Assembly: GCF_014397005.1 (NCBI RefSeq)
Contig: NZ_JACGWS010000001.1
Span: 1 to 64,000 of the forward strand
Origin: Kordia aestuariivivens
GTDB taxonomy: Bacteria > Bacteroidota > Bacteroidia > Flavobacteriales > Flavobacteriaceae
Direction of reading: 5' to 3'
Length of the DNA stretch: 64,000 bases
The notes beneath the pieces were generated by a model, which had not been told where the DNA came from, searched no databases, and was given only the letters and a program-made list of their open reading frames with translations. Of this stretch, positions 1 through 64,000 are shown piece after piece (within the stretch, counting starts at the first letter, position 1; each line of letters opens with the position of its first letter). The position numbers and the translations under genes are program-made.

Positions 1-143
1 GATCGCTTCGCTTTTGGATCGCTTCGCTTTTGGATCGCTTCGCTTTTGGATCGCTTCGCTTTTGGATCGCTTCGCTTTTGGATCGCTTCGCTTTTGGATC
101 GCTTCGCTTTTGGATCGCTTCGCTTTTGGATCGCTTCGCTTTT
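1..143. repeat. 16-bp tandem repeat, nine copies
   Basis: The unit GATCGCTTCGCTTTTG is repeated head to tail nine times without a mismatch; the last copy lacks one base. The array touches the window edge, so it may be longer. An open frame runs through it only because the repeat lacks stops in that frame. It is intergenic, downstream of the minus-strand SGNH gene. Confidence 0.95.
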
Positions 144-193
144 ATAACTTAATTTCTTTGTCATCGGCTTCGCCGAATCTTCGAATTTCTTGC

Positions 194-221
194 GTGTCAC
201 ATCGAGCGCAGTCGAGATGCT
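194..221. repeat. Dispersed intergenic repeat with core CGAGCGCAGTCGAGATG
   Basis: A 28-base stretch is nearly identical (one mismatch) to the one at 61767-61794, and its core recurs at 27176-27252 and, diverged, at 15434-15477. All copies lie between genes. The function is unknown; it behaves like a short dispersed chromosomal repeat. Confidence 0.7.
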
Positions 222-230
222 ATGATAATT

Positions 231-1340
231 TTACTTCTTCAACAACACTTTCAACGCTTTTGAAATTTCATCAGAAGCTAAATTTGCACCAGATTCATTG
301 AAGTGAAAATCATCGTAAAATGACGCGGTAGTTTTTGGCAATTCTAAATTGATATACGAAACACTATTGCGATCACACACAGTTTTTAGTCGCTGATTAA
401 AAGCTTCCATTCCATGATACAATGCTTCTGTGCTGTAAAAAGCTTCATTGTTAGCAAATCCGCTCGTGAGCATTAGTTTTTCGTATTGTGCTTCCAAATT
501 TGGTTTCCACATCGTAGCTTGTGTAATGAAAATAACACGAATATTTTTTTCTTTTGCTTGGTCTATGATGTTCTGCGTATTTTTTTCATACTGCTCCAAA
601 CCTTCGGTTAATTCTGGAAGTGTATGAACACGTTCCACTTGTGTTCTGAGAAGTTTTACATCCGTAACAGCTTGCGTCAAATAGTCTTTATGCTTGAAAT
701 AGAAAGAAATGTTTTTCTTCGCTCTTCGCGCCAATTTATATAAAGTTAATTTTTTATAAAACGGAATATTCTCATCTGGAACATGCTGAAAAGCAATGCG
801 CTTTAGTTTTTGTTTTGGTAAATTTAGATAACGTTCAGACGAAATTAAATAGCCAACTAAATCATTCACACCTTGCATAATCAATACTGTTTTCGCGTCT
901 TTTAATTCTTCTTTTTTAAGAATATGCTCAAACTGTAATACATGATGATTGCTACTATTTCCAGGTCTTCCAAAATTTCCAACCCAATACGAATCGCCTA
1001 ATTTTTCTTCCAGTAAAGCTGACCAAGTTTTTTCTTGTGTTAGTGCAAAACATGCTGTTGTACTTCCGCCAAAAACAATAATTTTATGATCCTTATTTTC
1101 ATAATTTGAAATAGAACGTGCACCTAATTCATCAAAGGAAACTTCAGAATCTTGTTGAATACCAGTGATTTCATTGTGGTCAATTTTCCAAGTAAATTCT
1201 GAGTTTGGTGTGTTGGTGTAATAATCACTTGGAAAAATATTACATAAAGACAAGATTATTTCGGCTACGACCAATAAAATTACTGTGGAAATACTGTAAT
1301 ATTTTAGTTTTCTTAAAGTTTTTTCTAGTTTTTTATTCAT
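231..1340 (-). CDS. SGNH/GDSL-family hydrolase, membrane-anchored (copy 1 of a tandem pair)
   Basis: A 369-residue protein with one N-terminal membrane segment (about residues 14-34) and a hydrolase domain probably facing the periplasm. SGNH blocks are visible: GGSTT with nucleophile Ser93 (block I), a block II-like GNFGRPGNSS near 121-130, GVND with Asn159 (block III) and DDFH with Asp343 and His346 (block V). Such enzymes are esterases or acyltransferases, often acting on acetylated glycans; the substrate here is unknown. It is a clear paralogue of the next gene, 8 bases away, and is probably last in a minus-strand operon with a methyltransferase and a radical SAM enzyme. Family call good, role inferred. 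Confidence 0.82.
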   Translation of the reverse strand: MNKKLEKTLRKLKYYSISTVILLVVAEIILSLCNIFPSDYYTNTPNSEFTWKIDHNEITGIQQDSEVSFDELGARSISNYENKDHKIIVFGGSTTACFALTQEKTWSALLEEKLGDSYWVGNFGRPGNSSNHHVLQFEHILKKEELKDAKTVLIMQGVNDLVGYLISSERYLNLPKQKLKRIAFQHVPDENIPFYKKLTLYKLARRAKKNISFYFKHKDYLTQAVTDVKLLRTQVERVHTLPELTEGLEQYEKNTQNIIDQAKEKNIRVIFITQATMWKPNLEAQYEKLMLTSGFANNEAFYSTEALYHGMEAFNQRLKTVCDRNSVSYINLELPKTTASFYDDFHFNESGANLASDEISKALKVLLKK

Positions 1341-1348
1341 AAACTTTA

Positions 1349-2452
1349 CTATTCATCAGTTGATACATGGTTGTTTCGTTTTAAGAAGCTATAAACTTTT
1401 TCTGCTACCACTTCGGCACCAGATTCATTAAAGTGCATATCGTCATAAAAGATAGTTTGATTTTTCGGTAATTGTAAATCAATCACGGGAATATTATACG
1501 TATTACATACGGTCATTAATCGTTTATTGAAAGTAGTCATAATTTTATCTAAAGCTTCGCCTGTATATAAAGGGGTTTTATTGTAATGAGCTCTTGAAGC
1601 AAGTAAGGTTTTGTATTTATCTGACAAGTCTTTTTGCCAAAGTGTAGGTTGTGTTATGAAAATTATTGAAATATTTCGTTTTTGTGCTTCTTTTATAATT
1701 TTTTCTAAATTATGTTCATAATGATTTAAACCATCGGTTAAATCGGGAAGCTCAGTAATGGGTTCTATTTCGCTTTCATATGTTTCTAAATAATCAAGAG
1801 GTCTTCTAGGCTGCGTATAAAAGAGAATTCTTTGTCTTGCTTGTTTTGCCAGTTTAAATAAGGTTAGTTTTTTAAAAAAAGGCAATTCAGAATTTGGCAT
1901 ATGACTAAAAGCACTTTTTTTAACATCTAAGTCCGACATGTGCATATACTTATCTTGAGAGATTAAGTATCCTCGACAATCATTCACTCCAACTAGCATC
2001 AATACTATTTCTGTGTCTTTTAATTCGGGTTTATCAAGAATATGTTGAAATTGAAAAATATGGTGGTTACTGCTATTTCCGCTTCTAGCAAAATTACCAA
2101 CCCAATAAGAGTCTCCTAATTTTTTATCAAGTAAAGCAGTCCAGGTTTTTTCTTGAGTCAATACAGAGCAGATTGTGGTACTTCCGCCAATAGCAAGAAT
2201 CTTATGCGTTGCTTTTGAATACTCTGAAACAGATCGTGAGCCCAGAGCATCGTATGCTATCTCGTAAAACCCTGAAATACCATCTATTTTACTAGGGTTT
2301 TCAGGATATTTATTGCTAGCATTTGGTGTATTGGTGTAATAGTCATTCGGGTAAATATTTAATAATGACAATACAACTTCAGTGATCACAAGTATGATTA
2401 GCGTGGAAATAGCGTAGTATTTTATTTTTTTGAAAAAGGTTTTACGTGGCAT
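1349..2452 (-). CDS. SGNH/GDSL-family hydrolase, membrane-anchored (copy 2 of a tandem pair)
   Basis: A 367-residue paralogue of the adjacent gene with the same layout: an N-terminal membrane segment (about 13-32), GGSTT with Ser91, GVND at 155-158 and the DxxH dyad Asp337/His340. The lumenal start NIYPNDYYTNTPN is almost identical in both copies, so they arose by tandem duplication. The middle regions, where substrate specificity would be expected to sit, have diverged more. The start lies 4 bases from the end of the upstream methyltransferase gene, which supports co-transcription. Substrate unknown; an O-acylesterase or acyltransferase on surface glycans is an inference. Confidence 0.82.
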   Translation of the reverse strand: MPRKTFFKKIKYYAISTLIILVITEVVLSLLNIYPNDYYTNTPNASNKYPENPSKIDGISGFYEIAYDALGSRSVSEYSKATHKILAIGGSTTICSVLTQEKTWTALLDKKLGDSYWVGNFARSGNSSNHHIFQFQHILDKPELKDTEIVLMLVGVNDCRGYLISQDKYMHMSDLDVKKSAFSHMPNSELPFFKKLTLFKLAKQARQRILFYTQPRRPLDYLETYESEIEPITELPDLTDGLNHYEHNLEKIIKEAQKRNISIIFITQPTLWQKDLSDKYKTLLASRAHYNKTPLYTGEALDKIMTTFNKRLMTVCNTYNIPVIDLQLPKNQTIFYDDMHFNESGAEVVAEKVYSFLKRNNHVSTDE

Positions 2453-2456
2453 TGGG

Positions 2457-3203
2457 TTATTTTTTAATGAATCGATACCATGAAAACGGCGAATCTTTTT
2501 TACCTAAGATTTTGTTGATTATATTTCGTTTGTAAGTATATAAAACATCAAAATTCTTGACAAAATTTAGATCGTGTGCATGATAATGTGCGGCCATTTC
2601 TGGAACACCAAGTTCGGTATAATATGTTTTGGTGCGTTCTTTTGCAGAAAGAATCTCGTCAGTTTTATAAAAAGGACTATCAATGATATGAATTTCTCCT
2701 TTGGGTTTTAAATAGCTTTTTAAAAGTGTCATCAAGCTTTCAAAATCTTCAAAATATTGAATAGCTCCGTTTAACGTGATGATGTCAAATTGCGCTTCAA
2801 ATTGTTCCGAAACTTTAAAAATATCGGCATAGATAAATTGGATGTTTTTCTTTCTAAAAATTCGGGCAGCTTGCTCCAATTCTTCACGATTGACATCTAA
2901 ACCAATCACTTGATTTTCTTCGGAAACTTCCGCAATTTTGTTTGAAAACCAACCATTTCCACAACCAATGGCAAGTATTTTTAATTCACTATTTTTTGAA
3001 GCAATATAGTTTGTAAAACGTTCCGTCGGTTTTACGCGAAATGGCCATTCATATAAATCTAAATAAGGCAATTCTCGAACTTGCGCATCCGAAAGCACTC
3101 GGTTTTCTTTTTCGCGCACAGCGAGATAATGCGTTGAAAATTCGGGATTTTCAGGTGTCAAATAATAGACATTTTGGAGTTGTGTAACGTTACTGAAATC
3201 CAT
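2457..3203 (-). CDS. Class I SAM-dependent methyltransferase
   Basis: A 248-residue protein with a Rossmann-type SAM-binding motif, ILAIGCGNGWFS (about residues 74-85), the acidic residue closing strand beta-2 in VIGLDVNREE, and a motif IV-like stretch, DIITLNGAIQYF. There is no membrane segment, so it is presumably cytosolic. It lies 2 bases downstream of a B12-binding-type radical SAM gene and 4 bases upstream of the SGNH pair, so these genes form one transcription unit. The acceptor substrate cannot be read from the sequence; a small molecule or a glycan precursor is possible. Confidence 0.8.
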   Translation of the reverse strand: MDFSNVTQLQNVYYLTPENPEFSTHYLAVREKENRVLSDAQVRELPYLDLYEWPFRVKPTERFTNYIASKNSELKILAIGCGNGWFSNKIAEVSEENQVIGLDVNREELEQAARIFRKKNIQFIYADIFKVSEQFEAQFDIITLNGAIQYFEDFESLMTLLKSYLKPKGEIHIIDSPFYKTDEILSAKERTKTYYTELGVPEMAAHYHAHDLNFVKNFDVLYTYKRNIINKILGKKDSPFSWYRFIKK

Positions 3204-3205
3204 TG

Positions 3206-4591
3206 TTATTTGTATAATTTCATTCCTGTTTGTGCCAAAACAGCTTTTGTTTTTAGTTTGAATGATTTTACGAAACTGCGTTCTTTTCCTTTGCGAATTT
3301 CTTTGCTATAATTAACTTCATTGACAATTCGCCGAACAGCAAAATCGTAAAATTTTCGTGAATACGTTCGGGTGAAATCAATTTCACGATCGGTTGATGT
3401 GTCCCAATCGGGTTGCACCGTTATTTTATCTTCAATTTCATTATATAAAGAAGTTCCTTTGATTGGATACGCAACTGTAATCGTAAAATGTGTTGGATTT
3501 GCAGCTTTCAGATAATCAATCGTTTCCTTAATATCTTGTTCGTCTTCGCCTGGATAACCCACCATGATAAACGTTCCAGTTTCGATACCAAGTTCATTCG
3601 TTTTTTGAATGGCTTCTTTGACGACATTTACATCCACACGACGATCCATCGCATCAATGATTTTTTGTGAACCGCTTTCGGCACCAATCCAAATACGGAA
3701 ACAACCAGCTTCTTTCAACAATTGTAAAATATGATCGTTCAAACGTTCGGCACGTGTAATACATTCAAACGGAATGATTGCATCTTGCTTGATAACTTCT
3801 TCATGAAATTTTTCAATCCATTTATAACTTACGCTAAATACATCATCTACAAACCAAATTGCATCCGGATTGTACGTGTCTTTCAACATTTTCAATTCTG
3901 CAGCGACTAAATCTGGCGGACGCCTTCTGTAACTTTGACCATACACTGCCGTGCTACACCATTTACAGGTGTACGGACAACCACGTTGCGTACTTACCGT
4001 CATGGAACTTTGTCCGTGATGTGTTTTCCACGTTTCTAAATATTTATCTATTGGAATCGCAGCTCTATTTGGCAATGGCAATTCTTTGAGACTTTTCATG
4101 CGCATGCGTGGCGGCGTTTTTTTGACTTCGCCATTATCTAAATACGCAATTCCATGAATTTCGCTATAATCCTCGTCGTTTACAATTGCTTGATATAATT
4201 CTAAAGTAGTTTGTTCGCCTTCGCCAATAATCAAGAAATCGACACCAGTATTGAGGTAATTTTCTAAGTTGTATGTAATATCGGGACCACCCAAAATAAT
4301 TTTCGGGAAACCATACGTTTCGTCGGTGTTTAAGATTTTCACCAATTCGATCACATTAATTTTTGTCATCAAATTAGCATAAATCGCAATGGCTTTTGGC
4401 TGTTTTTCTTCTATAAAACGAAGTTGATCGGCTTTGGAGTAAAAGGTAGAATCATACAGATGATTTTCAACTTTGTTTTCATTCAAATAGGAGGAAATGT
4501 ATAATAAACCCAAAGGCGCATACGGACGCATGATACTTTGTTCTTTCTCATCTTCAAATAAAAAATAAGTATGTGTAAGAATGATACTCAT
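3206..4591 (-). CDS. B12-binding-domain radical SAM protein
   Basis: A 461-residue protein. The N-terminal 150 residues look like the cobalamin-binding Rossmann domain of this family (GLLYISSYL, then GGPDIT and GEGE motifs). The radical SAM core follows with CxxxCxxC at Cys205, Cys209 and Cys212, ligands of the 4Fe-4S cluster that cleaves SAM. The family includes C-methylases, cyclases and other radical enzymes, so the exact reaction is open. It is the first gene of a minus-strand operon with a methyltransferase and two SGNH hydrolases. A second enzyme of the same type lies at 6885-8348. Confidence 0.85.
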   Translation of the reverse strand: MSIILTHTYFLFEDEKEQSIMRPYAPLGLLYISSYLNENKVENHLYDSTFYSKADQLRFIEEKQPKAIAIYANLMTKINVIELVKILNTDETYGFPKIILGGPDITYNLENYLNTGVDFLIIGEGEQTTLELYQAIVNDEDYSEIHGIAYLDNGEVKKTPPRMRMKSLKELPLPNRAAIPIDKYLETWKTHHGQSSMTVSTQRGCPYTCKWCSTAVYGQSYRRRPPDLVAAELKMLKDTYNPDAIWFVDDVFSVSYKWIEKFHEEVIKQDAIIPFECITRAERLNDHILQLLKEAGCFRIWIGAESGSQKIIDAMDRRVDVNVVKEAIQKTNELGIETGTFIMVGYPGEDEQDIKETIDYLKAANPTHFTITVAYPIKGTSLYNEIEDKITVQPDWDTSTDREIDFTRTYSRKFYDFAVRRIVNEVNYSKEIRKGKERSFVKSFKLKTKAVLAQTGMKLYK

Positions 4592-4930
4592 AGATTTTTT
4601 TATATCATTTTATGGATGCGAAGATACGTATTTTCTATCTCCTTGTAAAGCTAACCACAAATAGATTCGCTATGTTTTTCTGTTTCAATATGCGATTGTA
4701 TTGTGTATTTTATGTAAATAATTTATTTTAGAAGTCGAGCACTTTAAAGTTTCTAGTATTTTGTTGTAATTTTGCTAAAATATTGCGTGTAAAATATAAT
4801 TAAATCATTTCAATTTTCTGATTTTTAGAAACTTATATAAATGTTATCTTAATAGAGAAGCTTTTAGTTAGACACAACTATTTTCAGGCAGAAACCGCAA
4901 CGTTACTTACAATTATATAATAAATACAGA
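4592..4930. other. Intergenic region between divergent genes
   Basis: This A+T-rich spacer must hold the promoters of the minus-strand radical SAM operon and of the plus-strand MscS gene. A TAATTTTG element at 4767-4774 fits the Bacteroidota -7 consensus TAnnTTTG on the plus strand, but its -33 partner is weak. I see no small gene or strong hairpin. Confidence 0.4.
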
Positions 4931-5989
4931 ATGACAGACTTCCTATCAAGACACTATTTTATGAATACGCCATCGCAATGGTTAACAGCCTTCGCATATA
5001 TAGTTGGCGGTATTATTATTGCCAAAATAGTATATTTTATATTTAAGCGAATATCCAAGAAATTCACCAATGTAACTAAGACAAAACTAGATGAAGTATT
5101 AATTGAAACATTAGAAAAGCCAGTTATTTTTGCCATTGCAATTCTTGGTTTTTATCTAGGAATGAATAAATTAAATATGACCTCAGCTATTGAGTCTTTG
5201 ATCTTAAATATTGATAAAGTGTTGGTCGTAATTTGTATTACTTGGTTTTTTGTGCGTTTTGTGAATGCTATTGTTGAAGAGTACATGGAACCTGCTATTG
5301 AAATGTCTGAAAGCAAATCTAAAAGACAATTGTTACCTATTATTACCAAAGTGGTGACAATTACTATTTGGATTATTGGAATCATTATTGCGTTTAATAC
5401 TATTGGATATAACTTAGCAGGCTTAATTGCCGGATTGGGCATCGGCGGATTGGCTTTTGCGTTGGCAGCTAAAGACTATCTTCAAAATATTTTTGGCGGT
5501 ATTTCCGTTTTTACAGATAAACCTTTTAGAATTGATGATCGTATAAAAATTGATGGTTTTGATGGTAAAGTGGAAGAAATTGGAATCCGTAGTTCACGGA
5601 TTAGAACACTTTCGGGTTCGTTAGTTACCATACCAAATTCTATATTTATTAGCAATAGTGTCGAAAATATAGCCCTTGAACCGACTCGAAAAATAGTATT
5701 AAAATTAGGTTTAACTTATCAAACTAGTCCAGCGAAGATAAAGGAAGCTATGGAGATTTTAAAAGAAATAAATGCAGACAATCAAGATATTGTTACCGAT
5801 GTTCCTGTGGTGTTTTTTGAAAACTTTTCCGATTCATCTTTAGTCATACTTTTTATTTATTATATCCGAAAAGAAGCAGATATTGCACTTGCTCAAAATA
5901 CCATGAATCTTGAAATATTAGAACGTTTTGAAAAAGCAGGATTAGATTTTGCATATCCAACACAAACAATTTACAGTATCAAACAATAG
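4931..5989 (+). CDS. MscS-family mechanosensitive ion channel
   Basis: A 352-residue inner-membrane protein that should open under hypo-osmotic tension to release solutes. Four membrane segments are visible (about 20-37, 63-80, 95-112 and 138-158). They are followed by the Gly/Ala-rich pore helix AGLIAGLGIGGLAFALAAKD (163-182), the hallmark of the family. The beta domain (KPFRIDDRIKIDGFDGKVEE) and the cytosolic alpha/beta cage follow. Length is normal for a small MscS. It stands alone between two minus-strand accessory operons and is probably unrelated to them. Confidence 0.92.
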   Translation: MTDFLSRHYFMNTPSQWLTAFAYIVGGIIIAKIVYFIFKRISKKFTNVTKTKLDEVLIETLEKPVIFAIAILGFYLGMNKLNMTSAIESLILNIDKVLVVICITWFFVRFVNAIVEEYMEPAIEMSESKSKRQLLPIITKVVTITIWIIGIIIAFNTIGYNLAGLIAGLGIGGLAFALAAKDYLQNIFGGISVFTDKPFRIDDRIKIDGFDGKVEEIGIRSSRIRTLSGSLVTIPNSIFISNSVENIALEPTRKIVLKLGLTYQTSPAKIKEAMEILKEINADNQDIVTDVPVVFFENFSDSSLVILFIYYIRKEADIALAQNTMNLEILERFEKAGLDFAYPTQTIYSIKQ

Positions 5990-6109
5990 CATTAATACAT
6001 CATAAAACGGGAAAGTTTACAAGAAAGCGTAAAGACGAAAATTGTACAGTGTTTAGATGAATTATTCTTTAGAGATAATAAAGATAGATATTGTACAATT
6101 ACGTGTTGA

Positions 6110-6892
6110 CTACTTTTTCTCCAAAACAATCAAAAAGTGATCTGCATATTTTGCTAATGAAGAAGCAGTTAACAATGAATCTAATGCTTTGAAAATGTTC
6201 AATAGCGGAAATTTAGCAACAAACGACTTTTCTAAATAGGATGGCGGAATCGTTATGCCAATTGGTTTTACATTTTCTTTGGAAAAAGAATCCGCTGATA
6301 ATTCAAGAATATCTGCAGGATTAAAATACCAAGTTTCTACGCCAACACCATCTACATTTGCAACAACGCTTTCGGTTGTATTTCTTCGTTTTGCTTTCGC
6401 ATGATCGCCCTTTAAAGTAAAATAAAAACGTTCCCACAAACACTGTTTTGGCATCACAACCATAACTAATTTTCCGTTTGGGTTTAATAAGTCAACAGCT
6501 GTATTTAAAAAAGAAGCCAATTGTTCTTTTGACAAACAGTTCAATCCACCAAAGTTGGAGAAAATTAAATCGAATTTTTTGTTGAATGTATTCGCGGTAA
6601 GTGTATTAATATCTTGCACTTTAAAAGCTACATTTTTAGGATGTTTTTTTGCTTTCGCGATAGCAATCATGCCTTCCGAAATATCAGTTGCAATCACATT
6701 ATGTTGCATATTTGCAAATGTTATTGCATCTGCGCCAGTTCCGCAATTGAGTTCTAAAATTGAAAGTTTTTTTTCTTGTGATATAATCGGATTGATATAT
6801 TTGAACACTAATTTCCGTTGTGCTTTTCCGATATTAGAATACGTAAAAATTGAATCGTATTGCGGTGCTGCTATATCAAAATCACTATGCAT
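6110..6892 (-). CDS. Class I SAM-dependent methyltransferase
   Basis: A 260-residue protein with SAM-binding motif I, ILELNCGTGADA (about residues 45-56), the motif II acidic residue in VIATDISEGM, and a motif IV-like stretch, DLIFSNFGGLN. It resembles methyltransferases of the ubiquinone/tocopherol-type superfamily; the acceptor is unknown. Its start overlaps the end of the upstream radical SAM gene by 8 bases, so the two are translationally coupled. The pairing of a radical SAM enzyme with a methyltransferase repeats the arrangement at 2457-4591. Confidence 0.8.
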   Translation of the reverse strand: MHSDFDIAAPQYDSIFTYSNIGKAQRKLVFKYINPIISQEKKLSILELNCGTGADAITFANMQHNVIATDISEGMIAIAKAKKHPKNVAFKVQDINTLTANTFNKKFDLIFSNFGGLNCLSKEQLASFLNTAVDLLNPNGKLVMVVMPKQCLWERFYFTLKGDHAKAKRRNTTESVVANVDGVGVETWYFNPADILELSADSFSKENVKPIGITIPPSYLEKSFVAKFPLLNIFKALDSLLTASSLAKYADHFLIVLEKK

Positions 6893-8348
6893 TGGTAGGT
6901 TCCATATTTTTAAGTTGAATTTTATCTACGAATGCTGACGGAATATAATATCCTAGCAATGCTATAGAACGCAACTCAGATTTTGTAATAGAAAATGGGT
7001 TTTTAAAGAACTTTTTAAAATTTTGAGCAGCTTGACTTTTACGATATTCTTTATGAACGTAGCGTTGTAATTTTCTGTAAAATTCAGTGCTGTATGTTCC
7101 TTTAAAAAGCATTGCCAAATCATCAGAATCTGTCCAATTGGCTTTTAATTGTAAATCATCTTTTACTTTGTCATAAAACTTTGTGCCTGGAAGCGGATAC
7201 GAAACAGAAACACCAATATTATCAGGAACCAACTCCTTAATCATTTGGATCGTTTTTGCAATATCTTCTTTCGTTTCTTCCAAATATCCAAACTGAATAA
7301 AGAACGCCACACGCACCTTTTTTTCTTTCAGTAAACGCGTTGCTTCGTAAATTTGTTCCACTTTGGTTTCTTTGTCCATTGCGTCCAAAATAGCTTGTGA
7401 GCCACTTTCTGCGCCAACCCAAACTTCTTCCAAACCACTTTCTGCCAAGGCATCAATGGTGTCTTCTTTCAATAATAAATCGACACGACTTTGTATGTAA
7501 TACGAAATGGAAAGTTTTTCTTTTTTGAGTTCGATATTAAAATTCTGAACCCAATTCGGCTTTAAGCCAAAAATATCATCACACATCCAAAAACGATTTA
7601 CGCCGTAGGTTTCGCTGAGATATTTTATATGTTTTGTGATATATGCGGGCGAATGTGAGTTGTATCGATTTCCGTAAATTGGCTTTGCACACCAATTACA
7701 TTTAAACGGACAGCCACGTGTGGTTGCCATATTTAAGGTAAATTCGTTTCCGCCGTTTTTCCAGATTTTTCTGTATGGTTCAATGTCTATTAAATCCCAA
7801 GCTGGCATTGGTAATTCGTCCAAATTACGCAATACTGGATGTTTTGGATTCTTTATAAACTCGCCATCTTTCTCAAAAACGAGTCCTTTGATGGACGTTG
7901 TATCTTCGTTAGCTGTTAACGCATCCACCAATTCTTTCAACGAAATTTCGCCTTCACCTTGAATGACAAAATCAGCGCCAGCTTCTAAATATTTTTCATA
8001 ATGATCTGTAGAATCCGAACTGCAAACAATTACATGACAATCTAAGTTTTTAGCGATTTTAATCATCTCAAAAGCGGCTTCACGCATCGTGGTTAAGCAC
8101 ATTTTTGTTAGATAATTAAAGCCATCATCGTAAATTACAAATGTTTTTGGTGTATGTTTTTCTAAATACGGTTGAATCGTTTTTGGATCGTCCAACAAGT
8201 TCGCATCAAACACACCAACACTATATCCGTTTTCGCGTAAATAGGAAGCCGCATATAAGGTTCCTAATGGCGGATAAGGCGTTTGATTTTTCCATTGTTT
8301 GGCATCAAACTTATAGTAATAGGAATGTGAAAAGACAACATCAAGCAT
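6885..8348 (-). CDS. B12-binding-domain radical SAM protein
   Basis: A 487-residue protein of the same architecture as the one at 3206-4591. An N-terminal cobalamin-binding-like domain (PPLGTLYAASYL near 26-37, GEGE at 131-134) precedes a radical SAM core with RGCPFKCNWC carrying Cys213, Cys217 and Cys220. The conserved GAESGSQ segment after the core appears in both paralogues. It sits between a nucleotidyltransferase-like gene (8-base overlap) and a methyltransferase gene (8-base overlap), forming a tight three-gene operon. Family assignment is firm; the reaction, possibly methylation or ring chemistry on a secondary product, is inference. Confidence 0.85.
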   Translation of the reverse strand: MLDVVFSHSYYYKFDAKQWKNQTPYPPLGTLYAASYLRENGYSVGVFDANLLDDPKTIQPYLEKHTPKTFVIYDDGFNYLTKMCLTTMREAAFEMIKIAKNLDCHVIVCSSDSTDHYEKYLEAGADFVIQGEGEISLKELVDALTANEDTTSIKGLVFEKDGEFIKNPKHPVLRNLDELPMPAWDLIDIEPYRKIWKNGGNEFTLNMATTRGCPFKCNWCAKPIYGNRYNSHSPAYITKHIKYLSETYGVNRFWMCDDIFGLKPNWVQNFNIELKKEKLSISYYIQSRVDLLLKEDTIDALAESGLEEVWVGAESGSQAILDAMDKETKVEQIYEATRLLKEKKVRVAFFIQFGYLEETKEDIAKTIQMIKELVPDNIGVSVSYPLPGTKFYDKVKDDLQLKANWTDSDDLAMLFKGTYSTEFYRKLQRYVHKEYRKSQAAQNFKKFFKNPFSITKSELRSIALLGYYIPSAFVDKIQLKNMEPTNA

Positions 8349-9279
8349 GTTTTTTTGGATATTTCAAATTGTGCTGTTTTATAACTTCGTTGAAACGTTC
8401 GTCAAGACGCGTAATTACTTTATTTTGATAATTCTGTGGATGATGTTTTGAAACGTGTCGTGTAGATTTCATCGCAATGCCAAAATCTTCTTTTGCTAAA
8501 TGCTTAAACTTATTCACCCACTTTTTTAAGGTCATTTTTTGAAGCGTTTTATCTAACGAAAGTCCAAATGAGCCATTAAATAATTTTTGGAGTACTCTTG
8601 ACAACCAACTTTTTTCAGTATCTCTAATTGTTTTTATTTGAGTCGCTGGTTTATTAGGAAAATATGGAAGAATCCAAGCGTTTGCTTTTAAAAATGCTGC
8701 AAATGTTTCTTTTCCGTAAAGCGGAATCAATGTTACAATTTCTGTAGCTGTAAATAAATTTTGTTCAGAAATTTCTAAACGATCTGTGCTTATGAAATAA
8801 TTTACACAGAAATATTTTTTTGAATTGAGTAAAAATATCTTTTTATATAAAACTAATAATGTTCTTGCAATCCACAAACGATTTGGTTTTGTGATGATAA
8901 AAAAGTCAAAATCACCATCATCGTCATAATATCCTTTTGATAATGCGCCGGATAAACAAACACTTTTCACGAATGGGAATTTTGCAATTCGTTTTGAAAC
9001 TTTTACTGCTTTCGGAATTATTTTTCGTGCCATTTCATTTCCCTTCAATCTGCGTTCCACACGGTCTGGGTTGTTTACATCTAAATAAAAACCATCCACG
9101 TTGAAAACGATTCCTTTTTTTACAAGTAAATCAATTTCGGCATCAATTGCCTTCTGATCCTTGTCGTCAGAAAACTGAAAAATCTCAGTTCTTGTCAACG
9201 GATACTTGAAGAGGGAGAAATATAGTATGGTTTTTAAGGCACTCACTATTTTTTGATTTATATTTTCAAAAGTACTCAA
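8341..9279 (-). CDS. Nucleotidyltransferase-fold protein with an N-terminal winged-helix-like region
   Basis: A 312-residue protein. Residues about 15-75 resemble a winged helix (FKYPLTRTEIFQFS ... VDGFYLD). They are followed by a pol-beta-like nucleotidyltransferase signature: SGALSKG (110-116) and then GDFDFF with Asp123 and Asp125 as likely metal ligands. The usual GS pair is altered (GALS). Such proteins transfer nucleotides to small molecules or act as minimal transferases; the substrate is unknown. It is first in the operon with a radical SAM protein and a methyltransferase. Confidence is moderate for the fold and low for the role. Confidence 0.62.
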   Translation of the reverse strand: MSTFENINQKIVSALKTILYFSLFKYPLTRTEIFQFSDDKDQKAIDAEIDLLVKKGIVFNVDGFYLDVNNPDRVERRLKGNEMARKIIPKAVKVSKRIAKFPFVKSVCLSGALSKGYYDDDGDFDFFIITKPNRLWIARTLLVLYKKIFLLNSKKYFCVNYFISTDRLEISEQNLFTATEIVTLIPLYGKETFAAFLKANAWILPYFPNKPATQIKTIRDTEKSWLSRVLQKLFNGSFGLSLDKTLQKMTLKKWVNKFKHLAKEDFGIAMKSTRHVSKHHPQNYQNKVITRLDERFNEVIKQHNLKYPKKHA

Positions 9280-9430
9280 AATTCTACTTCTGAAAGCTCG
9301 GTTATGAAATTAAAAATGAATTCTCTTAATTTATTTCTTTTCTTAATAAGTGTTAATTTTTACACAAATATTGACCAAATATTACAAGGTTTCTTACATT
9401 TATAACAATCAATCAACGAAAAAACGACTA

Positions 9431-12058
9431 ATGAAGCCTTTCCTATTTTTTTTTATAGGGTTTTTGTGTATCCCGTATCTCGGACTTTCACAAGAAGCCA
9501 CAACATCTATTCCAAAACGGATATATACTACAAATATTATTAAAGGTGAATCACCAAAAATTGATGGAATTCTTGATGATGCGAGTTGGAATTCTGTGGA
9601 ATGGGCAACTGATTTTATTGAGAATCGACCAGATGAAAATACGCCGCCATCCGAACAAACAAAGTTCAAAATAATGTATGATGCCAAGTTTTTATATGTT
9701 GCCGTGCGTGCTATTGATTCAAATCCTGATCAAATTGTAAAACGATTGTCACGCCGTGATGGTTTTGATGGCGATTGGGTTGAAATTAATATTGATAGTT
9801 ACCACGATAAGCGTACAGGTTTTTCGTTTACCGTAACTGCAGCTGGTGTAAAAGGTGATGAATTTATCTCGAATAATGGAAATAATTGGGACGGAAGTTG
9901 GAATCCAATTTGGTATACAAAAACAAATGTAGATAGTGAAGGTTGGACAGCCGAAATGAAGATTCCATTTAGTCAATTGCGTTTTGGAAAAAGTGAAGAA
10001 CAAATTTGGGGATTGCAAGTGCAACGTCGATTTTTTAGAAAAGAAGAACGCTCTACTTGGCAACGAATTCCGCTTGATGCGCCAGGTTGGGTAAGTGAAT
10101 TTGGAGAATTACACGGATTAAAAAATATAAAACCACAAAAACAAATTGAAATTCAACCGTACATAGTGACACAATATGACACGTATCCGGATGAAGCTGG
10201 AAATCCGTTTCGCGATGGAGAAGATTTTAAATTAAATGGTGGACTCGACGGAAAAATTGGTATCACAAACGATTTAACATTAGACTTTACCATCAATCCA
10301 GATTTTGGACAAGTTGAAGCAGATCCAGCAGCAATTGCGTTGGATGGTTTTCAGATTTTCTTCAGAGAACAACGCCCGTTTTTTGTTGAAAATAAAAATA
10401 TTTTTGATTACCGATTTGCCAACGGACAAGACAATGTGTTTTATTCCAGACGAATTGGCCGAAGTCCACAAGGTTTTCCAAATACTGCAAGTGGCGAATT
10501 TGTCGATCAGCCACAAAATTCTACCATTTTAGGTGCAGCAAAGTTTAGTGGGAAAACCAAAAATGGTTGGTCTATCGGAGTTTTAGAAAGTGTGACAGGA
10601 AAAGAATTTGCCGAAATTGACAACAACGGAACGCGAAGAGAAGAATTGGTAGAACCATTCACGAATTACTTTGTAGGACGTTTACAAAAAGATTTCAACG
10701 AGCGAAATACATATATAGGAGGAATTTTTACAGCGACAAATCGACGATTAGAAGATAATCTCAACTTTCTTCATAAAGCTGCATACACAGGCGGATTGGA
10801 CTTTAAACACAATTGGAAAGATAGAACATTTTATACCGAAGGTAATGTTGTGATGAGTCATGTGCAAGGAAGCAAAGAAGCGATTGCAAGTACGCAACAA
10901 TCGTTAACGCATTTGTTTCAACGTGTTGATGCGGGACATGTTGATGTAGATTTAGACAGAACATCATTAACAGGAACAGGAGGAAAGTTTGAAGCTGGAA
11001 AAGCTGGTGGCGGAACTTGGCGTTACAACGCAGGAATTATATGGCGTTCGCCAGAATTGGAACTAAATGATGTTGGTTTTCTGAGACAAGCGGATGAAAT
11101 ACGTCAATATGCAACTGTTCGGTATCAAACTACCAAATCGGTTGGAAAGTTTAGAAGAATCTCTGCTAGATTTTCACAATTTACAACCTACGATTTTGAA
11201 GGAAACTACAATCGAATTCAATATGAAGTCAACGGAAATATGCAGTTTTTAAATAACTGGTGGATAGATTTTGGTGGCGCGCATAAACCGCGAATTTTTA
11301 TCAATACTTTTTTGCGTGGCGGACCACGTTGGCGATTTTCTCAAGAAAATTTCGGGTATTTCGCATTCGGAACTGACCAGCGAAAAAAGTTGCGTACAAG
11401 TTGGAATGTTGTCTATTCGCAAGCAAAAGAAAATAATTTTAGCTTTTTTGAAATAGGAGCAGATCTAACGTATCAACCAACAGATGCGATGCGTATTTCT
11501 ATCAATCCGGCGTATAACAGAAATCCTAATAAAACTCAATATGTTACGGAAGCAGATAACAACGGAACAGCGCGCTATATTTTAGGAAATATCGACAACC
11601 AAACCTTGAGTGCTTCTATTCGTTTTAATTATACCATCAATCCAAATCTGTCGATTCAGTATTATGGACAGCCTTTCGTTTCTATCGGAAGATATACGGA
11701 TTTTAAATATGTTACGAATTCAATCGCGGATAATTTAAACGATCGTTTTTACCAATACCAACCGAATGAAATTACCCTTGATACAGCTTCAGATTCGTAT
11801 TTGATTGACGAAAATGCAGACGGAAATGTGAACTATTCCATCGGAAATCCTGATTTTTCTTTTGTGCAATTTCGATCAAATTTAGTTATCCGTTGGGAAT
11901 ACATTCCGGGTTCTGAATTGTTTTTAGTTTGGTCGCAAGGAACGACAGGTTTCGGAAATGCCAGCGATCATTTATTACGGAGTTTAGACACTCAAATTTT
12001 GAGTCAGCAACCTGAAAATATCTTTTTGATGAAGTTTACGTATCGGTTTGTACTTTGA
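9431..12058 (+). CDS. DUF5916 protein with N-terminal CBM9-like domain, exported
   Basis: From the chosen ATG the protein has 875 residues and a clear signal peptide, MKPFLFFFIGFLCIPYLGLS. A longer frame starts 27 codons earlier, but that extension would precede the signal sequence. The mature N-terminus has a carbohydrate-binding family 9-like domain (KIDGILDDASWN). The C-terminal two thirds match the DUF5916 type, rich in amphipathic strands and ending in an aromatic/hydrophobic tail (FTYRFVL), as outer-membrane barrels do. No catalytic residues can be named. It is a monocistronic gene, common in Flavobacteriia, of unknown function, probably at the outer membrane. Confidence 0.8.
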   Translation: MKPFLFFFIGFLCIPYLGLSQEATTSIPKRIYTTNIIKGESPKIDGILDDASWNSVEWATDFIENRPDENTPPSEQTKFKIMYDAKFLYVAVRAIDSNPDQIVKRLSRRDGFDGDWVEINIDSYHDKRTGFSFTVTAAGVKGDEFISNNGNNWDGSWNPIWYTKTNVDSEGWTAEMKIPFSQLRFGKSEEQIWGLQVQRRFFRKEERSTWQRIPLDAPGWVSEFGELHGLKNIKPQKQIEIQPYIVTQYDTYPDEAGNPFRDGEDFKLNGGLDGKIGITNDLTLDFTINPDFGQVEADPAAIALDGFQIFFREQRPFFVENKNIFDYRFANGQDNVFYSRRIGRSPQGFPNTASGEFVDQPQNSTILGAAKFSGKTKNGWSIGVLESVTGKEFAEIDNNGTRREELVEPFTNYFVGRLQKDFNERNTYIGGIFTATNRRLEDNLNFLHKAAYTGGLDFKHNWKDRTFYTEGNVVMSHVQGSKEAIASTQQSLTHLFQRVDAGHVDVDLDRTSLTGTGGKFEAGKAGGGTWRYNAGIIWRSPELELNDVGFLRQADEIRQYATVRYQTTKSVGKFRRISARFSQFTTYDFEGNYNRIQYEVNGNMQFLNNWWIDFGGAHKPRIFINTFLRGGPRWRFSQENFGYFAFGTDQRKKLRTSWNVVYSQAKENNFSFFEIGADLTYQPTDAMRISINPAYNRNPNKTQYVTEADNNGTARYILGNIDNQTLSASIRFNYTINPNLSIQYYGQPFVSIGRYTDFKYVTNSIADNLNDRFYQYQPNEITLDTASDSYLIDENADGNVNYSIGNPDFSFVQFRSNLVIRWEYIPGSELFLVWSQGTTGFGNASDHLLRSLDTQILSQQPENIFLMKFTYRFVL

Positions 12059-12066
12059 TGTTTAAA

Positions 12067-12155
12067 AGTTTAGCTTGCTTTGCTCGGTGTTTATGAGTTT
12101 ACGGTTCGCTTTGCTCACGGTTTATTAGTTTAGCTCGCTTTGCTCGGTTGTTTAC
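12067..12155. repeat. Three imperfect ~30-bp tandem repeats
   Basis: Three diverged copies of a unit beginning AGTTTA and containing CGCTTTGCTC follow each other after the DUF5916 gene. The core GCTTTGCTCGG is shared by the outer copies. The elements are noncoding and resemble the other simple intergenic repeats in this window. Confidence 0.7.
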
Positions 12156-12186
12156 TCAAGTAGATTTAGTTGAAACAATTTTTTGG

Positions 12187-12207
12187 ATTCCGCAACAAGT
12201 GCGGAAT
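12187..12207. repeat. Short palindromic hairpin, CAAG-loop family
   Basis: An 8-bp stem ATTCCGCA/TGCGGAAT encloses the 5-base loop ACAAG. Stem length and loop match the hairpins at 15521-15539, 16093-16111, 23159-23175 and 23205-23223, although the stem sequence differs. It lies between convergent genes and could serve as a terminator, although no T-run follows. Confidence 0.65.
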
Positions 12208-12222
12208 GACAAGGAAGAAGAA

Positions 12223-12852
12223 TTAAAGCTTATGTTTTAACGCATAACTTACCAATCCTGTATTGCTTTTGATGCCTAGTTTTTTGTGAATGTTTTTGCG
12301 ATGTGTGTCAATTGTAAATCGACTTATTTTAAGTTGTTTGGCAATTTCAATAGTTGTTCTGCCTTTGGCGATCAGGCGCAAGATTTCGTTTTCTCTTCGT
12401 GTAAGTGTTTGTTCGGTTGAAACAGGTTCATTATCAAACCAAGCTTGTATTTCATCAGGAAGATTTTCGCTGATATAATATTCGCCTTTTATAACCGTAT
12501 GTATGGCTTGAACTAAGGTTTTCTTTTCTGCATTTTTGGTTACATATCCTTTTGCGCCAGCGTCTAACATTTCAATCACATCCACACTTTGATCAAACAT
12601 ACTTAGTGCCAATACTTTAATTTTTGGAAAATCTTTGTGTAGCATTTTTGTGACCGAAACACCATCTAAAACAGGCATTCTGATATCGGTAAGTACAACA
12701 TCTGGAATTAATCCATCTTCGATAAGTTTGTATAAAACCAATCCGTTTGTTGCTTCGCCAATAATTGAAATTCCTATTTCATTGGCTAAAATAGATTTTA
12801 TACCATCTATAAATAATTGGTGATCGTCCGCTATAATGATGTTTACATTCAT
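12223..12852 (-). CDS. NarL/LuxR-family response regulator
   Basis: A 209-residue two-component regulator. The receiver domain (1-120) has the acidic pocket ADDH (8-11) and the phosphoacceptor Asp56 in VLTDIRMP. The C-terminal LuxR-type helix-turn-helix (about 145-205) reads LTRRENEILRLIAKG and later TIDTHRKNIHKKL. It should bind DNA as a dimer when phosphorylated. Its start overlaps the end of the sensor kinase gene by 4 bases, so the kinase is almost certainly its partner. The target genes cannot be read from this window. Confidence 0.93.
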   Translation of the reverse strand: MNVNIIIADDHQLFIDGIKSILANEIGISIIGEATNGLVLYKLIEDGLIPDVVLTDIRMPVLDGVSVTKMLHKDFPKIKVLALSMFDQSVDVIEMLDAGAKGYVTKNAEKKTLVQAIHTVIKGEYYISENLPDEIQAWFDNEPVSTEQTLTRRENEILRLIAKGRTTIEIAKQLKISRFTIDTHRKNIHKKLGIKSNTGLVSYALKHKL

Positions 12853-14771
12853 AATGGAATGTTTAAAATTACTGTTGTTCCGTTTCCTTCAGAAGCATCT
12901 ATAAATAATTCTCCATGCAGTTTTTCCACGCGTTTTTCAATATTAATTAATCCTATTCCTTCAGCTTTTTTTGTCATATTGAACCCTTTTCCATTGTCTT
13001 CTACAATAATATTTAAGATGTTGTTTTCTTCCGAAAATTGCACGCTAGCTTCCGAAGCATTTGCATGTTTTATAATGTTTGTGAGTAACTCTTGTATGAT
13101 TCTAAAGAGTTGTATTTCTTGTGCGTTTTTAAGACGATTTTTTACGTCTATATTAATCACATCAATGTGTAGTTTTTTCGTTTCCGAAATTTGATTGGCA
13201 ATCGCTTTTGTAGAAGGAATCAATCCTTTATCGATTCGAGCGCCGAAGTTTTTGTTTTTAGAAATATTTCGAATTTCGCCGTAGGTAGTATCTAGAAGAT
13301 TTTTAATTTTATCATAGTGATTTGTAAATTCTTCTTTCGTATCATAGCTTTCTATGTATAGCTTTAAAGTCGCTACTTTGCTGCCTAAATTATCATGCAA
13401 ATCGGCAGCCATGTCTGTCCGTTCTTGTTCTTGCGCATCTAAAATAGCGTCAATTCCTTCTAGTTCTTTGGTTTTAAGTAATTGATTGAATTCTTGCTCT
13501 TTTATGGTCAAACCTTGCTCCATGATGATGCGTTTTCGTTTCGCATTTTTGAGTAACATATATACAATAAAAAGAGTGATTAATAATATACCTAAAGCTG
13601 CAAAGAGTAGATTTCTGTTTTGCTTTCTTTTGTAATTTACTTCTAGATTTTCAGCTTGTAATTGTAATATTTCCTTTTCCTTGATCTCCGTTTCGTATTT
13701 GGTTTGGATGTCTAAAATTGTCTTTTGATTTTCAATGCTAAGTAAGCTATCGTTCAAAATTCTCGCTTTTTCAGAGAAATACAATGCTTTTTTGTGATCG
13801 TTTAAACCTTCATACGCACTTTTTAAATATGTGTAAACTACGGTTAATTGTTTGCCTTTTACAACAGGTTTTGCTTTCTCTAAATAGGAAATCGCCTTTT
13901 GGTATTCTTTATTTTTGAGATAAATCAATCCCAAATTACTTTCCGTGATTTCAATTCCAGATTTAAGATTAAGTTCGGTTTTTAATTGATGTGCTTTTTC
14001 AAGATATTCCTTGGCTTTTTGTGTTTCACTTTCGAGATAAATATTCCCTAAGTTGTTGTAAATTAATGACAAAGAACGCTTGTCGTTGAGGTTTTTTGCT
14101 AAGGTTTCAGCTTTTGAGTAATACCCAATCGCTTTTATGGTATCTCCTTTTTTAAAGTATTGCGTCGCTAAATTTGGGAGTGTAATCAATTGAAACTGCA
14201 CAAAATCATTTTCGTTAAAAATCCGAAGTGCCTTTTCGCTGTATTCAATTGCTTTGTCATAATTTTCTAATTCTGCAAAAGCACTCGCAATATTACTATA
14301 ACATTTGGCAGCATTGAGATCGTCTTTTTTATTCTCAAAAAAAGCAGCACTCTCGGTGAGTATTTTTATGGTTTTTTCATAATTTCCTTGGCGTAAAGAA
14401 ATCGCGCCTAAGCTAATGTTTACAATTGCAGCACGATTACTATCTTTCAGTTTTGAGAGTAACGCTTTTGAGTTTTCAAAATAGAGAACAGCAGAATCTA
14501 ATTTCCCTGTAAAAAAGTGTAAACGTCCAACCTCGTTTGTTGTTTCCGCGAGTAAAGAATCATTCGTATTAAAAAGTAAAGCTTCGTAAGCATAGGTTTT
14601 TGCTTTTGCTAAATCGACACGTTCATACAACTTTGCTAATTGCAGTTTTATTTTAGCACTTTCATAACTATCTGATGTAGAATTTAGGGATAATGTTAAA
14701 GAATCTATTTCTGGCGTTTGCCCCCAAAAAAAACATGGAAATAGCAATAGGAATACTAGGAGACTTCTCAT
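12849..14771 (-). CDS. TPR-containing sensor histidine kinase, NarX/DesK-like
   Basis: A 640-residue membrane kinase. A signal peptide (MRSLLVFLLLFPCFFWGQ) leads into a periplasmic array of tetratricopeptide repeats (about 30-350). A coiled-coil stretch, one membrane helix (about 392-413) and a HisKA_3 domain with the phospho-acceptor His459 in DLHDNLGSK follow. The HATPase domain is marked by VEDNGKGFN and GIGLINIEKR. The TPRs are the likely sensing or protein-binding part. It is translationally coupled to the downstream response regulator. This layout is common in Bacteroidota; the signal is unknown. Confidence 0.92.
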   Translation of the reverse strand: MRSLLVFLLLFPCFFWGQTPEIDSLTLSLNSTSDSYESAKIKLQLAKLYERVDLAKAKTYAYEALLFNTNDSLLAETTNEVGRLHFFTGKLDSAVLYFENSKALLSKLKDSNRAAIVNISLGAISLRQGNYEKTIKILTESAAFFENKKDDLNAAKCYSNIASAFAELENYDKAIEYSEKALRIFNENDFVQFQLITLPNLATQYFKKGDTIKAIGYYSKAETLAKNLNDKRSLSLIYNNLGNIYLESETQKAKEYLEKAHQLKTELNLKSGIEITESNLGLIYLKNKEYQKAISYLEKAKPVVKGKQLTVVYTYLKSAYEGLNDHKKALYFSEKARILNDSLLSIENQKTILDIQTKYETEIKEKEILQLQAENLEVNYKRKQNRNLLFAALGILLITLFIVYMLLKNAKRKRIIMEQGLTIKEQEFNQLLKTKELEGIDAILDAQEQERTDMAADLHDNLGSKVATLKLYIESYDTKEEFTNHYDKIKNLLDTTYGEIRNISKNKNFGARIDKGLIPSTKAIANQISETKKLHIDVINIDVKNRLKNAQEIQLFRIIQELLTNIIKHANASEASVQFSEENNILNIIVEDNGKGFNMTKKAEGIGLINIEKRVEKLHGELFIDASEGNGTTVILNIPL

Positions 14772-14923
14772 AAAATGGTGGTTGATTACTTCAATATACG
14801 GATTGTTTAGAAGTTATTGTGTTGTTTTTCAGTGTGTTTTGAATTTATTAAAAGATTTTCTCAAATATTTAGCGCAAACATATTTGAAATTTATGCTTGC
14901 GCTAGAAAGAGAAATATAATTTA

Positions 14924-15346
14924 CTATTTGCAGTAAAAAGTGAAATCGGAAACAAACACAACTCTTGGATAGCGTTTTGCCATTCGTGCTCTCACGCCTG
15001 GTAAATCTTGAATTGCACCAAAACGCCAGTATCCGCCAGCATCTTTTGCACGTTTAGAATATACACCTAGTTTACTTTTGTAATAGGCTTCGATATGTTC
15101 TCTAAATTGATGTCCTATTCCAGATTGCCATCCGTAGCGTCCACTTTCTGAACAACTCGTGCTTTTTATAGATCCAATAAACATCACCTGAACAGAGTTC
15201 AAATGGTTTTGTTTGTTTGCGTCGTAGTTTACCCAATACATTGCGTACGGATAGTAGTTAATTGTCTTTTTCTGTGCAAAACTATTCGTGATGAATAGAA
15301 AACAACCAATCAATAAAGCGATTTTTACAATGCGTTTACTTTTCAT
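14924..15346 (-). CDS. Small secreted protein of unknown function
   Basis: A 140-residue protein with a signal peptide (about residues 1-24, ending NSFAQ). I recognise no family. The mature part is rich in Tyr, Gly and basic residues (pI probably high) and contains three Cys, two in the middle (SCSES region has one) and one near the end (FTFYCK), so a disulfide is possible. It is a single gene upstream of the two-component pair on the same strand but 152 bases away, so it is probably transcribed separately. The coding call rests on the signal peptide and the amino-acid composition. Confidence 0.6.
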   Translation of the reverse strand: MKSKRIVKIALLIGCFLFITNSFAQKKTINYYPYAMYWVNYDANKQNHLNSVQVMFIGSIKSTSCSESGRYGWQSGIGHQFREHIEAYYKSKLGVYSKRAKDAGGYWRFGAIQDLPGVRARMAKRYPRVVFVSDFTFYCK

Positions 15347-15433
15347 AATATGTGATTTTTAAGTTTTATGATATAAAAGTAAGCAGTAATGTATCGCTGC
15401 GATATAGCTAGTATTAGGTATTGGGTTTTGTTA

Positions 15434-15477
15434 TTCCTGCGTTTCACATTGAGCGAAGTCGAAATGCAGGCAGGAAT
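15434..15477. repeat. Intergenic inverted repeat with a diverged GAGCGAAGTCGA core
   Basis: TTCCTGC at the left and GCAGGCAGGAA at the right flank a core ATTGAGCGAAGTCGAAATG that resembles the dispersed CGAGCGCAGTCGAGATG repeat. It is noncoding and lies between divergent small genes. Confidence 0.55.
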
Positions 15478-15520
15478 CTATTTTAAAATAAGAAGGTTCT
15501 AACTTAAATTATTGATGAGA

Positions 15521-15539
15521 TGCTGAATCAAGTTCAGCA
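15521..15539. repeat. Short palindromic hairpin, CAAG-loop family
   Basis: TGCTGAA and TTCAGCA pair around the loop TCAAG. An almost identical copy, with loop TGAAG, lies at 16093-16111, and stem variants occur at 23159 and 23205. No T-run follows, so this is a dispersed repeat more than a simple terminator. Confidence 0.7.
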
Positions 15540-15577
15540 TGACGTCTACGACTAATGCTCTTTTTCGAATCTTTTAC

Positions 15578-15585
15578 TATATTTG
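15578..15585 (+). promoter_or_regulatory. Putative -7 promoter element TATATTTG
   Basis: A perfect match to the Bacteroidota -7 consensus TAnnTTTG lies 66 bases before the ATG at 15652. It overlaps the TTG that would be the longer start of that frame, so the later ATG is preferred. The -33 element is not clear. Confidence 0.45.
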
Positions 15586-15651
15586 ATTTGTATTTTCGAA
15601 AAGGATTTTCATACATATCCTTGTTGTTTAATTATTTTGTATTTCAAAGCG

Positions 15652-16023
15652 ATGGATTATTTAGATGAAAAAAATTTTGTTGAAGGTTTCGGGTTTTCTT
15701 ATTGTGATTATGAGTTTCATGAAGATCAGAGCTATCAAGCGTGTTTAAGAATTCAATCTACTCTAAATGATTTAATTTCCGAAGGTTTTAGTAGATACAA
15801 TGCAATACTTGAGATTTGCAAACAAGTCAATATTTCCTTTGAAATACTCTTAAAATTGAACCACGTTATTACAATTACAACATTTATGAATAACAAAGAA
15901 TGGAGCAAAAATACTTTTAATGGGAATAGATATGATGCATCAAAAATTTTGGGTTCAGAAATACACGAACTATTCTATATTAGATTCAAGAATATAATTT
16001 ATATTGAAAATGCTTCTAAATAA
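15652..16023 (+). CDS. Hypothetical protein, 123 residues
   Basis: I do not recognise this protein. The first ATG gives 123 residues beginning MDYLDEKNFVEGFGF. An upstream TTG would add 23 residues but lies inside a likely -7 promoter element. It is soluble, without signal peptide or membrane segment, mostly predicted helical, with four Cys and many aromatic residues. It is flanked on both sides by CAAG-loop repeats and points toward polA on the other strand. Normal A+T-rich codon use makes it plausible, but there is no family evidence. Confidence 0.5.
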   Translation: MDYLDEKNFVEGFGFSYCDYEFHEDQSYQACLRIQSTLNDLISEGFSRYNAILEICKQVNISFEILLKLNHVITITTFMNNKEWSKNTFNGNRYDASKILGSEIHELFYIRFKNIIYIENASK

Positions 16024-16092
16024 ACTGTTGTTTCTAAATGTTTTTTTAGCGTATAATTTTTCTACAAATTAACCATATTGTTCATCATGAGA

Positions 16093-16111
16093 TGCTGAAT
16101 GAAGTTCAGCA
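16093..16111. repeat. Short palindromic hairpin, CAAG-loop family
   Basis: TGCTGAA/TTCAGCA stem around the loop TGAAG, one base different from the copy at 15521-15539. It sits between the convergent ends of the 123-residue gene and polA, where it may help end transcription. Confidence 0.7.
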
Positions 16112-16124
16112 TTGCGCCTTCGGC

Positions 16125-18959
16125 TTAATGCGCTTCCAGCCAATTCTGACCAATTCCGATCTCAACATCTAATGGAACGTCCATTTTAAAGGCGTTTTCC
16201 ATTTCTTCTTTAATAATTGGTTGAATTGTGTCTAATTCGTCTTTGTGTGCGTCAAAAACCAATTCATCATGTACTTGTAAGAGCATTTTCGATTTGAAAC
16301 CTTCTTTCTCAAAACGATTGTAAATATTAATCATTGCTAGTTTGATGATATCTGCCGCGCTTCCTTGAATTGGAGCATTCACGGCATTTCGTTCCGCAGC
16401 ACCACGAACAATTCCGTTACGTGAATTGATATCTTTTAAATAACGACGTCTTCCTAAAACTGTTTCTACATATCCGTTTTCACGTGCAAAATCAACCTGA
16501 CTCGCCATGTACGCTCTCAATTTTGGATAGGTTTCGTAATACGTGTCAATCAATTCTTTTGCTTCACTTCTAGATAAATCAGTTTGATTACTCAATCCGA
16601 AGGCAGAAACTCCATAAATAATTCCGAAGTTCACTGTTTTTGCGTTTCCACGTTGTTCGCGTGTTACTTCTTCCACAGGAACATTAAATACTTTTGAAGC
16701 TGTTGAGGTGTGAATATCTATACCATCTTTAAACGCTTGTAGCATCGTGTCTTCTTTGCTCAAAGCAGCAATAATTCGCAGTTCAATCTGAGAATAATCG
16801 GCAGCGAGTAATACATAATTTTCATCACGTGGAATAAACGCTTTTCGGACTTGTCGTCCACGTTCGGTACGGATTGGGATGTTCTGTAAATTCGGATTAT
16901 TGGAACTCAATCGTCCAGTAGCGGCAACAGCTTGCGCATAAACGGTATGAATTCGATGTGTTTTCGGGTTGATTTCATTCGGCAACGCATCAACATACGT
17001 GCTTTTGAGTTTATTATATTGACGCCATTCTAAAATATCGCGTACAATCTGATGATCTTTTGCTAAATACGATAATACATCTTCCGCAGTAGAATATTGC
17101 CCAGTTTTTGTCTTCTTAGGTTTGTCAACCAACTTTAATTTATCAAACAAAATTGGACCTAATTGTTTCGGAGAAGCCAAGTTAAATTCTTCGCCAGCTT
17201 GTTCAAAAATAGCTTTCTCTAAACGATCAACATCCGTTTTTAAATCAACAGATAATTCGTTTAAGAAATCAGGATTCAAATTAATTCCTTCAATTTCCAT
17301 CGCCGAAAGTACTGTTACCAAAGGAACCTCTACATCTGTAAATAATTTTGTCAAATGACCACTTTCCAATTCTTTGATGAAATGTTCTTTAAGTTGATAC
17401 GTAATATCTGCATCTTCTACGGCATATTCTGTTTGTTGTTCTAACGGAACTTGTCGCATAGACAATTGATTTTTACCTTTCTTACCAATCAATTCTACAA
17501 TAGAAACAGTTTGGTAATTCAGGTATGTTTCTGCTAAGATGTCCATATTATGACGCATATCCGGATTGATCAAATAATGCGCAATCATCGTATCAAACAC
17601 AGGACCTTTTACAGGCATGTCATAGTTTGATAATACTTTAATATCGTATTTTAAATTCTGTCCAACTTTCTCAATCGTCATACTTTCAAAAAACGGACGG
17701 AATTCTTCTAAAATTTCTTTGGTTTCTGCTTGATCTTCTGGAAAAGATACATAATATCCTTTTCCTTTTTCCCATGAAAATGCAATTCCGACCAACTCAA
17801 CTTCCAATGCTTTTAAACCTGTCGTTTCGGTGTCAAAACATACACTTTGTTGTTTCAATATTTTTTGAAGCAACATTTTTCGCGATAATGGCGTGTTTGC
17901 CAATTGGTAAAAATGATCGGTCGTTTTAATCGTTTGATAGCCTGAAACCGTAACTTCTTCATCCACATTTCCGCTTCCGGGAACGGCAAACAAATCAAAT
18001 TGACCTGTTGGAGCTGCTTTTTTAGGAGTACTCTTTGAAGTTGTTTTTGTTTCCGCTGCGGCGGAATTTTCTTGTGGTGTGCTAAATGTTTTGATTAAAT
18101 TATCGAGTAATCTTCGGAACTCTAACTCCGTGAAGATTTCCTTAACGGCATCTAAATCTGGTTGCGAAAGCTCAAAGTTTTCTTCGTGAAACTCTACAGG
18201 AACATCCAACATAATTGTTGCCAATTGTTTAGAAAGCAATCCTAATTCTTTACTTGCTTCCACTTTTTCCTTCATTTTTCCTTTCAGCTCATGTGTATTG
18301 GCTAACAGGTTTTCCATACTTCCGTATTGCGCCAAAAACTTCTTAGCAGTTTTTTCTCCAACACCAGGCAATCCAGGAATGTTATCTGACGCATCGCCCA
18401 TCATTCCTAAGAAGTCAATTACTTGCTCTGGACGTTCTACGCCAAATTTTTCTTGTATTTCAGGAATTCCCCACGTTTCGTAACCGCCACCAAATCGTGG
18501 ACGATACATAAATATATTTTCAGACACCAATTGGGCAAAATCCTTATCGGGCGTCACCATAAATGTTTTATACCCTTCTTTTTCGGCTTTTTTGGCAAGC
18601 GTTCCAATAATATCATCGGCTTCATACCCGGTTTTCACAATAATGGGAATGTGCATGGCTTTCAAAATCGTTTCAATATAAGGAATGGCAAGTCGGATAG
18701 CTTCGGGAGTTTCTAGTCGATTCGCTTTATACTCTGGAAAAACTTCCACACGATCGACACTTCCACCTCTATCAAAACAGACGGCTAAATGATCTGGTTT
18801 TTCACGTTTAATCACATCCAACAAAGAATTCGTAAATCCTAAAATTGCGGAAGTATCAAGTCCTTTTGAGTTAATTCGCGGATTTTTAATAAACGCATAA
18901 TAACCTCTAAAAATAAGCGCGTACGCATCGAGTAAAAAAAGTCGTTTCTGATCTGCCAT
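16125..18959 (-). CDS. polA: DNA polymerase I
   Basis: A 944-residue, three-domain repair and Okazaki-fragment polymerase. The N-terminal 5' nuclease (about 1-290) shows LLDAYALIFRGYYAF and the helix-hairpin-helix GLPGVGEKTA. The 3'-5' exonuclease domain has an intact first motif (CFDTETTGL). The polymerase domain carries motif A DYSQIELRIIAAL, motif B RGNAKTVNFGIIYGVS and motif C LLQVHDELVFD, so all catalytic sites look functional. A low-complexity linker (about 295-320) separates nuclease and exonuclease. It is transcribed alone, and its length is normal for Bacteroidota. Confidence 0.98.
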   Translation of the reverse strand: MADQKRLFLLDAYALIFRGYYAFIKNPRINSKGLDTSAILGFTNSLLDVIKREKPDHLAVCFDRGGSVDRVEVFPEYKANRLETPEAIRLAIPYIETILKAMHIPIIVKTGYEADDIIGTLAKKAEKEGYKTFMVTPDKDFAQLVSENIFMYRPRFGGGYETWGIPEIQEKFGVERPEQVIDFLGMMGDASDNIPGLPGVGEKTAKKFLAQYGSMENLLANTHELKGKMKEKVEASKELGLLSKQLATIMLDVPVEFHEENFELSQPDLDAVKEIFTELEFRRLLDNLIKTFSTPQENSAAAETKTTSKSTPKKAAPTGQFDLFAVPGSGNVDEEVTVSGYQTIKTTDHFYQLANTPLSRKMLLQKILKQQSVCFDTETTGLKALEVELVGIAFSWEKGKGYYVSFPEDQAETKEILEEFRPFFESMTIEKVGQNLKYDIKVLSNYDMPVKGPVFDTMIAHYLINPDMRHNMDILAETYLNYQTVSIVELIGKKGKNQLSMRQVPLEQQTEYAVEDADITYQLKEHFIKELESGHLTKLFTDVEVPLVTVLSAMEIEGINLNPDFLNELSVDLKTDVDRLEKAIFEQAGEEFNLASPKQLGPILFDKLKLVDKPKKTKTGQYSTAEDVLSYLAKDHQIVRDILEWRQYNKLKSTYVDALPNEINPKTHRIHTVYAQAVAATGRLSSNNPNLQNIPIRTERGRQVRKAFIPRDENYVLLAADYSQIELRIIAALSKEDTMLQAFKDGIDIHTSTASKVFNVPVEEVTREQRGNAKTVNFGIIYGVSAFGLSNQTDLSRSEAKELIDTYYETYPKLRAYMASQVDFARENGYVETVLGRRRYLKDINSRNGIVRGAAERNAVNAPIQGSAADIIKLAMINIYNRFEKEGFKSKMLLQVHDELVFDAHKDELDTIQPIIKEEMENAFKMDVPLDVEIGIGQNWLEAH

Positions 18960-19103
18960 GTATCGTAAATTTGATGGAAATTCAAATTTAAGAATATTAC
19001 TAAGATTCTCGGATAAAAAAGAAATTATTCACACGTTGTCAAAAAAGAGTGTTTACATTATAATATTATCATCTTTCTAGAAAATCAAGATTTTAAATGT
19101 TAA

Positions 19104-19120
19104 GTAAGGCTTTAACGTAA
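19104..19120 (+). promoter_or_regulatory. Palindromic operator-like site, TTACGG-N5-CCGTAA family (diverged copy)
   Basis: GTAAGG-CTTTA-ACGTAA differs at three of twelve arm positions from the perfect palindromes at 20889-20905 and 21497-21513 and keeps the CTTTA spacer of the latter. It ends 51 bases before the ATG of the peptide gene at 19172. A TATATTG promoter-like element follows it by 15 bases, as in the 21497 copy. Confidence 0.6.
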
Positions 19121-19171
19121 GTGATTCATATATTGTTTTTATAATTTATGATTTCATCAAAACTTTATATC

Positions 19172-19327
19172 ATGAAAAAAAGAAATTTTAAGTTATTAAA
19201 GCTGAACAAAAAATCTATTTCTACTCTTGTTGTTAACGATTTAAAAAATATAAAAGGAGGTACGTGGAATACGTTATTTTGTTCTTCTGGAGATCCACAT
19301 CATAAATGTGACCCTTGTGAAGATTAA
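19172..19327 (+). CDS. Small double-glycine precursor peptide, class I lanthipeptide-type leader
   Basis: A 51-residue peptide. The leader, MKKRNFKLLKLNKKSIST, carries the LxLNKKxISxL pattern of Bacteroidota class I lanthipeptide-type precursors and ends in a double glycine (Gly29-Gly30). The core of about 21 residues holds Cys37, Cys46 and Cys49 plus Ser/Thr and two His. Export and cleavage after GG would release it. No LanB, LanC or C39 protease is in the window, so modification is unproven. Upstream DNA, including the palindrome, closely resembles that of the gene at 21567, pointing to duplication. Confidence 0.72.
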   Translation: MKKRNFKLLKLNKKSISTLVVNDLKNIKGGTWNTLFCSSGDPHHKCDPCED

Positions 19328-19422
19328 CATACTTATTGTATAATGTTAATTCTTAGTAGGTTTTTGTATTGTAATTTCACTTTCTATACCTTAGGTTATT
19401 ATTAATTATAAAAATCTTGATT

Positions 19423-19521
19423 ATGTTAGAAAAATTTCAACAATTAACTAAAGAGCAAATGAATGCTGTTTATGGTGGAGCGCAAGATGTCGCTGATATT
19501 GACAGAACTCAACCCAATTAA
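19423..19521 (+). CDS. Very short double-glycine peptide, MLEKFQQL-type leader
   Basis: A 32-residue peptide, MLEKFQQLTKEQMNAVYGG followed by a 13-residue acidic tail without Cys. The leader, with aromatic-GG at 17-19, resembles that of the 31-residue peptide at 21886 (MLEQFEQF ... FGG). It lacks the palindrome found before its larger neighbours; it may be transcribed with the gene at 19172. Its tail has few modifiable residues, so it could be a signal peptide, a bare leader relic or a decoy. The call rests on leader similarity and context. Confidence 0.5.
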   Translation: MLEKFQQLTKEQMNAVYGGAQDVADIDRTQPN

Positions 19522-19543
19522 CAACATGAAAACTGTTTTTTAA

Positions 19544-19567
19544 AATCCCCTTAAATTCGAGGGGATT
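19544..19567 (+). terminator. Hairpin between a peptide gene and the aminotransferase gene
   Basis: AATCCCCT and AGGGGATT form an 8-bp stem with an 8-base loop, followed by AATTTTCT. It could end transcription of the two peptide genes or attenuate read-through into the aminotransferase gene. Confidence 0.5.
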
Positions 19568-19642
19568 AATTTTCTATATAAATTCATTTTGGAAGAAAAA
19601 GAAAGCAGATTATTAATTGTAAGTTGTAATTTTGATTCTACT

Positions 19643-20800
19643 ATGTTAGAAAGTCAAAAAGATAAATTTAAGTTACCAGAAGAAGTTACCTATTTAAACG
19701 GTGCGTACATGTCGCCTTCATTAAAATCGGTAGAACTAGCAGGACATCAGGCGGTAAGTCAAAAATGTTTACCTTTTGAAATTAAACCTGTTGATTTTTT
19801 CACAGATACAAAAAAGTTAAAAGCACTCTTTGCAGAGTTAGTCACTGTTCCTGATCCTCAAAATATTGCTGTAATTCCATCAGTTTCTTATGGAATCGCT
19901 ACTGTAGCAAAAAATATACCCTTAGAAAAAGGAGATGAAATTTTAATCGTTGGAGAGCAGTTTCCAAGTAATGTATATTCTTGGCAACGAATCGCAGATC
20001 AAAATGAAGCTAAAATTAGCATTGTTTCTGCGCCAACTCAAGATTTTGTGGATAGAGGAAAGAACTGGAATGCGCAAATTTTAGCATCAATACACGAAAA
20101 AACGAAAGTCGTAGCAATGCCTCATATTCATTGGAGTGATGGAACTTTGTTTGACTTGAAAGCTATTCGAAAAAAGACCAAAGAATATAATGCATTATTA
20201 ATTATTGACGGAACACAAAGTATAGGCGCCTTGCCGTTTTCAGTTGAAGAAATTCAACCCGATGCATTAATTTGTGCAGGGTATAAATGGTTGTTAGGTC
20301 CGTATGCTATCGGATTAGCATATTATTCAGATGAACTGTGTAAAGGAATTCCAATAGAAGAAAATTGGATCAATAGAAAGCAGAGTGAAGATTTTACAAA
20401 TTTGGTTTCTTATGAAAATAAGTATCAACCAAAAGCTGGAAGATTTAATGTAGGAGAGATGAGTAATTTTACCTTAACTCCAATGCTTATAAAAGCAATA
20501 GCACAGCTTTTAGAATGGAAACCTATGCATATTCAAGAATACTGTGCGGAAATCTCAAGAAATGCTATTGCTGAATTAAAAGAACTAGGATGTTTTATTG
20601 AAGATGTAAATTACCGTAGTTCACATTTATTTGGTATTTATTTGCCAGAAGGAATAGCTACAGAAGAATTTAAAAATAAACTAATAGAAGAAAATATATA
20701 TGTATCCTTTAGAGGGAATGCTGTTCGAGTTTCTTCACACGTATACAATACACAGAAAGACTTTGAAAAATTAGTACACTGTTTCAAAAGTCTAATTTAA
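19643..20800 (+). CDS. Class V aminotransferase-fold PLP-dependent enzyme
   Basis: From the ATG at 19643 the protein has 385 residues; an upstream TTG adds 18 with no homology-like feature. The fold is class V (isopenicillin epimerase, cysteine desulfurase and selenocysteine lyase relatives). It shows YLNGAYMSPS at the start, PSVSYGI in the small-loop region, the cofactor Asp in IIDGTQSIGALPF and the Schiff-base Lys in CAGYKWLLGPYAIG. A conserved desulfurase-type loop Cys is not evident, so a transaminase, epimerase or lyase acting on a small molecule is likelier. It is embedded among precursor peptides, but a role in their modification is only inferred. Confidence 0.85.
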   Translation: MLESQKDKFKLPEEVTYLNGAYMSPSLKSVELAGHQAVSQKCLPFEIKPVDFFTDTKKLKALFAELVTVPDPQNIAVIPSVSYGIATVAKNIPLEKGDEILIVGEQFPSNVYSWQRIADQNEAKISIVSAPTQDFVDRGKNWNAQILASIHEKTKVVAMPHIHWSDGTLFDLKAIRKKTKEYNALLIIDGTQSIGALPFSVEEIQPDALICAGYKWLLGPYAIGLAYYSDELCKGIPIEENWINRKQSEDFTNLVSYENKYQPKAGRFNVGEMSNFTLTPMLIKAIAQLLEWKPMHIQEYCAEISRNAIAELKELGCFIEDVNYRSSHLFGIYLPEGIATEEFKNKLIEENIYVSFRGNAVRVSSHVYNTQKDFEKLVHCFKSLI

Positions 20801-20888
20801 TATTTGCTTTTCAAGCATAATCATCATCATTTTAATAATTTTTTTTGATGACTTTAAAAATCCTAGTTAACTACTGTTTAAATGTTAA

Positions 20889-20905
20889 TTACGGTGTTCC
20901 CGTAA
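20889..20905 (+). promoter_or_regulatory. Palindromic operator-like site TTACGG-N5-CCGTAA
   Basis: A perfect 6-bp inverted repeat, TTACGG-TGTTC-CCGTAA, ends 56 bases before the ATG of the peptide gene at 20962. Arms, spacer length and distance match the site before the gene at 21567. Its position where a -33 element would lie suggests an activator or repressor site. Confidence 0.7.
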
Positions 20906-20961
20906 CCAATTGATTATTAATTGCTTTATCTTTTTTAGTATTAATTTTAAATTCAATTACG

Positions 20962-21147
20962 ATGTTAAAAAAAATTTTAAATCTAAATGGAACTAAGCAA
21001 TTAAAAAAAGAAAAACAATCTGTCATTAATGGTGGTAGAATTAGTCTAGGTCCCTGTGGAGGTACTGGAGGAATGATTTACCATAGTGACCCAAATTGTC
21101 ACTGTCCAGGAATATGGTCTGGAGGAAATTGTTGGGTTTGTTATTAA
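20962..21147 (+). CDS. Double-glycine precursor peptide, MLKKILNL-type leader, Cys/Gly-rich core
   Basis: A 61-residue peptide. The leader MLKKILNLNGTKQLKKEKQ continues to INGG (residues 22-25), a pattern shared with the orphan peptide at 60297-60503 (MLKNILNLDG ... INGG). The core of 36 residues is rich in Gly and Cys (Cys32, Cys47, Cys49, Cys57, Cys60) with several aromatic residues, as expected of a disulfide- or otherwise cross-linked secreted peptide. It has its own palindrome upstream and a strong UUCG-loop terminator downstream, so it is a separate transcription unit. Bacteriocin-like or signalling function is an inference. Confidence 0.72.
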   Translation: MLKKILNLNGTKQLKKEKQSVINGGRISLGPCGGTGGMIYHSDPNCHCPGIWSGGNCWVCY

Positions 21148-21155
21148 TATCCAAT

Positions 21156-21182
21156 AGCGAACTTCGGTTCGCTTTTCTTTTG
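21156..21182 (+). terminator. Rho-independent terminator with UUCG tetraloop
   Basis: AGCGAAC-TTCG-GTTCGCT is a perfect 7-bp stem with a stable UUCG loop, followed by TTTTCTTTT. The same 18-base hairpin ends the peptide gene at 21567. Confidence 0.85.
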
Positions 21183-21253
21183 CCCTGTTGTCTCATAACT
21201 ACAGTTTAATTGGTTTGTAACTTTTCTTTCTAATTTCATACTAATTTCTTATT

Positions 21254-21436
21254 ATGGAGCATTTTAAAGGCATAAAGAGATTTTTTATATCAATGGCGAT
21301 AATTTTTGTATTTGCTTGTCTCTTTGGTGTTCTTAAATTATTGGTTGGGCATGTTCTTGCCTTCATTATCACTATTGTTGTGGTCTTTCTTTTATTCGAT
21401 TATGTCAATGAAAAAAATAAGAATGACTTTTCTTGA
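21254..21436 (+). CDS. Small membrane protein, 60 residues
   Basis: I do not recognise a family. The protein has a short basic start (MEHFKGIKRF), two closely spaced hydrophobic stretches (about 11-26 and 29-49) and a charged tail (NEKNKNDFS), so it should be a two-helix inner-membrane protein. It lies between two precursor peptide genes and has no palindrome of its own. Small membrane proteins next to bacteriocin genes are often immunity proteins, so that role is possible but untested. Confidence 0.5.
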   Translation: MEHFKGIKRFFISMAIIFVFACLFGVLKLLVGHVLAFIITIVVVFLLFDYVNEKNKNDFS

Positions 21437-21496
21437 TATTTTTACTACAGTTATTTTGCTATTCATTTTATAAATTGAACATTACTTTTCTTTCAA

Positions 21497-21513
21497 TTAC
21501 GGCTTTACCGTAA
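21497..21513 (+). promoter_or_regulatory. Palindromic operator-like site TTACGG-N5-CCGTAA
   Basis: A perfect inverted repeat TTACGGCTTTACCGTAA ends 53 bases before the ATG of the peptide gene at 21567. It is followed 7 bases later by TATAATTTG, close to the TAnnTTTG promoter box. The same layout appears at 19104 and 20889. Confidence 0.72.
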
Positions 21514-21566
21514 GTGGTTTATAATTTGTTTTTTTATTTTTCTATTCTAAATCAAAATTATATATC

Positions 21567-21764
21567 ATGAAAAAAAAGAATCTTAAATCGTTGAGGCTTA
21601 ACAAGAAGTCTGTTTCTTCATTAACTGCTGAAAAAGCAAAAGGAGGTCTTGGTATTACTTCTGGTCATCCAATTTGTTCTATAGAACCTGAATTTTGTAA
21701 CTGGACATTAAATAGATGGTGTTACAATACTGGTTCTCCAGGAATTTGTACTGCTCCTAAATAA
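21567..21764 (+). CDS. Double-glycine precursor peptide, class I lanthipeptide-type leader
   Basis: A 65-residue peptide. Its leader MKKKNLKSLRLNKKSVSSL has the LxLNKKxxSxL pattern and ends with GG at residues 26-27. It is a paralogue of the peptide at 19172, with similar upstream DNA down to the sequence before the ATG. The core of about 38 residues contains Cys37, Cys44, Cys52 and Cys61, several Ser/Thr and three Trp/Tyr. Palindromic operator upstream and UUCG terminator downstream frame a single-gene unit. Whether lanthionine rings form is unknown because no dehydratase or cyclase gene lies nearby. Confidence 0.72.
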   Translation: MKKKNLKSLRLNKKSVSSLTAEKAKGGLGITSGHPICSIEPEFCNWTLNRWCYNTGSPGICTAPK

Positions 21765-21778
21765 ACTTTAATAGTAAA

Positions 21779-21805
21779 AGCGAACTTCGGTTCGCTTTTC
21801 TTTTC
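21779..21805 (+). terminator. Rho-independent terminator with UUCG tetraloop
   Basis: The hairpin AGCGAACTTCGGTTCGCT is identical to that at 21156-21173 and is followed by TTTCTTTTCT. The duplicate terminator supports copying of whole peptide cassettes. Confidence 0.85.
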
Positions 21806-21885
21806 TCTGTACTTTTCATAATTTCTACTGTTTTACGTTTATTTATTTTTTAGTATCTTCTTACTTAATTTTAAAATCTATTATT

Positions 21886-21981
21886 ATGTTAGAACAGTTT
21901 GAACAATTCGAGATCGAAAATCCTCAAATAATTTTTGGCGGCAGTTCATCCCAGGGTGCTCATTGCGATGCTTATGGATGA
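21886..21981 (+). CDS. Very short double-glycine peptide, MLEQFEQF-type leader
   Basis: A 31-residue peptide: MLEQFEQFEIENPQIIFGG then a 12-residue tail containing one Cys, three Ser and one His. It parallels the 32-residue peptide at 19423 (MLEKFQQL ... YGG) and forms a third leader class in this locus. It is followed by its own AGCGACC-cata-GGTCGCT terminator, which favours a real transcript. It could be a minimal precursor or a signal. The call rests on similarity and the terminator only. Confidence 0.5.
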   Translation: MLEQFEQFEIENPQIIFGGSSSQGAHCDAYG

Positions 21982-22025
21982 TTACAGTTATGATTATTTA
22001 AAATAAGTTACATTCCTTGTTTTAG

Positions 22026-22052
22026 AGCGACCCATAGGTCGCTTTTCTTTTT
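22026..22052 (+). terminator. Rho-independent terminator
   Basis: AGCGACC and GGTCGCT form a perfect 7-bp stem with a 4-base loop, followed by TTTCTTTTTC. It closes the peptide cluster before the isoaspartyl peptidase gene. Confidence 0.8.
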
Positions 22053-22159
22053 CACATTAAAAAAACCTGTAATAGAATTAAAATACTTTAATATAGTTTT
22101 TTGAATTTTGTTCTTTAATGCTAACAAATTCGTAATTTCGCCCATCAAATTTTAAGAAA

Positions 22160-23089
22160 ATGCAAACCATTTCAATAGCCATTCACGGAGGCGCAGGAAC
22201 TTTAGTAAAGGGAATGATGACACCTGAATTAGAAACTCAATACAAAGCAGCATTACAAAAAGCATTGGATGCAGGTTATGCATTGTTAGCAGAAGGAAAA
22301 TCGGCAGTAGAAGCTGTGGAAAAGGCAGTTATACTATTGGAAGATTCACACTTATTCAATGCTGGAAAAGGAAGCGTGTTTACAGCTGTTGGAACACATG
22401 AAATGGACGCAGCTATTATGGAAGGCAAAACCCTAAATGCGGGGGCAGTTTCGTTAATCACAGGAATCAAAAACCCTGTTTCGTTGGCGCGTGATGTGAT
22501 GGACAAAAGCGAACATGTGTTTATGGCGGGCGAAGGCGCGATGCATTTTGCGAAAATTCATGGATATGCATTAGAAGATCCATCGTATTTTTACGATGAA
22601 TTACGTCATAGTCAATGGCAAGAAATAAAAGATACCGATAGTTTTCAGTTAGATCATTCTGTAAAAAAAGATTCTAAGTTTGGAACTGTTGGCGCAGTTG
22701 CCTGTGATAAAGATGGAAACATTGCGGCGGCAACTTCTACAGGCGGAATGACCAACAAACGTTTTGGTCGCGTAGGCGATTCACCAATGATTGGCGCAGG
22801 AAACTATGCAAATAATGAAACTTGTGCCGTTTCATGTACAGGAAGTGGCGAATATTTCATTCGTGGCGTTGTCGCGTATGATGTTTCAAGTTTGATGGAA
22901 CACAAAGAATATTCACTCGAAAAAGCTGCAGATATCGTCATTAACGAACGCATCTTAAAACTTGGCGGTGATGGCGGACTCATCGCAGTTGATGCCAAAG
23001 GGAACATCGCAATGCCGTTCAACACGGAAGGAATGTACCGCGCGTGTAAATCTTCAAACGGAACGGAAGAGGTTTCTATTTATAAGTAG
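22160..23089 (+). CDS. iaaA: Isoaspartyl peptidase / plant-type L-asparaginase
   Basis: A 309-residue Ntn-hydrolase that matures by self-cleavage. The signature GTVGAVA with the nucleophile Thr176 marks the start of the small subunit; FNAGKGSVF (66-74) and TSTGGMTNK (192-200) are further family motifs. No signal peptide is seen, so it is cytosolic. The enzyme hydrolyses isoaspartyl dipeptides such as beta-Asp-Arg. Next to cyanophycinase and cyanophycin synthetase it fits the last step of cyanophycin breakdown, giving free Asp and Arg. That pathway role is inferred from context. Confidence 0.92.
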   Translation: MQTISIAIHGGAGTLVKGMMTPELETQYKAALQKALDAGYALLAEGKSAVEAVEKAVILLEDSHLFNAGKGSVFTAVGTHEMDAAIMEGKTLNAGAVSLITGIKNPVSLARDVMDKSEHVFMAGEGAMHFAKIHGYALEDPSYFYDELRHSQWQEIKDTDSFQLDHSVKKDSKFGTVGAVACDKDGNIAAATSTGGMTNKRFGRVGDSPMIGAGNYANNETCAVSCTGSGEYFIRGVVAYDVSSLMEHKEYSLEKAADIVINERILKLGGDGGLIAVDAKGNIAMPFNTEGMYRACKSSNGTEEVSIYK

Positions 23090-23425
23090 CATTTCGGCTA
23101 CGCTCAATGTACTTTGTTTGGTGAACTAAGAGTTTTATATGGAGAAATGTTTCGTCAAACTGAATCAAGTTCAGTTTCACAGAACAGTGAGCAAGTTTAT
23201 GCGATGTTGAATCAAGTTCAACATGACGTGAGAACAAGAAAAATCTTGCGAAAGCAGAATAAGAAATCTAAGCAAGTCCAAGAAATTCGAGCTTCGTGAG
23301 AGATTCCCGTCTTCACGGGAAAACGTCTAATAAATTCGAGCATTGCGAGAATATGTCTAAGAGGTTTGAGCCACGCGAGAACAAGTCTAAAATTCTAAGA
23401 GATTCCCGTTTTCACGGGAACAAGT
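23090..23425. repeat. Repeat-rich spacer with paired palindromic elements
   Basis: The spacer holds two CAAG-loop hairpins, ACTGAA/TTCAGT (23159-23175) and TGTTGAA/TTCAACA (23205-23223). It also holds two TTCCCGT/ACGGGAA hairpins with 4-base loops (23304-23321 and 23403-23420), separated by GAGCxxxGxGAGA-like segments. A 61-codon frame at 23114 is made of these repeats and is not a gene. It lies between convergent iaaA and cphB. Confidence 0.75.
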
Positions 23426-24289
23426 CTAAATAAAAGGAGCTTCAATAGGTAAAACAGAAACCGTACGATTTTTAATATCAAACTGATCTCCGTTTGATAA
23501 TACATGAACTCGTAAGTTTGCCATGGTCATCGGCGTTCCTTCTTTTAAAACTTTTTCGTTGTTATGTGTTAATGAAGAACCATCAAACACAATCACCATT
23601 CCTGAACCAATTACAGTGCAATTGTTTCCGTTTTTGATAATCATTCCGGTGTCTTCAGCCAATCCGATTCCGATTAAATCAGGATGTTTTGCCACAGCTT
23701 CAGATTGTCTTCCAAAACGTCCTCTACGAATAAAATGTGTGTCAATAATCAATTCTGGAATCAGGCTTAAACCTTTATACATCGTAACTGCACCTTTAAT
23801 AAATGCTTCTGTAGCGCTTCCGCCAGCAATCATTTCGTTTGCCATGACCATTGCGCCAGCACTTGTACCAGCAATTACAAAACCTTCTTCATTTTGGTAA
23901 CGATCTACTAAAATATCGTGAATTTTAGTTCCGCCAATTCTATCCGTAATTTTAGATTGATCTCCGCCAGAAAACATAATACATTTTGCTGTTTTGATCA
24001 ATTCAATAGAAATTTCCTTTTCAGAATCTTCTTTACTTCTAATATCTAAAACTGTTACATCTGTGCAGCCTAGTTTTTGAAATGCATCTAAGTAATTTTC
24101 GCCAACTTCCACAGGAATGCTAGAAGCAGTAGGAATCACCACAATTTTTGCATCAATGCCACCAGCTTCTTTTACGACGTGAAACAATATTCCTTCGTCA
24201 ATAAATTCTTCTGTGTACATTTCGTTATCGTCATCTCCTTTATCTTCATTTCCTCCAATGGGGATTAGAGTTCCTTTAATCTGCTGCAT
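23426..24289 (-). CDS. cphB: Cyanophycinase
   Basis: A 287-residue serine hydrolase of peptidase family S51. It shows IPIGGNEDKG at the N-terminus, FSGGDQSKI (107-114), the nucleophile elbow GTSAGA with Ser143 and the DTHFIRRGRFGR segment typical of cyanophycinases. It cuts cyanophycin (multi-L-arginyl-poly-L-aspartate) to beta-Asp-Arg dipeptides. There is no export signal, so it acts on the intracellular polymer. It is divergent from the synthetase gene, with 217 bases between them for shared regulation. Length fits intracellular enzymes. Confidence 0.92.
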   Translation of the reverse strand: MQQIKGTLIPIGGNEDKGDDDNEMYTEEFIDEGILFHVVKEAGGIDAKIVVIPTASSIPVEVGENYLDAFQKLGCTDVTVLDIRSKEDSEKEISIELIKTAKCIMFSGGDQSKITDRIGGTKIHDILVDRYQNEEGFVIAGTSAGAMVMANEMIAGGSATEAFIKGAVTMYKGLSLIPELIIDTHFIRRGRFGRQSEAVAKHPDLIGIGLAEDTGMIIKNGNNCTVIGSGMVIVFDGSSLTHNNEKVLKEGTPMTMANLRVHVLSNGDQFDIKNRTVSVLPIEAPFI

Positions 24290-24506
24290 GTTCTTGTGAT
24301 TTTTTATGAATGCAAAAGTAAAATAAATTTTTATCTGTTACCCTTTTTTTAGTGTAATCTTAATCTAATACCGTCTCTGTTTTGAAATTGATATAAAAAG
24401 AGGATGATTTTTTTCTTTATAGAATCTTAAAAAGGACTAAGAAATCTGTGAAATTTTTCTATATTTATGACTTATCTTGTTATGAAACAAACAAAATTAA
24501 CCACAG

Positions 24507-27158
24507 ATGGAAATAAGAAGTATAAATGCAATGCGAGGACCAAATTATTGGTCCGTAAGAAGACATAAACTAATCGTAATGGTGCTGGATTTACAAGAGA
24601 TGGAGCAACTTCCAACCAATAAAGTTGATGGTTTCGGAGATCGATTAAAAGCTATGTTTCCATCAATGTATTCACACCGATGTTCAGAAGGTTGTGAAGG
24701 TGGTTTTTTTATGCGTGTTGACGAAGGAACTTGGATGGGACACGTTATTGAGCATATTGCACTAGAAATACAAACCTTAGCGGGAATGGACACAGGTTTC
24801 GGAAGAACTCGTGGATATGGCGAAGAAGGCGTATATAATGTAGTTTTCTCATACATGGAAGAAAAAGTAGGGCGCTATGCAGCAAAAGCTGCTGTTCGTA
24901 TTTGCGAAGCGTTAATTTCTGGAGAAGACTACGATCTATCGGAAGATATTCAAGAAATGCGTGAAATTCGTGAAGATGAACGTTTAGGTCCAAGTACAGG
25001 TTCTATTGTGGAAGAAGCAGTAAGTAGAGGAATTCCTTGGATTCGATTGAATAAATATTCATTATGTCAATTAGGATATGGTGCGAACCAAAAGCGAATT
25101 CAGGCAACGGTAACCAGTGAAACCAGTAATATTGGTGTTGAAATTGCGTGCGATAAAGAAGATACTAAATACTTATTGGAGCAAGCGGAAGTAGCAGTGC
25201 CAAGAGGTGAAATTATTCGCAGAGAAAGTAGTTTAAAAGAAGCATGTCGTTATGTTGGATATCCTTTAGTGGTAAAACCCGTAAATGGGAATCACGGAAG
25301 AGGGATTACCGTTGATATCAATAATTACGAAGATGCCGTAGTTGCTTTTAAAGCGGCACAAGAAATTTCGCGATCAGTTATTATAGAGAAATACATCACA
25401 GGAGACGATTATCGTTTGTTAGTGATCAATAATGTATTAGTCGCTGCTGCTAAAAGAACGCCAGCGCATGTCGTTGGAGACGGAACATCTACGATTCAAG
25501 AACTCGTTGACGAAGTAAATAAAGATCCGCGTCGCGGGTATGGACACGAAGAAGTGTTAACCATGATTAAAATTAACGATCTCACAAAAACCTTAATTGC
25601 AGCAAAAGGGTATACGCTAGAAACCGTCTTAAAGAAAGACGAAGTGATGATCTTAAAAGATACGGCAAACCTAAGTACAGGTGGAACTGCGGAAGATGTA
25701 ACAGATATAGTACATCCTGCAAATGTGTTTATGGCAGAACGTATTTCTAAAATTATTGACTTGGATATTTGCGGAATTGACGTTATGACTTCAGATATTA
25801 GTAAACCGTTGGAAGATACAGGCGGTGCAGTATTAGAAGTAAATGCGGGTCCAGGATTCCGTATGCACTTAGCGCCAACAGAAGGATTGCCAAGAAATGT
25901 AGCAGCGCCCGTAATTGATAAGTTATTTCCTCCGGGATCAACTTCACGGATTCCAATAATTGCAGTTACTGGAACTAATGGAAAAACCACAACAACACGA
26001 TTGATTGCTCACATGGCGAAAATGAAAGGATACAAAGTTGGTTATACCACAAGTGATGGCGTGTATATTCAAAACCGATTATTGATGAAAGGTGATTGTA
26101 CTGGACCATCAAGTGCTGAGTTTGTATTGAAAGATCCAACGGTAAACTTTGCCGTATTAGAATGTGCTCGTGGCGGATTGTTACGCGCAGGTTTAGGATT
26201 TAAAAACTGCGACATCGGAATTGTAACCAACGTTGCAGCAGATCATTTAGGACTCAAAGGAATTCATACCATAGAGCAATTGGCCAAAGTGAAAGGAGTG
26301 ATTCCTGAAACAGTGTTGCCAGATGGAACCGTAATTTTAAATGCGGATGATGATTTGGTGTATGCAATGCGTAAAAATGTAGATTGTAATGTGGCGTTAT
26401 TCTCGTTAGATGAAAATAATCCACGAATTAAAGCGATGCAAAAGCGTGGCGGACTTTCTGCAATTTATGAAAATGGATACATTACTATCTGTAGAGGCGA
26501 ATGGAAAATGCGTGTGATAAATGTGGTAAATGTTCCGTTGACTTTTGGCGGAAAAGCTACGTTTATGATTCAAAATGTATTACCAGCAGTCATTACAGCA
26601 TATTTAAAAGGATTTACCATTGAAGATATGAAAGTTGCCTTGGAAACATTTATTCCATCTGCATCACAAACGCCAGGACGTTTGAATTTATTCAAATTTA
26701 AAAACTTCCAAATCTTAGTAGATTATGCACACAATCCATCAGGAATGCGCGCATTAAAACAATTTGTAGATAATATAGAAGCCTCTGTAAAAGTCGGAAT
26801 CATTGCTGGAATTGGCGATAGAAGAATAGAAGATAATAACGAAATGGGCGGAGTTGCCGCTGAAATGTTCGATGAAATCATTATTCGTCAAGACAAACGC
26901 TTGCGCGGGAAAACGGAAGAGGAATTAATTAAGATGTTGAATGATGGGATTAAAATGAAAGATCCTAATAAGAAAACAACTATCATTCCTTCAGAACGAG
27001 AAGCTATTTTACATGCTGTTAAGAATATAAAACCAAACGGACTTATTGTATTGTGTAGTGATGTCGTGCCAGATGCGTTAGATTTAGTCAAGAAACTGAA
27101 AGAAGAGGAAGCCAATGATTTGTATGATTATACAGTAGGCGACATTCCAAACTTATAA
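24507..27158 (+). CDS. cphA: Cyanophycin synthetase
   Basis: An 883-residue ATP-dependent ligase that builds the Arg-Asp storage polymer. An N-terminal domain precedes an ATP-grasp module (about 220-480, with VVKPVNGNHGRGI near 254-266). A Mur-ligase-like module follows, with the P-loop GTNGKTTTT from Gly489 and VDYAHNPSGM further on. The overall length (about 870-900) matches CphA1-type enzymes. With the neighbouring cyanophycinase and isoaspartyl peptidase it forms a complete nitrogen and carbon storage cycle. Nothing looks truncated. Confidence 0.96.
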   Translation: MEIRSINAMRGPNYWSVRRHKLIVMVLDLQEMEQLPTNKVDGFGDRLKAMFPSMYSHRCSEGCEGGFFMRVDEGTWMGHVIEHIALEIQTLAGMDTGFGRTRGYGEEGVYNVVFSYMEEKVGRYAAKAAVRICEALISGEDYDLSEDIQEMREIREDERLGPSTGSIVEEAVSRGIPWIRLNKYSLCQLGYGANQKRIQATVTSETSNIGVEIACDKEDTKYLLEQAEVAVPRGEIIRRESSLKEACRYVGYPLVVKPVNGNHGRGITVDINNYEDAVVAFKAAQEISRSVIIEKYITGDDYRLLVINNVLVAAAKRTPAHVVGDGTSTIQELVDEVNKDPRRGYGHEEVLTMIKINDLTKTLIAAKGYTLETVLKKDEVMILKDTANLSTGGTAEDVTDIVHPANVFMAERISKIIDLDICGIDVMTSDISKPLEDTGGAVLEVNAGPGFRMHLAPTEGLPRNVAAPVIDKLFPPGSTSRIPIIAVTGTNGKTTTTRLIAHMAKMKGYKVGYTTSDGVYIQNRLLMKGDCTGPSSAEFVLKDPTVNFAVLECARGGLLRAGLGFKNCDIGIVTNVAADHLGLKGIHTIEQLAKVKGVIPETVLPDGTVILNADDDLVYAMRKNVDCNVALFSLDENNPRIKAMQKRGGLSAIYENGYITICRGEWKMRVINVVNVPLTFGGKATFMIQNVLPAVITAYLKGFTIEDMKVALETFIPSASQTPGRLNLFKFKNFQILVDYAHNPSGMRALKQFVDNIEASVKVGIIAGIGDRRIEDNNEMGGVAAEMFDEIIIRQDKRLRGKTEEELIKMLNDGIKMKDPNKKTTIIPSEREAILHAVKNIKPNGLIVLCSDVVPDALDLVKKLKEEEANDLYDYTVGDIPNL

Positions 27159-27175
27159 TAAAACATATCTTATAT

Positions 27176-27252
27176 TGTCATTTCTGAGCGCAGTCGAGAA
27201 ACTTTGAAACCGTATTTTTCATTGCCTCTCGACTGCACTCGACTTGACACAT
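27176..27252. repeat. Inverted pair of the GAGCGCAGTCGAGA repeat
   Basis: TTCTGAGCGCAGTCGAGAAA at the left is matched on the other strand by CTCTCGACTGCACTCGACTT at the right, around a spacer of about 25 bases. The arms belong to the dispersed repeat seen at 194-221 and 61767-61794. It lies downstream of cphA and could fold in RNA as a terminator-like structure. Confidence 0.65.
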
Positions 27253-27342
27253 ATGTAAATTAAGGAATCTCAATATGTTAAAGTTCCTGTAAATCGTCAT
27301 ATCAATTAGCGGATAACAAGTATTTTTGTTAAAATTTTGCAA

Positions 27343-28629
27343 ATGTTACGTTTTTTAATCCCAATAGTTTTAGTTCTTATCTTAGAGCTATATACTTTTT
27401 TCTCCATACGTGCCTTAACCAATAATAAATTCATCCTCATAGGATTTTGGATCTTTACGGTTGTTGTATACGCTGTTTTTTTCTATCAAATGAACTTAGC
27501 ACAACGCGAAGGACGCTTTAGTCTTTCTACTGGATATGCAATTGCGTTGGCACTTACAGCATTGGTCCCAAAACTATTCATATTCGCTATTTTATTTACA
27601 GAAGATCTCTACCGGTTGTTTGCTTATTTTCAACATAATGGAATGACGGTTGGCGAAGCAATTCCTTCGCGAAGAAAATTCATCAGTCAATTGGCATTAG
27701 GGATTGCGGCAATACCTTTTGCAGGTTTTTTGTACGGAATTTTTCAAGGAAGATACAATTACAGAGTCATCAAGCATACGATGTTTTTTGATGATTTGCC
27801 AGAAGCATTTGATGGTTATAAACTGACGCAAATATCAGACATTCATTCGGGAAGTTTTGATAACAAAGAAAAAATTGAATACGCTGTCGATTTAATCAAT
27901 GAACAAAAAAGTGATGTCATTCTTTTTACAGGCGATATTGTAAATGCAATTGCCGAAGAAATGGATCCTTGGATTGATACCTTTAAACGCTTGGAAGCGA
28001 AAGACGGATTGTTTTCCATACTAGGAAATCATGATTATGGATATTATGCATATCGCGATCAAAAAGATATCGACGAAAATCATCAAAAAATAGAAAAGGT
28101 ACACGAAGCTATTGGTTTTGATTTATTGTTGAATGATAAACGAACACTTGAACGAAATGGCGAGAAACTACATATTTTAGGTGTTGAAAACTGGGGCGCT
28201 TCCCGTCATTTTCCAAAACGAGGAAGTCTGCGAGAAGCTTCAAAAGATGTAGTTGATGGAGAATTCAACATTTTATTATCGCATGATCCTTCTCACTTTG
28301 ATTATAAAGAAATGGAAATTCGTAAAAAAGAAAAAGAAGATCCAGCTGTTATCACAGATGAACCAAATGTTATCAATTTTGAAAAAAAGATTCAACTTAC
28401 CTTGGCTGGGCATACACACGGAATGCAGTTTGGGATCGAAATTCCATTCTTAAATTTAAAATGGAGTCCTGCAAAATACAGATATCCGCGTTGGGCAGGA
28501 TTGTATGAAGAAGCTGGAAAATACTTGCATGTAAACCGTGGATTTGGCGTATTGGCGTTTCCAGGACGTGTTGGAATTTGGCCAGAAATTACAGTGATAG
28601 AGTTGAAAAAACGTGAGAAAATAGCATAA
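27343..28629 (+). CDS. Membrane-anchored metallophosphoesterase
   Basis: A 428-residue protein from the first ATG; a TTG two codons earlier is an alternative. Three or four N-terminal membrane helices occupy residues about 1-130. A calcineurin-type phosphoesterase follows with the metal-binding set ISDIHSG, FTGDIVN, GNHDYG, SHDPSH and AGHTHG, so the di-metal centre is complete. It resembles YkuE/YaeI-type enzymes thought to act on lipid-linked phosphates at the membrane. The substrate is not evident. The start codon closely follows a TAAAATTTTG stretch, so the transcript may have a very short leader. Confidence 0.88.
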   Translation: MLRFLIPIVLVLILELYTFFSIRALTNNKFILIGFWIFTVVVYAVFFYQMNLAQREGRFSLSTGYAIALALTALVPKLFIFAILFTEDLYRLFAYFQHNGMTVGEAIPSRRKFISQLALGIAAIPFAGFLYGIFQGRYNYRVIKHTMFFDDLPEAFDGYKLTQISDIHSGSFDNKEKIEYAVDLINEQKSDVILFTGDIVNAIAEEMDPWIDTFKRLEAKDGLFSILGNHDYGYYAYRDQKDIDENHQKIEKVHEAIGFDLLLNDKRTLERNGEKLHILGVENWGASRHFPKRGSLREASKDVVDGEFNILLSHDPSHFDYKEMEIRKKEKEDPAVITDEPNVINFEKKIQLTLAGHTHGMQFGIEIPFLNLKWSPAKYRYPRWAGLYEEAGKYLHVNRGFGVLAFPGRVGIWPEITVIELKKREKIA

Positions 28630-28643
28630 TCGCAAGAAAATAG

Positions 28644-28651
28644 TACATTTG
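28644..28651 (+). promoter_or_regulatory. Putative -7 promoter element TACATTTG
   Basis: A perfect TAnnTTTG match lies 67 bases before the thioredoxin-like gene and just after the phosphoesterase stop codon. The -33 partner is not clear. Confidence 0.45.
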
Positions 28652-28717
28652 TAACAGCGGATTACTATTTTTTTAAGTAAAAATATAGCAATTCAATAAA
28701 AATAAAAACATTCGCTT

Positions 28718-29014
28718 ATGTCAAAATTTGGTGAATTAATTAATGCAAACATTCCAATTCTGTTAGATTTTTATACAGAATGGCATGAACAGTCTAAGGC
28801 AATGCATGCTGTATTGAGAGATGTAGCAGCTGCTGTTGGCGATAGCGCCAAGGTTATTAAAATAGACGTTGATAAAAATAAAGAATTAGCGGAAGCGTTA
28901 CGCGTGAAAGGACTACCAACACTGATGATTTATAAAGGTGGAGAAATGGTTTGGAGACAAAGTGGCGAGCAAGATGCTAATACATTGATCGGATTAATTA
29001 CCGAGCACGTTTAA
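28718..29014 (+). CDS. Thioredoxin-fold protein lacking the CxxC active site
   Basis: A 98-residue single-domain thioredoxin fold, recognisable from LLDFYTEW, KVIKIDVDKN, the cis-Pro loop KGLPTLMIYKGGE and the usual length. The active site that normally reads WCGPC is W22-H-E-Q-S26, and there is no Cys anywhere in the protein. It therefore cannot perform dithiol exchange. A binding, chaperone-like or scaffold role is the likely alternative. It is a short separate gene, convergent and overlapping by 4 bases with the deacetylase gene on the other strand. The fold is certain enough; the role is unknown. Confidence 0.88.
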   Translation: MSKFGELINANIPILLDFYTEWHEQSKAMHAVLRDVAAAVGDSAKVIKIDVDKNKELAEALRVKGLPTLMIYKGGEMVWRQSGEQDANTLIGLITEHV

Positions 29015-29664
29015 ATCGTTATACGATCAAACGTATAGCCTAAGTTACTAAAATGCTTCAATATTTTTGGAAGCACATACGTTAGTTTGTTATATGCTTT
29101 CAAACTATCGTGAAAAACAATAATACTTCCAGCTTCTGTATTGTTCATTACGTATGCTAGACATTTTTCTTGAGACAAATCTTTGTCAAAATCACCACTT
29201 AGCACATTCCACATTATAATTTTATAGCCTAATTTCCTAAGCTTTTTTGAGAGTTGAGGTGTAATTTTTCCGTACGGCGGACGAAATAAGTGTACAGGTA
29301 TATTTTGATGTGATTCTAATGCGTTTAAAAGACTTTCGTGTGCTAGTTTAGTGTCAGATAGATATGTTTCGTTAGAAACCTTCCAAGCGTTTACGTGATG
29401 TTGTGTATGATTTCCGATGGCATGACCTTGCGAAATAATTTCATTATAAATTGCTGGATGCTTCTGAACATTATCACCAATACAAAAAAAAGTAGCTTTC
29501 GCATTATAAACGGCAAGTTGTTCCAAAACCCAAGGTGTTACTTCCGGAATTGGTCCATCATCAAAAGTGAGATAGATTTTTTTCTCTGTAACTGAAAACT
29601 CCCAAACTAGCGATGGAAATAACCATTTGACTAGTTTGGGAGTTTTTGCAGTATATAATTTCAT
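29011..29664 (-). CDS. Polysaccharide deacetylase (NodB homology domain)
   Basis: A 217-residue carbohydrate esterase family 4 protein. Motif 1 is LTFDDGPIPEV with the catalytic and metal-binding Asp pair. Motif 2, AIGNHTQHH, supplies the metal His residues, and motif 3, FRPPYGKIT, follows. It should remove N-acetyl groups from a glycan such as peptidoglycan or a surface polysaccharide. There is no clear cleavable signal, although the N-terminal KLVKWLFPSLVW is hydrophobic. It lies 12 bases after the large DUF2723 gene on the same strand, so the two are likely co-transcribed. Confidence 0.9.
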   Translation of the reverse strand: MKLYTAKTPKLVKWLFPSLVWEFSVTEKKIYLTFDDGPIPEVTPWVLEQLAVYNAKATFFCIGDNVQKHPAIYNEIISQGHAIGNHTQHHVNAWKVSNETYLSDTKLAHESLLNALESHQNIPVHLFRPPYGKITPQLSKKLRKLGYKIIMWNVLSGDFDKDLSQEKCLAYVMNNTEAGSIIVFHDSLKAYNKLTYVLPKILKHFSNLGYTFDRITI

Positions 29665-29676
29665 TTGAGAATAATA

Positions 29677-32600
29677 TTACTCTTCTAAACCTCCAAAAAG
29701 ATGTTTAAATTGCTCAACATATCCTTGAAATAACATGGTTTCTTTTTCTAAAAGTTCTTTTTGACCGTTTGCATCTAGCAATTCAACCAAACTTTTATAC
29801 TTTTCTAAAAACCCGTAAATTTCTTCAAGTTCATTTGATTGTTGACTGAGCGGAACATCTTTGTAATAATTTAGATATTCAATATATTTTGTTTTCACTT
29901 CATTGTAAACAGCAATCGCTTTGTCTGTTTTGCCAATCTTGAAATAACCGTCAATAAAAGGTTCGGTAAAGATGTAATAACCAAAGTATTTGATCGGCAT
30001 TTTTTCAAGTGTCAAATCAATAATAGTTTCCGCCTTCTCATTTTTACCTTCTTTCACCAATTGTTCCACCAATTTCGACAAGTTTGTTCGGTATGAAATA
30101 CTTTGTCTTCGTGTTTGCGGATCGTGGTAAATGTCGTCGCTATCAGAATTACCCCAATCCCATTTCATGACGTTATCATACATTAAGTCTGTATTTACGC
30201 GTCCCATGTCGTAATTGCTTGGTAATTTTGTTTCAATCGGAACGAGCTTGTATACCAAACCATCTAACTGAAGAAAATCTTTCATCCAGATATATTCTGC
30301 TTTATCAAAACTTCCGCCTGTAAAGTAAATTGGGCGCTTCCAATCGTTTTGATTCAGAATATCCAGCATCATTAAATTGTTTTTATAAATGGCAGTTTTT
30401 GGCAATTCAATGTCAATATAATCAACCATTAAATGTCTGTCTTCTGGACTTACATATTTTGCTGCGTTTTCCTTGTTTACAGGAACTCTAATTTTCGTTA
30501 CCGGATAGTATGTGATATTTCGCTGACTCGCTGGAATGTTAGGATCTTCAACATCATATACTTCATCAATTAAATATCCATATTTCGTATTTTTTCTATC
30601 ACTTAAAACCCAATCCATAAATTTATCAAGTTCCCAAACAGTACTATCAGGAACAGCCGGATGGCGTTCGTAACGAATATAGTTTCGGGTTCCATGTTTG
30701 TATTGGTCATGTGTCATTTCGGAAGGAACGGCTTCACTGTCAAACGCTTTTTTCTTCATTTGATCAATATACCAATCGGTTCCAAGCAAGCTTGTGTTAA
30801 TCGTGCGCACGTCAGTTCTATACTTTTCAACACTTTGCGCATACCAAAGTGCAAACGAATCGTTGTCACCAATAGTGAAAATCATAGCGCCAGTATCTTC
30901 TTCCATAGAATTCAAATATGCTTTTGCTGTAGATTGCGCTGTGTAGCGGTTAGATCTGTCGTGATCATCCCAGTTTTGCGTTGCCATTAATAACGGAACT
31001 GCTAACAAAGCAACAACAGTAATGGCACTTGCGGCAATTTTTCCTGTTACGTATGATTTCATCACATCAAAAATTGCATACACTCCATAGCCAATCCAGA
31101 TGGCAAATACATAGAACGAACCGACCAATGCGTAATCTCGTTCTCGTGGTTCAAAAGGTCTTTCGCTTAAGAATACTTTCAATGCCAATCCTGTGAATAA
31201 GAAAAACACGAGTAAAATCCAAAATTGCTTTTGTGCGCGTGTCAACAAGAATACAAAGCCAAGCAGCCCAAAAATTAGTGGTAAAAAGAAATACGTATTT
31301 CTTCCTTTATTATTTAAAACATCTGACGGAAGATTGTCTTGTGAAGCACCCAAATGCATTTCGTCAATAAACTTAATTCCGCTAATCCAGTTTCCGTGAT
31401 TGTCTAGTTTTCCTTGAATATCATCTTGTCGTCCAACAAAGTTCCACATAAAATAACGCCAATACATGTACCCCATTTGGTAATTGAGCATGTAATATAA
31501 ATTGTCTCCAAAAGATGGTGGTATTACATTTACGTATTCTCTTATTTTCTTTATATAGTTCTCGTAGTCTTCTGCGTAAATTTCTCCATTTGCCGCACGC
31601 ATTTTAAAATCGTTTATGATTTCAACAATTTCTTTTTCGGAGCGATATTCTGGTTTTATTTCAATATCCAACAATCCGCTATATTCCATATAGTTTACTG
31701 CATGTTCCGAACTCCACATTCTTGGGAGAAAACCTCTGTGTTTGCTATCGGAATTTTGCTTGGCACCTTTCCATTGATTTACAATAACATACTTGTCCAA
31801 AGCTTCGTCTTTTTCATAACGAGGTTTGTCGTCCACATACGGTTCCTCTTTGTCAAGTCCACCATAAATATCTGTGTACATTGGTCCGTAAAGGATATGT
31901 GTTTCAGGATATTGCTCTAAGTTGTAATACGCTAATAATAAATGCGCATTTGACGGTTGATTTTCATTTACGACAATATCTGAATTTGCACGAATAGGAA
32001 TCATTAACCATGTAGAGAATCCCATTAAAATAAAAGCCAAACAAAGTGTAATTGTATTTAATAAACGATAATTGTGTTTTTTGGTATAATTTAACGCAAA
32101 GTAAAACGCGCCAATAAATAATAATCCAGCAATAATATATCCTGAATTAAAAGGCAATCCGAAAGTATTTACGAAAAACACTTCCATCTTCCAGAAAATA
32201 CTTAATGTCGTAGGAGGAAGAAATTTGAATACAAAAAAGAGTACTGCAATTGAAATAACATTTGCGATAATGAAACTTTTTATGGTAACCTTTTCGTAAT
32301 TTTTAAAATAATAAATCATTCCCAACGCAGGAATTGTCAATAATCCCATTAAGTGAACACCAAAAGCGAGTCCAATTACTAAAGAAATTAAAATTAACCA
32401 TCGGTCGCCTCTTGGTTTATGCATTTCGTCTGCCCAACGCAATGCCACCCAAAACAGCACAGACATTAAGCAAATAGCCATTGCATATACTTCGGCTTCT
32501 ACGGCACTAAACCAAAAACTATCAGAAAATGTAAATGCAAGCGAACCTACTAAACCACTTCCTAAAACAGCAATTTGTTTTCCTAAGGTAAATTCAGATT

Positions 32601-32949
32601 CATCATCAGTTTCATTGACACTTAGTAAAGAAGCTTTCCGTACCAAATTTGTAATGGACCAAAACATAAAAAGAATGGTAAAAGCACTCGAAAATACGGA
32701 TAAGTAATTTACCATCACTGCTACCTGTTCAGGGCTAGAAGCAAATGTTCCAAAAATGGCGCCCATCATTTGGTAAAAAGGTGCTCCAGGCGGATGCCCT
32801 ACTTGAAGCTTTGCAGCAGTACTAATATATTCAGCACAATCCCAATAACTAGCGGTAGGTTCTACCGTTAAGCTAAAAGTAATTAATGCTATTAAAAAAA
32901 CTACCCATCCCAAGATGGTGTTCCATTTTTTAAAATCTAAAGAAGTCAT
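29677..32949 (-). CDS. DUF2723 multi-pass membrane protein (glycosyltransferase-like)
   Basis: A 1090-residue protein typical of Bacteroidota. About a dozen membrane helices fill residues 10-340 and 560-670. The N-terminal SYWDCAEYISTAAKLQVGHP carries the acidic-residue pattern of GT-C type protein O-mannosyltransferases. A large periplasmic region follows (about 690-980), and a C-terminal helical, TPR-like stretch (about 980-1085) ends the protein. Transfer of sugars from lipid carriers to proteins or glycans is suspected for the family but not shown by this sequence. It forms an operon with the downstream polysaccharide deacetylase. Confidence 0.85.
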   Translation of the reverse strand: MTSLDFKKWNTILGWVVFLIALITFSLTVEPTASYWDCAEYISTAAKLQVGHPPGAPFYQMMGAIFGTFASSPEQVAVMVNYLSVFSSAFTILFMFWSITNLVRKASLLSVNETDDESEFTLGKQIAVLGSGLVGSLAFTFSDSFWFSAVEAEVYAMAICLMSVLFWVALRWADEMHKPRGDRWLILISLVIGLAFGVHLMGLLTIPALGMIYYFKNYEKVTIKSFIIANVISIAVLFFVFKFLPPTTLSIFWKMEVFFVNTFGLPFNSGYIIAGLLFIGAFYFALNYTKKHNYRLLNTITLCLAFILMGFSTWLMIPIRANSDIVVNENQPSNAHLLLAYYNLEQYPETHILYGPMYTDIYGGLDKEEPYVDDKPRYEKDEALDKYVIVNQWKGAKQNSDSKHRGFLPRMWSSEHAVNYMEYSGLLDIEIKPEYRSEKEIVEIINDFKMRAANGEIYAEDYENYIKKIREYVNVIPPSFGDNLYYMLNYQMGYMYWRYFMWNFVGRQDDIQGKLDNHGNWISGIKFIDEMHLGASQDNLPSDVLNNKGRNTYFFLPLIFGLLGFVFLLTRAQKQFWILLVFFLFTGLALKVFLSERPFEPRERDYALVGSFYVFAIWIGYGVYAIFDVMKSYVTGKIAASAITVVALLAVPLLMATQNWDDHDRSNRYTAQSTAKAYLNSMEEDTGAMIFTIGDNDSFALWYAQSVEKYRTDVRTINTSLLGTDWYIDQMKKKAFDSEAVPSEMTHDQYKHGTRNYIRYERHPAVPDSTVWELDKFMDWVLSDRKNTKYGYLIDEVYDVEDPNIPASQRNITYYPVTKIRVPVNKENAAKYVSPEDRHLMVDYIDIELPKTAIYKNNLMMLDILNQNDWKRPIYFTGGSFDKAEYIWMKDFLQLDGLVYKLVPIETKLPSNYDMGRVNTDLMYDNVMKWDWGNSDSDDIYHDPQTRRQSISYRTNLSKLVEQLVKEGKNEKAETIIDLTLEKMPIKYFGYYIFTEPFIDGYFKIGKTDKAIAVYNEVKTKYIEYLNYYKDVPLSQQSNELEEIYGFLEKYKSLVELLDANGQKELLEKETMLFQGYVEQFKHLFGGLEE

Positions 32950-33059
32950 GTATTTGCTTTTAATAGGACTAACCGCGAATTTAAGAATTTATAATATATG
33001 AAATGTATTTTTTTGGAAAACGTTAAGAATCATTTTATTTAAAATAATTAAATAAAATG

Positions 33060-33090
33060 TTTGGTCGTTTCAAACTTTGTTTTAAATTTG
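33060..33090 (+). promoter_or_regulatory. Strong Bacteroidota-type promoter for tRNA-Gln
   Basis: TTTG at 33060-33063 and TAAATTTG at 33083-33090 are separated by exactly 19 bases, matching the sigma-ABfr consensus TTTG-N19-TAnnTTTG without a mismatch. The predicted start site lies about 10 bases before the tRNA. Confidence 0.8.
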
Positions 33091-33107
33091 CAACCGCAAT
33101 ACAGTAT

Positions 33108-33180
33108 TGGCCCATGGTGTAACTGGCAACACGTCTGTTTTTGGTACAGAAGAGTCTAGGTTCGAGCCCTAGTGGGCCAA
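33108..33180 (+). tRNA. tRNA-Gln, anticodon UUG
   Basis: A 73-nt cloverleaf including the discriminator A. The acceptor stem is TGGCCCA/TGGGCCA and the D-stem GTGT/ACAC. The anticodon stem TCTGT/ACAGA carries the loop TTTTGGT, so the anticodon is UUG. The T-arm is CTAGG/CCTAG with loop TTCGAGC. The 3' CCA is not encoded. It decodes CAA and probably CAG through wobble. It is a stand-alone gene with its own promoter and terminator. Confidence 0.95.
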
Positions 33181-33186
33181 CTTAAA

Positions 33187-33216
33187 ATCCCAATCGATTT
33201 AGATTGGGATTTTTTT
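33187..33216 (+). terminator. Rho-independent terminator after tRNA-Gln
   Basis: ATCCCAATC/GATTGGGAT, a 9-bp stem with a 6-base loop and seven T residues. The same stem ends the TolC gene (38162) and the lipoprotein gene (42146). Confidence 0.9.
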
Positions 33217-33301
33217 ATGCCATATATTTTGTAATTGCTTGATAACGTGGGTGAGAAGTTTATGCTGAGCCTAGTAGAAATAAATCCTAATGGAGCAATG
33301 A

Positions 33302-33335
33302 AAAGCGCCTTTTAATACGAAAGGCGCTTTTTCTT
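33302..33335 (+). terminator. Second terminator-like hairpin downstream of tRNA-Gln
   Basis: AAAGCGCCTTT/AAAGGCGCTTT, an 11-bp stem with a 7-base loop followed by TTCTTTT. No gene precedes it in the 85 bases after the first terminator, so it may end a small RNA or catch read-through. Confidence 0.7.
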
Positions 33336-33339
33336 TTAG

Positions 33340-33582
33340 ATACTTTCCTTAATTCCTGTCAAACTAAACAAAAAATAAAGTGCTTACAGCATCTTTTTTA
33401 CTTCAAAATATTTTTCGCGTTTACGCTTGTTTTTTTAATTATTTTAAAAAAGAACTGTGTATAAATTTGCGTTATTCGGTTTTTTCAAACACTTTTTTGT
33501 TAAAATTTTAAACAAAAAAAATATTTAAAATAAAGATAATCAGGTGTTTGAAATATTAAAATGTTAATTTTAATATTAATAG
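33340..33582. other. A+T-rich intergenic region without a visible gene
   Basis: Together with the flanking promoter region this spacer of over 300 bases precedes the export operon. It is poor in G and C, contains poly-T and poly-A runs and shows no open frame of note. It may hold upstream activator sites of the operon. Confidence 0.5.
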
Positions 33583-33614
33583 TTTCAATATTAATAGTAT
33601 TACTATTATATTTG
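33583..33614 (+). promoter_or_regulatory. Putative promoter of the ABC/HlyD/TolC operon with direct repeats
   Basis: TTTC (33583-33586) and TATATTTG (33607-33614), 20 bases apart, approximate the TTTG-N19-TAnnTTTG consensus. Two direct copies of AATATTAATAG (33572-33582 and 33587-33597), 15 bases apart, overlap the -33 region and could be a regulator site. The predicted leader is about 75 bases. Confidence 0.55.
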
Positions 33615-33694
33615 CGTTCGTAAATATTAAAAAAGTTAAAAATTTAGACAGTTTTATCACGATATTCACAAACATATGTAAGTGAACGTTTTTA

Positions 33695-35377
33695 ATGAAA
33701 AAAACAATGACAAAAACGCAATTATCACCTTGGCAACGTTTTGTTGGCTTGCTTCAGTTAGAGAGAAAAGATATATTACAGATTCTTTATTATGCCATCT
33801 TCGCAGGAATTGTAGCATTATCGCTACCACTTGGAATTCAATCAATCATCAATTTGATACAAGGTGCGCAAGTATCAACTTCTTGGGTTGTGCTAGTTGT
33901 ATTGGTAACTTTAGGAGTTGTGTTTTCGGGTGCATTACAATTGATGCAACTGCGAATTATAGAAACCATACAGCAGCGTATTTTTACACGCGCATCTTTT
34001 GAACTCAGCTATCGTTTTCCAAAAATCCGAATGGATGAGCTCCGAAACTACTATCCGCCTGAGTTGGCAAATCGATTTTTTGATACATTAACCATTCAAA
34101 AAGGATTGTCTAAAATATTAATAGATGTGCCTTCTGCCTTGTTGCAGATATTATTTGCGCTCATTCTATTATCATTCTATCATCCGTTTTTTATCATTTT
34201 CGGAATCTTATTGCTGCTTTTAATTTATATAGTATTCAAGTTTACAGCTCAAAAAGGATTGCAAACAAGCTTAGACGAATCTAAAAATAAATACAAAGTT
34301 GCGCATTGGATTCAGGAAGTAGCAAGAACAATGGTAAGTTTCAAGCTTTCTGGAAATACCAATTTGGCACTCAAAAAAAATGATGCGTTGGTTTCTGAAT
34401 ATTTAAAAGCTAGAGAAAGTCACTTCCGTATTTTAGTATTACAATTCATCCAAATGATTTCGTTTAAAGTGTTAGTCACGGCGGGATTATTACTCATTGG
34501 TGGCGCATTGGTATTAAATCAGGAAATGAATATTGGACAGTTTGTCGCAGCAGAAATTATCATCTTACTTGTAATTGCTTCGGTTGAAAAACTAATTGTT
34601 GGTCTAGAATCTTTTTACGATGTATTAACGTCTATTGAAAAATTAGGACAAGTAGTTGACAAAGGTTTGGAAGCAGAAGAAGGTGAAACACCTAATTTTG
34701 ATCCTGAAGTAACGATTGAACTTGATAATGTTTCGTATAAAGTTGAAAATAGAGAAAAACCAATTTTAAAAGATATTTCGTTAACGATCACGCCAAAAAG
34801 TAGAATTTTAATTCAGGGTGAAAGCGGTTCAGGTAAATCGAGTTTATTACGACTCATAACTGCCGTTGTAGCGCCCACAGCAGGAAGTATTTATGTCAAT
34901 AAATATTCCATAGAAAGTTTACACTTAAATCATTATCGATCGCATTTGGGATTATCACTTTCAGAAGAAACCCCTTTTGAAGGAACGATACGAGAAAACT
35001 TAACATTTGGAAATGAAAATATTTCTGATGACACCATATTTTGGGCTTTAGAAAAAGTAGGATTGACACAATTTATAAAAGAACAACCGAAAGGATTAAA
35101 AACCATTCTAAATCCGGAAGGAAAACAAATTTCGTATAACATTTCTAAAAAAATAGTGCTGGCAAGAGCAATTATCAAAAAGCCAAAAGTATTAATTCTA
35201 GAAGATCCACTAGATCAATTTAATGTTGATGAAAGTAATATTATTATTGACTTCTTAACAGACAAATCAAATCCGTGGGCATTAATTGTAGTAAGTAGCA
35301 ATGAACGTTGGAAAACAGGTTGCGCAGGTTTGATAACACTAGATAAAGGAGAAATTAAAAGTCGAAAATCATGCTAA
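33695..35377 (+). CDS. Type I secretion-like ABC transporter with degenerate ATPase domain
   Basis: A 560-residue half-transporter: a membrane domain with about six helices (residues 25-315) fused to a nucleotide-binding domain (about 345-555). There is no N-terminal C39 peptidase domain. Walker A GESGSGKSS (375-383) is intact, but the LSGGQ signature reads ISYNI (479-483). The Walker B end is LILEDP with Glu503-Asp504 where Asp-Glu is expected, and the switch His is replaced within VVSSNERW. As a homodimer, ATP hydrolysis should be weak. It overlaps the HlyD-like gene by 7 bases, and TolC follows, giving a tripartite exporter. Substrate unknown; nearby double-glycine peptides are candidates. 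Confidence 0.88.
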   Translation: MKKTMTKTQLSPWQRFVGLLQLERKDILQILYYAIFAGIVALSLPLGIQSIINLIQGAQVSTSWVVLVVLVTLGVVFSGALQLMQLRIIETIQQRIFTRASFELSYRFPKIRMDELRNYYPPELANRFFDTLTIQKGLSKILIDVPSALLQILFALILLSFYHPFFIIFGILLLLLIYIVFKFTAQKGLQTSLDESKNKYKVAHWIQEVARTMVSFKLSGNTNLALKKNDALVSEYLKARESHFRILVLQFIQMISFKVLVTAGLLLIGGALVLNQEMNIGQFVAAEIIILLVIASVEKLIVGLESFYDVLTSIEKLGQVVDKGLEAEEGETPNFDPEVTIELDNVSYKVENREKPILKDISLTITPKSRILIQGESGSGKSSLLRLITAVVAPTAGSIYVNKYSIESLHLNHYRSHLGLSLSEETPFEGTIRENLTFGNENISDDTIFWALEKVGLTQFIKEQPKGLKTILNPEGKQISYNISKKIVLARAIIKKPKVLILEDPLDQFNVDESNIIIDFLTDKSNPWALIVVSSNERWKTGCAGLITLDKGEIKSRKSC

Positions 35378-36729
35378 ACATTTCACATAATCAACTCAAC
35401 AAAAAGGTCGATCTTACCAAATTCGAATCTGGTAAAAACATCTTTAATCGAAATTATTACAAACAACTCAATAAATTCTTGTTTGTGTTTGCTGTTGTTG
35501 GAATCATTATACTATTTCTTCCATGGACGCAGAATATTTCTGGACAAGGTTTGGTGACTACATTACGGCCAGATCAGCGTCCGCAAACGATTCAATCTCA
35601 AATTCCAGGACGAATAGAACAATGGTTTGTTCGTGAAGGCGATTCTGTGAGAAAAGGCGATACCATTCTTAAAATATCAGAAGTGAAAAGTGCCTATTTT
35701 GATGATCGATTGGTAGAACGAACTGGCGATCAAATCAAAGCGAAATCATCTTCTGTAACTGCCTACAAAGGAAAAATTAGCGCGCTAGAACGCCAAGTAT
35801 CAGCGTTGCAAAACGAACGAAGCTTAAAACTAGAGCAAACGCAAAACAAACTATTACAAGCAAAACTGAAAATTAAAGGTGATAGTATTGATGTAGAAGC
35901 AGCTCGAATTAATGAAAACATTGCACAACGTCAATACGATCGTACCGAAACATTACAAAAAGAAGGTTTAAAGGCTGTAAAAGATGTGGAAGAAAAACGC
36001 TTAAAACTTCAAGAAACGCAAGCAAAATTAATTTCGGCTGAAAACAAATACTTAGCAAACAAAAACGATTTGCTGAACGCAAAAATAGAATTGTCGCGCA
36101 CAAGAGCTACGTATGCAGACAAAATTTCAAAAGCGCAAAGTAACATGTTTACAGCACAATCAAGTCAATTTGATACAGAAGCGCAAGTAACGAAGTTGGA
36201 AAACGAATACACAAACTATAAAGTTAGAAACGGATTATTATACATTACAGCACCACAAGATGGTTTCATCAACAAAGCAATCAGAGGCGGAATAGGAGAA
36301 ACCTTTAAAGAAGGCGAAGAATTGGTCGGAATTATGCCTGCAGGATATGAATTGGCTGTAGAAAGTTTTGTACGACCAATTGATTTACCATTAATTCACA
36401 TTGGTGAAAAAGTGCGTGTACAATTTGATGGTTGGCCTGCAATCATATTCAGTGGTTGGCCCAATGTTTCTTACGGAACGTACGGAGCAAAAGTGGTTGC
36501 GATTGAAAACTTTATCAGCGACAATGGAAAATACAGAATTTTGTTAGCGCCAGACGAAGATGATCACGATTGGCCAACAGCAATTCGAGTTGGATCAGGT
36601 GCAAAAACGATTGCATTGCTAAACGATGTGCCAATTTGGTTTGAACTTTGGAGACAACTCAACAGTTTCCCGCCAAATTACTATCTACCAGATGGAAAAA
36701 ACAGTAAAGACAAAACAGCTAAGAAATAA
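35371..36729 (+). CDS. HlyD-family periplasmic adaptor
   Basis: A 452-residue membrane-fusion protein. One membrane helix (about 33-52) follows a cytosolic start. A split lipoyl/barrel-sandwich domain (IPGRIEQWFVREGDSVRKGD near 73-92, with its second half at YITAPQDGFINKAI) brackets a long coiled coil (about 110-285). A beta-barrel domain follows (LPLIHIGEKVRVQFDGWPA). It bridges the ABC component and TolC across the periplasm. The 7-base overlap with the ABC gene and the 2-base gap to TolC show one operon. Confidence 0.93.
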   Translation: MLNISHNQLNKKVDLTKFESGKNIFNRNYYKQLNKFLFVFAVVGIIILFLPWTQNISGQGLVTTLRPDQRPQTIQSQIPGRIEQWFVREGDSVRKGDTILKISEVKSAYFDDRLVERTGDQIKAKSSSVTAYKGKISALERQVSALQNERSLKLEQTQNKLLQAKLKIKGDSIDVEAARINENIAQRQYDRTETLQKEGLKAVKDVEEKRLKLQETQAKLISAENKYLANKNDLLNAKIELSRTRATYADKISKAQSNMFTAQSSQFDTEAQVTKLENEYTNYKVRNGLLYITAPQDGFINKAIRGGIGETFKEGEELVGIMPAGYELAVESFVRPIDLPLIHIGEKVRVQFDGWPAIIFSGWPNVSYGTYGAKVVAIENFISDNGKYRILLAPDEDDHDWPTAIRVGSGAKTIALLNDVPIWFELWRQLNSFPPNYYLPDGKNSKDKTAKK

Positions 36730-36731
36730 TC

Positions 36732-38132
36732 ATGAGATACATCTTTCTTTTACTTGTATTTCTTTTCAGTGGAAACGTCACTGCTCAAATTGAAAATCCA
36801 TTAGACTCTATCATGTCTCTGGATGAATATCTTGGGTATGTAAAAACGTATCATCCCATTGTGAAACAAGCAAATTTGATCATTAACGAAAGTGAAGCAA
36901 AATTGCTAAAAGCACGTGGTGCATTTGATCCTAAATTGGAAGTTGATTACAATCGAAAAAAATTCAAGAACACAGCATATTACGATAAACTCAACGCAAC
37001 ATTCAAAATTCCAACGTGGTATGGAATTGAATTAAAAGCAAATTTTGAAGAAAATACAGGCGAATTTTTGAATCCTGAATTTAATGTGCCAACAGACGGT
37101 TTGTACAGCGCAGGCGTTTCGGTTTCATTGGCAAGAGGTTTATTGATCAACGAGCGAATGGCAATGTTGAAGCAAGCCAAATTGTTCACACAACAAGCAC
37201 AAGTAGATCAGCAATTATTGGTCAACGAAATTTTGTATGAAGCAGCGATTACATACTTTAAATGGTTAAAATCGTATCGAAACAACCAAGTGTACCAATC
37301 ATTCTTATCGAATGCAGAATTGCGTTTTAACGGAATCAAAGCAAGTTTTCGAGAAGGTGAAAGAGCTGCTATTGATACGTTAGAAGCACGATTGACCTTA
37401 AATACACGAAAATTAGACTTGGAAAAGACGCGTATTATGTATGTGAAATCGTCGTTGGAGTTGTCTAACTTTTTATGGTTAAATAATAACACGCCAGTAG
37501 AATTAAAAGAAAGCATTCGTCCAGATACAACCACTTTTGAGCGCATTGATGAAATTTTGAATGTAACGGCGTTTGACAATGAAGATTTTGATGTGGAAGC
37601 GCATCCAAAAATACAATCGCTCAATTTAAAGTATGAAAGTTTACAACTCAACAAGCGTCTAAAGCAAAATATGTTATTGCCACAAATTGATTTGCAATAC
37701 AATTTTTTATCGGAAACGCCCGATGAACCCGGAACGTTCAATACGCAAAACTACAAAGCGGGTTTAAATATCAGCTTTCCATTATTCTTGCGAAAAGAAC
37801 GCGGCGATTTGCGTTTGGCAAAGCTAAAATTACAAGATTTAGAATTTGAACGCACGACAACACGTGTAACACTCAAAAACAAAATCAATGCAGTTACACA
37901 AGAAATCACCTCGTACGAATTGCAAAACCGACTCACACAAGAATTGGTAGATGATTATGAAGTGATGCTTCAAGCGGAAGAGCGAAAATTTTTCCTCGGA
38001 GAAAGTTCGTTATTCCTAGTCAATTCGCGAGAAGCAAAACTTATAGAAAACAAAATCAAAGCCATTGAGCTTGAAAACAAATACTTTACAACCAAAGCCA
38101 ATCTCTTCAATATTATGGCGAATATGTTGTAA
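36732..38132 (+). CDS. TolC-family outer-membrane efflux protein
   Basis: A 466-residue protein with signal peptide MRYIFLLLVFLFSGNVTAQ and the two related helical halves typical of TolC (residues about 40-250 and 280-466). Long amphipathic helices, such as RLTQELVDDYEVMLQAEERK, are interrupted by short strand regions that form the membrane barrel as a trimer. It completes the tripartite exporter with the two upstream genes. The operon ends at the hairpin just downstream. Length is normal. Confidence 0.93.
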   Translation: MRYIFLLLVFLFSGNVTAQIENPLDSIMSLDEYLGYVKTYHPIVKQANLIINESEAKLLKARGAFDPKLEVDYNRKKFKNTAYYDKLNATFKIPTWYGIELKANFEENTGEFLNPEFNVPTDGLYSAGVSVSLARGLLINERMAMLKQAKLFTQQAQVDQQLLVNEILYEAAITYFKWLKSYRNNQVYQSFLSNAELRFNGIKASFREGERAAIDTLEARLTLNTRKLDLEKTRIMYVKSSLELSNFLWLNNNTPVELKESIRPDTTTFERIDEILNVTAFDNEDFDVEAHPKIQSLNLKYESLQLNKRLKQNMLLPQIDLQYNFLSETPDEPGTFNTQNYKAGLNISFPLFLRKERGDLRLAKLKLQDLEFERTTTRVTLKNKINAVTQEITSYELQNRLTQELVDDYEVMLQAEERKFFLGESSLFLVNSREAKLIENKIKAIELENKYFTTKANLFNIMANML

Positions 38133-38161
38133 GGATATGAAAAAGGAGAAAGAAGAAAAGT

Positions 38162-38197
38162 AAAAAATCCCAATCGTAACTGATTGGGATTTTTTTT
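38162..38197. terminator. Rho-independent terminator of the export operon, possibly bidirectional
   Basis: ATCCCAATC/GATTGGGAT stem with loop GTAACT, flanked by A-run and T-run so that it can act for TolC and for the minus-strand peptide gene. The stem is identical to those at 33187 and 42146. Confidence 0.9.
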
Positions 38198-38228
38198 GTT
38201 AGTCAAATAATATAATTGCTGAGAAATA

Positions 38229-38420
38229 TTAACAAACAAAAGGATTTGTTGATTGACACAGATCTACAAACTCATTTGGTTCCGTCTTTGGAATAGAGTC
38301 GACATCTGTTGTCCGTTTCGTGTCATCTTTTAGTCCACCGTTTAATGCGAGTACATGTGTAAGATTCGCAATTTTAGATTTTTGTAAACGTAATCGAAAA
38401 GTTGTTGTTTTTAATTTCAT
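38229..38420 (-). CDS. Double-glycine precursor peptide next to the TPR-AraC regulator
   Basis: A 63-residue peptide from the second ATG (a start two codons earlier is possible). The leader MKLKTTTFRLRLQKSKIANL shows the LxLxKxxIxxL pattern of the lanthipeptide-type class and reaches GG in ALNGG (residues 28-29). The core of about 34 residues is acidic, with Cys55 and the C-terminal Cys63. It lies between the export operon and the regulator, and the palindrome TGCAATTTATAAATTGCA starts 79 bases upstream. A TATAGTTTG promoter-like box lies between the two. Likely exported; maturation unknown. Confidence 0.7.
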   Translation of the reverse strand: MKLKTTTFRLRLQKSKIANLTHVLALNGGLKDDTKRTTDVDSIPKTEPNEFVDLCQSTNPFVC

Positions 38421-38498
38421 GGTCAAATAAATTTAATGATTTATCATAAAATTAGTACAACTTTTGCAAACTATAATGCTGTTTTACAGGAAGGTAGT

Positions 38499-38516
38499 TG
38501 CAATTTATAAATTGCA
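38499..38516 (-). promoter_or_regulatory. Perfect 18-bp palindrome upstream of the minus-strand peptide gene
   Basis: TGCAATTTATAAATTGCA is a perfect palindrome between the end of the regulator gene and the peptide gene. The same sequence, with 16 of 18 bases kept, lies at 40399-40414 upstream of the other peptide gene. A weaker relative, TGCAAACTATAATG, is at 38465-38478. Confidence 0.72.
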
Positions 38517-38544
38517 CTTCGATTTGTGTTATAAAACAGTGTTT

Positions 38545-40335
38545 CTAAGAATTTGAGTGTTTTACTTGTTGTATAAAATCGGAAGGTTGCATCTTTGTCT
38601 TTCGTTTAAAAGCTCTGGCAAACGATTGCGAATTATTAAATCCAACCTCTAAAGCAATTGCCTTAATAGTATATAGTAAAAACTGACTATCGTTTTGAAT
38701 TTTATCAATAGCATAATCAATGCGTAAATCATTCAAATACGCTGCAAACTTCTTATTCTTATACGTATTGATCACTTTTGATAAATATGCAGAATTGGTT
38801 TGAAACTTCTTTGCCAAACCTGTCAGTGTAATATCGTTCGTAATAAAAGTGTTCTTTATTTCAAAATGCTGTAATTTTTCCAAAAGCTGATTTATTACTT
38901 CTTCAGGAACACCAATTTCTTTTACATCGAGTTTATCAACAACTGTTTTTTCATTGGAAACGCTCGTTTCATGTGCTTTTACAAACTCTTGAAAACGCTT
39001 GCGTAAGCGTTGTTGTTTCGAGTAAAACCCAATCAAAATTAATAAAAAAACAGCAAACAATACAATAGCTAAAAGTACAATGCTGTTGTATTGTTTATCT
39101 TTATTCTCTAGTTCTTCATTCAATTGTTTCTGTTTAGAAAGTAGCACACGTCTGTCATATTTTTGGGCAATCTTTGCGCTTAAACGACGATAATCTTTAC
39201 TAAGTTGACTTGAGGCAAACAAAGCCTTTTCAATATAAAACACAGCTTTCGTTTTATCTTCTTGTTCTTTATAATAAGAGTATAATGCGTCATAACTTTC
39301 CATTACACGCGTAGAAATATGATTCGGATTTAGTGAAAACACGGAATCTACCTTCTTGTAATACGAAATGGCAATCTCTTTTTGTTGTAAAGAATCATGC
39401 GCTTTTCCTAAAAAAAGGTAAGCATCAATCAGTGGTAACTTGTCGGTGCTTGCTACAAAATTGGAAATCGTTTGAGATAAACTATCAATAGCGGTTTGGT
39501 AATTTCCTTCCAAAAACAAATTTCGTCCTTCGGTAAACACTAAAAAATTATACACTTTAGTGTCATTCTCTTTTGAAGCAATCTTAATGCCTTCGGAGTT
39601 GTATTTTCGTGAAGAATCAACCTGATGCATTAGTGTATACACATCTGCCAATGCTAAATACGAACGCATAAAATCATTTGGATCGCGATTTGGATTTTGC
39701 AAATCATGTTGGTAAGACTCTTTAAAAATAAGTAAAGCTTCATCGTGCAATTCCAGTCGCTTCTTTAAAATTCCGACATTATGTTTATTTGCAGACAACA
39801 GCTCTAAATTCTCGTTCATTTCTGTGTAGTCAATAGCTTGTAAATAATTCTCTAAAGCTTCCTTATAATTTCCTTTTGAATACGAAACTGCGCCTTTATA
39901 AGTATACAAAACAGCCGGATAGCGCTCGTGTTTTAGTGTTTTGCTTAAAGCGATTCCTTTGTCGTAATATCTAAAACTTTTTCGATAATCATTTTTATGC
40001 GCAATGCCCAACAATTCATACCCAATAGTCATCTGTAATACATCTTTTTCTTTTGTGGCTTTCGCCAGATAGGACTCGGCATACAAAACTCTTTGAAGTG
40101 AATCATTTTTAACACGCTCAAACGAAGTGCGCAACGTTGTGTATGTTTTCTGTTGAAGCGAATCAGGAAGTATAAAACCTGAATCTTCTTGTGCAGATAC
40201 ACCATTCAGTACAAGCAAAAACAGCACAACAAAAAGCAATTGTTTTTGCAAATAAGAAAATAATACAACTGCGAAAGTGGAAAGCCAACTTCTCGGCGTA
40301 ATGAAAAAGATAGAAAAATTAAAAAGTGGTTTCAT
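38545..40335 (-). CDS. Membrane-spanning TPR regulator with AraC-type DNA-binding domain
   Basis: A 596-residue one-component regulator. A hydrophobic N-terminus (about 30-48, ending GVSAQED) acts as signal or anchor and puts the TPR array (about 70-400) in the periplasm. A membrane helix follows (about 415-437, VLLAIVLFAVFLLILIGFYS). The cytosolic AraC/XylS helix-turn-helix pair (about 498-594) includes ALEVGFNNSQSFARAFKRK. It could sense a periplasmic or exported ligand and act directly on DNA. Peptide genes flank it on both sides, each with the same palindrome, so it is the prime candidate to bind those sites. Confidence 0.88.
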   Translation of the reverse strand: MKPLFNFSIFFITPRSWLSTFAVVLFSYLQKQLLFVVLFLLVLNGVSAQEDSGFILPDSLQQKTYTTLRTSFERVKNDSLQRVLYAESYLAKATKEKDVLQMTIGYELLGIAHKNDYRKSFRYYDKGIALSKTLKHERYPAVLYTYKGAVSYSKGNYKEALENYLQAIDYTEMNENLELLSANKHNVGILKKRLELHDEALLIFKESYQHDLQNPNRDPNDFMRSYLALADVYTLMHQVDSSRKYNSEGIKIASKENDTKVYNFLVFTEGRNLFLEGNYQTAIDSLSQTISNFVASTDKLPLIDAYLFLGKAHDSLQQKEIAISYYKKVDSVFSLNPNHISTRVMESYDALYSYYKEQEDKTKAVFYIEKALFASSQLSKDYRRLSAKIAQKYDRRVLLSKQKQLNEELENKDKQYNSIVLLAIVLFAVFLLILIGFYSKQQRLRKRFQEFVKAHETSVSNEKTVVDKLDVKEIGVPEEVINQLLEKLQHFEIKNTFITNDITLTGLAKKFQTNSAYLSKVINTYKNKKFAAYLNDLRIDYAIDKIQNDSQFLLYTIKAIALEVGFNNSQSFARAFKRKTKMQPSDFIQQVKHSNS

Positions 40336-40398
40336 CTCTATAAATATAGTTTTTTTGGTCGTAAAAAGTCTTAATAAAACTACAATTCAAAATGATCT

Positions 40399-40435
40399 TG
40401 CAATTTATAAATTGATAGATGCAATTCATAAATGG
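40399..40435 (+). promoter_or_regulatory. Two tandem operator-like sites 21 bp apart
   Basis: TGCAATTTATAAATTG (40399-40414) matches the 18-bp palindrome at 38499, and a second copy, TGCAATTCATAAATGG, begins 21 bases later (40420-40435). Two helical turns between them suit an AraC-type dimer on one DNA face. The sites lie between the divergent regulator and peptide genes. Confidence 0.7.
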
Positions 40436-40471
40436 TGAGAATAATCGTTTTTTCTCAGCAAAAAAGCACCC

Positions 40472-40479
40472 TACATTTG
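40472..40479 (+). promoter_or_regulatory. Putative -7 promoter element TACATTTG
   Basis: A perfect TAnnTTTG match lies 37 bases downstream of the second operator-like site and 45 bases before the peptide ATG. There is no good -33 element, as expected of an activator-dependent promoter. Confidence 0.55.
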
Positions 40480-40524
40480 GATTGTTGCAACACTTCACAA
40501 AATAATAATCAAACATCAGAAATT

Positions 40525-40740
40525 ATGAAAAAAAAGAAAATTGATCTACACAAATTGATGTTACATAAAACGCGTATTTCCAACTTCAATATCTCAGGTG
40601 GAAATGCAGAAACCTCTGTTTCCTTCTTTGTGGCATGTCCAATACCGCAGCCAGCAAGTTTAACATGTAAGCCAACAACTTCGTGTGATTCTTGGCGACA
40701 CACGCAATGTGACAGAACTGTATGTGCTACAAATAACTAA
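40525..40740 (+). CDS. Double-glycine precursor peptide divergent from the TPR-AraC regulator
   Basis: A 71-residue peptide. A longer frame begins 31 codons upstream, but that start would run through the promoter box. The leader MKKKKIDLHKLMLHKTRISN carries LxLxKxxIxxF and ends in ISGG (Gly25-Gly26). The 45-residue core has five Cys (residues 38, 47, 53, 61, 66), many Thr/Ser and two Pro-rich spots, so it may be heavily cross-linked. It is followed by the lipoprotein gene after 81 bases, perhaps in one transcript. Together with the export operon it suggests a secreted peptide system. Confidence 0.75.
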   Translation: MKKKKIDLHKLMLHKTRISNFNISGGNAETSVSFFVACPIPQPASLTCKPTTSCDSWRHTQCDRTVCATNN

Positions 40741-40821
40741 TCAAAAAAAAGGAGAAACCAAAAAATCCTGATTTTTTTCAAAATCAAAAGAGTACGGAAA
40801 ACCAAAAAATCACAAATAATT

Positions 40822-42138
40822 ATGAAACCAACAAACATAAAACTGTTCTTTCTAGCAGCAATGTTAATTTTTATGAACTCTTGTTCCAAAGATGAAGCTG
40901 TCCTAGATGAAGAATCAATAACAATAGAGCAAACTGATCTGGCAAAACAATCAGCAGCTCACGAAGGATTGTTTGAATATGCACGCTTAGTATCCATAGC
41001 AATCAACAAACATTCAGGAATGAATGAAGCGTTGCAGGAAAAAGCGCTGGAATTGCAAAGTACAGGTTATTACGAGCAAGAATTCTACGTAGGAATGCAA
41101 GGGGAAACGCAAGCAAAAGGATTTGGGAATAACTCTTTAAATAGTCTGTTAGAAGATGTTGATGGAGAAAAATCAGCTGTAAAAATCAAAGATTATTTAA
41201 AAACAAATCCTGCGATGTCTGTCTTACTCATTGGTGATGCGAAATCGCAAAAATTTTCCAATCGTGTATATGTAGACAATGGTTTTGATGACATGAATCC
41301 AATGGAAATGATTTACTACTATGAAAATGGAACCTTACATTCAGAATCTATAAGTGAAGAGTTAACTTCAAATGCATTCATTGTTAGAAACAGTGAAGTA
41401 TACATCAACGAAGATGATGCTATAAACAAAACAGGAGATGATGCAGGAGTTGTATTGTTCTCGTATGCTGATGGACGATCTGTAAAAGTGAATTCGGGTG
41501 CTGTAAATGCAAATTCTAAATTAGTTCCAATAGATGAAGAGCCAGGCGGCGGAGGTGGCGGCAGTGGATATCCACCACCACCAACATGTAACGAGCCTTG
41601 CGAACGTGATTGTGAAAGCGGAACAGAAAATTTATGGCGTTTTAGAACACAAAATGATTACGATGGATTTTGGAGAGGTAAAGGTGAATGGTTCTTTGTA
41701 ATCATTTGGGCAGATGGCGCAAACTATACTTTACAAAATGGAGGTGTAACTGTTACGGGTTCTGCATTGAGTTACTTACGTACGGGTCAAATAAATAATG
41801 TGCGTGGCGATTACTCATGGCACTATCCTAACTTTAGTTCCATCATTTGGGACAGAGTTGCATCTCCTACAAATCCAGTGGCGGATGGAAATAGAATGAA
41901 AGTTGCATGTTTTGAATCTGACGGTGGAAGCACACAAACATTCACGGCAACACTAACCTATAGTTTAGCGACACAAGGAGCTGGAACTTTTGGGTTCAAT
42001 CTTCCAATCAGTTTTACGATTAATGATGGCGATGATTTTATTGGAGAATACTTAGTGGAATACTGTCATGATATAGGATCTAACGGATTTATATATAATC
42101 CGGAATATCAAGTTGACTTTCAACATAATGAACGCTAA
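40822..42138 (+). CDS. Lipoprotein of unknown function with a Gly/Pro linker
   Basis: I do not recognise a family. The 438-residue protein has a lipoprotein signal with lipobox Cys21 (MNSCSKDE). An N-terminal domain of about 200 mixed residues is followed by a flexible linker rich in Gly and Pro (about 237-252), a cluster of three Cys (NEPCERDCESG and just before) and a C-terminal domain of predicted beta strands (about 265-438). It is probably anchored at the outer membrane, possibly surface-exposed. It lies directly after the precursor peptide and ends at a strong terminator; a receptor or immunity role is speculation. Confidence 0.72.
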   Translation: MKPTNIKLFFLAAMLIFMNSCSKDEAVLDEESITIEQTDLAKQSAAHEGLFEYARLVSIAINKHSGMNEALQEKALELQSTGYYEQEFYVGMQGETQAKGFGNNSLNSLLEDVDGEKSAVKIKDYLKTNPAMSVLLIGDAKSQKFSNRVYVDNGFDDMNPMEMIYYYENGTLHSESISEELTSNAFIVRNSEVYINEDDAINKTGDDAGVVLFSYADGRSVKVNSGAVNANSKLVPIDEEPGGGGGGSGYPPPPTCNEPCERDCESGTENLWRFRTQNDYDGFWRGKGEWFFVIIWADGANYTLQNGGVTVTGSALSYLRTGQINNVRGDYSWHYPNFSSIIWDRVASPTNPVADGNRMKVACFESDGGSTQTFTATLTYSLATQGAGTFGFNLPISFTINDGDDFIGEYLVEYCHDIGSNGFIYNPEYQVDFQHNER

Positions 42139-42145
42139 AAAAACT

Positions 42146-42178
42146 AAAAATCCCAATCAATGCGATTGGGATTTTTTT
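42146..42178. terminator. Rho-independent terminator, bidirectional
   Basis: ATCCCAATC/GATTGGGAT stem with a 5-base loop between A-run and T-run. It separates the lipoprotein gene from the convergent universal stress gene and repeats the stem found at 33187 and 38162. Confidence 0.9.
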
Positions 42179-42215
42179 ATATAAGACTCTTTTAATTTTT
42201 TGAATCATTCAATCT

Positions 42216-43040
42216 TTAAATCTTAAATGTAATCACAGGACGCAATGCATGATTGACCAAATCTTCGCTAATACTTCCGTTAAAGAAATGCGCCAAGCCT
42301 TGTCTTCCATGTGTGCTCATTCCGATCAAATCGGCATCAATAGATCGAGAAAAGTTTAAAATTCCATGTTCAATTGTGTCATCATTATACACATGTAGTT
42401 CATGTTCCTTAAAGTCTTCAAAGCCAACAATAAAATCCTTCATTTTCTTTTCTGCGGCAGCAGTCGTCACAAAACGGTTAGGTGTATTCACAAACAGTAA
42501 ATGAAGTTTAGCTCCATAAATATTTGCAAAATCTATTGCTTGCTCAAACACAAGTTTCTGATCATCAGTAAAATCGGATGCAAACACAAAATTGGTAACA
42601 TTAAAATCCTCAATAGCATTCTTTATTACCAAAACGGGCGCGTCAGCTGTACGCACAACTTTTTCTGTGTTCGACCCAATAAACATTTCTTTAATACCAG
42701 TAGCACCACTTGATCCCATCACCACCAAATCAATATCGTGCTGACGAATTGCCTGTGTAATTCCATCAAAAGCTTTATGTGTCTCAACAGTAATTTCTAC
42801 ATTAATATCTTTCATGAAATCTTGGTTCATGGTTTTCTCAAAACGCTCATGTGCAATCTTCATAAATAACAACTGTTCTGGGACGTTCAAATTTGTGTCT
42901 CCAGACAAAAGATGTGAAGGAAGTTCTAGCATGTGCATCAAATAAATAGTAGCACCATTTCTTTTAGCTAAAGAAGCCGCAACTTTTAAAGCATATTCAG
43001 CTTGATCAGAAAAATCGGTTGGAAGGAGAATTTTTTTCAT
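42216..43040 (-). CDS. Universal stress protein, tandem UspA domains
   Basis: A 274-residue protein of two UspA domains (about 1-141 and 147-274). The first keeps the nucleotide-binding pattern GSSGATGIKEMFIGSNTEKV, and the second has GMSTHGRQGLAHFFNGSISE, so both may bind ATP. It is cytosolic, with no signal peptide. Family members help cells survive stress or growth arrest; the exact role is unclear. It is a monocistronic gene, convergent with the lipoprotein gene. Confidence 0.93.
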   Translation of the reverse strand: MKKILLPTDFSDQAEYALKVAASLAKRNGATIYLMHMLELPSHLLSGDTNLNVPEQLLFMKIAHERFEKTMNQDFMKDINVEITVETHKAFDGITQAIRQHDIDLVVMGSSGATGIKEMFIGSNTEKVVRTADAPVLVIKNAIEDFNVTNFVFASDFTDDQKLVFEQAIDFANIYGAKLHLLFVNTPNRFVTTAAAEKKMKDFIVGFEDFKEHELHVYNDDTIEHGILNFSRSIDADLIGMSTHGRQGLAHFFNGSISEDLVNHALRPVITFKI

Positions 43041-43124
43041 GTAACTATTAGATTTTAAGATAATAACTAAAGTTACAAATAAAAATCCTTTGGTTGAATA
43101 GTTTTTAAGATTAGAAAAAATGTG

Positions 43125-43132
43125 TATATTTG
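43125..43132 (+). promoter_or_regulatory. Putative promoter -7 element TATATTTG of the nusA operon
   Basis: A perfect TAnnTTTG match. The transcript should begin near 43138 and carry the hairpin at 43162 in its 60-base leader. The -33 region has only a T-run. Confidence 0.6.
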
Positions 43133-43161
43133 CACCGTTATAAGACGAAAAGATTAAAAAT

Positions 43162-43185
43162 GAGGGGACATAAGTCCCCTCTTTT
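43162..43185 (+). terminator. Attenuator-like hairpin in the leader of rimP-nusA-infB
   Basis: GAGGGGAC/GTCCCCTC, a perfect 8-bp G+C-rich stem with loop ATAA followed by TTTT, sits between the predicted promoter and the rimP start, 15 bases before the ATG. An intrinsic terminator there could adjust expression of the operon, which encodes the termination factor NusA itself. Confidence 0.7.
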
Positions 43186-43196
43186 CATACTAAAAA

Positions 43197-43661
43197 ATGT
43201 TTAAAGAAAAGGTTAATACTTTATTGCAAGAAGTCCTTGATGAGGATCAATCACTATTTCTTATCTCCAAGGAGATTACAGCGGGAAACAAGATTGTGAT
43301 TGTGATTGACGGCGATAATGGAGTTACATTAAGTGACTGTATGAAGGTAAGTCGTAACATAGAGCACAACCTAGATAGGGAAGAAGAAGATTTCTCTTTA
43401 GAAGTTTATTCTTCGGGAGTTTCAGAAGGAATTACGCATATTCGTCAATATAAAAAAAATATTGGCAGAAAATTAGAAGTAATCACCACAGACGACAAAA
43501 AAGTAGAAGGTACTTTAGTTGAAACGGATGATGAAAAAATAAAATTGCAATGGAAAGCGCGCGAGCCAAAACCCATTGGAAAAGGTAAAGTAACAGTTCA
43601 GAAAGAACAAGAAATACCTTATGGAGATATTATAAAAGCTAAAGTTATGGTAACATTTTAA
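43197..43661 (+). CDS. rimP: Ribosome maturation factor RimP
   Basis: A 154-residue protein that helps assemble the 30S subunit. Family signs are the N-terminal alpha/beta domain with VIDGDNGVTLSDCMKVSRNI and the segment EVYSSGVSEGI, followed by the SH3-like C-terminal domain (LVETDDEKIKLQWK). It is first of the conserved rimP-nusA-infB operon, with only 13 bases to nusA. Length is normal. Confidence 0.96.
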   Translation: MFKEKVNTLLQEVLDEDQSLFLISKEITAGNKIVIVIDGDNGVTLSDCMKVSRNIEHNLDREEEDFSLEVYSSGVSEGITHIRQYKKNIGRKLEVITTDDKKVEGTLVETDDEKIKLQWKAREPKPIGKGKVTVQKEQEIPYGDIIKAKVMVTF

Positions 43662-43674
43662 TTAAAGACATGTC

Positions 43675-44907
43675 ATGGAGAATATAGCATTGATTGAGTC
43701 GTTTTCGGAATTTAAGGACGACAAGCTAATAGATCGTGTAACGCTAATGGCGATATTAGAAGATGTTTTTAGAAATGCATTAAAAAAGAAATTTGGATCA
43801 GATGATAATTTTGACATCATTATAAACCCTGATAAAGGAGATTTAGAAATTTGGAGAAATAGAATCGTAGTTGCTGATGGAGAAGTAGAAGAGCCAAACC
43901 AAGAAATTGAATTGGCAGAAGCACGAAAAATTGAGCCAGATTTTGAAGTTGGAGAAGATGTATCTGAAGAAGTAAAGTTGATTGATTTAGGAAGAAGAGC
44001 TATCTTAGCATTACGTCAGAATTTAATTTCTAAAATACACGAACACGATAACACAACAATCTACAAACAGTTTAAAGACTTAGTAGGAGATATATATACA
44101 GCTGAGGTGCATCACATAAGACACAGAGCTGTTATATTGTTAGATGATGAAGGAAATGAAATTGTGTTGCCAAAAGAAAATCAAATTCCTTCCGATTTCT
44201 TCCGAAAAGGAGAAAACGTACGAGGAATTATTGATAAAGTAGAGCTTAAAGGAAACAAGCCTATGATTGTCATGTCGAGAACAGCACCAGAATTCTTGGA
44301 AAAATTATTTGAACAAGAAATTCCAGAAGTTTTTGACGGATTAATAACAGTGAAAAAAGTAGTAAGAATTCCAGGTGAAAAAGCAAAAGTAGCTGTAGAT
44401 TCTTATGATGATAGAATTGATCCTGTGGGAGCATGTGTGGGAATGAAAGGTTCTCGTATCCATGGAATCGTTAGAGAATTAGGGAACGAAAATATAGATG
44501 TAATCAATTACACAACGAATTTACAATTATATATAACACGTGCCCTGAGTCCAGCAAGAGTAAGTTCATTAAAAATTAATGAAGAAACGAAGCGTGTTGA
44601 AGTATTCTTAAAACCAGAAGAAGTTTCAAAAGCAATTGGAAAAGGTGGATTTAACATTCGATTAGCAGGACAACTTACAGGATATGAAATAGATGTATAT
44701 CGTGAAGGTGCTGAAGAAGATGTCGAGTTAACTGAGTTCTCAGATGAAATAGAAGCTTGGGTAATTGAAGAATTTAAGAAAATTGGTTTAGACACCGCAA
44801 AAAGTGTATTAGATCAAGAATTGGATTTCCTTGTGAAGCAAACCGATTTAGAGGAAGAAACCGTTGGGGAAGTAATACGAATTCTTAAAGAAGAATTTGA
44901 AGATTAA
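43675..44907 (+). CDS. nusA: Transcription termination/antitermination factor NusA
   Basis: A 410-residue protein that binds RNA polymerase and controls pausing and termination. The N-terminal polymerase-binding domain (1-130), the S1 domain (about 135-205) and two KH domains (about 210-350, with VGACVGMKGSRI and KAIGKGGFNIRLA) are visible. It lacks the C-terminal acidic repeats found in Escherichia coli, as usual in this phylum. It is co-transcribed with rimP and infB. Confidence 0.97.
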   Translation: MENIALIESFSEFKDDKLIDRVTLMAILEDVFRNALKKKFGSDDNFDIIINPDKGDLEIWRNRIVVADGEVEEPNQEIELAEARKIEPDFEVGEDVSEEVKLIDLGRRAILALRQNLISKIHEHDNTTIYKQFKDLVGDIYTAEVHHIRHRAVILLDDEGNEIVLPKENQIPSDFFRKGENVRGIIDKVELKGNKPMIVMSRTAPEFLEKLFEQEIPEVFDGLITVKKVVRIPGEKAKVAVDSYDDRIDPVGACVGMKGSRIHGIVRELGNENIDVINYTTNLQLYITRALSPARVSSLKINEETKRVEVFLKPEEVSKAIGKGGFNIRLAGQLTGYEIDVYREGAEEDVELTEFSDEIEAWVIEEFKKIGLDTAKSVLDQELDFLVKQTDLEEETVGEVIRILKEEFED

Positions 44908-44956
44908 TAAAAAAGCAATTTTTTATATAAAAAGAGGGTAAAATTTAGAATAGCTT

Positions 44957-47848
44957 ATGGCTGAAGAGAACAAAATAAGGCTTAGTAAAGTACTACGCGA
45001 ATTAAATATTTCGATCGATAGAGCTGTCGACTTTTTAACGCAGAAAGGACATTCTGTGGAAAAAAGACCGACGACTAAAATATCGCGAGAAATATACAAT
45101 GTGCTACTTGACGGTTTTCAAACTGACAAGAGTAAAAAAGTGGCTTCTAAAGAGCTAGGAGAAGAGAAAAGGAAGGAGAAAGAAGCACTAAGAGAAGAAC
45201 TTGTAAAAGAACAAGAAGAAGCGCAACGAATAAAAGAAGAGCGTGAAAAAGTAGTGCGTGCAAAAGCAAACTTATCTGGCCCGAAAACGATTGGTAAAAT
45301 AGATTTGAACCCTCAAAAAGACAAATCGGAATCGGTAAAAGAAAAAGTTGCAGAAGCACCAAAAGCACCTGTTCAATCTGTTCAAGAAACGCCTAAGCAA
45401 GAAGCGCCAAAAGTAGCAAAGAAACCAGAAGCGCCTAAAAAAGTAGAAGCACCTGTAAAAACTGAAAAAGAAACGACAGTTGCCTCTAACAGACCTTCAT
45501 TCTCAAAGCCGAAGCAAGTTCAAAAAATTGATCTAAAGCCTAAAAAGGCGGCTGCTCCTGTTGTTCCAGCTCCAGTGACTCCAACTCCAGCTACTCCAGC
45601 AGCTGAAGTAAAAACTGAGGAAGCTGCAGAACCTGAAAAAAAGACAATAGAGACCAAATATCAAAAACTTTCTGGTCCAAAAATGACAGGTCAAAAAATT
45701 GACTTGACACAATTTAACAAAGCCAAGAAGAAAAAAGAAGATAGTAAAAAAGAATCCGAAGCAGACAAAAGGAAAAAGCGTAAGCGTATTTCTAAAACTG
45801 GTGCAGGAGGAAATAACAATAACAACAATCGTACAGGTGGTGGAAATAGAGGTCCAGGGAACAGAACCTCCGGTGGCGGAGGTCGTGGACCAGCTAATCG
45901 TCGCGGACCAGTACGTAAAGCTCTTGTTGCTAAAGTTGAGCCAACAGAAGAAGAAGTACAAAAACAAGTACGTGAAACACTTGAAAAACTTCAAGGAAAA
46001 AGTAGTAAGTCTAAAGGATCAAAATATCGTAGAGATAAAAGAGATGTTCGTAGACAGAAAACTGAGGAGGATTTAGAACAACAAGCAGCAGAAAGCAAAG
46101 TATTAAAAGCAACAGAATTTGTAACTGTTGGTGAACTTGCTACAATGATGGATGTTGGAATCAACGAAATTATCTCTAAATGTATGATGCTAGGAATCAT
46201 GGTAACCATGAACCAGCGTTTAGATGCAGATACACTAACTATTGTAGCAGAAGAATTTGGATTTACAGTAGACTTTGTTGCGGCAGATATTGAAGAAGCA
46301 GTCCAAGAAGAAGAAGATGCACTAGAAGATTTAAGACCAAGAGCACCGATTGTAACCGTAATGGGGCACGTTGATCATGGTAAAACATCCTTACTAGATT
46401 ACATTCGTAAAGAAAATGTAATTGCAGGAGAATCTGGAGGAATTACACAGCATATTGGAGCTTATGGAGTAATGCTAGAAAATGGGCAACGAATCACATT
46501 TTTAGATACACCAGGTCACGAAGCCTTTACAGCAATGCGTGCACGTGGTGCGCAAGTAACAGATATTGCAATTATTGTAATTGCTGCGGATGATGATGTA
46601 ATGCCACAAACAAAAGAAGCGATTAGTCACGCACAAGCGGCTGGAGTCCCTATCATATTTGCAATTAACAAAATTGATAGACCAACTTCGAATCCTGAAA
46701 AAATTAAAGAAAAACTTGCAAGTATGAACTTACTTGTAGAAGATTGGGGAGGAAAAATTCAATCACATGATATCTCTGCAAAAACAGGTTTAGGTGTTGG
46801 TGACTTACTTGAAAAAGTATTGCTAGAAGCTGAATTATTAGAGCTAAAAGCAAACCCAGATAAAAACGCAGTCGGAACTGTTGTAGAAGCATTCTTAGAT
46901 AAAGGACGTGGATATGTATCAACAATTCTTGTGCAAAATGGAACATTAAAAATTGGTGATTACCTATTAGCTGGAAAGCAAAGTGGTAAAATCAAAGCGA
47001 TGTTTGATGAGCGAGGAAACAAAGTTGAAACAGCCAATCCGTCAACAGCAGTATCAATACTTGGATTAGATGGAGCGCCACAAGCGGGTGACAAATTTAA
47101 TGTATTTGATGATGAAAAAGACGCAAAGCAAATTGCTGTAAAACGTACACAATTGCTTCGTGAGCAATCTGTTCGTACTACGCGTCGTACAACATTAACT
47201 GACATTGGTAGAAGAATCAAAATTGGAGACTTTAAAGAATTAAACATTATCCTAAAAGGAGATGTGGATGGTTCGGTAGAAGCTTTAACAGATTCATTCC
47301 AAAAGCTATCAACGGAAGAAATTGAAGTAAAAATCATTCATAAAGGAGTTGGAGCTATTACTGAAAGTGATGTATTATTGGCAAGTGCTTCTGATGCAAT
47401 TATCATTGGATTTAATGTGCGACCAGCAGGAAATGCAAGAATGGTTGCTGACAAAGAAGAAATCGATATCCGTACATACTCTATCATCTATGATGCTATC
47501 AACGATGTGAAAGATGCAATGGAAGGATTGTTGTCTCCAGAAATGAAAGAAGAAATCACAGGTAATGCTGAAATTAGAGAAACATTCAAAATCTCTAAAA
47601 TTGGTACAATTGCTGGATGTATGGTAACGGATGGTAAAATATTCAGAAACTCTAACATTCGATTAATTCGTGATGGAGTTGTGATCTTTACAGGAGAATT
47701 ATCATCGCTAAAACGTTTCAAAGACGATGCGAAAGAAGTAAGCAAAGGATACGATTGTGGATTGCAAGTGAAAAATTACAATGACATTAAAGAAGGTGAT
47801 ATTGTAGAAGCTTTCCAAGAAGTAGCCGTAAAGAAAAAGTTGAAATAA
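44957..47848 (+). CDS. infB: Translation initiation factor IF-2
   Basis: A 963-residue GTPase that brings initiator tRNA to the ribosome. The long N-terminal region (about 60-350) is low-complexity, rich in Lys, Glu, Pro and Ala, with a Gly/Asn/Arg-rich stretch near 280-320. The G domain has GHVDHGKT from Gly470, DTPGHEAF and NKID. The domains for fMet-tRNA binding follow ([20 protein letters not shown]). The gene ends the operon just before a strong hairpin terminator. Confidence 0.98.
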
Positions 47849-47869
47849 ACTTTGTAGATATACAATCAA

Positions 47870-47902
47870 AAAAAAGGATCGCAATTTGCGATCCTTTTTT
47901 TT
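47870..47902 (+). terminator. Rho-independent terminator of the rimP-nusA-infB operon
   Basis: GGATCGCA/TGCGATCC stem with a 3-base loop between an A-run and eight T residues, 20-odd bases after the infB stop. The rest of the spacer up to 48131 shows nothing recognisable. Confidence 0.9.
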
Positions 47903-48131
47903 ATAATATTTCTTTAGTGTCTAATAAAACATTTCCCATTCTTGTAAAACTTTGCTGTCAAAGAATTTCTAAGGCATCTTTGTGAATAAGGAGTGATTAA
48001 AAAGAGCGAGATAGCATGTGGTATTTTATGGTAGAAATAGTATTGGTTACCATTTAGTCTTTATTCTATGATCTAACAGCGCAGCGGTCTTTTATCTTTT
48101 TTAGACAACAATAATAATTTTTTTAAAAAAA

Positions 48132-48530
48132 CTATTTCTTCTTCTTTAATGGTGAAAAAATAAAAGCGTTAGGAAACGTTTCTTTGACTTCTAACAAATA
48201 ACGGTCTGCTTCTAGGCTTGTTCTAAAATCGCCTACCCAAACTTTATAATTTGGTGTCTCAAACTTAATAGTTACGCTAATGTCGCTGTATTTAGATTCG
48301 AATCTTGATTTCGATCGCTGCGCATTTTTAAGATTTCCATTAAAAATCTGAATCTTAAAGCGCTTATTATTATCTGTTTCTTGGTTGATTTCTTTCTGAT
48401 ATGTAAGTAATTTATCAATTTTTGGGTCTTTTGAAATATTAATTTCTGCTTGTTGTGCACAAACAACTCCCGAGTAAAAAAATGCCGATACGGCTAAAAT
48501 GGTGCTCTTTTTTAAAGCTAAAAATCTCAT
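48132..48530 (-). CDS. SPOR-domain protein, exported
   Basis: From the second ATG the protein has 132 residues with a signal peptide (MRFLALKKSTILAVSAFFYS to VCAQQ). Starting seven codons earlier would put extra residues before the signal. The mature part is a single SPOR-like domain (about 60-130): FKIQIFNGNLKNAQRSKSRF, then YKVWVGDFRTSLEADRYL. SPOR domains bind peptidoglycan stripped of stem peptides, often at division sites. A conserved small gene in this place in Flavobacteriaceae; its own role is uncertain. Confidence 0.82.
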   Translation of the reverse strand: MRFLALKKSTILAVSAFFYSGVVCAQQAEINISKDPKIDKLLTYQKEINQETDNNKRFKIQIFNGNLKNAQRSKSRFESKYSDISVTIKFETPNYKVWVGDFRTSLEADRYLLEVKETFPNAFIFSPLKKKK

Positions 48531-48654
48531 AATGAATACAATTTTATACAAATGTAAAATATACTAACGAACTTTAAACCACAAATGTTATTTAGAATTG
48601 CTATAAATTACAAATTAACAGTTCAGTAACATTTCCCAAATTAAACGCTATTCG

Positions 48655-48662
48655 TATTTTTG
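48655..48662 (+). promoter_or_regulatory. Putative -7 element TATTTTTG for the act-cox operon
   Basis: A match to TAnnTTTG lies 80 bases before actA and 124 bases from the divergent SPOR start. The -33 partner is weak, so confidence is limited. Confidence 0.45.
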
Positions 48663-48742
48663 CTCAAATTTGGAATCAGCATGAAGGTCTAAGGTAAGAC
48701 TAACTTAGAAAAAACCATGCCAAATTAAGAAGACTTAAAAAT

Positions 48743-50029
48743 ATGAAAAAGGTGAATCGCCGTAATTCAATTTCAAGAATTTTAGGAATCGCGCTAGCGC
48801 TAATGCTAGCATTTTCAACCTCAATCTTTGCTCAAGAAGGCGACGTGACGGCTGGAAAAGCGTTGTTCAATGCCAACTGTGCTGCTTGTCATAAGTTAGA
48901 CTCTAAGTCAACCGGACCGATGTTAAGAGGTATTGAAGCTCGTTTAGCAGAAGATGAAGGCTTAGACCGTGAGTGGTTGTACAAATGGATTAAGAATAGC
49001 TCAGCCTTGATTAAATCAGGTGATAAATATGCTGTAAAAGTATTTGAGGCTAATAATGAGAGCATCATGACGCCTTTTCCTCAGTTGAGTAATAAGCAAA
49101 TAGATGATATCTTAGCGTATACAGCTCAGCCGAAAACAGTCCCAGATGGCGGTAAACAACTTACAGATGTGCCACCTGTTGCTCCGGGAGGTTTTTCAAG
49201 TGAAATGATTCTTTGGGCATTAATCGTTTTATTCGGTTTATTAGCATTAGGTTTATTCTTAGTAAACAAAACACTTCGAAAATTTGCAGTAGCAAATGGA
49301 ACGTTGGTTGAAGAAGAAGCAAAAGGAACGCCAATTTGGAAAGCATTTGCTCAAAATCAATTCTTAGTAATCGTTACCACAATCTTCTTCTTGTTAGGAT
49401 CTGCATACTTTGGATATGGATATCTTATGCAAGTTGGAATCGATCAAGGATATCAGCCAATTCAGCCAATTCACTTCTCGCACAAAATTCACGCAGGAGA
49501 TAACAAAATAGAATGTAAGTACTGTCACTCGTCAGCGAGAGTAAGTAAGCATTCAGGAATTCCAGCGCTAAATATATGTATGAACTGTCACATGAACATC
49601 AATGAGTACAACGGAGAAACATCTGCGAAATACTCTAAAGACTTCTACGACAAGGAAATCAAAAAAATATACGAAGCAACAGGTTGGGACGCAGCAACAC
49701 GAACGTATTCAAATGAGCCAAAGCCAGTGAAATGGGTGCGTATTCATAACTTGCCAGACTTTGTATACTTCAATCACTCACAACACGTAATGGTTGCTGG
49801 AGTTGATTGTCAAACATGTCACGGAGAAGTACAAGAAATGGAAATTGTTGAACAGCATTCACCATTAACAATGGGTTGGTGTATCAACTGTCACAGAGAA
49901 ACAGATGTGAACTTTAAGGGTAATGCATATTACGATAAAATTCACGAGCAGTTAAAAGAAAAATATGGTGTTGAATCATTCAAAGCGTCTGAAATGGGAG
50001 CTTTAGAATGTGGAAAATGTCACTATTAA
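48743..50029 (+). CDS. actA: Alternative Complex III subunit A, multiheme cytochrome c
   Basis: A 428-residue exported cytochrome with a signal peptide ending IFAQEG. It has six CxxCH heme sites: NCAACH in an N-terminal mono-heme domain (about 35-135), then, after a membrane helix (about 150-173) and a second one (about 208-230), five more (CKYCH, CMNCH, CQTCH, CINCH, CGKCH). Classic ActA is pentaheme; this subunit carries an additional fused cytochrome domain, as in Bacteroidota. It passes electrons from the quinol site onward to ActE and oxidase. First gene of the act-cox operon. Confidence 0.93.
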   Translation: MKKVNRRNSISRILGIALALMLAFSTSIFAQEGDVTAGKALFNANCAACHKLDSKSTGPMLRGIEARLAEDEGLDREWLYKWIKNSSALIKSGDKYAVKVFEANNESIMTPFPQLSNKQIDDILAYTAQPKTVPDGGKQLTDVPPVAPGGFSSEMILWALIVLFGLLALGLFLVNKTLRKFAVANGTLVEEEAKGTPIWKAFAQNQFLVIVTTIFFLLGSAYFGYGYLMQVGIDQGYQPIQPIHFSHKIHAGDNKIECKYCHSSARVSKHSGIPALNICMNCHMNINEYNGETSAKYSKDFYDKEIKKIYEATGWDAATRTYSNEPKPVKWVRIHNLPDFVYFNHSQHVMVAGVDCQTCHGEVQEMEIVEQHSPLTMGWCINCHRETDVNFKGNAYYDKIHEQLKEKYGVESFKASEMGALECGKCHY

Positions 50030-50062
50030 TATTAATTAAGAAGCTAATTTTATATATATAAC

Positions 50063-53000
50063 ATGGCATCAAACAAAAAATACTGGAAAAGTGTTGAGGA
50101 GTTAAATGAGAATAGCTCCATTGTTGACGCACTTAGACAGAATGAGTTTGTGGAAGCGATTCCTGTAGATGAATTCTTAGGAGATAAAGAGACTTTAGAG
50201 TCCTCTTCAACTTCTCGTAGAGACTTTCTTAAATATGTTGGTTTTAGTACAGCAGCAGCTACATTAGCAGCCTGTGAAGGACCAGTAATAAAATCGATTC
50301 CTTATGTAGTACAGCCAGAAACTATTATTCCTGGAGTTGCTGACTACTACGCGACAACAATCGCAGATGGATATGATTTTGCAAGTATCTTAATTAAAAC
50401 AAGAGAAGGTCGTCCAATCAAAGTTGAAAACAACAAAGACGCAGCTGTAAAAGGAAGTGCAAATGCTAGAGTTCATGCATCTGTACTATCTTTATATGAT
50501 AGCTTAAGAGTAAAACAGCCAAAAATAGCGGGTGTTGATGCTTCTTGGGAAACATTAGATGCGGAAGTTGGACAAAAATTAAATGAATTGAGTGCTGCTC
50601 AAAAGCAAGTTGTATTACTAACACAAACTTTTGCGAGTCCTTCAACAGCTAAATTAGTTGGAGAATTCAAAGCGAAGTATGGAAATGTAACACATGTAGT
50701 ATATGATGCAATATCAGAATCTACTGCACTAGATGCTTTTGAAGCTAAATATGGCGAAAGAGGATTGGTTGACTATGATTTTTCAAAAGCAGAAGTAATT
50801 GTATCTGTTGGAGCTGATTTGTTAGGAGACTGGCAAGGTGGTGGATATGATGATGGATATGCAAAAGGTAGAATTCCTACTGGAAAGAATGGTCATAAAA
50901 ATATGTCTAGACATATTCAATTTGAATCAAACATGACATTGTCAGGAGCAAATGCTGACAAGCGTGTTCCGTTATCGCCATCTGATCAAAAAGTTGCGTT
51001 GGCAAAAATCTATGCAGGAGTTACTGGAAACAGTGTTTCAGGTAGAAAATTGTCTGACAAAGCGGAAGATGCAATAGCAAAAGCTGTTCGTCAATTAGAA
51101 GTAGCTGGTTCAAAAGCAGTTGTTATCACTGGAATTAATGATGTTGATGCGCAAAGTTTAGTCTTAGCAATCAACGAAGCATTAAACAGTGAGGCTTATG
51201 ACAAAGATGCACCACGTAAAGTAAGACAAGGAAATGATAAAGCCGTAGCAAAGCTAATCAGCGACATGAAAAATGATGCTGTTGGTGGAATCATTATGGC
51301 TGGAGTAAATCCAGTATATACACTAGCTAATGGAAATGAGTTTGCTGAAAGTTTAAAAACACTAGACTTAGCAGTTTCTTTCACAATGCATGAGGACGAA
51401 ACGGCAATGCATACAAAATATGTAGCTGCTGCTCCACATTACTTAGAATCTTGGGGAGATGTAGAAATGAAAAAAGGTCATTACAGTGTAATGCAACCTA
51501 CAATTCGTCCATTATTTGATACAAGACAATTTCAAGATGCTTTATTAAAGTGGACTGGAAACGAAAAAACATATTACGAGTATATCAAAGAAATTTGGTC
51601 TACGAACATTTTAAGCCTTGGAACTTCATGGAACAAAGCAGTTCATGATGGAGTTTACTCAACAACCGCAACAGTTAGCTTAGCAGAAGAAGCAACGGAT
51701 GCTATTGAAGCTTCAGAAGTTGAAGAAACAGCAGTTGCAAGTGTAGATGTAAATTCACAAGCTAGAAAATTAGCAGGGACAAAAGCGGCTTCAGGAATGG
51801 AGTTAGTGTTGTATGCTAAAACAGGTATGGGAGACGGACAACAAGCAAACAATCCTTGGTTGCAAGAATTTCCAGATCCAATCACAAGAGCTTCTTGGGA
51901 TAACTACTTAACCGTTTCTCAAGCAGATGCTGATGCAAAAGACTTGAAAAACTGGAATGTTGCCAATGGCGGACTAAATGGTACGTATGCAAACATTACG
52001 GTAAATGGTGGGGAACCAATGAAGGTTCCAGTAATCATTCAACCAGGACAAGCACCAGGAACCGTTGGTTTAGCGCTTGGATACGGTAAAAAAGCTGGAA
52101 TTAAAGAAGAAATGCAAACTGGTGTAAACGCTTATAAAGTTTACAACAATTTCAATACAGTTCAAAATGTTTCAGTTGCTTCAGCTGGCGGAGAGCACGA
52201 ATTTGCTTGCGTTCAGTTGCACAATACCTTAATGGGTAGAGGTGACATCGTAAAAGAAACAACATTAGAAGTATTCAATACTCGCGATAAAAATCAGTAT
52301 GGAGACTTTTTCTTCAATGAAAAACCACATGTGTCTAAAGATCACAAAATGATCGCTGCGACAAGTTCAGAAGCGGATATGTGGGCTGAATTTGATCGTT
52401 CAATTGGACATCACTTTAACTTAGCTATTGACTTAAACGCTTGTACAGGATGTGGCGCATGTGTAATTGCATGTCACGCTGAAAACAATGTGCCAGTAGT
52501 TGGGAAAACAGAAGTTAGAAGAAGTAGAGATATGCACTGGTTGCGTATTGATAGATACTATTCTTCTGAGGAAACATTCTCGGAAGACGACAAAAAGAAA
52601 GAAGAATTTAGCGGATTATTTGGAGAAAAAGGTTCATTAGGAGGATTCTTAGAATTGGAAAGTCCAGCGGACAATCCACAAGTAGCATTCCAGCCTGTAA
52701 TGTGTCAACACTGTAACCATGCTCCATGTGAAACAGTTTGTCCTGTAGCGGCAACATCACACGGTAGACAAGGTCAAAATCACATGGCATATAACCGTTG
52801 TGTAGGTACACGTTACTGTGCAAACAACTGTCCATATAAAGTACGTCGATTTAACTGGTTCTTATATAATAAGAATGACGAATTTGACTATTACATGAAT
52901 GACGATTTAGGTCGTATGGTATTAAACCCTGATGTAGTTGTACGTTCGCGTGGTGTGATGGAAAAATGTTCTATGTGTATTCAAAAAACACAAAAAACAA

Positions 53001-53227
53001 TCCTTGATGCAAAACGTGATGGAAGACAAATCAAAGATGGTGAATTCCAAACGGCTTGTTCTGCAGCATGTAGTTCAGGAGCAATGACATTCGGAGATAT
53101 CAACGATAAAGAAAGCAAAGTAGCTGAATTATTTGAAGATGATCGTATGTATCATTTACTTGAGCACGTTGGAACGAAGCCAAACGTACAATATCACGTG
53201 AAGGTTAGGAATACAAAAGAAGCATAA
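50063..53227 (+). CDS. actB: Alternative Complex III subunit B, molybdopterin-like iron-sulfur protein
   Basis: A 1054-residue protein with a Tat-like sequence set inside the N-terminus (SRRDFLKYVGFSTAAATLAA, about 50-69). Residues about 85-760 form the molybdopterin-oxidoreductase-type domain, which lacks a functional cofactor in this complex. From about 790 a ferredoxin-like domain has four Cys groups: CTGCGACVIAC, CQHCNHAPCETVC, CVGTRYCANNC and CSMCIQ with CSAACSSGA. It is the periplasmic electron wire of the complex. Length and fusion are typical. Confidence 0.95.
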   Translation: MASNKKYWKSVEELNENSSIVDALRQNEFVEAIPVDEFLGDKETLESSSTSRRDFLKYVGFSTAAATLAACEGPVIKSIPYVVQPETIIPGVADYYATTIADGYDFASILIKTREGRPIKVENNKDAAVKGSANARVHASVLSLYDSLRVKQPKIAGVDASWETLDAEVGQKLNELSAAQKQVVLLTQTFASPSTAKLVGEFKAKYGNVTHVVYDAISESTALDAFEAKYGERGLVDYDFSKAEVIVSVGADLLGDWQGGGYDDGYAKGRIPTGKNGHKNMSRHIQFESNMTLSGANADKRVPLSPSDQKVALAKIYAGVTGNSVSGRKLSDKAEDAIAKAVRQLEVAGSKAVVITGINDVDAQSLVLAINEALNSEAYDKDAPRKVRQGNDKAVAKLISDMKNDAVGGIIMAGVNPVYTLANGNEFAESLKTLDLAVSFTMHEDETAMHTKYVAAAPHYLESWGDVEMKKGHYSVMQPTIRPLFDTRQFQDALLKWTGNEKTYYEYIKEIWSTNILSLGTSWNKAVHDGVYSTTATVSLAEEATDAIEASEVEETAVASVDVNSQARKLAGTKAASGMELVLYAKTGMGDGQQANNPWLQEFPDPITRASWDNYLTVSQADADAKDLKNWNVANGGLNGTYANITVNGGEPMKVPVIIQPGQAPGTVGLALGYGKKAGIKEEMQTGVNAYKVYNNFNTVQNVSVASAGGEHEFACVQLHNTLMGRGDIVKETTLEVFNTRDKNQYGDFFFNEKPHVSKDHKMIAATSSEADMWAEFDRSIGHHFNLAIDLNACTGCGACVIACHAENNVPVVGKTEVRRSRDMHWLRIDRYYSSEETFSEDDKKKEEFSGLFGEKGSLGGFLELESPADNPQVAFQPVMCQHCNHAPCETVCPVAATSHGRQGQNHMAYNRCVGTRYCANNCPYKVRRFNWFLYNKNDEFDYYMNDDLGRMVLNPDVVVRSRGVMEKCSMCIQKTQKTILDAKRDGRQIKDGEFQTACSAACSSGAMTFGDINDKESKVAELFEDDRMYHLLEHVGTKPNVQYHVKVRNTKEA

Positions 53228-53263
53228 AAAAGAGAATTAATAAGAAACAATTATAAACGGATT

Positions 53264-54655
53264 ATGGCGTCGCACTACGAAGCACCTATAAGAAAACCCT
53301 TAGTAACGGGAGACAAATCATATCATGACGTAACTCTTGATATAGCAGCTCCAGTAGAAGGAAGAGCAAATAAGCAATGGTGGATAGTATTCTCAATTGC
53401 TTTACTCGCATTCCTTTGGGGAATTGGATGTATTATTTACACAGTATCTACTGGAATTGGAGTTTGGGGTCTTAACAAAACAGTTGGTTGGGCCTGGGAT
53501 ATTACAAACTTCGTTTGGTGGGTTGGTATTGGTCACGCAGGAACACTGATTTCTGCAGTACTATTACTATTCCGTCAAAAATGGAGAATGGCAATTAACC
53601 GTTCTGCGGAAGCAATGACCATCTTCTCAGTAGTACAAGCAGGATTATTCCCAATCATTCACATGGGACGTCCTTGGTTAGCATACTGGGTATTACCAAT
53701 TCCAAACCAATTTGGTTCACTCTGGGTAAACTTTAACTCACCACTACTTTGGGATGTATTTGCAATCTCTACGTATCTATCAGTATCATTAGTATTCTGG
53801 TGGACAGGATTACTTCCTGATTTTGCTATGATTAGAGATAGAGCCGTAAAACCTTTCCAAAAGAAAATATACAGCTTAGTGAGTTTCGGTTGGAGTGGAC
53901 GTGCTAAAGATTGGCAACGTTTTGAAGAAGTATCATTGGTATTAGCAGGTTTAGCAACACCATTAGTACTTTCGGTACACACCATTGTATCGTTTGACTT
54001 CGCAACGTCTGTAATACCAGGATGGCACACGACCATCTTTCCTCCATACTTTGTGGCAGGTGCGGTATTCTCAGGATTTGCTATGGTAAACACCTTATTA
54101 ATCATTATGAGAAAAGTGTGTAATATGGAAGACTATATTACATTACAACACATCGAATTAATGAACATCGTAATCATGATTACAGGTTCTATTGTTGGAT
54201 GTGCATACATAACAGAGTTATTCATCGCTTGGTATTCAGGAGTAGAATACGAACAATATGCATTCTTAAACAGAGCAACCGGACCATACTGGTGGGCATA
54301 TTGGGCAATGATGACATGTAACGTGTTCTCTCCACAATTTATGTGGTCTAAAAAATTAAGAACAAGTATCATGTTCTCTTTTATCATCTCTATTGTTGTA
54401 AACATTGGAATGTGGTTTGAGCGTTTCGTAATTATCGTAACATCATTACACAGAGATTACCTTCCATCATCATGGACAATGTTCTCGCCAACGTTTGTAG
54501 ATATAGGAATATTTATAGGTACGATCGGATTCTTCTTTGTATTGTTCTTGCTATACTCTCGAACATTCCCTGTAATTGCACAGGCAGAAGTAAAATCAAT
54601 CTTAAAATCATCAGGAGAAAATTATAAAAAACTAAGAGACGGTAACCATGAGTAA
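53264..54655 (+). CDS. actC: Alternative Complex III subunit C, NrfD/PsrC-type membrane protein
   Basis: A 463-residue inner-membrane protein with about ten helices of the NrfD family. Recognisable parts are TNFVWWVGIGHAGTLISAVL, SVHTIVSFDFATSVIPGWHT and the ITELFIAWYSG segment. It holds a quinol-binding site in Alternative Complex III and anchors ActB. Its end overlaps actD by 8 bases, so the two are translationally coupled. Confidence 0.95.
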   Translation: MASHYEAPIRKPLVTGDKSYHDVTLDIAAPVEGRANKQWWIVFSIALLAFLWGIGCIIYTVSTGIGVWGLNKTVGWAWDITNFVWWVGIGHAGTLISAVLLLFRQKWRMAINRSAEAMTIFSVVQAGLFPIIHMGRPWLAYWVLPIPNQFGSLWVNFNSPLLWDVFAISTYLSVSLVFWWTGLLPDFAMIRDRAVKPFQKKIYSLVSFGWSGRAKDWQRFEEVSLVLAGLATPLVLSVHTIVSFDFATSVIPGWHTTIFPPYFVAGAVFSGFAMVNTLLIIMRKVCNMEDYITLQHIELMNIVIMITGSIVGCAYITELFIAWYSGVEYEQYAFLNRATGPYWWAYWAMMTCNVFSPQFMWSKKLRTSIMFSFIISIVVNIGMWFERFVIIVTSLHRDYLPSSWTMFSPTFVDIGIFIGTIGFFFVLFLLYSRTFPVIAQAEVKSILKSSGENYKKLRDGNHE

Positions 54656-55172
54656 TAAAGTAATACAAGCAATGTATATCGATGATGATGTGCTAATGGC
54701 AGCAGTCAAAAAAGTACGTCAAGAAAATCATCATATCGAGGAAGTATTTACACCATTTCCTGTACATGGACTAGACAAAGCAATGGGACTTGAGCCTACG
54801 CGACTTGCAATTACAGCATTCATGTATGGATGTGTAGGATTGGCAGTTGCAATTGTAATGATGAATTATATCATGATTACAGATTGGCCGCAAAATATTG
54901 GTGGAAAACCAAGTTTTAGTTACTTAGAAAACATGCCAGCATTCGTGCCAATTATGTTCGAACTTACGGTATTCTTTGCAGCGCATTTAATGGTAATTAC
55001 ATTCTACCTAAGAAGTAGATTATGGCCATTTAAAGAAGCTGAAAACCCAGATCCAAGAACAACAGACGATCACTTCTTAATGGAAGTATCAGTTCACGGA
55101 AATGAAGATGCATTAAAAGCACTGTTATTAGAAACAGGAGCTACTGAAATTAAAGTCACTGAAAAGCACTAA
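54648..55172 (+). CDS. actD: Alternative Complex III subunit D (DUF3341)
   Basis: A 174-residue protein of the DUF3341 family. The pattern HHIEEVFTPFPVHGLDKAMG opens the chain, two membrane helices follow (about 60-82 and 100-120), and the C-terminus is a soluble cytosolic segment (VHGNEDALKALLLETGATEI). It is a structural subunit of the complex. It overlaps actC by 8 bases and is followed by actE after 8 bases. Confidence 0.94.
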   Translation: MSNKVIQAMYIDDDVLMAAVKKVRQENHHIEEVFTPFPVHGLDKAMGLEPTRLAITAFMYGCVGLAVAIVMMNYIMITDWPQNIGGKPSFSYLENMPAFVPIMFELTVFFAAHLMVITFYLRSRLWPFKEAENPDPRTTDDHFLMEVSVHGNEDALKALLLETGATEIKVTEKH

Positions 55173-55180
55173 TAAGAATT

Positions 55181-55753
55181 ATGAAAAGCCTTATAAAAAT
55201 AGGAGTCGTTTTTGGAGCAGCGTTGCTAATGACTTCATGCTTTAATAAATCGCAGCCAAACTATCAATATTTTCCAAATATGTATGAGCCTGTAGGATAT
55301 GAAGCTTACCAAGAGGTAAACGGAGTTCCTTACGGAGGATTTGCAAAAAACAATATGGAAGCACAAATTCCTGCGGAAGGAAGTGTAAAAAGAGGTTGGT
55401 TGCCTTATGAGTATGATAACACGAACGAAGGATATGAAGCTGCAAAAGCTGAATTGATTTCTCCATTAGAAGCAACAGAAGAAAACTTAGCTGACGGAAA
55501 AGAATTGTACGGAATTTATTGTGCAGTGTGTCATGGGAACAAAGGTGACGGACAAGGAATTCTTGCAAAACGAGAAAAATTCTTAGGAATACCTAAATAC
55601 AATGACCCAGCAAGAGCGATCACTGAAGGAAGTATTTACCATGTACTTATGTACGGTAAAAACAACATGGGATCACATGCAAGTCAATTAAATACAAAAG
55701 AACGCTGGCAAGTTACTCAGTATGTATTAAAATTGAAGGCAGAATTAAAATAG
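55181..55753 (+). CDS. actE: Alternative Complex III subunit E, mono-heme cytochrome c lipoprotein
   Basis: A 190-residue lipoprotein with lipobox Cys20 (LLMTSC). The mature part has the family stretch PNMYEPVGYEAYQE, followed by a cytochrome c domain with one heme site, CAVCHG, near residue 112 and a distal Met candidate in VLMYGKNNMGSH. It should accept electrons from ActA and pass them to the oxidase. It lies between actD and actF with short gaps. Confidence 0.94.
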   Translation: MKSLIKIGVVFGAALLMTSCFNKSQPNYQYFPNMYEPVGYEAYQEVNGVPYGGFAKNNMEAQIPAEGSVKRGWLPYEYDNTNEGYEAAKAELISPLEATEENLADGKELYGIYCAVCHGNKGDGQGILAKREKFLGIPKYNDPARAITEGSIYHVLMYGKNNMGSHASQLNTKERWQVTQYVLKLKAELK

Positions 55754-55780
55754 ACCAATAACGATATAGAATTATATACA

Positions 55781-57223
55781 ATGTATACGTTTTCAAATAG
55801 ATTAAGACTTTTCGCAATCATTTCATTTGCACTTGGAGCTATCATGGTAGGTTTTAGCCTTGCTAGTGTGCCAAGTTCAGTAGAAGATATGAAAGCAATG
55901 GAAGCTGCTCATGGTCACGGACACGATGGAGACCATGCAGACGCAGGACATGATGATGCTAAAACAGCACATCACGATGATCACAAAGCTGATGCGGCAG
56001 ATCATCATGGTGATGAAAAAGCACACGACGATGCGCATGCTTCAACAGATCATCACGCAGATGCAAGTCATGGTGCTAATGCTGGTCATGACGATGCAGC
56101 TCATCAAGATGAACACAAATTACAACAATTACAAAACAAGCCTTGGGCGGCAATATATATTGCAGCATTCTTCTTTATGATGATTTCATTGGGTGTATTG
56201 GCATTCTATGCTATACAACGTGCGGCACAAGCAGGTTGGTCACCAGTGTTATTCAGAGTCATGGAAGGAATTACGGCGTATATCATTCCAGGAACGATTA
56301 GTATAATTTTATTACTATTTATTTCGGGTGTATTACATTGGAATCACTTATTTCATTGGATGGATCCAGAATTGATCAGAGAAGGTAGTCCAACGTATGA
56401 CAAGTTAACTGTAGGGAAACAAGCATGGTTAAATGTGCCTTGGTTCTTAATCAGAGCAGTTATTTACAGTTCAATTTGGATTGCATATCGTCAAATCTCT
56501 CGTCGTTTATCAATACGTCAAGATAATGCTACTGATAACAGCAACTTCAAGAAAAACTTCAGACTAGCAGCAATGTTCTTAGTATTATTCTTAATCTCAG
56601 AATCTTTAATGTCTTGGGATTGGATTATGTCTTTCGATCATCACTGGTTTAGTACACTATTCGGATGGTACGTATTTGCAAGTATGGTTGTATCGGGAGT
56701 TACAGTAATTGCTTTAGTGACCATATACCTTAAATCAAGAGGGTTTTTAGAATATGTAAACGACAGTCACTTACATGATTTAGCAAAATTTATGTTCGGT
56801 TTCAGTATTTTCTGGGCATACTTATGGTTCTCTCAATTTATGTTAATCTGGTATTCAAACATTCCAGAAGAAGTAACATACTTCATCACTAGAATTGAAG
56901 ATTACAACTTGCCATTCTTTGGAATGCTTGCATTGAACTTAATATTCCCATTATTAATCTTAATGAATAGTGATTACAAGCGATTAAATTGGATTATTGT
57001 AATTGCAGGAATCGTGATCTTATTTGGTCATTACATAGATATATTCAATATGGTTATGCCTGCAACAGTTGGTCCACATTGGTCAATTGGAATAGCGGAA
57101 ATAGGAGCAATCTTACTATTCTTAGGGATATTCATCTTTGTTGTGTTTACAGCACTAACAAAAGCACCATTATTGCCAAAACGAAATCCGTTTATTGAAG
57201 AAAGTAAACAATTTCATTATTAA
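55781..57223 (+). CDS. actF: Alternative Complex III subunit F with a His/Asp-rich insert
   Basis: A 480-residue relative of ActC with about ten membrane helices. After the first helix (about 8-30) the chain has a low-complexity insert (about 44-112) with about 18 His and 17 Asp. The second helix then starts at WAAIYIAAFFFMMISLGVL. Later helices contain LISESLMSWDWIMSFDHHWF, a family hallmark. The insert would face the periplasm or cytosol next to the quinol subunit and might bind metal ions. The frame is intact; the insert is not a frameshift. Confidence 0.93.
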   Translation: MYTFSNRLRLFAIISFALGAIMVGFSLASVPSSVEDMKAMEAAHGHGHDGDHADAGHDDAKTAHHDDHKADAADHHGDEKAHDDAHASTDHHADASHGANAGHDDAAHQDEHKLQQLQNKPWAAIYIAAFFFMMISLGVLAFYAIQRAAQAGWSPVLFRVMEGITAYIIPGTISIILLLFISGVLHWNHLFHWMDPELIREGSPTYDKLTVGKQAWLNVPWFLIRAVIYSSIWIAYRQISRRLSIRQDNATDNSNFKKNFRLAAMFLVLFLISESLMSWDWIMSFDHHWFSTLFGWYVFASMVVSGVTVIALVTIYLKSRGFLEYVNDSHLHDLAKFMFGFSIFWAYLWFSQFMLIWYSNIPEEVTYFITRIEDYNLPFFGMLALNLIFPLLILMNSDYKRLNWIIVIAGIVILFGHYIDIFNMVMPATVGPHWSIGIAEIGAILLFLGIFIFVVFTALTKAPLLPKRNPFIEESKQFHY

Positions 57224-57248
57224 TTAATTCAAAACAGTATAAAATAAG

Positions 57249-58319
57249 ATGACTACTGGTTTACTAACGATTATAGTACTTATCCTAATTGCAATCGCAA
57301 TTTGGCAGCTGACAAAGATATTTGACTTATCACAGGCGAAAGCTGATAATTCTCAAGTAGCGAATGACAAGGATAACAATGTCAACGGATACCTCATGAT
57401 GGGATTCTTGATATTCATATACGTTATCACAATAGTATGTTTCGTAAAATGGGGCGATTTACCATTAATTGGGAATGCTGCATCAGAACACGGAACGAGT
57501 GTAGATACATTAATGATCATATCAATGATACTGATCTTCTTTGTGCAAACACTAACGCAAGCATTACTTCACTACTTTGCTTTCAAATACAGAGGAAAAG
57601 AAGGAAGAAAAGCATTATACTACGCTGATAATGACAAGCTAGAATTTATTTGGACAATCATTCCTGTAATCACATTAGCAGGTTTAATTCTTTATGGATT
57701 ATTCACTTGGAATGAAATCATGGATGTAAACATGGATGATGATCCAATTGTAGTTGAATTATACGCACAACAATTTAACTGGAAAGCTAGATACGCTGGA
57801 AAAGACAATGTCTTAGGAAAAGCAAACGTTCGTTTGATTGACTTAGGAGACAATCCGAATATCTTAGGTTTAGACAGAGAAGATGTATATGCACAAGATG
57901 ATATCATTACGCAAGAATTGCACTTGCCTGTCAATAAAAAAGTAGTCTTCAAAATGCGTTCTCAAGACGTATTGCACTCTGCTTACATGCCACACTTTAG
58001 AATGCAAATGAACTGTGTTCCTGGTATGATTACTGAGTTTGCAATGAAGCCAACAAAGACGACTGAGGAAATGCGTGATACGCAAAAAATCACGAATAAG
58101 GTGAGACGCATCAACGATATCAGAGCGGCGAAAAGTGAAAAACTACTAGCCAAAGGGGAAGAAGCGTTAGAAGCTTATGAATTCGATTATCTTTTAATTT
58201 GTAACAAAATTTGTGGTGAATCGCACTACAACATGCAAATGAAAGTAATCGTAGAAAGTCAAGAAGACTACGATAAGTGGATTGCAGAACAAGCAACTTT
58301 CGGAAAAAAGGAACAATAA
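57249..58319 (+). CDS. coxB: Cytochrome c oxidase subunit II
   Basis: A 356-residue protein with an extra N-terminal membrane helix (about 4-20) and the two standard helices (about 48-68 and 90-112). The periplasmic CuA domain keeps its ligands: His in LHSAYMPHFRMQ, then Cys-x3-Cys-x3-His-x2-Met in CNKICGESHYNM. It takes electrons from cytochrome c and hands them to subunit I. It lies directly behind the act genes, so Alternative Complex III and the oxidase are expressed together and probably form a supercomplex. Confidence 0.96.
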   Translation: MTTGLLTIIVLILIAIAIWQLTKIFDLSQAKADNSQVANDKDNNVNGYLMMGFLIFIYVITIVCFVKWGDLPLIGNAASEHGTSVDTLMIISMILIFFVQTLTQALLHYFAFKYRGKEGRKALYYADNDKLEFIWTIIPVITLAGLILYGLFTWNEIMDVNMDDDPIVVELYAQQFNWKARYAGKDNVLGKANVRLIDLGDNPNILGLDREDVYAQDDIITQELHLPVNKKVVFKMRSQDVLHSAYMPHFRMQMNCVPGMITEFAMKPTKTTEEMRDTQKITNKVRRINDIRAAKSEKLLAKGEEALEAYEFDYLLICNKICGESHYNMQMKVIVESQEDYDKWIAEQATFGKKEQ

Positions 58320-58349
58320 AAAATTATTAAAAGATACAATATATAAGAT

Positions 58350-60149
58350 ATGTCAGCAACAGCAGTACACGCAGAAGATCACGGACACGACGATCACGGA
58401 CATCATCATAAAGAAACTTTCGTGACTAAATACATCTTTAGTCAGGATCACAAAATGATTGCCAAGCAGTACTTAATTACAGGTACCATCATGGGAGTTA
58501 TTGGAGTCATGATGTCTATATTTTTCCGTATGCAAATTGCATGGCCAAAAGAATCGTTCACAATCTTTGAAATATTCTTAGGGAACTGGGCACCAGATGG
58601 TGTATTAAGCGCAGATAAATACTTAGCATTAGTAACCATTCACGGTACAATCATGGTATTCTTCGTATTAACGGCAGGATTAAGTGGTACGTTTAGTAAC
58701 TTACTAATTCCATTGCAAATTGGAGCACGAGATATGGCTTCAGGATTCCTAAACATGATATCATACTGGTTATTCTTCATTTCAAGTGTAATCATGGTGC
58801 TATCATTATTTGTGGAAGGTGGGGCAGCATCTGCAGGTTGGACAATCTATCCGCCATTAAGTGCATTGCCACAAGCAATCTCTGGTTCAGGATTAGGAAT
58901 GACGCTCTGGTTAGTATCGATGGCAATATTCATTGCCTCCTCATTACTAGGTTCATTAAACTATATTGTTACGGTCATCAACCTTCGTACAAAAGGAATG
59001 TCTATGACAAGATTGCCACTAACAATTTGGGCATTCTTTGTTACAGCAATCATTGGTGTTGTATCGTTTCCAGTATTACTATCAGCAGCATTACTATTAA
59101 TCTTTGATAGAAGTTTTGGAACGTCGTTCTATCTATCAGACATATTCATACAAGGAGAAGTATTACACTATCAAGGTGGTTCGCCAGTATTATTTGAACA
59201 CCTATTCTGGTTCTTAGGACATCCAGAAGTATACATTGTATTACTTCCAGCATTAGGAATTACCTCAGAAGTCATTGCGACCAACTCCCGAAAACCCATC
59301 TTTGGATATCGAGCCATGGTAGCATCTATCTTAGCAATTGCTTTCTTATCAACAATTGTTTGGGGTCACCACATGTTTATCTCAGGAATGAATCCATTCC
59401 TAGGATCTGTATTTACATTTACAACACTATTAATTGCAATACCTTCAGCGGTAAAAGCATTTAACTATATCACCACGCTCTGGAAAGGTAACTTACAGTT
59501 GAACCCAGCGATGTTATTCTCTATCGGATTAGTATCAACGTTCATTACAGGAGGTTTAACAGGAATTATATTAGGTGATAGTACACTAGATATAAATGTG
59601 CACGACACATACTTCGTGGTAGCACACTTCCACTTAGTAATGGGTATCTCTGCATTATATGGGATGTTTGCAGGAATCTATCATTGGTTCCCTAGAATGT
59701 TTGGTAAAATGATGAACAAAAACTTAGGTTATGTTCACTTCTGGGTAACTGCAGTCTGTGCGTATGGAGTATTCTTCCCAATGCACTTTATCGGAATGGC
59801 AGGATTGCCAAGACGTTACTATACAAACTCAGAATTTCCATTATTTGATGATTTAGCAGATGTAAACGTAATCATTACATTATTTGCAATTGTTGGTGGA
59901 GCATTCCAGTTAGTATTCCTATACAACTTCTTTGGTAGTATCTTCTTCGGAAAGAAAGCACCTCAGAATCCATGGAGATCAAACACATTAGAATGGACAG
60001 CACCAGTAGAGCACATGCACGGAAACTGGCCAGGAGAAATTCCTCATGTTCACCGTTGGGCTTACGATTACAGTAAACCAGGTCATGATGATGATTTTGT
60101 TCCGCAAAACGTTCCAATGAAGGACGGAGAAGAAGAAATGCATCACTAA
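58350..60149 (+). CDS. coxA: Cytochrome c oxidase subunit I
   Basis: A 599-residue heme-copper oxidase core subunit with twelve membrane helices. The A-type signature WFLGHPEVYIVLLPALGI holds the CuB His and cross-linked Tyr, and HDTYFVVAHFHLVMG supplies the heme His ligands. The cytosolic start is unusually His-rich (HAEDHGHDDHGHHHKE). It reduces oxygen to water and pumps protons. It is the last gene of the operon; subunits III and IV are not in this window. Confidence 0.97.
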   Translation: MSATAVHAEDHGHDDHGHHHKETFVTKYIFSQDHKMIAKQYLITGTIMGVIGVMMSIFFRMQIAWPKESFTIFEIFLGNWAPDGVLSADKYLALVTIHGTIMVFFVLTAGLSGTFSNLLIPLQIGARDMASGFLNMISYWLFFISSVIMVLSLFVEGGAASAGWTIYPPLSALPQAISGSGLGMTLWLVSMAIFIASSLLGSLNYIVTVINLRTKGMSMTRLPLTIWAFFVTAIIGVVSFPVLLSAALLLIFDRSFGTSFYLSDIFIQGEVLHYQGGSPVLFEHLFWFLGHPEVYIVLLPALGITSEVIATNSRKPIFGYRAMVASILAIAFLSTIVWGHHMFISGMNPFLGSVFTFTTLLIAIPSAVKAFNYITTLWKGNLQLNPAMLFSIGLVSTFITGGLTGIILGDSTLDINVHDTYFVVAHFHLVMGISALYGMFAGIYHWFPRMFGKMMNKNLGYVHFWVTAVCAYGVFFPMHFIGMAGLPRRYYTNSEFPLFDDLADVNVIITLFAIVGGAFQLVFLYNFFGSIFFGKKAPQNPWRSNTLEWTAPVEHMHGNWPGEIPHVHRWAYDYSKPGHDDDFVPQNVPMKDGEEEMHH

Positions 60150-60152
60150 AAT

Positions 60153-60189
60153 TTCCGTGAAAACGGAAATCTCCAAGAAAATGGAGATC
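60153..60189. repeat. Tandem small hairpins after coxA
   Basis: TTTCCGT-GAAA-ACGGAAA, with a GNRA-type loop, is followed at once by ATCTCC/GGAGAT around an 8-base loop. A third, weak repeat follows. They resemble the TTCCCGT/ACGGGAA hairpins at 23304 and 23403. Confidence 0.6.
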
Positions 60190-60227
60190 TCATGAAAACA
60201 GAAATTTCATAAAATATCAACATAAAA

Positions 60228-60262
60228 AAAGAGTCGCTTTAACTACTAAAGCGACTCTTTCC
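60228..60262. terminator. Bidirectional terminator between coxA and the orphan peptide
   Basis: GAGTCGCTTT/AAAGCGACTC, a 10-bp stem extended by A/T pairs, loop AACTACT. Seven A residues on the left and a T-rich right side allow function on both strands. Confidence 0.85.
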
Positions 60263-60296
60263 TTTTACAGTAAATTTAATTTGTAAATGGTATAAC

Positions 60297-60503
60297 TTAC
60301 AGAGCATAGCAAAACTGTCCTTGCCTACGACCGCTAGTAAATACACAATAGGAATTGTAAGCACTAATACAATGGCAATAACTTGGACAATACACACCAT
60401 TGCAATTTTGTGGTACAGGAATTTGAAGTCCTCCGTTAATTTCTTGTTGTGCTTTTTTAGATAACGTTTCAACGCCATCTAAATTTAAAATGTTTTTTAA
60501 CAT
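60297..60503 (-). CDS. Orphan double-glycine precursor peptide, MLKNILNL-type leader
   Basis: A 68-residue peptide. Leader MLKNILNLDGVETLSKKAQQ runs into INGG (Gly24-Gly25), nearly the pattern of the peptide at 20962. The 43-residue core has Cys33, Cys39, Cys43, Cys45, Cys53 and Cys66 and many Tyr/Ser, suggesting a cross-linked secreted peptide. It lies alone on the minus strand between coxA and ruvB, with no palindrome of the two types seen elsewhere. It probably belongs to the same export family, but the locus gives no partner. Confidence 0.7.
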   Translation of the reverse strand: MLKNILNLDGVETLSKKAQQEINGGLQIPVPQNCNGVYCPSYCHCISAYNSYCVFTSGRRQGQFCYAL

Positions 60504-60725
60504 GATTAAAGATTTTTGGTTATATAGTATAATATAACATATTGCGTAGGAGAATAGGTAATATTTAATGTTAATTGTGAGAAAATATATAAAATACTCT
60601 TGATGAACTATGAAAAAAGCAACCTTGCTTTAATCATGTCTTTATAAGCTTTTTCTCTTATCTTTGTTGAGGAAGCCGTATGTAATTTAGGAATATAATT
60701 ATGTATTTTCCCAATACAGACCTCT

Positions 60726-61748
60726 ATGAACGAAAACTTAAACCCTAACAGCGAAAACTATTCTCCAGAAGAATTAGATGTAGAAAAAGCATTGCGACCA
60801 TTATCCTTTGAAGACTTTACAGGACAAGATCAAGTATTAGAAAATCTACAAATCTTTGTACAAGCAGCAAACCTTCGTGAAGAAGCACTCGATCACACAC
60901 TCTTTCATGGTCCTCCGGGATTGGGAAAAACAACACTCGCACACATTCTAGCCAATGAATTGGGGGCAAGTATCAAAGTAACCTCTGGACCTGTATTAGA
61001 CAAACCAGGTGATTTAGCAGGCTTACTCACAAATTTGGATGAACGCGATGTATTATTCATAGATGAAATACACAGACTAAGTCCAATTGTAGAAGAATAT
61101 CTCTACTCTGCAATGGAAGATTACAAAATTGATATCATGATTGAATCTGGACCAAATGCCAGAACGGTTCAAATCAATCTCAATCCATTTACATTAATAG
61201 GCGCGACAACGCGTTCAGGATTGCTAACAGCACCAATGCGTGCACGTTTTGGAATTGCTAGCCGATTACAATACTATTCAACAGAATTACTATCAACCAT
61301 CATACAGCGAAGCGCACAAATACTCGATGTGCCAATAGGCATGGAAGCAGCGATAGAAATTGCAGGAAGAAGTCGTGGAACACCGCGTATTGCAAATGCA
61401 TTACTACGTAGAGTGCGTGACTTTGCGCAAATAAAAGGAAATGGAACCATTGACATAGAAATTGCCCGATTCAGTCTCAAAGCATTAAATGTAGATGCGT
61501 ACGGTTTAGATGAAATGGACAATAAAATCTTATCAACGATCATAGACAAATTCAAAGGTGGACCAGTGGGAATCACAACCATAGCAACGGCTGTTTCTGA
61601 AAGTAGCGAAACCATTGAAGAAGTATACGAACCATTTCTCATTCAACAAGGATTCATCATGCGAACACCAAGAGGAAGAGAAGTCACGGAGCTTGCATAC
61701 AAACACTTAGGTAGAATCAAAGGTGCAACGCAAGGAGGATTGTTTTAG
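60726..61748 (+). CDS. ruvB: Holliday junction branch-migration helicase RuvB
   Basis: A 340-residue AAA+ motor. Walker A is GPPGLGKTT from Gly62 and Walker B is LFIDEIHRL. The ATTRSGLL sensor segment and the C-terminal winged helix ([20 protein letters not shown]) are complete. As a hexamer it drives branch migration with RuvA. Neither ruvA nor ruvC is in the window, as is common in this group. Confidence 0.98.
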
Positions 61749-61766
61749 GAGTGATAAATTATAAAT

Positions 61767-61794
61767 GTGTCACATCGAGCGTAGTCGAGATGCT
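61767..61794. repeat. Dispersed intergenic repeat with core CGAGCGTAGTCGAGATG
   Basis: A 28-base stretch nearly identical to 194-221, with one substitution (GCGCAG to GCGTAG). It lies between ruvB and the P450 gene. Confidence 0.7.
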
Positions 61795-61843
61795 AACAAC
61801 AAAAAAACATTTGTGAATTTGTGGCAAAAAAGAGTTAGATTTT

Positions 61844-61906
61844 ACAAACAACAAACAACAAACAACAAACAACAAACAACAAACAACGAACAACGAACAA
61901 CGAACA
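61844..61906. repeat. 7-bp tandem repeat abutting the P450 start
   Basis: Six copies of ACAAACA are followed by three of ACGAACA, ending 4 bases before the P450 ATG. Slippage here would change spacing upstream of the start codon without altering the protein. The repeat occupies the place of promoter or leader. Confidence 0.9.
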
Positions 61907-61910
61907 ACCA

Positions 61911-63245
61911 ATGTACAAATACCCAAACTCCATTCCGTTTTTTAAGTTGTTGTTAAAGTCGTCTACAATTACGCGAAATCCAATTCCTTTTCACAAAGAA
62001 GGTTTTGATAAAAATGGCGATTCGTTTTCAATTGCGCCACCGTTTTCAAAAAGGGTCATGCTTACGCGCGATGCAGAAATTACGATGCACATTCTTCGAA
62101 AAAATCATCGGAATTATAACAAATCTAAAATTCAGACGAAATACCTATCCAAATATGTTGGGAAAGGATTATTAACGTCAAGTGGCGACTATTGGTTAAA
62201 ACAACGAAGACTCATTCAACCGGCATTCCATAGAGAAAAACTACAAAAATTAGTGACCATTATGGAAGGTACCATTGAAAAACAAATTGAGAACCTTCAA
62301 ACAGATACAAAAGTAGACTTGTACTCCATCATGAACGAATTGGCGTTTCATGTGGTTGCAAAATCATTATTCAACTATTCTTCAGATGATAACACCATGC
62401 ATCGTCTGCAAGAAATCATTGAAAAATTACAAGACTTTATCATTCGTGAAATTCGTCAGCCACACAAAAAATGGTGGTATAAAGTAAGCGGATTGGTTGC
62501 AAAACACATGGGATTAGTCCAAGAAAGTAGAGATATTATTAACAAAGTAATCGACGAACGTCGTGTGTCTGAAAAACAACATGATGATCTATTAGACATG
62601 TTGCTCAAGGCAAAATATGAAGAAGACGGAACTTCCATGACCAACGAGCAATTAATCGACGAAATCTTAATCTTCTTTGTGGCTGGACATGAAACAACGG
62701 CAAACGCACTCACGTTTACATTTCACTTGATCGCAAAAGATCCTGAAATACTCAAAAAAGCAGTTGCAGAAGTAGATGCGATTGATGATAACTTAACGCC
62801 AATGGAAAAATTGGCAAAACTCAACTATGTAAAAAACTGCGTGGAAGAAGCAATGCGTTTATATCCACCAGCATGGATTACGGATAGAGTTGCGATTGAA
62901 GATGATTCATTTGCAGAATTCAACATAGAAAAAGGAACCATGATCGGAATTTCGTTTTACGAATTGCACCGAAACGAAAAATACTGGAAAAACCCGAATG
63001 ATTTCATTCCGGAACGTTTTTCGGAAGAAAACCGAAAAGAAACTGCCGGACATTACTTTCCGTTTGGTGCAGGACCAAGAATGTGTATCGGAAATGGTTT
63101 TGCACTCTACGAAATGATGTTGTCGGTGTATGCTGTATTAAAAAAATATCACATCGAAACTGATCAAAAAACAGTGGAAATTGCGCCGTTAATCACGCTA
63201 AAGCCAATTAATGTGACGCTGAAATTTACAAATAGAACTGCTTGA
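61911..63245 (+). CDS. Cytochrome P450
   Basis: A 444-residue soluble P450 monooxygenase. The heme-binding loop [15 protein letters not shown] has the ligand Cys392. The I-helix oxygen-activation motif GHETT and the ExxR helix EEAMRLYPP are present. No membrane anchor is seen. The look is CYP102/CYP110-like, which often act on fatty acids, but the substrate is not determined here. No ferredoxin partner lies next to it. Its stop codon overlaps the putative TTG start of queG. Confidence 0.95.
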
Positions 63246-64000
63246 ATTCAACACAAAAACATACAGAACTCATCAAAGCTGAAGCAAAACGCTTAGGATT
63301 TCTGTCATGTGGAATCTCAAAAGCAGGATTTTTAGAAGAAGAAGCACCACGATTAGAAGCTTGGCTCAACAAAAACATGCACGGCGAAATGCAGTACATG
63401 GAAAATCACTTTGACAAGCGATTAGATCCAACGAAATTAGTGGAAGATTCAAAATCGGTAGTTTCGTTACTCTTAAACTACTATCCGTCAGAAATCCAAA
63501 AAGATCCAGAAGCGCCAAAAATTTCAAAATACGCGTATGGAACGGATTATCACTTTGTCATCAAAGACAAACTAAAGCATTTACTAAACTTCATTCAAGA
63601 TGAAATCGGAGAAGTTTCAGGACGCGCATTTGTAGACTCAGCGCCAGTATTAGACAAAGCTTGGGCTGCAAAAAGCGGATTGGGTTGGATTGGAAAACAC
63701 AGCAATTTGCTCACACAACAAGTGGGTTCTTTCTATTTTATTGCCGAACTCATCATTGATTTAGACTTAGAATACGATTCGCCAGTGACGGATCATTGCG
63801 GAAGTTGTACCGCTTGTATTGACGCGTGTCCTACGCAAGCCATTGTAGATCCGTATGTGGTGGATGGAAGCAAATGTATCTCGTATTTCACCATCGAACT
63901 AAAAAATGAAATTCCAATACACGCACAAGGACATTTTGACGATTGGATGTTTGGCTGCGATATTTGCCAAGATGTGTGCCCGTGGAATAAATTCTCAAAA
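63242..64000 (+). CDS. queG: Epoxyqueuosine reductase, cut by the window end
   Basis: The first 253 residues of a cobalamin-dependent 4Fe-4S enzyme that reduces epoxyqueuosine to queuosine in tRNA, the last step of queuosine synthesis. Seen are [40 protein letters not shown] and two Cys groups, [12 protein letters not shown] and [10 protein letters not shown], that bind the clusters. No ATG fits the conserved N-terminus, so TTG at 63242, overlapping the P450 stop by 4 bases, is the likely start. The C-terminal part lies beyond the window. Confidence 0.93.

Follow-up and report, generated by a model that had tools for sequence, protein, structure and literature searches.

Palindromic sites around a TPR-AraC regulator gene in Kordia aestuariivivens as putative operators of a repeated regulator-peptide cassette

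Why the same palindrome should stand ahead of two peptide genes on either side of a regulator gene with TPR and AraC-type domains is the question raised by a locus of Kordia aestuariivivens, located within the first 64,000 nucleotides of contig NZ_JACGWS010000001.1 (hereafter the window). An initial annotation had described a perfect 18-bp palindrome 79 bases ahead of one peptide ATG and, ahead of the other, a near-perfect copy followed by a second copy exactly 21 bp further on. The palindromes at both peptide genes are confirmed (Table 1). The perfect copy, operator A, lies between the regulator stop and the start of peptide A (38420), and the ends of the tandem copies B1 and B2 are found 109 and 88 bp ahead of the start of peptide B (40525). 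An operator role of these palindromes is well supported by comparison of sequences.

Table 1 Features of the regulator-peptide locus in window coordinates.
Feature	Position	Strand	Description
Putative operator A, 18-bp palindrome TGCAATTTATAAATTGCA, no mismatch	38499..38516		Sequence, and 16 invariant columns in seven orthologous gaps
Putative operator B1, distal tandem copy, two mismatches	40399..40416		64.5 bp from divergent promoter box
Putative operator B2, weaker proximal tandem copy	40420..40437		21 bp from B1, 43.5 bp from divergent promoter box
TPR-AraC regulator gene	38545..40335	-	Between operator A and tandem sites B1/B2
Peptide A gene, 63 aa	38229..38420	-	GG leader with SKIANL motif; immediately 3' of regulator
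Peptide B gene, 71 aa	40525..40740	+	Class I lanthipeptide-like leader, core with Cys/Thr
Lipoprotein-like gene, 438 aa	40822..42138	+	Behind peptide B; no Pfam match above cut-off
Candidate promoter box TAATTTTA of peptide A	38447..38454	-	53.5 bp from operator A dyad
Candidate promoter box TACATTTG of peptide B/lipoprotein	40472..40479	+	TAnnTTTR-type
Candidate promoter box TATATTTA of regulator	40341..40348	-	Distance to operators not conserved
ABC transporter, HlyD-like adaptor and TolC-like genes	33695..38132	+	Convergent with peptide A

Within the window, three matches to the palindrome were found at up to three mismatches, compared to 0.33 expected, and none of 100 shuffles reached three; for the third match (21462) no link to any feature was found. 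At up to two mismatches, the 5.46-Mb genome contains three places, i.e., the two window sites and C14:28523. Close matches are thus not randomly distributed, two of the three places being the sites at these peptide genes. C14:28523 was rejected as an operator, as it resembles an intrinsic terminator between convergent genes, and no leader-type peptide gene accompanies the other two C14 matches (three mismatches each). Since up to three mismatches yield 19 places in the whole genome compared to 6 for a reversed control pattern, the weaker genome matches appear mostly unlinked.

Conservation was assessed in 11 Kordia genomes, scanned for the palindrome at up to two mismatches, with a regulator match of E≤1e-90 as threshold for an orthologue. 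Copies with no or one mismatch occur in all six genomes with an orthologue (the own genome included) and in none of the five without. A phylogenetic footprint was obtained from seven orthologous loci of six genomes, the window among them, the other regulators being 50-59% identical. In all seven loci the palindrome follows the regulator stop by 8-34 bp (in L052 with one mismatch), and alignment of the gaps reveals an uninterrupted run of 16 invariant columns over the palindrome, surrounded by diverged DNA, as well as an invariant TAnnTTTA beyond it. The downstream peptides are alike in their leaders and different in their cores. Upstream of the regulator, the tandem 21-bp pair recurs in 7/7 loci. 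The proposed tie of the motif to the AraC-type regulator and both flanking peptide genes is borne out by this footprint and by the co-occurrence within Kordia, and co-regulation of both peptide genes via the palindromes is well supported on these comparative grounds. Homologues of the lipoprotein adjoin the regulator in orthologous loci (53-67% identity), homologues of peptide B were found in two relatives (G003 and G002), and exporter proteins beside orthologous cassettes are 80-93% identical where covered. The ABC/HlyD/TolC genes of the window possibly encode the exporter of the peptide; no C39 domain was among the Pfam hits of the ABC transporter.

The regulator has numerous paralogues. Of the 50 matches from a protein search of its own genome, 33 cover the greater part of the regulator; C3:22593, one of three long matches outside the set examined here, carries an in-frame stop. 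We examined 76 regulators, 30 from the own genome (G000), 21 from G002, 22 from G005 and one each from G003, G007 and G008. A leader-type peptide gene lies downstream of 69 of them by a loose pattern and of 60 by a strict one, at a gap of 42-184 bp (median 99), and behind 26/30 regulators in G000 alone. Among 57 other genes of the same loci, used as control, a peptide follows in 7 (loose) or 3 (strict) cases; one of these three strict cases stands behind a lanthipeptide cluster gene and another behind an apparently truncated regulator. The downstream peptide of L096 is not leader-like by eye and probably spurious, which leaves 68 peptides, yet L096 was kept in the sets for dyad significance, peptide composition, operator dyads with their correlations, and peptide-core correlations. 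The seven regulators without an adjacent peptide include L022, where such peptides sit further downstream. The 69 peptides have in common a leader with K-x-x-[IV]-[AS] and GG, and their cores contain 16% Thr, 7.7% Cys and no Trp. Judged by sequence, the window locus is one of some two dozen regulator-peptide pairs in its Kordia genome. Related small ORFs (MIHKEQRKKLK and MIHKEQRKRLK, respectively) were noted upstream of two regulators at L021:3577-3861 and L023:3566-3643.

Outside Kordia the arrangement is sparser. In a Flavobacteriaceae-wide search that scored up to 11 candidates per genome, at least 17 of 120 genomes (own included) had a regulator match at E≤1e-45, and in the loci examined from other genera the same kind of peptide follows 10 of 27 regulators. 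Another Flavobacteriaceae genome holds seven regulator matches in a row within about 12 kb (G087:C1:1054557-1066657).

The gaps between regulators and peptides contain a family of related dyads. Between -66 and -98 relative to the peptide start, 28/69 gaps contain a dyad of score ≥8, whereas shuffles gave 1.66 on average and 7 at most; in an equally wide stretch nearer the peptide start, five gaps do. TTYATRAA cores number 36 in the 69 gaps, as opposed to 5.5 expected, with 31 of the 36 at -73 to -88; 34 gaps contain such a core. The core TTTATAAA is common to the dyads of many cassettes, and the outer arms differ between paralogues. A dyad could be defined in just 36 of the 69 gaps, and individual dyads reached p≤0.05 in 27/68 cassettes. 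Sharing of operators between the upstream and downstream sides gave 11 rank-1 matches among 68 cassettes with 1 expected (permutation p 0.0002); most of the 68 show no such sharing, and the match of L033 sits in intergenic DNA of the neighboring cassette L041. The pair in the window thereby appears, beyond what the initial annotation had described, as one of many paralogous cassettes with different operators, and by their sequences such cassettes look like many parallel peptide-sensing circuits.

TAnnTTTG is the promoter box of Bacteroidota. With a box defined by at least 5/6 matches to TAnnTTTG and distances counted from the dyad to the box start, 30 of 36 cassettes, related ones among them being non-independent, have a box 43.5 or 53.5 bp (±0.5) downstream, compared to a control mean of 4.6 and a background of 4.7% per offset. 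These two values are fairer references than the control maximum of 21, which is not clean because ~33 bp is among its offsets and the +10 partner of that offset coincides with the 43.5 peak. Using the exact box pattern, starts concentrate at 43.5 (10) and, after rounding, at 53.5 (8). The position of the sites ahead of the promoter and the difference of one helical turn between the spacings are in keeping with an activator. We infer activation rather than repression, as well as binding of a dimer at the dyads. Among seven gaps from other genera, L112 and L123 contain the core with a box at 43.5 bp and L135 contains the core with a box at 54 bp; no such combination was seen in the other four.

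The same geometry bears on the tandem sites. In 7/7 orthologous loci, the proximal tandem site and the start of the divergent TAnnTTTR box are exactly 43.5 bp apart, whereas the candidate box of the regulator itself is found 59.5-93.5 bp from the operators across these loci, with none found in L053. Direct autoregulation, which had been considered possible from the position of the regulator gene between the sites, is not supported in this species; it is toward the divergent promoter that the tandem sites are placed. L055 alone is an exception and has a third site 43.5 bp ahead of the regulator box; the window contains one weak candidate regulator box 46.5 bp from the other tandem copy. Further sites located away from the regulator, i.e., G002 L056 (perfect), G008 L068 (one mismatch) and G003 L065 (two mismatches), lie about 90-110 bp ahead of lanthipeptide-like genes, and no box at the 43.5/53.5 spacing was found for these three. 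The G007 site L067 stands ahead of a second copy of peptide A, and no lanthipeptide-like gene lies behind the two-mismatch sites L058, L062 and L063. In a genome without a close orthologue, L069 combines a two-mismatch site and a box at 43.5 bp with a GG-type peptide gene behind.

To use the spacing as a search tool, genomes were scanned with TTTATAAA-N28..58-TANNTTTG, and a leader peptide was counted when it started within 100 bp of the box. Spacings 39 and 49 were taken from the cassettes. In G000 (~62-63 places), leader peptides accompany 8/15 places with spacing 39, 40 or 49, of which 40 was added once the G000 results were known, and 0/48 others; the strict pattern gives 6/15 and 0/48. 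In G002 and G005 together (106 distinct places), a relaxed leader pattern, written with both scan sets already known, gives 8/30 versus 0/76 and the strict pattern 4/30 versus 0/76 (p 0.0055), with no leader peptide at 22 of the 30 places of predicted spacing. The latter scan is a partial replication, because both genomes also fed the geometry. Three of the eight peptides of G002 and G005 belong to examined cassettes, and one of the eight of G000 (L174) stands behind an unexamined regulator; with this overlap removed, 7/14 (p 7e-6) remain for G000 and 5/27 (p 0.0009) for G002 and G005. Total scan matches showed no excess over the reversed control (62 versus 61 in G000, 59 versus 57 in G002, 48 versus 65 in G005). 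The enrichment is one of spacing, not of total number. Among the genes retrieved by the spacing scan are dispersed lanthipeptide-like genes.

The regulator consists of a hydrophobic N-terminus, a TPR domain with TPR families above the Pfam cut-offs, one predicted transmembrane helix (~419-437) and an AraC-type HTH_18 domain (507-589). HTH_18 scores 51.8 bits (cut-off 33.6) and HTH_AraC 29.6 (cut-off 26.6), which assigns the protein to AraC/XylS by domain; neither histidine kinase nor receiver domains were among its Pfam hits up to E 1. A central hydrophobic segment is present in 76/76 regulators, 144-181 residues ahead of the C-terminus. The AlphaFold model, based on a 63-sequence alignment (pLDDT 88.9), contains a continuous helix 361-461 that runs through the membrane segment. 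The best fold matches of the model are LGN and designed TPRs, ahead of pheromone receptors, and the first bacterial or phage fold matches listed are Rap proteins, several with pheromone present. Similarly, a profile search lists RapF, NprR, RapJ and Rap3T, ranked under LGN and designed TPRs. The predicted topology would place the TPR domain in the periplasm and the AraC domain in the cytoplasm. The N-terminal region of the regulators at L018, L090, L108, L109 and L087 contains a lipoprotein-like Cys.

The sequences themselves show the sites with their conservation and spacing, the order of the domains and the recurrence of the cassette. Taken together, we consider it reasonably probable that the palindromes are activator sites of a membrane-spanning TPR-AraC regulator which senses the peptide encoded downstream of it, an arrangement repeated across the genome. 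The periplasmic TPR domain would take up a signal that the long helix would carry across the membrane to the cytoplasmic AraC-type DNA-binding domain. This domain would bind the dyad ahead of peptide A and the tandem dyads ahead of peptide B and the lipoprotein gene, all at a fixed helical phase to the promoter boxes, and would switch on all three genes. The ligand may be a mature peptide, derived by export and loss of the GG leader from the precursor encoded immediately downstream of the regulator; each cassette would then form a self-reinforcing peptide-sensing circuit. We infer this identity of the ligand less certainly than activation, dimer binding or topology. Dispersed lanthipeptide-like genes with the same operator-promoter spacing may be further targets. 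The regulators probably constitute a large family of membrane-anchored one-component activators that sense their own peptide.

Specificity within the family was examined by partial correlations, which leave some shared ancestry in both comparisons. Operator arms follow HTH identity given TPR (partial r 0.290, permutation p 0.0005) more than TPR given HTH (0.118), and the peptide core follows TPR given HTH (0.268, p 0.0005) more than HTH given TPR (0.155). The operator-HTH signal stems from the closer pairs, since the correlation is absent (0.024) among pairs under 60% HTH identity. L032 and L037 have identical scored operator arms with HTH domains 78% and TPR domains only 46% identical. The double pattern of these correlations would be expected if the TPR domain reads the peptide and the HTH domain the operator; ancestry partly confounds it.

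The most serious alternative accepts regulator and operators as proposed and assigns the TPR domain another cue, e.g., the envelope state, a foreign peptide or the exporter, with peptide A as the first target, for instance a bacteriocin-like product. The peptides are called lanthipeptide-like from leader and core sequence: peptide B reaches 20.9 bits against NF038153, under the cut-off of 22, peptide A has no match to NF038153, and 2 of 14 rows of peptide A-type peptides (13 distinct) match at E≤0.1. The only match in the genome to the lantibiotic dehydratase N-terminal family PF04738 lies away from the window contig, on contig C16, where PF04738, PF14028 and PF05147 form one cluster of dehydratase and cyclase. 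This region (L140, G000:C16:5000-24500) comprises LanC-LanB-Lant_dehydr_C, an ABC exporter that carries a C39 peptidase and is accompanied by HlyD, lanthipeptide-like genes and two regulator-peptide cassettes; the whole genome has three places with a C39 match. One enzyme set on C16 may serve many precursors whose genes lie dispersed elsewhere. Products rather than signals would be in keeping with the Thr/Cys-rich, lanthipeptide-like cores and with the C39 exporter encoded in the LanB/LanC cluster, and the TPR-core correlation is modest and confounded by phylogeny. However, one peptide stands directly behind nearly every regulator (69/76), and its core follows the TPR domain more than the HTH domain. 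We regard another ligand as unlikely, if worth serious attention.

Alternatively, some other DNA-binding protein could bind the palindrome, with the regulator as a bystander. The binding of the regulator to the palindrome is a prediction, and a core TTTATAAA common to many cassettes could suit a shared protein. On the other hand, close copies co-occur with the orthologue across the 11 Kordia genomes, and operator arms follow the HTH domain more than the TPR domain, with identical arms at L032/L037; a bystander regulator is thus very improbable. Even less credible is a transcription terminator or RNA element after the regulator stop. In RNA the minus-strand stretch can form a hairpin whose folding is equalled or surpassed by only 4 of 200 shuffles, but no T-run follows, and the same motif stands upstream of the divergent promoter and of the candidate box of peptide A; with no candidate from the terminator scan and no Rfam match at gathering score at the site, this reading of operator A was rejected. 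A chance AT-rich palindrome was rejected as well and deserves next to no credence: such words are commoner in an AT-rich genome and weak matches exist elsewhere, yet the shuffle counts and the genus-wide conservation (6/6 versus 0/5 genomes) stand against it.

In titles and abstract openings of the open-access literature, a scope that leaves aside subscription papers and preprints, we found no description of such regulator-peptide cassettes. In Bacteroidales RiPP clusters, TPR-domain genes were present in 2/9 selected clusters, and pheromone-binding TPR regulators were raised as a possible role for them (PMC10352776). In the part of that paper drawn on here, these clusters differ in that no AraC fusion, operator or one-to-one pairing of regulator and peptide is described. 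We tentatively suggest, with somewhat less than even confidence, that dozens of peptide-sensing circuits operate in parallel in each cell of Kordia and, more sparsely, of other Flavobacteriaceae, each with its own membrane-anchored TPR-AraC receptor, lanthipeptide-like signal and operator, and that these circuits jointly control dispersed lanthipeptide genes served by one common modification cluster. If true, this would represent a testable peptide-signaling system for Bacteroidota, a counterpart of pheromone signaling with a readable operator code, and would explain how dispersed lanthipeptide genes of one genome are controlled in separate groups. Specificity codes could then also be learned from the many naturally occurring pairs of regulator and operator and of receptor and peptide.

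Known systems share parts of the proposed arrangement. The receptors of the RNPP/RRNPP family (Rap-Phr, PlcR-PapR, NprR, Rgg) are cytoplasmic and respond to re-imported short pheromones. As in these, the receptor would be a TPR domain, with the putative cognate peptide gene adjoining or behind the receptor gene, and RapF, NprR and the Rap protein of phage phi3T are among its matches by profile and fold; in contrast, the Kordia TPR domain is predicted to be periplasmic rather than cytoplasmic and belongs to a chain that also has a predicted transmembrane segment and an AraC-type DNA-binding domain. The C-terminal HTH_18 above cut-off is shared with AraC/XylS regulators, whose half-site spacing resembles the tandem 21-bp sites, whereas the Kordia protein appears membrane-anchored, carries a TPR sensor and is associated with both single dyads and tandem sites. 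In hybrid two-component systems of Bacteroides, a single polypeptide carries the periplasmic sensor, the membrane helix and the AraC-type HTH. The Kordia regulator is predicted to have the same parts and differs by having no kinase or receiver Pfam hit. Nisin-type lanthipeptides induce their own genes, and here, too, a lanthipeptide-like precursor would be controlled by a sensor possibly responsive to the product; the Kordia sensor, however, is one chain without a histidine kinase, and the sole LanB match lies on another contig.
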